In this document: in pieces, positions 1 through 29,147 of the stretch | Numbering within the stretch: position 1 is the stretch's first letter | How the letters are laid out: every line of letters begins with the position of its first letter | From: a virus | Virus record (IMG/VR): IMGVR_UViG_3300023257_000087 | Coordinates: 1-29,147 of that record | Reading direction: 5' to 3' (one strand) | DNA length: 29,147 nucleotides | Made by a program: the position numbers and the translations under genes | Notes under the pieces: generated by a model | What the model saw: the letters and a program-made list of their open reading frames with translations, nothing else | Database searches by the model: none | Told to the model about the DNA's origin: nothing

Positions 1-921
1 AAGAATAGTAGGAGCAGACGGAGTGTACTTCGGGATACCATAAACGCTGGACAGCGAGTTGGGTTCCTTGATGTGGAGAAGCTTGGTTGCATGCTCCCCA
101 AATGGAACCGGACCCCCGTCGCCCACTTCCTCGAAAGTCTTTGAGCTACGGGCAGTTCCATCATCAAAGAACTTTCGGAAATAAACCTTCTTGCCTCGGG
201 ACATCTGGATGAAGCGGTCTTTCTTGACCCCAACCCATATGTTAGTAGGGTCAGCAATGTGGATGGCGGTTACTTTACCCGACGCATCCTCCACTATCTC
301 AAGGAAACACTCGCCTAATTCCTGCCACTTCAGCACGAATTCATACATGATGTCTACGAAGTCCAACTCGTCTGGGGATATGAAGTTAAGCCACTTGATG
401 AGGCTCAACTTCTGTTCCTTATAGGCGGTGGTCTCAGCATCATCATAGTCTGAAACACGTATATGCGGGTGTAGATAGGGGTCTACCCTAACACCCAACC
501 TAACGGAGTTACTGGCAACAGCTTCCGAACAGCTTCGAAGCCTCTGGTTCATCTCAACCAAGGATGCGAGCACCGACTGGTCATAAGGCTTCTTGATGTA
601 CTCACCATATGAAGTGGCCTCAATCTGCTGGGACTCAGGAAGGTCCGCCACCCTGAGCAATGGAAGCATGTCCTTCTTTCCATTCTTTTCCATCCAGCCC
701 TCAAAATCTGAATCCTTGACCCTTCGAAGGCCTCTTTCCTTTCGGTACTGAGACCGAAGCTTCTGCTGGTCCCTGTAGATAGTAGAGAGGTTACAGCGTC
801 TCCGTTCCCTTGTACTGAATCGGTTGAGTGAGAAGTCCTGCATCAAAGTATCAGATGCAGTCTTTCCCCCGCCAACTAGAAAAGCCCTCGAAAGTTCCTT
901 ACCCTCGCCCTGTATGCCCAT
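1..921 (-). CDS. Portal protein (C-terminus cut by window end)
   Basis: The portal forms the dodecameric ring at the capsid vertex through which DNA is packaged and the tail attaches. The frame is open from an ATG at 921 to base 1, giving 307 residues without a stop, so the C-terminal part is missing. I call it from its place directly after the large terminase and from a late segment typical of phage portals (LLHIKEPNSLSSVYGIPKY, near residues 280-300), where a histidine and a following YGIP mark the core. The N-terminal 100 residues are basic. A GGAAGGA ribosome binding site lies 7 bases before the ATG, and the start overlaps the terminase end by 23 bases. The segment match is by eye; the family is well supported by synteny. 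Confidence 0.82.
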   Translation of the reverse strand, partial: MGIQGEGKELSRAFLVGGGKTASDTLMQDFSLNRFSTRERRRCNLSTIYRDQQKLRSQYRKERGLRRVKDSDFEGWMEKNGKKDMLPLLRVADLPESQQIEATSYGEYIKKPYDQSVLASLVEMNQRLRSCSEAVASNSVRLGVRVDPYLHPHIRVSDYDDAETTAYKEQKLSLIKWLNFISPDELDFVDIMYEFVLKWQELGECFLEIVEDASGKVTAIHIADPTNIWVGVKKDRFIQMSRGKKVYFRKFFDDGTARSSKTFEEVGDGGPVPFGEHATKLLHIKEPNSLSSVYGIPKYTPSAPTIL

Positions 922-2758
922 GCTTTGTCCTTCCACCAAGTAGTATGGCTCTCCCGCCCCCACTCTTATTGCCTGTCTTTAAGCGGTCGTGGGGTGGTGG
1001 GAAATGTCCACAGCGTATGGCGTTGAAAACGGCTCCTGCCCAAGCGTCTGACAGGTCCTTACTCCCCTTGCGTGGGTGGTCATACTTACCCTTCCGCCTC
1101 TCAAGGTCCCTAAGTTCCCTAACCGCAATAGGCTGGAGGTAGTAATCATTTCTCCCTGCTCTGATGGTCTGTATCAACTCATCATAGGGGTTTGTTGTAA
1201 CCTCTGTAGATAGTATACCTGTCTTATACCCTTTGTCCTTGAGTCGCTGTAAAAGATAACTGGATTGGTGCTTGTCTGCGGTAATCGCACCGAAGTCAAA
1301 CCCCAAAATGTCATGCAAATACATAATCCAGTCTAAAACATAGTCATGTTTCAGTTCATTCTCAGGTGTTCCCTGCCACCTAACGAACAAGTCAGTGAAT
1401 ACGAACGGCTCCCCGTCCTCACCAAAACTTGAGACATGGGCAATACACATAGCCGCCGCATCACCCTTCTCCGCAAGGTCCATATGAAGTCCATGCCAAG
1501 CTAGACTCGTCCGCCCAAACCAAGGGGGAAGAAAGGCCTTTGGTGGATGTGGTATCAGGACTGGAACAGGAGAGTCTTTCAGTATTTCCTGTATCGGGTC
1601 CAGACGCTCAAGGTTAGCTCCTACCTCTACCAGAGTAGGGTCAACAATGACTCGACCCACGGCGGAGGAAGGGTACCCGGCCAAGTCTCGTTTCGCTATC
1701 TCGGGTTCCTTCTTGAACCTTTTGTAATAGTCCATGGGAACAGGAATTATACCCGGTTGTCCCTTGAACCTGTCCGGTACAATGTCCAGACGGTGCAGAT
1801 GGAAGTAGAAGCAAGGGTCCTTTTCTGGGTCAAACTCGGGCATTGTTGAAGCCCACAAAGGACGACGGGTGATTATGTAGGCGTCTGGTTCATCCTGTGA
1901 ATCCTCAGCGTGTCTCTCTAGGAAGTCCCTCTCGTGCTTAGGGTTACCTGCTATAACCAAGAGACCCTGCCGCTTGAACCGTGATTCAATACGAGAGTCA
2001 AGAGTAGCATAAACTACTTCGGCTTGGTCATTTAGCTCGGAACCCCCAGAAAGACTGGCGTCCTGTGTATCTTCGAACAGTGTGGCCTCGTCAATTGCAC
2101 CCATGATAATGTTGTAACCAACAGCGGCATACTCACTTGAAGAACCCGGAATGATGTAGACATTCTTGTACACCCTGTCCTCAAGCCCCCGGAACCCCTC
2201 AGGACGTGGGTCAAACTGAAGCTCCGTTTTGACATTGGAGTTGGGAGGGTAGTGTTCCTTAAACCATGGGGAGTTGGCAACCTTGGCTCCGACCTCACTG
2301 TAGATAACCTTGCGAGCATTCTTCTCGGTCACAGCCATGAGGATACAAGCCAGCTTACTCCCCTTTGCGAGCTTCGGCTGGCCCGGAACCTTGAGGCTGT
2401 TGAAGTATGCAATTGGGTCTCTCAGGCAGAGGAGCTTGTAGGTCATGTACAGGGCCATGATAGCCTCACGGAAGGTCTTGCCTGTACCCACGGCTTCGCT
2501 GAAGATAGCATAGTTGTACACTGGGGCAACTCGCTTTGGGTCATCCCCAAATATCTTCTTGAGGTCATATAAGACATTGGGGCGCACGGAGTCAGCCAGA
2601 TTCAGGTATGAAGGGGAGACAATGAAAGTTACAATGTCAACAGGTTGGTATTCCCAAACAACTTCTCGCATGTGAATATCGTACCCCACCTCTTCAAGAA
2701 GCTGGTTGGCAACATCTTCCAGTGTAATCAGAGGCTTCTTACTGCGGTCCTTGCTCAT
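899..2758 (-). CDS. terL: Terminase large subunit (ATPase and nuclease)
   Basis: This is the packaging motor: it cuts concatemeric DNA and pumps it through the portal using ATP. The protein has 619 residues. The N-terminal ATPase shows a Walker A-type loop AVGTGKT (residues 89-95) and a Walker B with the catalytic acid, IIMGAIDEA (217-225). The C-terminal RNase H-fold nuclease keeps its acidic residues: D427 in HMDLAEKGD, D495 in AITADKH, and D568/D571 in SKDLSDAWAG near the end. Length and domain order fit the family. The ATG at 2758 overlaps the stop of the upstream gene by 4 bases (ATGA), which suggests translational coupling. The portal gene follows, as in most tailed phages. Confidence 0.93.
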   Translation of the reverse strand: MSKDRSKKPLITLEDVANQLLEEVGYDIHMREVVWEYQPVDIVTFIVSPSYLNLADSVRPNVLYDLKKIFGDDPKRVAPVYNYAIFSEAVGTGKTFREAIMALYMTYKLLCLRDPIAYFNSLKVPGQPKLAKGSKLACILMAVTEKNARKVIYSEVGAKVANSPWFKEHYPPNSNVKTELQFDPRPEGFRGLEDRVYKNVYIIPGSSSEYAAVGYNIIMGAIDEATLFEDTQDASLSGGSELNDQAEVVYATLDSRIESRFKRQGLLVIAGNPKHERDFLERHAEDSQDEPDAYIITRRPLWASTMPEFDPEKDPCFYFHLHRLDIVPDRFKGQPGIIPVPMDYYKRFKKEPEIAKRDLAGYPSSAVGRVIVDPTLVEVGANLERLDPIQEILKDSPVPVLIPHPPKAFLPPWFGRTSLAWHGLHMDLAEKGDAAAMCIAHVSSFGEDGEPFVFTDLFVRWQGTPENELKHDYVLDWIMYLHDILGFDFGAITADKHQSSYLLQRLKDKGYKTGILSTEVTTNPYDELIQTIRAGRNDYYLQPIAVRELRDLERRKGKYDHPRKGSKDLSDAWAGAVFNAIRCGHFPPPHDRLKTGNKSGGGRAILLGGRTKHGHTGRG

Positions 2759-3495
2759 TGCTTAACCTTCTTCGGTGGGACAATTAAATCCTTCACCCCT
2801 TCATAAGAAGTAGACTCAGGAATTACCTCATAGTCCGCATCCTCAACTGCCTGCTCCTCAGGATGAGAGAAAAGCCTCTTGTGAATCATGGCCATGTCCT
2901 CTTCAATGACCGGATACCGTTCTTGGAATTCCTTGAAGCGGTGGAAGATGTTAACCCGACTAGGTCTATCCACCCCCTCTTCAACCATAGCGGCAACGAA
3001 GGCACTCAGCATACCAGAAAGAACCGCGGAGTGCTTCTGAATCGAAATGTACTCCTGCCGTGCTCTGGATTCCTTTATCTTTTCCTGTTTCTCCATTTGC
3101 TCGACCAACGTCTTGGCTACCTTGGACAGGTTACCCAGCATTTTGATACGAGTAAATGAGTTGTTCACCTTTTGAATAGCGACTGTGGCATCCTTAGCAA
3201 GCTGTGGAAAACCTTCAGTAACCTCGACGGCATCAGCAACCCGGACCAGTTCGACCTGCTGTTCACGCAGGTGAGCCATCTCCTCTTCAATACGTTCTAT
3301 CAGCGAGTAAGTGTAGGCTATCGCAATACGAGCATCATCAAGGGCAAGTTCCCCAGTCTCGTAGTTCTTGATAGCGGAGAGAATCCTTGTACGGTCCCCA
3401 ACCGATATGCCGGGGATGACTTCGGCGTCTCGCTCTGATACACGAATGCGTTTGTCCTTATTGAGGACTCGCTCAGCGGGTGTTCCTTTGGGCAT
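2755..3495 (-). CDS. Possible small terminase subunit; helical protein
   Basis: The function is not recognised from sequence alone. The protein has 246 residues and is largely helical and charged, with likely coiled coil across the central part (around residues 80-150). It sits immediately before the large terminase, with a 4-base overlap, which is the usual place of the DNA-recognising small subunit. The N-terminal part contains a segment that could be a helix-turn-helix (around residues 25-60, including GISVGDRTRILSAIKNYE), but this is weak. The ATG at 3495 has AAAGGAG five bases upstream; a GTG seven codons earlier lacks such a site. A 46-base gap before the gene holds a promoter candidate. 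A scaffold or an unrelated hypothetical protein is also possible. Confidence 0.6.
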   Translation of the reverse strand: MPKGTPAERVLNKDKRIRVSERDAEVIPGISVGDRTRILSAIKNYETGELALDDARIAIAYTYSLIERIEEEMAHLREQQVELVRVADAVEVTEGFPQLAKDATVAIQKVNNSFTRIKMLGNLSKVAKTLVEQMEKQEKIKESRARQEYISIQKHSAVLSGMLSAFVAAMVEEGVDRPSRVNIFHRFKEFQERYPVIEEDMAMIHKRLFSHPEEQAVEDADYEVIPESTSYEGVKDLIVPPKKVKQ

Positions 3496-3517
3496 GTAAA
3501 CTCCTTTCAGCCACACA

Positions 3518-3536
3518 CTTATATACTCAGGGGGTG
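3518..3536 (-). promoter_or_regulatory. Candidate late promoter before packaging genes
   Basis: In the 46-base gap between the HIRAN-like gene and the small-terminase candidate the minus strand reads CCCCTGAGTATATAAG, ending 22 bases before the ATG. The TGAG-TATA-YAA arrangement recurs in the gap before 27693, and a shorter TGAGGTA recurs before 27199. TATATAAG also resembles the single-box late promoters of T4-like phages (TATAAATA). The assignment is inferred from position and similarity only. Confidence 0.35.
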
Positions 3537-3541
3537 ACCTA

Positions 3542-3961
3542 CTATTTACTAACCCAAAACTCTAGTACTGCACCATAAATTACCTTCGAACTGCCCGTAA
3601 TCTTGGTGATGCATCCTTTGAGGGGCAAATCTCGAAGCACGGCATTGAGTTCAGAGCCATTGTAGTGCTGTCGTAAACATGGCTCGTCGAACAAGGCGGT
3701 GACATGCGCCTTCAATGGAATGTACCCAACATCAGCACCATCCAGAGACTCCCGTAAAGGACCCTCTAACTCGGCTCCAATGAGGTCCACCCGCAGAGCT
3801 ATCTCATCCCCTTTGTTGAAAGGGTTGTCTGGCTCCGGGGTGATGTGTACCTCTATTCCACCCTCACTCTTAACCAGTGCTTTCAGTTGGTCCAGTATCC
3901 TCTGCCTTGGTACCTTCGCTACTGTCGAGGGGAAGGTCGTTCCCGACAGCTTCACTCGCAT
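3542..3961 (-). CDS. HIRAN-like domain protein
   Basis: A small protein of 139 residues from the ATG at 3961. It resembles the HIRAN domain, a beta-barrel that binds 3' ends of DNA in HLTF/Rad5-type repair proteins. The matching features are an initial strand LSGTTF (5-10), then the acidic/Asn segment EPDNPFNKGDEIAL (43-56), then GADVGYIPLKAH (75-86), corresponding to the family pattern P-x-N-P-x-D...A-I-x-V...G-Y-I-P. No helicase or nuclease is attached, so it would act as a stand-alone DNA-end binder or an adaptor. It overlaps the SEC-C gene by 92 bases in another frame. Possible earlier starts (ATG at 4006) would lengthen the overlap. GGGGA lies 6 bases before the chosen ATG. The domain call is moderate. 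Confidence 0.5.
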   Translation of the reverse strand: MRVKLSGTTFPSTVAKVPRQRILDQLKALVKSEGGIEVHITPEPDNPFNKGDEIALRVDLIGAELEGPLRESLDGADVGYIPLKAHVTALFDEPCLRQHYNGSELNAVLRDLPLKGCITKITGSSKVIYGAVLEFWVSK

Positions 3962-4412
3962 TGGTTTCCCCGTCAGGGCATACAACCTCAGGGCTTCCTT
4001 GTCCATCCTCTGTCGCCTTTCTCTTGGCCTCCTCAGCTTGTCTCTCCAAGGCTTCAAGCCGCAACATCGCCATATGACGACCAAGATTCTGTTGAGCACA
4101 ATTATTTGCCGTACAAAGCTTTACGAATCGCTTCCCCTCAGCAATGTGATAGCCTGTATGTCCTCGTCCCATACAACCCTTGCAGTTAGGGTTTGCGAAC
4201 TCGCTAAGCTTCTCACTTTGCTCCCCTGTATCAACTTCTGTAGAAACCATACAGCACTTCTTGAACTTCTTTCCGCTCCCACAGAGGCAAAGCTCATTCC
4301 GCCCGACCTTACGAACATTCCGCACCAGAGTAGAACCCCCCTTGCGGGAATGCTTCTCGACGTACATCGGAATGGGAGTCTCTTCCGTTCTGGCTACCAC
4401 TTTCTGTTCCAT
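3870..4412 (-). CDS. SEC-C zinc-motif protein
   Basis: A 180-residue protein with a textbook SEC-C motif near the N-terminus: GRNELCLCGSGKKFKKCC, with C42, C44, C53 and C54, as in the SecA C-terminus, which binds zinc and contacts SecB or ribosomes. A second cysteine group follows: CKGCMGRGHTGY and then CTANNC, a C-x2-C-x-G-x-G arrangement that recalls DnaJ-type zinc ribbons. The C-terminal third is acidic and rich in Glu, Ser and Gly, probably disordered. The ATG at 4412 shares its A with the upstream stop (TAATG) and has GAGGTG 7 bases before it; the in-frame GTG at 4421 is less likely. The role in the phage is unknown; an adaptor to a host or phage complex is a guess. Confidence 0.8.
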   Translation of the reverse strand: MEQKVVARTEETPIPMYVEKHSRKGGSTLVRNVRKVGRNELCLCGSGKKFKKCCMVSTEVDTGEQSEKLSEFANPNCKGCMGRGHTGYHIAEGKRFVKLCTANNCAQQNLGRHMAMLRLEALERQAEEAKRKATEDGQGSPEVVCPDGETNASEAVGNDLPLDSSEGTKAEDTGPTESTG

Positions 4413-5206
4413 TAGTAGCACCTCGGTATTCTAACGTCTATGCCCATGAATATCTTCAACAGGCTTCGGATATCCCCCTCTTTGATGTAGGGGAGCATCC
4501 TGTGGAACATACTATTAGGTGGCAAAGCTTTCAACCCAGCCTCAAGGTCAAGGGAAGGAGCCTTATCAACGTACTCCATTCGCATGGTGACCTTGGCATG
4601 GTCTATCACTTGGCCAGCACTACGCAGGGACAACTCATAGAGCTTCACCAAACGCTTTTGAAGCTTACCAAAGCCCTCCTCTTCGAACCCCATGTCCTGA
4701 ATCCAGTGAAGAGCATACTCGTAAGCCTTTTGTTTCTGACCAGTAAACAGGTCAGCCACTCGTACCACTGTGAAATCCTGAAGAACCACACCCATGTTCT
4801 GGAGAAAAGCTGTGTTCACCCGGTCATAGCTGGTGATATTGCTTGTGACCTTGGACTCTCTCTTGAGTACAGTACGACACTGGTTGGCCACGGTCCTTCG
4901 GAAGTAACCCCCAATGGTTCCTTTGACGTTCCCTCGCCATGAAGAGATAGCCTTGGTCACTTTGATAAGGCACTCTTGCATAACATCATTGAAAAAATCC
5001 TCATAAGAGGGGACAAACGTCTGCACAACTGAGGTTATCATGGAGTATAGCTCCGTGATAATTGCCTCTTTCACATGCAATTGTTCCGCAGAACCGTCAT
5101 GAAGCTGATGAAACTTGATGAGCAAGTCCAAAGTTACCTGCTCATTTATCTGCTTCTCCAGCCCGGTCTCAGTCTGGGATTCCTCTACTGTAGTGTCGGT
5201 GTCCAT
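4412..5206 (-). CDS. Sigma-factor-like protein (region 2 similarity)
   Basis: A 264-residue protein with a segment resembling sigma-70 region 2, which binds core RNA polymerase and melts the -10 element. Residues about 45-120 carry the pattern: a helix ending in FVPSYEDFFNDVMQECLIKV (64-83), where the D-V-x-Q-E core is typical, followed by AISSWRG and GYFRRTVANQCRTVLKRES, matching the F-x-x-Y/W...R-x-x-x-N-x-x-R-x-x-x-R part. A convincing region 4 is not obvious, which would parallel short late sigma factors such as T4 gp55. Of two adjacent ATGs the second (5206) is better spaced from AAAGGA. It lies 10 bases after the reductase and just before two zinc or DNA-binding-type genes. A generic helical protein remains possible. 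Confidence 0.55.
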   Translation of the reverse strand: MDTDTTVEESQTETGLEKQINEQVTLDLLIKFHQLHDGSAEQLHVKEAIITELYSMITSVVQTFVPSYEDFFNDVMQECLIKVTKAISSWRGNVKGTIGGYFRRTVANQCRTVLKRESKVTSNITSYDRVNTAFLQNMGVVLQDFTVVRVADLFTGQKQKAYEYALHWIQDMGFEEEGFGKLQKRLVKLYELSLRSAGQVIDHAKVTMRMEYVDKAPSLDLEAGLKALPPNSMFHRMLPYIKEGDIRSLLKIFMGIDVRIPRCY

Positions 5207-5216
5207 CATATCCTTT

Positions 5217-7430
5217 CTACCCGCACTTGCTAAAACCGCAGGCGGCGCACATTATACACCCCTCCTCACGGAATGATGTGTGCTGAAAACAGACCGGACA
5301 CCTCTCGCCACGCATGCCCTCATCAGCCATCTTCTTCAGAGTAATAGGGTCTGCGTCCGGTTCAACAATTTCTAGTGACTGCAAGTGTTCCTTCAGAATC
5401 GTACCTATCGCCGCAACAGAACTGGAGATGAACTTCCCATTGTAGAAAGCCCCACAGTCCGCCGTCTCATACTTCAGCAACTTCTCTATGAGGAATTCCC
5501 CTGTGTTCCCACTACGGAAAAGAGCCGTAAGCGTCAAGCACAGAGCGTCAAACCCCGGCTTCTGGGTTGCATCCTCCGTGTTTATGAAAATCTCAAAGGG
5601 AAGCTCTTCGAAGTCATTGATAGTGATGAACAACGCTGGCTTGGCAGGGTTATACTTTATCTTGTAAGTGGTCCCTTCCAAGTGAGGAGGCCTCTTCTTA
5701 GGTACCTTCACCATCTCCTCCGCAATTTCCTCCGCCATTGTCGTAAGCTCCGCCTCGTCATAGAGCAATTCCTCAAACTCATCCCCAAAGGGGTCTGGGG
5801 AGTCGCTGACGGCCTTAATAGCCTCCAGAGACCTACTGCCCTCCCTGTAAACCGTTATGCCCTTCAGGTGCCCTTTCCAAGCTTCCATGAGCAAGGCCTC
5901 AACATCTTCGATTGTGGCCGAGTTAGGAAGGGTCACCGTCTTGGAGATAGCACTGTCTACGAAGGGAGCTATCGCCTTCACTACAGCCAAATGGTCTGCC
6001 GTGGAGAGCACAGACCAATCCGGACCATTTGTACACCGGAAATTTGCCGGAAGGTTATCAGGGGTGTACCCATCGAGAGCCTTGTAGCTAAAGGTATCAC
6101 TTCCAAGTCGCTCCGTGAAAGCAAGAGCAAGAGCGAAATATGGTTCTACCCCACTGGAACACCCGTAAAGCCGAGAGATGGTACCTGTTGGAGGACAAGA
6201 GATTAGCGTTCCATTCCTACGCTTGGGAAGGTCCTTGGGGTCTAGCTCATAGGCTGGGTAGGCCCCGAGAGCAACCCCTAATTCTTCACTAGCCTTATTA
6301 GCAATGTATTGGAGACTGTCAAAGAGGTCACTCAGGTGGTCCAGTGAGGCAGGGTCGTCCCCATATGTAAGACCACTCTTGAAGAGATAGTCCGCAAGAC
6401 CAAATACACCCAAGCCTATGCGTCTCTTGTTCTTAACTTCCTGCTCAATTTCAGGGAGGGGGAAGGTGCTGAGGTCAAGGCAGTTGTCGAGGAAGAGTAC
6501 CGCAGTCTTTATCGTATGTTCCCACTCAGAGAGTTTATGGTCGGGAGCGAAGTGAGACATGTTTATAGCTCCAAGGTCACACATGCCGTACTTCACTAGA
6601 GGAACCTCGCCACAAGGGTTCGTAGCATCTATTTCCTCAATTGCATCCAGAGGATTCAACCTGTTCACTGTAGTAAGGAATAGGACTCCCGGTTCTCCAT
6701 TGGCCCATGCGTTCCCACAGAGCTTCCGGTAAATCTCACGGGCAGGAAGAGTTTTCTCCATAAGACCATTCCATGACATAGTCCAAGGTGTATCATCCTC
6801 AACAGCCTGCATGAAGGCATCAGAAATACCAACCGAGATGTTGTAACTCGTTAAGGCACTCTCTGTTCCTGCCTTGGCATCAATGAATTCCATGGTGTCC
6901 GGGTGGCTTACGTTCAGTACCCCAATTGCGGCTCCCCTGCGGGTTCCTCCCTGAGATATCTGGCAGTTGGCAGAATCGTACACTCGCATGAAAGACACAG
7001 GTCCAGATGAAAAGCCCCCACTGCCCCCGATGGGGCAACCCTTTGGGCGCAGAGGAGAGAAGTTGGTCCCTACTCCACCACCAGAGGCCTCTATCTTGAC
7101 CAGTTCCGTAAGACCCTTGGTAAAGATTCCCTCAAGGCTATCCTCAATGGGTATGACGAAGCAGTTGCCAAGCATCCCGTTCCCCGTACCACCAAGATTT
7201 GCAAGGATGCGGCCACCGGGAAGGAAAGCCCCGGACCTCATCATGTCATGGAAATGTTGTTCCTGTACGTCTTGGGTCCACCCATAGGCTCCGTTATCCA
7301 GTGCGGCGGCTTTGGCAACACGGCGGAGAGCCTCATCGAATGTTTCCAAGGAGCCGTCGGGCTTCCTCTGTGCATAACGGTCCTCAAAGACCTTTTTTGC
7401 ATATGCAGTTTCCAGTAGCAATGTCACCAC
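5217..7430 (-). CDS. nrdJ: Ribonucleotide reductase, class II (adenosylcobalamin)
   Basis: This enzyme reduces ribonucleotides to deoxyribonucleotides with a cobalamin-generated thiyl radical, so it works with or without oxygen and needs no small subunit. The protein has 737 residues. The active-site set is visible: C90 in MLGNCFVIP and C284 in GMCDLGAIN as the redox pair, N271-P-C273-G-E275 holding the thiyl cysteine, and SCPPTGTIS plus GCSSGVEPYF further on. The C-terminal CPVC...GCIMC..CGFSKCG cluster is typical of B12-dependent NrdJ and supplies the reducing cysteines. No nrdB-type or nrdG-type gene is next to it. It starts with GTG (7430 or 7427), after AGAAAGG, and overlaps the nuclease gene by 4-7 bases. 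Confidence 0.95.
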   Translation of the reverse strand: MVTLLLETAYAKKVFEDRYAQRKPDGSLETFDEALRRVAKAAALDNGAYGWTQDVQEQHFHDMMRSGAFLPGGRILANLGGTGNGMLGNCFVIPIEDSLEGIFTKGLTELVKIEASGGGVGTNFSPLRPKGCPIGGSGGFSSGPVSFMRVYDSANCQISQGGTRRGAAIGVLNVSHPDTMEFIDAKAGTESALTSYNISVGISDAFMQAVEDDTPWTMSWNGLMEKTLPAREIYRKLCGNAWANGEPGVLFLTTVNRLNPLDAIEEIDATNPCGEVPLVKYGMCDLGAINMSHFAPDHKLSEWEHTIKTAVLFLDNCLDLSTFPLPEIEQEVKNKRRIGLGVFGLADYLFKSGLTYGDDPASLDHLSDLFDSLQYIANKASEELGVALGAYPAYELDPKDLPKRRNGTLISCPPTGTISRLYGCSSGVEPYFALALAFTERLGSDTFSYKALDGYTPDNLPANFRCTNGPDWSVLSTADHLAVVKAIAPFVDSAISKTVTLPNSATIEDVEALLMEAWKGHLKGITVYREGSRSLEAIKAVSDSPDPFGDEFEELLYDEAELTTMAEEIAEEMVKVPKKRPPHLEGTTYKIKYNPAKPALFITINDFEELPFEIFINTEDATQKPGFDALCLTLTALFRSGNTGEFLIEKLLKYETADCGAFYNGKFISSSVAAIGTILKEHLQSLEIVEPDADPITLKKMADEGMRGERCPVCFQHTSFREEGCIMCAACGFSKCG

Positions 7431-8041
7431 GCCTTTCTCGGAGGGGTCTTAAAGAAATCTGGAATAGTATTTTCCAGCAATGTCTCTAGTCTCGTGAGTT
7501 TTACATATGCCCACTCCGGATTGATGTCAAGTACGTTGACCCAAGCCGTCATCACCTCGCTATGTTCCAAGGCCGAGGAACGGTCCTTGCGGGACCACCT
7601 AAGTGAGTGGGGCAGAACAACTATGGTCTTACCTCGAAGTTGCTCAAAGACAAGCATCGGAGTACGCCCGGAACGCACACAATCCTCACAAACCTGTGTC
7701 CAAAAATTGATAAGGTCTGCGGAAGTATTTGCAGAACGAGAAAGGAACAGGCAGTGCAGGTCAATCTCGCTATGCTTCTTGCACTCAATCGTGAACCGGA
7801 AATTCTCCGGCGTCACAACATCCCCTATGACATCTGAGCGACCGTGCCAACGCAACCCACCAGAGCGAGGTGTCGAATGAAACTCGCCCTCTACCCCGTG
7901 TGCCTCGAAGAATTCCTGAAGTTTCTTAGCAACCTTTCTCTGGAATGAAGTCCCCTTCGCCATATTGTTCTTCGATATCTCCGACCTTTCGGCAGAGGTT
8001 TTCCGTTCTTTGTTCAATTGCGGTCTGTCTTTCTTGGGCAT
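7424..8041 (-). CDS. PD-(D/E)XK family nuclease
   Basis: A 205-residue protein with the core of the PD-(D/E)XK nuclease fold: an N-terminal helix with SFQRKVAKKLQEFFEAHG, then GGLRWHGRSDVIGDVV with D74, then FRFTIECKKH with E86 and K88. This arrangement is seen in resolvase-like, RecB-like and restriction-type phage nucleases; a Holliday-junction or branched-DNA role would suit the recombination neighbours, but the substrate cannot be read off. The ATG at 8041 has GGAGGA 7 bases upstream and gives a 116-base out-of-frame overlap with the upstream gene. A later ATG at 7963 would start exactly at MAKGTSFQRKV, with a weaker ribosome binding site. Confidence 0.75.
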   Translation of the reverse strand: MPKKDRPQLNKERKTSAERSEISKNNMAKGTSFQRKVAKKLQEFFEAHGVEGEFHSTPRSGGLRWHGRSDVIGDVVTPENFRFTIECKKHSEIDLHCLFLSRSANTSADLINFWTQVCEDCVRSGRTPMLVFEQLRGKTIVVLPHSLRWSRKDRSSALEHSEVMTAWVNVLDINPEWAYVKLTRLETLLENTIPDFFKTPPRKAW

Positions 8042-8444
8042 GAGAGTCCTCCTCAGGGGGTGCTGTTGGGTAATCAGGCATGTCATGGATGTCGGAAGGG
8101 TATTTCCCTAAACGTACCATTTCTTCATTGAACATTATACCAGCTACATTGAAGCGACAGGCAGAGAGATGGTCCTCAGAACGGTCACCACAAATGTATG
8201 CGGCAAGGTGACGACAGGCGGAATCGAAGTACCGGGAAGACTTCTGACCTTTCTCCCAGTTTCGCTCGTCATACTTCACTGCCCCGGCCTCATAAAGCTT
8301 TGCATCTCTCCAAATTACATGCCAAGGAAGAAGGTCAAAGCGACCCTTACCCTCTCGGGAATCTCGCTGGCTCCCAGTGTCCATGAGTTCTCGTACACCT
8401 GAGTCCTTGAGTCGAACCTTGTCTACATCCGTGATAGTCGCCAT
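7926..8444 (-). CDS. dATP/dGTP diphosphohydrolase-type domain protein
   Basis: A 172-residue protein that looks like the dATP/dGTP diphosphohydrolase N-terminal family (formerly DUF5664), common in phages. Characteristic stretches are DSREGKGRFDLLPWHVIW (28-45), YEAGAVKYDERNWEKG (51-66), RYFDSACRHLAAYICGD (71-87) and EDHLSACRFNVAGIMFNEEM (90-109), an all-helical arrangement of acidic and His residues that would coordinate metal and phosphates. The family is thought to hydrolyse purine dNTPs to the monophosphate and pyrophosphate, trimming the pool. It lies two genes upstream of the reductase, consistent with pool control. GGAGGGG precedes the ATG by 4 bases. The C-terminal 40 residues are poorly conserved and overlap the nuclease gene. 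Confidence 0.75.
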   Translation of the reverse strand: MATITDVDKVRLKDSGVRELMDTGSQRDSREGKGRFDLLPWHVIWRDAKLYEAGAVKYDERNWEKGQKSSRYFDSACRHLAAYICGDRSEDHLSACRFNVAGIMFNEEMVRLGKYPSDIHDMPDYPTAPPEEDSHAQERQTAIEQRTENLCRKVGDIEEQYGEGDFIPEKGC

Positions 8445-8445
8445 C

Positions 8446-11400
8446 CTACCCCTCCAGTGTGCTTACTTGTCCTTTTCGAACCATTGTCCATATCTGGTCA
8501 AACGGTTCCTGTCTGACCGAATCCTGATTACTGATTATGAAGATAGAGGGAATCTCCTCCGTAAGTTCCCGTAGCAACTCCAACACAGCCCGTCTACCAG
8601 CCTCGTCCAGCTTGATGAATACCTCATCCATAATGACAAAGCCGATGTTATAACGACGAGCTACCAAGCTGTGAAGAGAAAGGTTCACGACAAGGTCAAT
8701 CCGCCTTCGCTCTCCCCCACTGGACGCCGCATAACTTTCACTTCCGTAAATGTCTGAGATAGAAACACTTAACTTGTTCCGCTTCTCCCCGCTTACGGTA
8801 GACTTCTGAGCCTTGAAAGAAACTCTAAGCTCCCCATCCGTAAGAATTTCCGAGTACCGTGCGGCAATCTGGTTAAGCTCTGGAAGAACCCCCTCTATCA
8901 AAAGGTTGCGTATTCCTGAGCTACCAAAACCTTCGACCCAGAACTCGCTGACTAGTCTCCGTGGAGTATGCAAGGACTCGATATCGTTCTGTTCCTTTTC
9001 GATATCTGCTGAAAGCTCCTCGATTCTCTTCAGAACGCTCTCAAGGTTTGCGGACGCTGGAGGTTCTTGGCTTTGAAGAGTTTTCACATTCAGCTTCGCT
9101 CGGTCCTGCTCATCCTTGAGTTTCCCCACGGAGACATATTCAGCTTCCACTCGGGACTTGAGTCGGACTTCCTCAAGCTCCCCAGCCTTCATCGTTGAGA
9201 TAAGGAGATTAGCACGAGACAACGTATTGGATACTGAAGTCAGCCTCGTTGTCAACTCCCCCATTTCACCGTCTAATGTCTGATACACCGATTCAAGTTG
9301 CGCTCTCTTCCCCGTCTGTTCCTCAATACTGGTAAGTCTGTGCTCCTCTTCTATATCGTTAAGACAAGTCGGGCATTTCGCAGTCCCATGGAGATTCCGA
9401 AGAGACCTTAAAACTGCGTCTACTGCCTTGACAGAGCCTAGTAACTCACCCATCTTCTTGTCTAGTTGTGTCTTACGCTCTCGGTACTCCTCCTGTACCT
9501 TGAGAGTGTTTTCCACATTGAAGTTCTTGAGAGCCTTCAGCCGTTCATCTTGTTCCCAAAGAAGGTCATCCAAAGCCCCTTCAGCATCCTCGATTTGCTC
9601 GTGAGCTTCTGGAATAAGAACGTCGTACTCAGCAACCTTCTGAATCCACGCCTTTATATGCTGATTCTGAGTAGCTTCCCAGTCTGCAATTGAAGCTTCA
9701 GCCTTCACACGGAAGCTCTCCTGCTCAGAGATTCGACCCTTGGTAACCAGTATTCGAGACTCCGCTTCCGCTATGGCTTCAATGGATGCCTTCAGTGACT
9801 TACGGGCAAGGTCCTCAGCGTCCGACAGGTTACCCATCTTGAGCAACTGCGTAAACACCTCGTCCTGTACACCCGGAGTCTCTCCAGCGAAGGACTTGGA
9901 ATCCCCAGCAGAGAAGAGCACAGACATTGCAAAGGCCGCTTTCTCCAAACCAAGGAAAGCCTCAACCCTAACCTGCGTATCCCTGTCCGTGGCTCCCCTC
10001 ATGTCATCCCCGTCTACCTCGAAATAGAGGCCGTCTTGATAAGGGGAATCCGTAGGCATACAGACACGGCGACAAATAGTTGCCTCTCGTCCAGAAACAT
10101 CAGTAAGCTCAACGGTGACTTCCACATTCTTCTTGGTCTTGTGATTCGGAAGCTCTTTCTTGAGAATCCCTGAAGGCTTTCCGTATAAACAGAATAACAA
10201 GGCGGAAAGAATAGTGGACTTCCCTGCACCATTGCTTGTCCTCGACCGACTCGTGGTATTTCGTCCAGCAATCAAAGTAAGCCCCGTGGTCGAAAAATCC
10301 ACGGACACAGGGTCATCCCCGAAAGCCATATAATTCCGAGCGGTCATCCGGAAGTCCATGAGGCTGGTTCCTACCGCCCTAGTCCTAACTGTACTGACCT
10401 TTGTCATAAGGTCTTTCCCGAAGGCAGACAACACTTTACTGTCTGTAATTCCCTTCGTGTCCAAAGCGTCTAACTGGAAGGCCACATACTTGTCGATGAT
10501 GGACTCCCATGCTTCCCCCAGACCGATGGCCAGTCGTACACTCTCAGTATCAACCTCCGCTTGGTTAACACCATGAATCGCTTCATCTTCAGCGTACCTA
10601 AGCTGTTGCTTCCGTGTTGCCCCCACCAAGCGAACCATATCCCCCGAAGGCAGTGTTCCCTTAGTCGCTTCATAATCCTTTGGGGTCAAGTAGTGAAACT
10701 GCGGAACATTCTCAGTGAGTATCTGCGTGACCTTAACCCCGGAGACACCATCCTTCGTAAATAATTCCACGTCCAAGAACCCTCGAACATTATCCCGGTC
10801 CTTGAAAGTATGCTGAACCGGAGCACCAACATAGTAGGCGTTCTTTGATACTTGCTGGTGAGGATGGTAGTGCCCGAAGAAGGCCCCTGTAAAGCTCGTG
10901 AGGGACAAGTCACTCAAAGCCACGGGTTCTCTACTTCGAATCTCTGAACCGCCATAGACGGCTCCGTGGATACCTAGATGACCCAACAGGAGAGAGGGAA
11001 GGATACCCTTGTCCTTGTCACTGTCCAGCAAGCCCTTGATAGCCTCACTGATATCTCCACATTCCATATAAGGGAGAAAGTAGCACCGCACCCCGTTAAC
11101 AGTTATAACTGTTGGACCTGATATCACCGTAGCTATATCGTTGAAGGACTCCAAGCTATGTACTGTCAACCCCTTCGTAGTATAGTCATGATTGCCGGGG
11201 AGCAAGTACACTTCGATGCCATCATCCCGCATGGCTTGGAAAAGCCTCTTGGTATGATTGAAGACAGGAACTTCCACAAGGTCCCTCTTATGAAACATGT
11301 CACCAAGGAATAGATAGTGGATTATGCCATTGTCCAGCATGTACTTATGCTGTTGCTGTACGGCTCGACTTATATCCTCGGCTCTAGGGGTCAAGAGATT

Positions 11401-11475
11401 CGGTCCTATCTCTCTGCACTGAGAACGCCACTGGTCAAAGTGCATGTCTCCACTAATCAGAAATCGGGGTGTCAC
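8446..11475 (-). CDS. SbcD-SbcC (Mre11-Rad50, gp47-gp46) fusion
   Basis: One uninterrupted 1009-residue chain carries both parts of the DNA end-processing complex. Residues 1-~250 are the Mre11/SbcD phosphoesterase: D10-M-H12, GD59, GNHD (94-97), LGHLGIHG (164-171) and GHYHPH (201-206), all metal-ligand motifs. From about residue 373 the Rad50/SbcC ATPase begins, with an extended P-loop GRN...SNGAGKST (to 421), long coiled coils with a CPTC zinc hook in the middle, then the signature SSGGERRR and Walker B FVIMDE near the end. In T4 the two are separate proteins. It starts with GTG at 11475: GGAGGT lies 7 bases upstream and the upstream stop overlaps (TAGTG). An earlier GTG at 11538 lacks such support. 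Confidence 0.93.
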   Translation of the reverse strand: MTPRFLISGDMHFDQWRSQCREIGPNLLTPRAEDISRAVQQQHKYMLDNGIIHYLFLGDMFHKRDLVEVPVFNHTKRLFQAMRDDGIEVYLLPGNHDYTTKGLTVHSLESFNDIATVISGPTVITVNGVRCYFLPYMECGDISEAIKGLLDSDKDKGILPSLLLGHLGIHGAVYGGSEIRSREPVALSDLSLTSFTGAFFGHYHPHQQVSKNAYYVGAPVQHTFKDRDNVRGFLDVELFTKDGVSGVKVTQILTENVPQFHYLTPKDYEATKGTLPSGDMVRLVGATRKQQLRYAEDEAIHGVNQAEVDTESVRLAIGLGEAWESIIDKYVAFQLDALDTKGITDSKVLSAFGKDLMTKVSTVRTRAVGTSLMDFRMTARNYMAFGDDPVSVDFSTTGLTLIAGRNTTSRSRTSNGAGKSTILSALLFCLYGKPSGILKKELPNHKTKKNVEVTVELTDVSGREATICRRVCMPTDSPYQDGLYFEVDGDDMRGATDRDTQVRVEAFLGLEKAAFAMSVLFSAGDSKSFAGETPGVQDEVFTQLLKMGNLSDAEDLARKSLKASIEAIAEAESRILVTKGRISEQESFRVKAEASIADWEATQNQHIKAWIQKVAEYDVLIPEAHEQIEDAEGALDDLLWEQDERLKALKNFNVENTLKVQEEYRERKTQLDKKMGELLGSVKAVDAVLRSLRNLHGTAKCPTCLNDIEEEHRLTSIEEQTGKRAQLESVYQTLDGEMGELTTRLTSVSNTLSRANLLISTMKAGELEEVRLKSRVEAEYVSVGKLKDEQDRAKLNVKTLQSQEPPASANLESVLKRIEELSADIEKEQNDIESLHTPRRLVSEFWVEGFGSSGIRNLLIEGVLPELNQIAARYSEILTDGELRVSFKAQKSTVSGEKRNKLSVSISDIYGSESYAASSGGERRRIDLVVNLSLHSLVARRYNIGFVIMDEVFIKLDEAGRRAVLELLRELTEEIPSIFIISNQDSVRQEPFDQIWTMVRKGQVSTLEG

Positions 11476-11783
11476 TAGTAAGACCTCCAGTTTGCTCCTG
11501 CGTTCCCTCTGTAAATGCCCCTGAGCACTGATGTCCACTTCCTTGCCTGTGCTCCATAAAGGCTCAAGTAAAAGAATCCGTACCGTGCTTTTTTGTCAAC
11601 TTTGATGAAGTCGGCGGGAATACTGTAGTCATAGCAAAGCCTCTGCAACTTCGTCAGAGTCCGTTGCATGATAAAGTACCCTACCTCCCCTTTCGAGGTA
11701 AAGGGGCAGACCCCTACATTCCCCCTCTTGGCCCTATTCCTTGCCTTACGATAAAGGGCAGGGTCTAGCAGAACCCTAGACAT
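11475..11783 (-). CDS. Hypothetical basic protein, 102 aa
   Basis: I do not recognise this protein. It has 102 residues from the ATG at 11783, which follows AGAGG by 4 bases and overlaps the previous gene by 8 bases. It is strongly basic, with clusters such as YRKARNRAKRG near the N-terminus and many Tyr, Arg and Lys residues, so nucleic-acid binding is plausible. It has two isolated cysteines and no membrane segment. Its stop shares a base with the start of the SbcDC fusion (TAGTG), so the two are probably translationally coupled. A longer form starting at ATG 11846 is possible, but its ribosome binding site is poor. Confidence 0.65.
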   Translation of the reverse strand: MSRVLLDPALYRKARNRAKRGNVGVCPFTSKGEVGYFIMQRTLTKLQRLCYDYSIPADFIKVDKKARYGFFYLSLYGAQARKWTSVLRGIYRGNAGANWRSY

Positions 11784-11979
11784 CACACCTCTCCAGTCGG
11801 GAACTGTAACGCTGTCTACATCTCCATGCCGCTCTTCGAAGTACATCCCGACATGCTTCCTCGAACTCTACTTCGAATTCTGGAGAAACATGAAAGCCGG
11901 GGACAAGCTCTCGCAAAATGGTGGGCTTTATCATCGGTCGATTATGAGTGAGGCCTGCCTTTGTGCTTCGACTCGGCAT
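11776..11979 (-). CDS. Hypothetical small protein, 67 aa
   Basis: A 67-residue protein of unknown function. The ATG at 11979 has a near-perfect GGAGGTGA ribosome binding site 6 bases upstream, which is the main support for the gene and for this start; the start lies 38 bases inside the previous gene in another frame. The centre is acidic (SPEFEVEFEEACRDVL) and the C-terminus basic and Arg-rich (RRAAWRCRQRYSSR). It could be a small regulator or accessory factor to its neighbours. No domain is recognised. Confidence 0.6.
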   Translation of the reverse strand: MPSRSTKAGLTHNRPMIKPTILRELVPGFHVSPEFEVEFEEACRDVLRRAAWRCRQRYSSRLERCDV

Positions 11980-12235
11980 CTTCAATCACCTCCATTGTCA
12001 TTTCCAGAACATGCTGTCGAGAGATAAAGAGGAGCCTGCTTGGTAGGCTCCCATCTTGGAGGAGTAATGGCTCGTCCACATTTAATTCAACAACATCCCC
12101 CGGCTCATAGTGACGGCGAAAAGCCTCTTGAACTGAGGTGGCTTCCTCCAGACTAAGAGGTATCGTCCTAATGGTGCGAGAACCAGAAGGGGTGTACCAT
12201 AAAGATATGTCGTACACTAGTTTACGCTCAGGCAT
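11942..12235 (-). CDS. Hypothetical protein, 97 aa
   Basis: A 97-residue protein with alternating beta-type segments (LVYDISLWYTPSGSRTIRTI, PGDVVELNVDEPLLLQDG, SRLLFISRQHVLEMTMEVI), which suggests a small beta-barrel or beta-sandwich. No domain is recognised. The ATG at 12235 has GAGGAG 8 bases upstream and overlaps the end of the 5' nuclease gene by 8 bases. It belongs to the same coupled run as the nuclease and SbcDC genes, so a role in recombination is possible by association only. Confidence 0.65.
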   Translation of the reverse strand: MPERKLVYDISLWYTPSGSRTIRTIPLSLEEATSVQEAFRRHYEPGDVVELNVDEPLLLQDGSLPSRLLFISRQHVLEMTMEVIEDAESKHKGRPHS

Positions 12236-13202
12236 TGTTCAACTCCTCTAGTAATTCAGCAAGCTCTCCACCAGCCAAGTAGGGGTTCACAAAGTCTTTC
12301 AAGTCCTCCAACAAACTGAAAAATGAGAAGTCCTCCAGAAGGTCCCTGACTTCACTCTGGTCGTAGACCCCTCGTAACACCCTGTCTACTATGGTTTTAT
12401 CCAATTCAGGGGTACGGAAATGTTCGAGGTCCACCAGAGACCTCATCAAAGCTACCTGCTCTTCTCCCTCAGGAGTGAAGAGTACGGCCTCTCGTTTCTT
12501 TGTGGAAGGAGGGCCTGCCATGTACTCCGCAAGAGACCTTCCTTCGAGTATCTTCACCGCTGTCTTTTTACCTATGCCCATGATACCGGGGAGGTTATCG
12601 GAGTCATCCTTTATCAGGCACTTGTAATCGACGAATCTCTCTGGTGGCAGGCCAACCTCATCCTTGAAGGTCTGAAAGTTGACCAGCTTCCCTTTGGTGC
12701 TGTCGAACCATGTGGCTCGGTGGTCCCCTTCATGTATCACCTGCAAGAGGTCCTTGTCTGAGGAAAGAGTGACACTGGTCAACCCCGCCGCAGAAGCCTG
12801 CCTTGCCAGAGAATAAATTACATCGTCTGCCTCGAAAGTAGGAACGTTAACGCTCCCCATCCCGAGGTAGTAAAACAACTCTTGAACATAATCGACCTGT
12901 CCGAATAGAGATGACAGTTGCTCCGGAGTGAGGGTTGCTCGACCATCCTTGTACTCTGGGTACAGAGACTTACGCCGCTTCTTTCCCCCTCTGCCTTCCC
13001 ACACAACGATGACGCTGTGAGGAACAAACTGTGTCAGGGTAGCCTTCAAGCTTCGAAGGCACCCAAACAGCACTGTAGTCTCCATCCCTCCCGAAGAAAG
13101 AGCCGCACCATCCTCACGATTGAAACCATGGAACTGCTTGAACACAAGGTTCATGCCGTCCACAATTAGCAGACGAGGTGCGTTTACAGGTCGAATAACC
13201 AT
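12228..13202 (-). CDS. 5'-3' exonuclease / flap endonuclease
   Basis: A 324-residue 5' nuclease of the PolI N-terminal/FEN-1/T5 D15 family, which removes RNA primers and 5' flaps during lagging-strand synthesis. The family motifs are clear: LLIVDGMNL with the metal-binding D15, the basic arch region KKRRKSLYPEYKDGR, TFEADDVIYSLA and SSDKDLLQVI with the acidic cluster, DDSDNLPG, and the helix-hairpin-helix GIMGIGKKTAVKILEG. The polymerase encoded elsewhere in the operon lacks this domain, so this gene supplies the activity as a separate protein. AAGGAG lies 8 bases before the ATG, and only one base separates it from the UvsX stop. Confidence 0.93.
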   Translation of the reverse strand: MVIRPVNAPRLLIVDGMNLVFKQFHGFNREDGAALSSGGMETTVLFGCLRSLKATLTQFVPHSVIVVWEGRGGKKRRKSLYPEYKDGRATLTPEQLSSLFGQVDYVQELFYYLGMGSVNVPTFEADDVIYSLARQASAAGLTSVTLSSDKDLLQVIHEGDHRATWFDSTKGKLVNFQTFKDEVGLPPERFVDYKCLIKDDSDNLPGIMGIGKKTAVKILEGRSLAEYMAGPPSTKKREAVLFTPEGEEQVALMRSLVDLEHFRTPELDKTIVDRVLRGVYDQSEVRDLLEDFSFFSLLEDLKDFVNPYLAGGELAELLEELNNA

Positions 13203-13203
13203 A

Positions 13204-14310
13204 CTACATCTCCTTCATTTCAGGATGAGCTTCCAAAAATTCAGGGAATTGCTTCTTTCTGAAGTTATCTCCCCCATAATTGTACCAAGTAGAACCCTTG
13301 TCATGATTGACTACCCCATGAGAGATGAAAAAATCCAGTAAACCCCCGTAAGGGTCCATGCGAACCTCTCCATTAACACCGAAGTAAAAATCAAGGTAAA
13401 CCCGCGTGTAGGGAGGACCCACACGATTCTTCTCCACATAAACGTCGAGTTGTTCTCCGATGACAATTCCTTTTTCCTCATCACCATCCTTGAATATCTT
13501 CCACTTCTTGCCTTCTCGCTTGGTGAATAGCAATCTAGTTGTTGCAAAATATGCAACACCTGAGCCACCGGAAACGATGGGTTTAGAGGAGTAACCCCCT
13601 ATGTTTGCGTACACATGGCTCACACCAAGAAGAGCCACGTTAGTAGAAGAAAGACGGGCGTCAAGTCTCCTCAGCCACGCCTTCAACCAACCTGCGGGAC
13701 CACCCTGCTCCCTCTTTGGAGCACCACCATCGAGGACCTTGTACGTGTCCTCCCCAGTTTTCTCCAGTCCGAGGTTTCTCAGGGTGTTCGTAGCACTGAT
13801 GGAGTCCCAAAGAATCACACATGGATGCCCAGCGGGATAGTTGCTCTCCACAAAGGCAAGCATTTCCTCGACCAGTTCACACACGTCCGTTACCGTAAGA
13901 GGTGATATGGTATCCACAACACCATTTATCTTCCGGTGGCGAGTCGGTCCTATGTATATGAGGGCTTCGAGGTCGATTCCAAGTTTCTTTCCGAATTCGA
14001 AATCAAAAGCTCCTTCAACATCTATGAGGATGGCCAGTCCCCCTTTACGCTGACAGTCAACCAGAGTCAAGACCCCGAGAAGGGACTTTCCTCCCTGTGA
14101 CTCCCCCGCCAAGACCGTGAAGGCACCTCCGGGGATTCCTCGTCCCCGGAGGTTGATGGCCTTGTTCAGGGTTAACGAGCCAGTGTCATACCATACTCTC
14201 GCCTGTCCACGCTTTTTAAGGACGCTTCCAAGATTGATAGTACCGTCATAAGCAGACCCGAAGGTCTTTTTAAGGTGTTTGACAGCGGCAGTGTTTCCCT
14301 GAGTTGTCAT
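13204..14310 (-). CDS. uvsX: RecA/UvsX-type recombinase
   Basis: A 368-residue strand-exchange ATPase of the RecA/UvsX group. It shows the Walker A GESQGGKS (69-76) after the typical lead-in GRGIPGGAFTVLAG, the LIDVEGAFD segment that carries the catalytic acid region, and Walker B CVILWDSISA. A middle glycine-rich segment (GGSGVAYFATTRLLF) matches the DNA-contacting part of the core. It lies directly after the SSB gene and close to UvsW and SbcDC relatives, as expected for recombination-dependent replication. Its ATG follows the SSB stop immediately (TAGATG). The ribosome binding site is weak, so it is probably translated by coupling from SSB. Confidence 0.9.
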   Translation of the reverse strand: MTTQGNTAAVKHLKKTFGSAYDGTINLGSVLKKRGQARVWYDTGSLTLNKAINLRGRGIPGGAFTVLAGESQGGKSLLGVLTLVDCQRKGGLAILIDVEGAFDFEFGKKLGIDLEALIYIGPTRHRKINGVVDTISPLTVTDVCELVEEMLAFVESNYPAGHPCVILWDSISATNTLRNLGLEKTGEDTYKVLDGGAPKREQGGPAGWLKAWLRRLDARLSSTNVALLGVSHVYANIGGYSSKPIVSGGSGVAYFATTRLLFTKREGKKWKIFKDGDEEKGIVIGEQLDVYVEKNRVGPPYTRVYLDFYFGVNGEVRMDPYGGLLDFFISHGVVNHDKGSTWYNYGGDNFRKKQFPEFLEAHPEMKEM

Positions 14311-15129
14311 CTACATCTTCTGCTTTCCGGAAGGGGTCTCATCGTCATCGTCATCGTTGGCGTTCGCCGTGGCCTCGTCTTTGCGAGCCTTGAATATCGC
14401 CGCCTTGACTTCCTTCGGGGAAAGCATCCCTGTCAGGAACCCATTCATCTGGTCTGTGTCGAACTCTACACGGTCATAGAGGTCGAGGTCCAGCATGTCG
14501 TCGAGCCACTTGGAAGCAACCTCAGGTTCCTCAGCAAGAGGGCACGGAAGCCTTCTCGGGATGACCGTATAGTTGGTATCCGTTCTTAGGCCCTCTCGGG
14601 TGACCTTGATATCGAAGCCTTCGTCTCCCGGCTCGATAAGAGCGAACCCATAATCCGGGTCAAGGAAGAGTCCCCGCATCTTGGTGTGCGTCTCGTGAGA
14701 GACCTCCCAAAGCTGGGGACCAAGGTCCTCCTGACCACGAACAATGACTTGATACATGAACCGGTGCTTCAGTTTGAAACGGTCCACAAAAGCCATAGCC
14801 GCCTCATCGCCAGCCTTCTTCTTCGGGAACATGAGGTCCAACTCGTCACAGATAGGGCAAGTCTGGGGGACCTTGTAGCTACGAGGGCACAGAACCCTCT
14901 CTCTTCCCTGAGGGCCGAGGCCCCAGTGTGAATCCAACTCCCTGTAGGGGTCGAATTTTTCGAGACCTTTCTTGGGTGGGAGTATGCGAATTATATGGCT
15001 ATCTCCATCTGCGAACTTGAGATAGCTTCGCTTCGCTCCACCCTTTTCCTTCTCTTTCCTTGCATCCTCTTCCGCCTCACGCCGCATCTTTTCTGCGAGC
15101 CTGTGTGCTCCCTCTTTCGAAAGTGGCAT
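14311..15129 (-). CDS. ssb: gp32-like single-stranded DNA-binding protein
   Basis: A 272-residue SSB of the T4 gp32 type. The zinc ligands are seen at H68, C81, C91 and C94, with exactly the spacing of T4 gp32 (H64, C77, C87, C90). The N-terminal 35 residues are a basic, helical segment that in gp32 drives cooperative binding, and the C-terminus is an acidic tail (DDDDDE followed by SGKQKM) of the kind that contacts polymerase, helicase and recombinase. The aromatic-rich core (MYQVIVRG, LWEVSHETH, YGFALIEPG) suits an OB fold. The ATG at 15129 shares its A with the upstream stop (TAATG) and follows AGAGGAG by 8 bases. It is slightly shorter than gp32 (301). Confidence 0.9.
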   Translation of the reverse strand: MPLSKEGAHRLAEKMRREAEEDARKEKEKGGAKRSYLKFADGDSHIIRILPPKKGLEKFDPYRELDSHWGLGPQGRERVLCPRSYKVPQTCPICDELDLMFPKKKAGDEAAMAFVDRFKLKHRFMYQVIVRGQEDLGPQLWEVSHETHTKMRGLFLDPDYGFALIEPGDEGFDIKVTREGLRTDTNYTVIPRRLPCPLAEEPEVASKWLDDMLDLDLYDRVEFDTDQMNGFLTGMLSPKEVKAAIFKARKDEATANANDDDDDETPSGKQKM

Positions 15130-15695
15130 TACGCTTGCTCCTCTACATCTTGTGACGCTACCCATTTTTGTTTGCGTAGCTGATAATCCCGCTCTGCATC
15201 CATATCGGAAGGCGAGTTAAAACGAGCACCACGATGGCTGTACGATGACAGCCCTCTCATTTCCATCTGGGCCAAGTGACCCAGCATACGCTCTCTCTGC
15301 ACCATTGCCGTAAGCCAACCGCTCAGCTTCTTTAATTGTTTTCTCAGTCCGATTAACACTCGTTCCTGAGACAAATAAGCTGGGTCGCTACACAATGCTG
15401 AATCGAGGTCGTCCTTGGTGGCCTTCTTCTTCCCGAGGCTAGTCGCTAATGCTGTGGCCTTTGCTCCTCTCTGTTTGCCCTGCCATGCCTTAAACTCTGC
15501 TTCCTTCTCATCAATGAAGGCATCTAGCTCCACCCGCACAGCGTCGAGGTAGGCAAAGCGGTCAGGCTGAGAACGCATTTCATCCTCATACCCTTCCTTG
15601 AATTGAAGGTAATCCCGAATGTCTATTCGCTGAACCCCTAAATCGGGGAGTCCCACTTCGATAGTCCACAGTTCAGTGGTGTCAGGCATCTGCAT
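15129..15695 (-). CDS. Hypothetical helical protein; UvsY-like mediator candidate
   Basis: A 188-residue, mostly helical and charged protein between the polymerase and SSB genes. From about residue 40 on it has long amphipathic helices (AYLDAVRVELDAFIDEKEAE, SQERVLIGLRKQLKKLSGWL) separated by KKKATKDDLDSALCSDPAY, an arrangement seen in small phage recombination mediators annotated as UvsY-like. In T4, UvsY loads UvsX onto gp32-coated DNA, and both partners are encoded right after this gene. The identification is by pattern and position, not by firm motif. The ATG at 15695 has GAGGTG 4 bases upstream; 15689 is an alternative. It overlaps the polymerase end by 14 bases. Confidence 0.45.
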   Translation of the reverse strand: MQMPDTTELWTIEVGLPDLGVQRIDIRDYLQFKEGYEDEMRSQPDRFAYLDAVRVELDAFIDEKEAEFKAWQGKQRGAKATALATSLGKKKATKDDLDSALCSDPAYLSQERVLIGLRKQLKKLSGWLTAMVQRERMLGHLAQMEMRGLSSYSHRGARFNSPSDMDAERDYQLRKQKWVASQDVEEQA

Positions 15696-18267
15696 TTCCC
15701 ACCTCAATCTCTGTCTGGTCGGCCCAGCTTGGTCCATATGATACTTCTGCGGTGATGGGAATAATCACCCAGTCAAGTCCCCCCATATCTGACATCTCCC
15801 TATACAGTATCTTCGTGACCATGTCAAGCTCTGACTTGTGACAGTCCACCATAATGGAGTCATGAACCTCAAGCACCAGAGAACTTCGAAGTCCAGCCGC
15901 CTGTACTGCCTTCTCCACCTTGATAATAGCTCTCATCAGAAGCTCATGGCCCGTAGACTGTATCATGAAGTTGACAGCCTGCCTGAGCGCATGGTTGAGA
16001 CCGCTGAAGTCTCTCCCAATGAACCGAGCAATTTCTGGAAGCCTTCTCCGCCGCCCCAGAGGGTTCACCATAAAGTAGTTGGTCTTGGCCTCGTCCTGCA
16101 TCTTCGCAACCCAGACTCCAAGACCGGGATACATTTCCAAAAACTCCTTCTGGAAACTGTAGGCAGAAGCGAAGTTCCACGTCTTGGCCAACTGACGAAG
16201 TTCCTTCCGGCGGACCTTATCCATGTCATCAAAGCCGGGGTACAGGAGCTTGGCAGACAACGTATGAAGGTCGATGCCGTTCTTATAAGCCTCAACCATG
16301 ATAGAGTCCCCAGAGAGACAAGCCATCAATCGAAGCTCCAACTGAGAGTAGTCCGCATTGACTATGTACCCGTCTTCCTTGAACTTACTGATGAACATAG
16401 ACTTGATGTTGTGTGCCGCCAGCCAGACCTCTTCAGGGTCAGGGTCACTGCCCAAGTAGAGGTTCCTCGGAATCTGCTGGAGGTTTGGTCCTGTTGAGCT
16501 AAGTCTTCCCGTAACGGTACCTTGTTGGTTGAAGCTGGTATGGACCAACCCGTCATCGTGGATATGCTTGGTATATTCAGCGGTGTACCCCGATGAGAGT
16601 TTGGATATTTTCGAGTAGTAGTTCAACGCCTTTATCAACTCTAACCCCTTGGCCTGTATCTCTGTAGAGGGGACAAGAGCTAACAGAGCCTCTCTTGCTT
16701 CCTTGTCGGTGCTCCGGTTACCAGACTTCCTATTTATCTGCTTAGGAAGTTTGCAGATGTCATAGACAAGCTTCTGTATCTGAGCATGGGCGTTGGGGTT
16801 AAGCTTTGCCTCCTCCTTGAAACGTGCTATTTTCTTCATCAGGGATTTTTCCTGATACTCAGTAAACCGATGACCCTTGAGATTCCTTCCGGTCTGCTGA
16901 AAGGATACCAACTGGGCTTCCAGAGCTTCTACCTCTAGCTCGCCCAGCTTGATTTGTTCCCACTCCAAGGCTATTGGAAGTTCCTGTACGGCTAGGCGCA
17001 TTTCCTTGACCTTCTGGAGGTAGTCCCTGCGGAGTACCTTGGCCCGAGACTCGTCCCACTTCACCCCTCGCATTTCCATCTTGGTATAAACGAGATTTGC
17101 AGGAAGGACGTTCTCCCGAGAGTGCTCCAGTAAGCCCTGCTCCTCCAACGGCTTCTCGAACTCAATAGCAAGCTTACGAGTTACGAATGCATCCCCACAA
17201 GCATAGGGAACAATGTCCACCAGAGGAATGTTTACCATCTGGTTATCATGCAAGTCCATGAGTGTTTCCATGCGAGAGTCATATCCACCGTACTCTGGAA
17301 GATAAGCCTTGACCATCATACTCAGTTTATGAGTGCCCTTCCTCTCGTCCAGAAGATGGTGGTCCAACAGAGTATCCGCCACGTCCCCCTGTACTTCGAC
17401 ACCAAGGCACAGAGACAGGAATTGACGGTCGAACTTGGCGTTTTGCCCTACCTTTGGAGAGTTAGACTCAAGAATTTGCTTCAGGAGTTGCACCCTTAAA
17501 GCCCACTCTACTGGGGGGATAAAGACATCAGGGTGTTCCAAAGTAACGAAACAACAGTCATCGTCAGCCCAACTCAAGGATACCCCTATTATCGAAGCAT
17601 CATCTGAATAAGGGTCCAGCCCATTGGTCTCACAGTCATACGCAAGATACTGGTTCGGGTTGAGCAAGTCGTTCATGTGTTCCAAGAGATAGGCAGAGTC
17701 CACATTCTTATCCGGAATCAGGTCTCGAACTGGTTGGTCCATTAAACGAAGCCCAGTCTGGATATCCTGTATGAACACGTCCATCGTCTCAGGGTATTGC
17801 AGGCAGTAAAGAGGATGGTAGGTTGGATGATAGATGACCTCTCCTACATAAGTGGACTTCCCGTGCCACTTGGTTATGCCTGTTCTATTGAGAAGTTGAC
17901 GCATGGGGAAGTTGCCCAGTAGAAGAACCAGCTTCACTGTGTCACTGGTGTCCTCCAGAACCTTGAGAAGATTCGGAGCGCAGGCCTTCATCTGAGCAGG
18001 GGTCGGGTTGTACTTATTGGGTGGGCAACACCCAAGTACGTTGACAAACCCAACATCCTGTTCAACATCTACGCCTGATTCCTTCAGGATTCGGCGCAGA
18101 AACTTCCCTGCGGTCCCGATAAACAGGTGCCCTTCAGCATCCTCTGCCTCATCAGGAGCACTCCCTACCACCAGAATCTTTGGGTTTTTGGACCCGTCAA
18201 TACCCATATATGGGTGGGTACACGACTTCTCCAACCCACAAGGGCAGGTCGGCTTCTCGGCTGGCAT
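15682..18267 (-). CDS. polA: Uracil-DNA glycosylase/3'-5' exonuclease/DNA polymerase A
   Basis: An 861-residue replicative polymerase with three modules. Residues 1-~175 are a family 4-type uracil-DNA glycosylase: ILVVGSAPDEAEDAEGHLFIG (split at 31-51) with the APxxAED active-site loop, NVLGCCPPNKYNPTP (76-90), KAC (94-96) and HPTYHP (147-152). Cysteines at 8, 10, 16, 80/81 and 96 could hold an Fe-S cluster. Residues ~205-370 are the proofreading exonuclease with D211-C-E213, N276-x3-D280 and YACGD (355-359). The polymerase has TVTGRLSSTGPNLQQIPR (584-601), motif A DYSQLELR (D639), O-helix K695..NF..Y703, and motif C VHDS (801-804), where Ser replaces the usual Glu. Four bases separate it from the upstream gene. 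The 5' nuclease is a separate gene. Confidence 0.94.
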   Translation of the reverse strand: MPAEKPTCPCGLEKSCTHPYMGIDGSKNPKILVVGSAPDEAEDAEGHLFIGTAGKFLRRILKESGVDVEQDVGFVNVLGCCPPNKYNPTPAQMKACAPNLLKVLEDTSDTVKLVLLLGNFPMRQLLNRTGITKWHGKSTYVGEVIYHPTYHPLYCLQYPETMDVFIQDIQTGLRLMDQPVRDLIPDKNVDSAYLLEHMNDLLNPNQYLAYDCETNGLDPYSDDASIIGVSLSWADDDCCFVTLEHPDVFIPPVEWALRVQLLKQILESNSPKVGQNAKFDRQFLSLCLGVEVQGDVADTLLDHHLLDERKGTHKLSMMVKAYLPEYGGYDSRMETLMDLHDNQMVNIPLVDIVPYACGDAFVTRKLAIEFEKPLEEQGLLEHSRENVLPANLVYTKMEMRGVKWDESRAKVLRRDYLQKVKEMRLAVQELPIALEWEQIKLGELEVEALEAQLVSFQQTGRNLKGHRFTEYQEKSLMKKIARFKEEAKLNPNAHAQIQKLVYDICKLPKQINRKSGNRSTDKEAREALLALVPSTEIQAKGLELIKALNYYSKISKLSSGYTAEYTKHIHDDGLVHTSFNQQGTVTGRLSSTGPNLQQIPRNLYLGSDPDPEEVWLAAHNIKSMFISKFKEDGYIVNADYSQLELRLMACLSGDSIMVEAYKNGIDLHTLSAKLLYPGFDDMDKVRRKELRQLAKTWNFASAYSFQKEFLEMYPGLGVWVAKMQDEAKTNYFMVNPLGRRRRLPEIARFIGRDFSGLNHALRQAVNFMIQSTGHELLMRAIIKVEKAVQAAGLRSSLVLEVHDSIMVDCHKSELDMVTKILYREMSDMGGLDWVIIPITAEVSYGPSWADQTEIEVGNADA

Positions 18268-18271
18268 GGTC

Positions 18272-19391
<1,120 letters not shown>

Positions 19392-19399
<8 letters not shown>

Positions 19400-19955
19400 T
19401 TTCAGACCCCTTTCTTTTGAGCCTCATACCATTGTCCTCATCGGACAAATCTAACCACCAAATACCCAACATGTGCTCTGTCCCCCAGACGTGCTCTTTC
19501 TGGGCATGTGTAAGGGGACGGGCTTTCAACCACCGCACCATACCGATTGCGTTCTTCCGAAATAATCCAAGCGTCCGAACATCTACCCTTGAGAGGTTGG
19601 GCCACCGCTCATCCTTGAGCTTCTGTATCTCTCTACATATATAGAAGATACGTTGTGTGTACTGATTCCGCTCTCTCTTGGTAGTCTGGTGTATCCTGTA
19701 AAATATGGAGCGAGGACCAAACTGAAGTAGGAACTCCCTGACCTTTGCTATCATCCCTCGTGTTGGGCACCCAGCCCGAGCATGGTCAAGATAATCATTC
19801 ATGATTCGCCACTTATCCGCCTCAGCATGGTCGAGTTGAAGAGAGAAGAAAAGACTCCGCAGAGCCATAACGTCCTGATATAGCTCATCCTTGAGAGCTT
19901 GCTTCCTTCGAGTGGGGGCTTGATTCGTCGCCATCTTCTTGTAGCTGAGTCTCAA
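19392..19955 (-). CDS. Hypothetical helical protein, 187 aa
   Basis: I do not recognise this protein. It has 187 residues, is basic and helix-rich, with many Arg and Trp residues (for example [45 protein letters not shown]), and so could bind nucleic acid or the replisome. A TTG at 19955, 9 bases after GAGGAG and overlapping the primase stop (AATTGA), is the likeliest start by ribosome binding site; an ATG at 19934 ([10 protein letters not shown]) is the alternative. It sits between the primase and the Glu-Pro-repeat protein, within the replication operon. Confidence 0.65.
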
Positions 19956-20965
19956 TTGAAGATACTCCTCGCATGGATGATAGCCTTAGCCGCCTGTTCT
20001 GGGGAATCAGAAGGGTCCACTCCAACATCTTCCATGGATGCTATCCGAATATCTGGAATGAAACCTACAAAGTGGTTGGCAACTTCCCGTGCCGCTGAAT
20101 CAAAACCCGCATCCAAAAGGACTGTTACCCTTGAGGGTTTGCGGTCTATGAGCTTCCTTGTTTGCTCCGTTGTGATTACCTTACCGAGCAGTGCAACGGT
20201 TGTCAACCCCCTCAAGGCGAGAGCGTCAAAAATACCCTCCACCACTATGCAGGACTTGTCTCTTCGAATGCTGTCTATCCCGTAGACTAGCTGGGACTTA
20301 GGAGTCCAACCCTCCTGCAAAGTAGGTCCCGTATATCGTAATGAGTTGGCCAGATAAGCCCTTGCTACAAAGCTCAAAATCAACCCCGACTCCCAGACTG
20401 GAATCAAAAGGTACCCCATATACCGTTTGGTAGTCCCTACAACCATACCCTGTTCCATGGCATAGTCAATGTCAACTCCCCGGCTAGTGAGATAGTGGCA
20501 AGCCAGCTTTGCAAACCCACCTGAGTCCAGAGAAACCGTACCTTCCACTTCATTCAGTAAAGAAAGGGATGTCTTATAACCACCCGGAGTAGTTATTGCT
20601 GTCCGGTCATAGATACGAGCGAGGTCATCCATGGAAATATCTGAGACATGTTCCTTCAGAAAAAGGTCCACTACTTTTTTCTTCGCATAGTAGTACCGAC
20701 CGGGGGAGTCATAAGTGTTAGAGGGTTTCCTCAAACTTGGGTTAAGAGCAAACACCAAGTCTACATAGGACCCTGCTGAGCGATTGGCAGACCCATCCCC
20801 ACAAATGTAACAGGCATACACACCCGTCTCCACATTCACAGAGAAGTGGTCCTTGCCCTTCCCACAGAATGGGCAGACCGCAAAGACTTGAAAACCTCTG
20901 TTGGTCTGACGCTCGTTGGTCACGTCCAGCGTTGTCTCGGCCCACTCTTGAAGTCCAATTATCAT
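19952..20965 (-). CDS. dnaG: DnaG-type DNA primase
   Basis: A 337-residue primase that makes RNA primers for the polymerase. The N-terminal zinc-binding domain has C31-P-F-C34 and C52-Y-I-C55, with a histidine at 40 between them. The Toprim catalytic domain follows: IVVEGIFDALAL with E243, then VTVLLDAGFDSAA (280-292), then DVGVDPSDSPEQAAKAI. The usual DxD pair reads D285-A-G287 here, with an Asp at 289, a deviation from the family. It is shorter than bacterial DnaG (about 600) because the C-terminal helicase-binding domain is missing. The ATG at 20965 overlaps the helicase stop (ATGA), with AAAGGTGG 4 bases upstream, so helicase and primase are coupled. Confidence 0.9.
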   Translation of the reverse strand: MIIGLQEWAETTLDVTNERQTNRGFQVFAVCPFCGKGKDHFSVNVETGVYACYICGDGSANRSAGSYVDLVFALNPSLRKPSNTYDSPGRYYYAKKKVVDLFLKEHVSDISMDDLARIYDRTAITTPGGYKTSLSLLNEVEGTVSLDSGGFAKLACHYLTSRGVDIDYAMEQGMVVGTTKRYMGYLLIPVWESGLILSFVARAYLANSLRYTGPTLQEGWTPKSQLVYGIDSIRRDKSCIVVEGIFDALALRGLTTVALLGKVITTEQTRKLIDRKPSRVTVLLDAGFDSAAREVANHFVGFIPDIRIASMEDVGVDPSDSPEQAAKAIIHARSIFN

Positions 20966-22248
20966 GCGTCCACCTTTGGGTCTCCTATGAACATACGAGT
21001 ATAGTCCATACCCACGGTCATCAAAGGATTGACAATGTCCAAGTCTCTTCCCTTGGCAATTGAGAGACGACCGAGACACCGTTCCTTTTCCTCCGCAGTA
21101 CGCATCAAGCCTATAATCACGTCAGCATCCTGTACGACCCTATAACTCTCAGCCTTGTCCTCAGCGTCGAGTACAGCTTTCTTGGCAGATGCCCTGTTCC
21201 CCTGAGTAGCAGACCAAAGACCAACCTGAAATTCAGTAGCTAGTCCACGCAGTCCCTTGGCTATCTGCCCCTGCCCCTTAAAAGAATCATCCAGAGAAGC
21301 AGAACCTATTGGCCTCATAATGTCAAGAGAATCCACCACCAACAAGTCTGGGACGAATCCCGTAGCCTGCCCTAACGAAAGAGTGTAAGCTCTTAGTTCA
21401 TCAACAGTTAGGTACCCTGTAGGAAACCCCTTAACCTGAAGATGACCAGACTTTTTACGGAACATCTGAAGTCTATGATATACCTCATCCACACGACCTG
21501 CTAAACTGTTGGGGTTCACTCCTGTAAAGCGACTGACCAACCTCTTTCGAATCTTGTAATCTGACATTTCCAATGTGATAAACAGAACATTCTTCCGCAA
21601 CCAAAGAGCGGCGTAAGCCATGTTGACGAGGAAGATAGATTTACCCCTACCTGAAGGGGCCATGACAAGGTTCAATTCGCCGGGATAGATACCCCCGTCA
21701 AGTTGCTTATCAAGCTCCGTAATCAGTGTGGGAATCCGGACCTCAGCTTCGGTGTTGTCAGAGAGGTCATCCATCATTTCTTCAATAGAACCCCAGAAAT
21801 CTGTTCCCAGATTCTCGTGCTGGGTTCCTATCAGCAGAGCCTTGTCTATCTCCTGCCGTATCCCATCGAAGTCGGCATCCCCCAGCATCCCTTCCGCTGT
21901 ACGAAATGCTCTCTTCACAGCCTGTTGTCGAGCGAACTTTGTGCTGACCTGTTCTATGTAAACTGCGTCACTCAGGTCGATTGTAAATAGCTGGTCAATA
22001 AGCTCTTGAAGAAGGTCGGCATCCTTGTGTCCCCGGATAAGCTCGGAGATAGCTTCACGACTTGGGGTAAGGCGGTATTTATCGTAGTATTCGAATACCT
22101 GCCGACAGAGGACAGCGTGATATGGACTGTCAAAAAAGCCGGGCTGAACAACGGCCCTGTGTCTCGTAAGAAAACTTCGGTCCCTGAGTATTAGAGCCAG
22201 AATTTTGTTCTGGAACGCCCCATCAAAAGGGTAGCGAACTTCAGACAT
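20962..22248 (-). CDS. dnaB: DnaB-type replicative DNA helicase
   Basis: A 428-residue RecA-fold hexameric helicase that unwinds DNA at the fork. The N-terminal 140 residues are the helical DnaB N-domain type. The motor has Walker A APSGRGKS (197-204), the motif 1a segment VLFITLEMSD (221-230), Walker B DLLVVDSLDIM (301-311) and a late segment ATQGNRASAKK typical of the motif 3/4 region. The ending, with RCLGRLSIAKGRD, matches the DnaB C-terminal loops. The ATG sits inside ATGTCTGA, overlapping the previous stop by 8 bases, after GGGGA. The primase begins at its stop codon. Confidence 0.92.
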   Translation of the reverse strand: MSEVRYPFDGAFQNKILALILRDRSFLTRHRAVVQPGFFDSPYHAVLCRQVFEYYDKYRLTPSREAISELIRGHKDADLLQELIDQLFTIDLSDAVYIEQVSTKFARQQAVKRAFRTAEGMLGDADFDGIRQEIDKALLIGTQHENLGTDFWGSIEEMMDDLSDNTEAEVRIPTLITELDKQLDGGIYPGELNLVMAPSGRGKSIFLVNMAYAALWLRKNVLFITLEMSDYKIRKRLVSRFTGVNPNSLAGRVDEVYHRLQMFRKKSGHLQVKGFPTGYLTVDELRAYTLSLGQATGFVPDLLVVDSLDIMRPIGSASLDDSFKGQGQIAKGLRGLATEFQVGLWSATQGNRASAKKAVLDAEDKAESYRVVQDADVIIGLMRTAEEKERCLGRLSIAKGRDLDIVNPLMTVGMDYTRMFIGDPKVDA

Positions 22249-22888
22249 CCAATATCCCCGCCTTCACCAAAAGGTTTCGCATGTTCCCCGTAATTCCCAG
22301 ATTGTTCATTGTGAATTCGGCTTCTCGCACCTTGTCCAGAAGCAGGCTCCAAGTATCTTTCGCCAAAGGGTCCGTGTCAAGTATCGCTTCCATAAGACAC
22401 CTATCCATTTGCTTTCGGAGTTGCGGAATCAAGGCAATGTAGTACTCCGTTATCAGCCCTCCCCTGAGGGCTTCGAGAACATGGGCAGAGGATAGAGAAT
22501 TCATTGGATTTCGGCCCACCAGCCTCTTGATTGTGCTCAACGTGTTTCGGATTGCTTTTTCGATTCTCTCTTCCTTACGACCCTCCCTAAGGCCTCTCTT
22601 GAAGAGCATGGTATAGGTGGAATAAGTGTCCTGATAGTGCAGATGGAAGGGAAGAGGACGGGAAAGAGGTTTGCCCTTCATGTACCAAGTCACACTGAAA
22701 GCGGCAGTTATAAGAAGCTCGGGGTCAAAAGTGGGGTCACCTTCGAAGTGAAGAGCCACCTTCATGAAATGTGGGTACTGGCCATCCTTAATCTTGTACC
22801 CTCTGAATGACATGAGCTTCCGAACCCTATCCTGATAGGCCAATACAAGGTCCTCCGTCAGGGCCACAACCGCAGTTTCATCAGACAT
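22241..22888 (-). CDS. Hypothetical protein between UvsW and DnaB
   Basis: A 215-residue protein without a recognised domain. The N-terminal half has mixed strands (YPHFMKVALHFEGD, ELLITAAFSVTWYM), and the C-terminal half is helical and basic (RGLREGRKEERIEKAIRNTL, YYIALIPQLRKQMDRCLM). Its place immediately before the helicase would suit a helicase loader or a Gp59-like factor, but no motif proves this and no ATPase P-loop is present. The ATG at 22888 lies in ATGTCTGA, overlapping the UvsW stop by 8 bases; an in-frame ATG at 22915 is possible. Confidence 0.7.
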   Translation of the reverse strand: MSDETAVVALTEDLVLAYQDRVRKLMSFRGYKIKDGQYPHFMKVALHFEGDPTFDPELLITAAFSVTWYMKGKPLSRPLPFHLHYQDTYSTYTMLFKRGLREGRKEERIEKAIRNTLSTIKRLVGRNPMNSLSSAHVLEALRGGLITEYYIALIPQLRKQMDRCLMEAILDTDPLAKDTWSLLLDKVREAEFTMNNLGITGNMRNLLVKAGILDV

Positions 22889-24272
22889 ATAACACTTCAA
22901 ACCCTTCCGCTTCATAGTCCCGCACTCGCTGTCTGGAATGTCGTCTCCCGTACTTGTCCAATGTATCCCAAAAGTCATGATAGTAGACTACGTTGGGCTT
23001 TCCGACTTTCCCTCGAAGCCCTCGCCCTAGAGCCTGAAGGGTTGAAATGGTACTCTTCCCGCCCGATGCTCGCACCACTACATCAAGGGCAGGGATATCC
23101 AAACCCACCTCCCCTATCTTGGACAGAATCAGGACCTTGTAACGCCCTTCCCTGAGACCATCCACTTGGTCGAAACGCAGAGCCTTCGTTGACTTGCCAC
23201 TACAGAACTGAGTTGCAACACCAACATTGTTCAGCATCCTTTCCAAGAGTTCACCATGCTTAATACTATGCACCAGCACCAGCGTTGTCAACCCTTCCCC
23301 AAAACTCTCCCGCACAACACTAACAATGACCATGTTACGGTGCAGGTTTTCTGTTATGTTGGCCTTATATAGGCTGGCCCAATCCGAAGCCGTCGCTACT
23401 CCGGATGACTGAGTGACCTTGTGCATGTGAATGATAGGCTTAGCGTTCACTCCCAACGCTATCAATTCCTTGTTAGAAACATGTGATATGACAGGACCTA
23501 GCATCCCTGTCAGACGTACATTCCGAATCATGTCCAGTTCGAGTGGTGTCCCCGAAAGACCAAACCTGTAATCCGCTCCCACACACTGCGTAAGAATGTC
23601 CACATAACTGCTGGCAGAAGAAAGATGACACTCGTCAGCTATCACCATTTCAAAAGCTGGGAGATAGGCAGGGTCCTTTTTACTCCGGTTACGAATTGAG
23701 TTGACTATGCCCACTACTACCAAACCTGCAACGTCTTCGCCCCCACCGAGCCAACCGACAGGCACACTCAACTCCCTCTGGAATACGTCAGCCGTCTGCT
23801 TCATGAGTTCCAGTCGAGGGACTAGGAAAAGGGTGGGAAGTCGGAGAGCTTCGATGACAGCACCCGCTATGAACGTCTTACCCGCTCCCGTTGCCAGCCA
23901 CCAGATACCTCTTTGGTGCTCCAAGGCCTCTCGAATAGTCCTCTCCTGATAGGACCACTTACCATCCATTCGAACGGTCTTGAGCAGGTCGGGCCGGGCT
24001 AAGTAGGTGAGGTCCTCAATAAGAGGTTTCTTGACTACAATTTCATTGGTGGAAGACTCCAGAAGATGCAGTAACCCCGTAAAGAAAAAGGGTTCCCCCG
24101 TTTTCCGATTCGTCCAGAGAAAGGTCTGCATACCATCCCACTGGCCACTCCGCACCCTTGGCATATGGTGGGCGTTCTCCACCCGAAAAGTCAGGGCGTC
24201 ATGGATGTTTTTCAACTCCCATGGCTTGGCGGAAGTGATTATAGTGTAGACAGTTCCGACAGTTACATGCAT
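22881..24272 (-). CDS. uvsW: UvsW-like superfamily 2 helicase
   Basis: A 463-residue SF2 DNA helicase or translocase like T4 UvsW, which remodels recombination intermediates and stalled forks. Motif I is ATGAGKT (127-133), motif II DECH (213-216), motif III LSGTP (239-243), and motif VI QALGRGLRG (413-421). About 110 N-terminal residues before motif I match the small N-terminal domain of UvsW. It is the first gene of the replication operon. Its ATG and GGGAG ribosome binding site lie in the 3' arm of a perfect inverted repeat, so its translation, and that of the coupled genes after it, may be controlled. Confidence 0.9.
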   Translation of the reverse strand: MHVTVGTVYTIITSAKPWELKNIHDALTFRVENAHHMPRVRSGQWDGMQTFLWTNRKTGEPFFFTGLLHLLESSTNEIVVKKPLIEDLTYLARPDLLKTVRMDGKWSYQERTIREALEHQRGIWWLATGAGKTFIAGAVIEALRLPTLFLVPRLELMKQTADVFQRELSVPVGWLGGGEDVAGLVVVGIVNSIRNRSKKDPAYLPAFEMVIADECHLSSASSYVDILTQCVGADYRFGLSGTPLELDMIRNVRLTGMLGPVISHVSNKELIALGVNAKPIIHMHKVTQSSGVATASDWASLYKANITENLHRNMVIVSVVRESFGEGLTTLVLVHSIKHGELLERMLNNVGVATQFCSGKSTKALRFDQVDGLREGRYKVLILSKIGEVGLDIPALDVVVRASGGKSTISTLQALGRGLRGKVGKPNVVYYHDFWDTLDKYGRRHSRQRVRDYEAEGFEVLYV

Positions 24273-24305
24273 GGTATCTCCCTATGCGTTGAGAGATACC
24301 ATGCA
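24268..24305. promoter_or_regulatory. 13-bp perfect inverted repeat (operator or RNA hairpin)
   Basis: TGCATGGTATCTC (24268-24280) and GAGATACCATGCA (24293-24305) are exact reverse complements with a 12-base spacer. In the minus-strand transcript the 3' arm contains the ribosome binding site (GGGAG, partly) and the AUG of the UvsW-like gene. The repeat could be an operator for a dimeric repressor overlapping a -10 region, or an RNA hairpin hiding the start codon. Confidence 0.85.
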
Positions 24306-24326
24306 ACAATGCTGTAGTGTTGTCAA
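24298..24326 (-). promoter_or_regulatory. Candidate early sigma-70 promoter for replication operon
   Basis: On the minus strand TTGACA (24326-24321), a perfect -35 box, is followed after 17 bases by CATGGT (24303-24298), a poor -10 match (3 of 6). The position just upstream of the first replication gene, in the largest non-coding gap before it, makes it a plausible early promoter read by host polymerase. The weak -10 and the overlapping inverted repeat would suit an activated or repressed promoter. Confidence 0.4.
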
Positions 24327-24330
24327 GAGG

Positions 24331-24708
24331 CTAGGTAGCGTCCCCGGCTATGAGGTACTCTACTGTTGCGACATCTGTGTTTCCATTATCATTCACCAGA
24401 TGGACTTCAGTAAATCCCTCACCTGCGTCAACACCGAGGACCAAGAAATTTGCCACGACCGGGTCAGTGGTAACAGGGTCTCCAAAGTAGACCGCTATAG
24501 GCTCGTCACTCTTCATGTAGAAGAAGAGGCCCTCAGCAATGAGACCCATGGAAAGCTCAACAGTGGCGGACGAATCAGGAAGTCTCGTCTCACCCTCTAT
24601 CTTCTCCTCAGTTGTGAAGGACTGGTCCTCCTGAAACCGAGTAGTGGGTGGTGTTGATGCCGATGCTCTGTACTTGAGAATGTGCTCGAACTCCACAATG
24701 TTTGGCAT
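24331..24708 (-). CDS. Hypothetical small protein, 125 aa
   Basis: A 125-residue acidic protein of unknown function at the end of the lysis cluster. It alternates short beta-type segments (ATVELSMGLIAEGLFFYMK, PIAVYFGDPV, FLVLGVDAG, EVHLVNDNG, VEYLIAGDA), so an all-beta fold such as a small virion or decoration protein is likely. It has no signal peptide or membrane segment. The ATG at 24708 follows AGGGGATAAC. It is the last gene before the regulatory gap that heads the replication operon. Confidence 0.65.
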   Translation of the reverse strand: MPNIVEFEHILKYRASASTPPTTRFQEDQSFTTEEKIEGETRLPDSSATVELSMGLIAEGLFFYMKSDEPIAVYFGDPVTTDPVVANFLVLGVDAGEGFTEVHLVNDNGNTDVATVEYLIAGDAT

Positions 24709-24716
24709 GTTATCCC

Positions 24717-25472
24717 CTAATCACCGAAATAGAAGTTAAGCTTACCGCCTACTTCCCACTGTTTCTGTATAAAACCCCGCCCAAAATCAAGGCCAAGTCC
24801 TAAGTTGCGTAACCCAAAAAGACCCCTGTAATCAACATAGGCATGCAATGATACATCCTCAAGAATCTCTACAGTATCCTGAGGCTCTGGGAAGTCCAAA
24901 CCGAAGTCCAGCCCACCTCCCCAATGCCCGTTGTAATATACTCGTGCTCCTGCGCCCACCTGTGCTTCAGCGTCGAGACCCACTCCTCCCCAAACCATGG
25001 GACTGAAGGTCAACCCGGAAGTCTGTATGTCTGCATCTACTTTGTACAGGTTAAGGTAGAGGGAGTCCAAGGTACTCTGGATGTTCTGGATTGCGGTGGT
25101 ATCGCCGGGGTCAGTGCTCATAAGCTGAGAAAGTAACTGGAAGTTCTGAATGATTTCCGCCATGGCTACAGTATCCTCAACGAACACCAGTTCATAGGAA
25201 CCTTCGGGAGGTATGTAGATAGACTCCACCGAATGACTCAAGCTATCAATGCGTTCCACTATGGTGAGCATGTCACCCTCATAAGCAATGACCGCCTTGG
25301 CCAAACGGGGTATCTGGACCACCTGTCCATTGATGACCTCTACATTACCTTGGAGGTCTGCAATCTCTTGCCTTAAAGCTTCATTCTCTTGCCCCCTGCA
25401 ATGGCTCATAAGACCTAAGTAAGCCACTCCCAATACTATAAGAAGGGTTAGAACATTATTCAGTATCTTCAC
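24717..25472 (-). CDS. Membrane-anchored coiled-coil protein; spanin-like candidate
   Basis: A 251-residue protein with an N-terminal membrane segment (residues 5-22, VLTLLIVLGVAYLGLM), then a coiled-coil region (about 28-150, ENEALRQEIADLQGNVEVIN and later helices), then a glycine/aromatic beta-rich C-terminal domain with repeated GLDFG motifs, ending in LNFYFGD. An inner-membrane anchor, a periplasm-spanning coil and a C-terminal end that could engage the outer membrane would fit the last step of Gram-negative lysis (spanin role). There is no lipobox before C25. It starts with GTG, overlapping the amidase end by 17 bases, with GGAAGG 8 bases upstream. The function is inferred from position and topology. 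Confidence 0.45.
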   Translation of the reverse strand: MKILNNVLTLLIVLGVAYLGLMSHCRGQENEALRQEIADLQGNVEVINGQVVQIPRLAKAVIAYEGDMLTIVERIDSLSHSVESIYIPPEGSYELVFVEDTVAMAEIIQNFQLLSQLMSTDPGDTTAIQNIQSTLDSLYLNLYKVDADIQTSGLTFSPMVWGGVGLDAEAQVGAGARVYYNGHWGGGLDFGLDFPEPQDTVEILEDVSLHAYVDYRGLFGLRNLGLGLDFGRGFIQKQWEVGGKLNFYFGD

Positions 25473-26175
25473 GAAGCAGTCCTTCCGCCAAAGTATCGAG
25501 AGCCATGGTGTAGGCTCGAACCAAGGCCATGAAACCTTCAGAGGTTTTCATGAAAGCCAAGTGCCCCGGAGTTGTGAGGAAGAGGGGTTCCATCAAAATG
25601 CTCGGGCAATCTGCTTCCCTCAGGCAGTACTCTATACGAGCCTCATACCCACCAGAAGCCTTTGAACACCCCTTTACCGTCACACTGGTGACGAGAGAAC
25701 CGTCTTGTTTTGGGTCAAGCTCTTTGTCCAGAGCATGAGCGAAAATCTGTGCCATTGTCTCAGAGTCATCAGCATAGGAGTTATCCGCTGAGTATCCTAC
25801 CAGACCATGGGTAGCCTTGGTTGTGTCTGCGGCGTTGAAGTGCATCTGTATGTGAGCATCTATTGGTATCCTTGCTGACTCCTTCAGGCGTTCAGCATAG
25901 GTGCCATAGAGAAGCTTTGGATTCTCTCGACTGACTATCAAACCGTACCGCACAGGACGGTACATACGAAGGGTAGTCAGGGTTTCAAGAGCACCGGGAA
26001 TCATTTCCAGAAGGTTGTCGAAGTTGACCCGTGCTCTCCAGAGGGAGTATATCTGGTCCCTGAGAGTTGTGTTGTAGTCCTCTTCTGTTACGCCGTCCTT
26101 CGCCGCTCCGGGCTTGGCTCCAAATGCATGCCCTACATCAAGAAAGAAAAGAGGCAGTCCCTCTACCTTCGACAT
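25456..26175 (-). CDS. N-acetylmuramoyl-L-alanine amidase (endolysin)
   Basis: A 239-residue amidase_3-type zinc hydrolase that cuts the bond between MurNAc and the peptide of peptidoglycan to lyse the host. Zinc ligands are visible: H16 in FLDVGHAFGAKPGAA, E31/E32 in GVTEEDYN, and H112 in IQMHFNAAD; the catalytic glutamate E196 lies in SILMEPLFLT, as in the family. There is no signal peptide or cell-wall-binding domain, so release through a holin is expected, and holin candidates lie just upstream. The ATG at 26175 follows GGAGG by 6 bases. The stop of the previous gene is in the same stretch. Confidence 0.9.
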   Translation of the reverse strand: MSKVEGLPLFFLDVGHAFGAKPGAAKDGVTEEDYNTTLRDQIYSLWRARVNFDNLLEMIPGALETLTTLRMYRPVRYGLIVSRENPKLLYGTYAERLKESARIPIDAHIQMHFNAADTTKATHGLVGYSADNSYADDSETMAQIFAHALDKELDPKQDGSLVTSVTVKGCSKASGGYEARIEYCLREADCPSILMEPLFLTTPGHLAFMKTSEGFMALVRAYTMALDTLAEGLLREDTE

Positions 26176-26176
26176 C

Positions 26177-26530
26177 TTATTCCTCCGTTCGAGGTGTTCC
26201 TGTTCCCGACCAATCCTTGAATTTCTCATAGAAGTTGTGGAGGACATTGCTTCCCCGGCCAAGGAATAGGCCGAAGAGCACCATGCCTACAACACCAAAG
26301 CTGAAATCTACACCGAGTACTGGAGCCGCAATCGTATCGAGCACGGTCACTCCACAGTAAACGGAAATGAAGATTCCCCCAGCGATAAGCAGAAGCTTAT
26401 TGAAATCATTCTGGGTGAAGGACTTACCAACTATGTGAAGGATGATTTTCTTGAGCCGCTCCACTGTCTTGATAGCGGCCTCAAGAACCCCAGCCATTGC
26501 TATCGCAAAAAGTAGTACAGATAAAAACAT
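26177..26530 (-). CDS. Small membrane protein; holin candidate
   Basis: A 117-residue protein with three hydrophobic segments: residues 1-20 (MFLSVLLFAIAMAGVLEAAI), about 45-68 (KLLLIAGGIFISVYCGVTV) and about 75-92 (GVVGMVLFGLFLGRG). The segment between the first two is basic, and the tail is charged (EKFKDWSGTGTPRTEE). Size, topology and position next to the endolysin match holins, which open the membrane to release the endolysin. The ATG at 26530 follows GGGAG at 10 bases. An upstream TTG in frame (26560) overlaps the previous gene and is less likely. Confidence 0.65.
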   Translation of the reverse strand: MFLSVLLFAIAMAGVLEAAIKTVERLKKIILHIVGKSFTQNDFNKLLLIAGGIFISVYCGVTVLDTIAAPVLGVDFSFGVVGMVLFGLFLGRGSNVLHNFYEKFKDWSGTGTPRTEE

Positions 26531-26535
26531 TGTTG

Positions 26536-26802
26536 TTATGCTCCCTTCGTGATGAACCAAATAGCAAGACCGAGTATCACTGGAATGGCCCCAGCTAATG
26601 CCCCCCAGACCCCAGATTTAACCTTGAGTCCGGCGATTTCCACCATGATGTCCGTCCGAAGTTGTGCAAGGTTAATGTTGGTGGTATCCTGTTTGGTACC
26701 CAGCCCTTGTCTCTCAGTAGACCCTCGTTCCAGTTCCGTAAGGACTAGCTTGGAATATTCATTCCAACCATTCGAGGAGGACCGAAGTAATTCATTAGAC
26801 AT
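26536..26802 (-). CDS. XhlA-like single-span membrane protein
   Basis: An 88-residue protein with an amphipathic helical N-terminal part and a single hydrophobic segment close to the C-terminus (GVWGALAGAIPVILGLAIWF), followed by TKGA. This topology, with a cytosolic helical head and a C-terminal anchor, is that of XhlA/hemolysin-type phage proteins, which work with a holin. It lies just before the holin candidate and endolysin. The ATG at 26802 overlaps the cupin gene by 8 bases, and GAGGGG before it lies partly in the palindrome GGGGTACCCC. Confidence 0.6.
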   Translation of the reverse strand: MSNELLRSSSNGWNEYSKLVLTELERGSTERQGLGTKQDTTNINLAQLRTDIMVEIAGLKVKSGVWGALAGAIPVILGLAIWFITKGA

Positions 26803-27199
26803 TGGGGTACCCCTCTGATGCTGGAATTGTAATACTAATCAACCATGTATCTTCCAGTGCTCTACACATATGGGGCACCTCAGGGGGAATCATAAAAGCT
26901 TCTCCCGGTCCCAAAGTTACCTCGGAAGTAGACATAATAATCTTGAAGCGTCCTGAATATACTACAACCCACTCAACCCCCTTATGGCTGTGGGCAGGAA
27001 AAGTGGTTGACTTGGTAAAGAGAGTTCTTTGTACAGCGACACTCTCGTTGTGAAAAAGAGCAAGTCCAATAGCAGTTCCTTGGTCACACGCATATTCCAC
27101 AACAGAAGGACACTTATCTTCAGTAGCCAAAGATAAAAGAGTTACAGGGGGAACTAACTCACTAGTTAAAGCACGAAGTTTTTCAAGGGATTCAGACAT
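26795..27199 (-). CDS. Cupin-domain protein
   Basis: A 134-residue single-domain cupin, a small metal-binding beta-barrel. The first cupin motif is exact: H70-S-H72-x3-E76-x6-G83 (AHSHKGVEWVVVYSG). The second motif is PGEAFMIPPEVPH with H110 as the fourth metal ligand. Cupins serve as dioxygenases, isomerases, sugar-binding or regulatory sensors, and the substrate cannot be read from sequence. Finding one beside a lysis cassette and virion genes is unusual. It could be a virion-linked sugar-binding factor or a host-directed enzyme. The ATG at 27199 follows AGGGAG by 7 bases, and the upstream gap holds a TGAGGTA promoter candidate. Confidence 0.85.
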   Translation of the reverse strand: MSESLEKLRALTSELVPPVTLLSLATEDKCPSVVEYACDQGTAIGLALFHNESVAVQRTLFTKSTTFPAHSHKGVEWVVVYSGRFKIIMSTSEVTLGPGEAFMIPPEVPHMCRALEDTWLISITIPASEGYPNV

Positions 27200-27219
27200 A
27201 AAAGGTCTCCCTGTTCCAA

Positions 27220-27231
27220 GATTACCTCAGG
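27220..27231 (-). promoter_or_regulatory. Candidate promoter before cupin/lysis cluster
   Basis: In the 59-base gap between the virion-like gene and the cupin gene the minus strand reads CCTGAGGTAATC. It shares TGAGGTA with the gap before 27693 and TGAG with the gap before 3495. The TATA part is not kept, so this is the weakest of the three. Confidence 0.25.
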
Positions 27232-27258
27232 AACTAAAGTAGGGGTTAGAAGTTATGC

Positions 27259-27693
27259 TCAACATCCCATGTAGCTGGCGTCAACAGTCACAGGACTGGG
27301 GTCGGCATGCTCAGTGATTATACCAAATCTGACATAGCGCAGTGCAACATTGACAAACGGAAGGAAGTAAACACCATCAGATGCATGAGTAGTATCCCCC
27401 GTGTCCAAGTTAAACCAGTTCGTCCCATCCAAAGACCCCTCAGCCCTCACCACAACATCCGAATCTACGTTGGCTACCACATACTGGAATGTGTGGGCAG
27501 TGAACAATGAACCCGTGTCATAGGCACTGGTAAAGTCAACCCTTACTAATTGTACCCATGTATGAGGTGTAGTCATAGGTGCATTATACCCCAACGAAGA
27601 CCCATCCGGGTTAACCTGAAAGTTGGTGAGTTGCCCTGAGGCGTCGGTCCCCATAAGGGCCGCTCCCTTTTCATTTCTATCGAGTACAGTCAC
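27259..27693 (-). CDS. Small virion-like beta-sandwich protein
   Basis: A 144-residue protein with the repeated strand pattern of phage tail or baseplate accessory proteins. The N-terminus (DRNEKGAALMGTDASGQ) resembles virion tail-tip stretches. The segment VVVRAEGSLDGTNWFNLDTG contains the DGTNW turn seen in carbohydrate-binding or tail-associated beta-sandwiches, followed by LRYVRFGIITEHAD. It has no signal or membrane segment. It starts at GTG 27693 with AGGGGA upstream and lies just downstream of the fibre gene, which supports a virion role. The specific function is unknown. Confidence 0.6.
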   Translation of the reverse strand: MTVLDRNEKGAALMGTDASGQLTNFQVNPDGSSLGYNAPMTTPHTWVQLVRVDFTSAYDTGSLFTAHTFQYVVANVDSDVVVRAEGSLDGTNWFNLDTGDTTHASDGVYFLPFVNVALRYVRFGIITEHADPSPVTVDASYMGC

Positions 27694-27719
27694 AATATCC
27701 CCTAACTGTTTGGTCCCCT

Positions 27720-27734
27720 ATTGTATACCTCAAA
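27720..27734 (-). promoter_or_regulatory. Candidate late promoter before 27693 gene
   Basis: In the gap between the fibre gene stop and the GTG at 27693 the minus strand reads TGAGGTATACAATAG, with the TATA part 26 bases before the start. It closely matches the TGAG-TATATAAG of the gap at 3518-3536 in both sequence and distance to the start codon. Confidence 0.3.
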
Positions 27735-27740
27735 AAGGTG

Positions 27741-29147
27741 CTACTGGTTGGTATTAAGGAAGGCATAAGGCATGAGGACGTTACTGTCCTTCGCCACACC
27801 CGCAATAGTTGTCCCCATTGCGAGAGAAATACCACCGGATGACACAATTCCCGCTGTATACAAAGTATTGTTAACAAACGTGATATGTGGCCCAGAAGAA
27901 TAGGTTCCCATCACGAGGTACCCTCCCGCAGCAACTCGACTTTGCATTCGGCAACTGTCAATGATAGCTACAGACGCACATGCCGCTGTAGGATTTGAGT
28001 CTATGTTTATCAGGTTGTTGGCCAAGTCACAAGCCAAGTCACAGTTGATGAACACGAAGGAGATATCGGTCTTGGCCCCACCACCATTACTGAAGTAAAT
28101 CATCGTACTCTTTGTGTCACCGTCATAGAAAGTACAGTCCTCAAAGCGCACGGCAAGGTACCCCCCACCACCACCACCGGCTTCCTCCTCGAACTCAATC
28201 AAAGGGTCTGTAGTCACAGCGTCATCAAAGATGAAGGAGCACCCACTGAAAAGCAAAGGCCAGACTATGGCTCCACCCGAAACCTGCTTGACTCTGGTCA
28301 ACTTTCCCTTGATTGTGACGTTATACATCTGGAAGAGCCAGTCCTCACGGGGCATCTCATAAGGCGCCACCCCACCAGTTGCACCCGGAGCGTTGTTAAA
28401 GTTCACTCTCCCATCCAACACCACAGAACCATGTCCATGAATGGAAACTACTTGGTCGTCCGCAAGAGCCGGAAGGGTGATGTTGGCTACATAGTTACCC
28501 GGCATGATGTGAATTGCCGCTCTAGTGGGGTTGTCCACTACGATGGCATCCAAGGCATCCTGTACGTTGTCGTAGTAGGCTCCCCCTTCAGCAACGATGT
28601 AAGTGTGAACGCCTACCTGTGCGTTATCACTGTCAGTGTTGGAGTTGGCCTGTTCGACACCATAATCATCAACACCCATGACTCGGAAACCACAGCCATC
28701 CCCTGCGTAGGGCCAAGGAATCTCAATATCGTTACTTCCAGCCCCGTCCCATGGGAAGTTGCCATAGAAGAACTCATCCGTAGCTGTTGGAACCGCCCCA
28801 GCCTCAACGTACACATTCAGGGAAGCAACATTGGCATGAGCACTGGTTACGGTCAGTTTGTACCCAGACGTAGGATACCCAGCCAAAAGCCCCGACGTGA
28901 ACACAACGCCAGCATCCCCGGCTGGAATTTCGCAGTCGCTAAGGTCAATATTATCATCCGTTACAGTATCCTGTTCAATACCCCAGCGGTCAGCACCAGC
29001 TACCTTTATGTACATGTCTGCCAGAGCGTTACATGGGATATCTATGTACTGAACGTCCTTATCAAAAATGCCGTAGAAGTAAACATCCGTCTGGGCGGGA
29101 GCACTTCCATCCCGAAGCCATATCTTGACATAGTCAGCATCCGCATG
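27741..29147 (-). CDS. Tail fibre/spike with beta-helix (N-terminus cut by window end)
   Basis: An open frame from the window end to a stop at 27741, at least 468 residues, with the N-terminal part outside. The visible start contains two tandem copies of a 60-residue domain (28947-29129 and 28620-28820), each with a FYG turn and a K/R-V-x-G-x-D-x-x-G-x-E-Q stretch, probably beta-sandwich spacers. From about 28620 on, the segment TYIVAEGGAYYDNVQDALDA followed by IHIMPGNYV is the standard lead-in of right-handed parallel beta-helices (pectate-lyase fold). Later short strands with repeated FxNC/FxDCTF motifs continue the helix. The product is likely a receptor-binding fibre or spike; whether it has depolymerase activity cannot be judged. 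Confidence 0.75.
   Translation of the reverse strand, partial: HADADYVKIWLRDGSAPAQTDVYFYGIFDKDVQYIDIPCNALADMYIKVAGADRWGIEQDTVTDDNIDLSDCEIPAGDAGVVFTSGLLAGYPTSGYKLTVTSAHANVASLNVYVEAGAVPTATDEFFYGNFPWDGAGSNDIEIPWPYAGDGCGFRVMGVDDYGVEQANSNTDSDNAQVGVHTYIVAEGGAYYDNVQDALDAIVVDNPTRAAIHIMPGNYVANITLPALADDQVVSIHGHGSVVLDGRVNFNNAPGATGGVAPYEMPREDWLFQMYNVTIKGKLTRVKQVSGGAIVWPLLFSGCSFIFDDAVTTDPLIEFEEEAGGGGGGYLAVRFEDCTFYDGDTKSTMIYFSNGGGAKTDISFVFINCDLACDLANNLINIDSNPTAACASVAIIDSCRMQSRVAAGGYLVMGTYSSGPHITFVNNTLYTAGIVSSGGISLAMGTTIAGVAKDSNVLMPYAFLNTNQ

Follow-up and report, generated by a model that had tools for sequence, protein, structure and literature searches.

A complete SbcD nuclease and SbcC ATPase joined in one open reading frame of a virus contig, a probable phage Mre11-Rad50 fusion

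A single gene in the virus contig studied here encodes a complete SbcD/Mre11 nuclease joined to a complete SbcC/Rad50 ATPase, with the nuclease half first. The stretch analyzed (the window) comprises positions 1 to 29,147 of IMG/VR record IMGVR_UViG_3300023257_000087. The gene occupies the minus strand from 8446 to 11475, where translation gives one uninterrupted frame of 1009 residues that starts with a GTG at 11475 and ends with a stop at 8446, while the plus strand of this interval contains many stops. The fusion is real and complete and probably functional, its function being read from two well-studied halves, and we consider it very probable that the gene encodes a phage SbcD-SbcC (Mre11-Rad50) fusion acting in the manner of gp47/gp46 of T4. 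The direct basis for this reading consists of the single frame, the domains, the motifs, the folds, and the gene neighborhood. The original prediction had given the same coordinates, a single open frame, and a set of motifs (DxH, GD, GNHD, GHYHPH, P-loop, CPTC, SGGE, and MDE); the coordinates and frame proved correct, with the gene on the minus strand, and every motif was located in the 1009-residue frame. The features are as follows.

8446..11475, minus strand: fused SbcD-SbcC (Mre11-Rad50) gene, 1009 aa, GTG start, stop included (frame, Pfam, PHROGs)
11483..11488, minus strand: strong ribosome-binding site GGAGGT, 7 nt 5' of the GTG start
10717..11475, minus strand: Mre11/SbcD phosphoesterase core, residues 1-253, with D10, H12, D59, N95, H96, H166, H202, and H204
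10510..10716, minus strand: Mre11 capping domain, residues 254-322 (approximate), from the predicted structure and structure matches
10384..10509, minus strand: Mre11 C-terminal helix-loop-helix (putatively Rad50-binding) region, residues 323-364, from predicted secondary structure
10357..10383, minus strand: linker, residues 365-373, ending at Met373, with residues 365-371 at pLDDT under 50
9838..10356, minus strand: Rad50/SbcC ATPase N-lobe, residues 374-546, with Walker A SNGAGKST (414-421) at 10213-10236
8929..9837, minus strand: coiled coil with zinc hook, residues 547-849, with C701-P-T-C704 at 9364-9375
8449..8928, minus strand: Rad50/SbcC ATPase C-lobe, residues 850-1009
8710-8721, minus strand: signature SGGE, residues 919-922 of the C-lobe
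8605-8640, minus strand: Walker B/D-loop, residues 946-957 of the C-lobe
8527..8529, minus strand: H-loop position, Asn983, from the alignment of relatives

The GTG start shares one base with the TAG stop of the preceding open reading frame (TAGTG). Three Pfam domains were matched above their gathering scores, namely Metallophos (residues 4-204), AAA_23 (377-673), and SbcC_Walker_B (912-969), and the PHROGs matches divide the protein in the same way, into an SbcD-like part (residues 1-333, 6e-41) and an SbcC-like part (residues 376-1008, 2e-86). Chance could be ruled out as the source of the motif and domain matches in this frame. The Mre11 half carries D10-x-H12, GD59, GN95H96D, H166, and G-H202-Y-H204-P-H, and the Rad50 half carries SNGAGKST (K419), C701-P-T-C704, S919-G-G-E922, and M-D950-E951. 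In an alignment with 28 relatives, the metal ligands of Mre11 were all present and near invariant, as were the Walker A, signature, Walker B, D-loop, and hook residues of Rad50. The protein combines the features that characterize SbcCD: a phosphoesterase with Mre11 ligands, the ABC ATPase motif set, and a coiled coil with a CxxC zinc hook.

The AlphaFold monomer model of the fusion (pLDDT 81, pTM 0.50) was built from an alignment of in-frame neighboring genes read through their stop codons; a pooled set of separate Mre11 and Rad50 rows was dropped, as it came out misaligned. In the model, a nuclease core extending to about residue 253 is followed by a cap, helices at 323-364, a disordered stretch at 365-371, and the Rad50 head from residue 374. 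Coiled-coil helices are modeled at 547-649, 655-693, 710-802, and 808-849, on either side of C701-P-T-C704. The structure matched Rad50 entries 3tho/3qf7 at Z 31-32 (Thermotoga maritima 3tho, Z 31.8) and SbcD of Escherichia coli (4lty) at Z 27.9. Residues 323-364 align with the C-terminal ends of T4 gp47 and of a homologue from a cyanophage, and by analogy with the T. maritima complex (PMC3175470) this region would be the one that binds Rad50. A gap of 28 Å in that complex was estimated to require 9-12 linker residues to bridge (Yoshida et al., PMC3175470), and the nine linker residues of the fusion (365-373) fall within this estimate.

Homology to SbcD continues in frame to about residue 360, and homology to Rad50 begins at residues 373-374, which leaves at most about 40 nt before Met373 in which an error could be hidden. 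The original prediction had singled out 10200-10500 for read coverage and 10300-10500 for a possible frameshift or assembly error; the junction does lie inside these intervals, but is narrower. Met373 is exactly where stand-alone SbcC proteins begin, and an AGGA motif is present 9 nt upstream of it, so that one frame might give two products, the full fusion and a free SbcC made from an internal start, which would then form mixed complexes. We regard this as improbable, however, as AGGA at such spacing precedes about 31% of all ATGs in the window and the site is no better than this background, whereas the true start is preceded by GGAGGT.

Alternatively, a 1-nt insertion or deletion introduced during sequencing or assembly could have joined two adjacent genes, of which SbcD would end immediately ahead of Met373 (10359) and SbcC would begin at it. 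Such an indel is possible, since both other frames carry stops in the ~40 nt just 5' of Met373 and the codon-usage signal drops across residues 361-372 to below that of typical coding sequence; the AGGA motif would also suit a separate SbcC start. Among the relatives with separate genes, 39 of 159 show gaps between SbcD and SbcC of 60 nt or less, or overlaps, and pseudo-fusions do get deposited. Against this, SbcD homology persists in frame almost to the junction, the AGGA motif is commonplace, no homopolymer longer than 3 nt is present at the junction, and no terminator, promoter, or leftover intergenic spacer was found in the translated stretch there. As genuine fusions are in addition known from other phages, we consider an artifact of this kind very unlikely.

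The example of a pseudo-fusion comes from Listeria phage LMTA-57, whose 'recombination exonuclease' (1009 aa) was evaluated as a fusion and rejected. Like the window gene, it is a single CDS over both domains. Relative to phage LP-124, however, it lacks an A in an A-run ahead of the SbcD stop, and its linker consists of translated intergenic sequence that includes a terminator-like hairpin and a GGAGG site; the junction in the window has no counterpart of these. Judging from these sequences, LMTA-57 probably does not encode a true fusion. The deposited SbcD/SbcC genes of both LMTA-57 and LMTA-148 look affected by indels, the former falsely fused and the latter with its SbcC split into two CDS.

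Two positions in the Rad50 half deviate from the canonical pattern. The H-loop histidine, which is typical of SbcCD but not obligatory, is found in 86 of 93 relatives, while Asn983 of the fusion is the sole Asn among them; the Gln of the Q-loop is replaced as well, as it is in many relatives, which have Ser or other residues there. Given these substitutions, the ATPase activity of the fusion may differ. A composite scenario, in which the fusion is accompanied by free SbcC from Met373, the fusion together with the altered H- and Q-loops makes a differently ATP-gated end-processing enzyme, and the fusion arose independently of those in jumbo phages (see below), appears very doubtful. Least likely is that the fusion is degenerate or non-nucleolytic and serves in structure or regulation. 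The unique Asn983 and the absent Q-loop Gln could be cited for this reading, but it is at odds with the intact Mre11 ligands, Walker A/B, and signature, with the Gln found for His at the H-loop in 3 of 93 relatives, and with the many relatives in which the Q-loop Gln is replaced.

Mre11/Rad50 fusions are not without precedent. Yoshida, Claverie, and Ogata described 13 of them in 2011 (PMC3175470), including Mimivirus R555, Bacillus phage 0305phi8-36, a Clostridium kluyveri plasmid, and a Deferribacter megaplasmid, as well as fusions in moss, slime molds, a diatom, and Micromonas. They argued that R555-like fusions are abundant in aquatic viromes and often of phage origin, and inferred that fusions originated recurrently. 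As in the window, the nuclease comes first in one polypeptide with a short linker, and the capping and helix-loop-helix regions are retained in most. The window protein has each of these traits: both domains in one frame, Mre11 first, a cap, a helix-loop-helix, and a linker of roughly 9-12 residues. Compared by description, its metal ligands are all canonical, some of which are missing from R555, and it retains both P-loop NTPase halves, of which 0305phi8-36 lacks one (PMC3175470).

A structural search of viral proteins returned many fusion-sized matches, including from giant viruses and Tenacibaculum phages. Fusions encoded by a single CDS, with Mre11-like motifs before the Rad50 start, were confirmed in three cultured jumbo phages, Tenacibaculum PTm1 (1318 aa), Sphingomonas PAU (gp288), and Chryseobacterium MA9V-1; Tenacibaculum PTm5 and pT24 are likewise listed as encoding single-CDS fusions. 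One match in the structural search, a 997-aa protein of Lactobacillus phage LfeInf, was discarded as a fusion, since its Rad50 and Mre11 are separate, distant ORFs. PHROG 35725 (1376 positions) spans the whole PTm1 protein (3e-188) and was absent from the PHROGs matches of the window protein at E 0.001. The jumbo-phage fusions of this PHROG resemble the window protein in being one CDS with an Mre11-like N-terminus followed by Rad50 with a zinc hook. They are larger, however, at about 1300 aa, their coiled coils are longer, and their Mre11 motifs are partly degenerate (DIQ for DxH; GDIH in PTm1). Their similarity to the window protein is only weak, and the tree places them in a group apart, with good support.

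In T4 (gp47/gp46) and the Herelleviridae (SPO1/SP8, phage K), by contrast, the same domains, in the same order and with a similarly short coiled coil, are encoded by two separate genes, frequently with small ORFs in between. Among annotated phage sequences, the nearest relatives of the window protein are those of Herelleviridae with separate SbcD and SbcC genes, at 25-29% identity. In a first set of viral contigs, separate same-strand genes were found at 159 loci, and the only fusion besides that of the window was on one contig (L022, IMG/VR 3300002518_000001); a further scan of viral contigs yielded no additional fusion. Fusions in the window's branch thus amount to about 1 in 185 distinct contigs carrying both domains, counted after removal of repeats in a sample biased toward relatives of the window protein and with profiles that may overlook degenerate fusions like the one in PTm1. 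The fused arrangement is therefore uncommon in this branch. No close relatives were found when viral contigs were scanned with the fusion and with the window polymerase as single proteins, nor in scans of genome contigs; broad alignments were dropped as queries because they were too divergent. All 40 matches listed in a plasmid search had separate genes.

The window protein is a new, divergent member of a described class of fusions. The original prediction was right that T4 and bacteria encode the two proteins as separate genes and that phage databases would hold some fusions, as the cultured jumbo phages and PHROG 35725 bear out. Its statement that no well-characterized example was known to it is fair, as no biochemical study of any phage SbcD-SbcC fusion was found in the literature searched. 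The suggestion that the fusion is essentially unprecedented, on the other hand, is not supported, given the 13 fusions in PMC3175470 and the annotated jumbo-phage genes. As to the many identical fusions that were to refute it, precedents of the same kind do exist, but in the window's branch they are not numerous.

The fusion on the second contig (1064 aa) is also a single frame with nuclease then ATPase; RecA and an SSB-like gene lie immediately upstream of it, and it is 25% identical to that of the window. With the window on a long branch, a shared origin of these two fusions is neither supported nor rejected (AU p 0.10), and a single clade for all five fusions is not rejected (AU p 0.36). 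At three other loci (L105, L115, and L021), SbcD and SbcC are in the same frame with one stop codon between them. As these are one stop from a fusion, an origin in a single step is plausible, probably by loss of a stop codon, or by a small indel, between adjacent genes.

The surroundings of the gene are informative as well. On the same strand, upstream, are the following genes.

12228-13202, minus strand: 5'-3' exonuclease
13204-14310, minus strand: RecA/UvsX-like protein
14311-15165, minus strand: ssDNA-binding protein
15682-18267, minus strand: UDG-DNA polymerase A fusion, with UDG at residues 25-161, then 3'-5' exonuclease and polymerase

Also upstream on this strand are a UvsW-type helicase, a DnaB-type helicase, and a protein with a weak, sub-threshold match to the DnaG zinc ribbon, while a ribonucleotide reductase and the large terminase are encoded downstream. 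These genes form a block for recombination and replication, which fits a role like that of gp46/gp47. The T4 gp46/gp47 complex is regarded as the principal resection enzyme, producing ssDNA for gp32 and UvsX (PMC3016280).

From these parallels and the predicted structure, we infer how the protein may act, covering dimerization, docking in cis, catalysis, and biological role. Two copies of the fusion would dimerize via their Mre11 cores and, with ATP, via their Rad50 heads, to form the usual M2R2 head, which would bear two short coiled coils tipped by zinc hooks. Within each copy, the helix-loop-helix at the C-terminus of the nuclease half would bind the root of the coiled coil in the attached Rad50 half, the nine-residue linker being just long enough to reach from there to the Rad50 N-terminus. 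The ATP-controlled nuclease would then act on DNA ends, hairpins, or protein-blocked ends, and the resulting single-stranded tails would pass to the neighboring SSB and RecA-like proteins and feed recombination-dependent replication and repair of phage DNA. The original prediction had held that a fusion fixes stoichiometry; the argument is weak, since the complex is 1:1 (M2R2) even without fusion, and the fused protein still has to dimerize. The contig is a linear virus record of 29 kb, and a second, unfused copy may lie elsewhere in the genome.

While the known picture of the end-processing pathway is unchanged by this fusion, it adds a probable further case of recurrent viral SbcD-SbcC fusion, with one-stop-codon intermediates visible among relatives. 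In addition, a compact, motif-complete, single-chain Mre11-Rad50 encoded by one gene would be convenient for structural and single-molecule studies of end resection, since pairing of nuclease and ATPase in cis is guaranteed.

Several other features of the window were observed. The genome is mosaic: the terminase (899-2758) is nearest to those of actinobacterial phages (Rhodococcus, Gordonia, and Tsukamurella phages), and the replication genes, among them the polymerase (15682-18267), to those of SPO1-like phages, each at <35% identity. SPO1-like phages match the UDG-polymerase over nearly its full length, suggesting that this fusion is known there. The interval 7926-8444 (minus strand) encodes a dATP/dGTP diphosphohydrolase N-terminal domain (PF18909). 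Such diphosphohydrolases occur in phages with modified purines; no PurZ candidate was recognized within the 29-kb fragment. A 265-aa protein (4412-5209, minus strand) matches Sigma-70 region 2 just above the Pfam cut-off and is a possible phage sigma factor, and a small protein with a SEC-C zinc motif (3870-4421, minus strand) overlaps the ORF at 3542-4099. A cupin-domain protein and an N-acetylmuramoyl-L-alanine amidase, a probable endolysin, are encoded near each other (26795-27199 and 25456-26262, respectively, minus strand). Finally, the polymerase gene is adjoined by a gene (18272-19399, minus strand) whose 375-aa product has a cysteine cluster at its N-terminus and a long Glu-Pro repeat.
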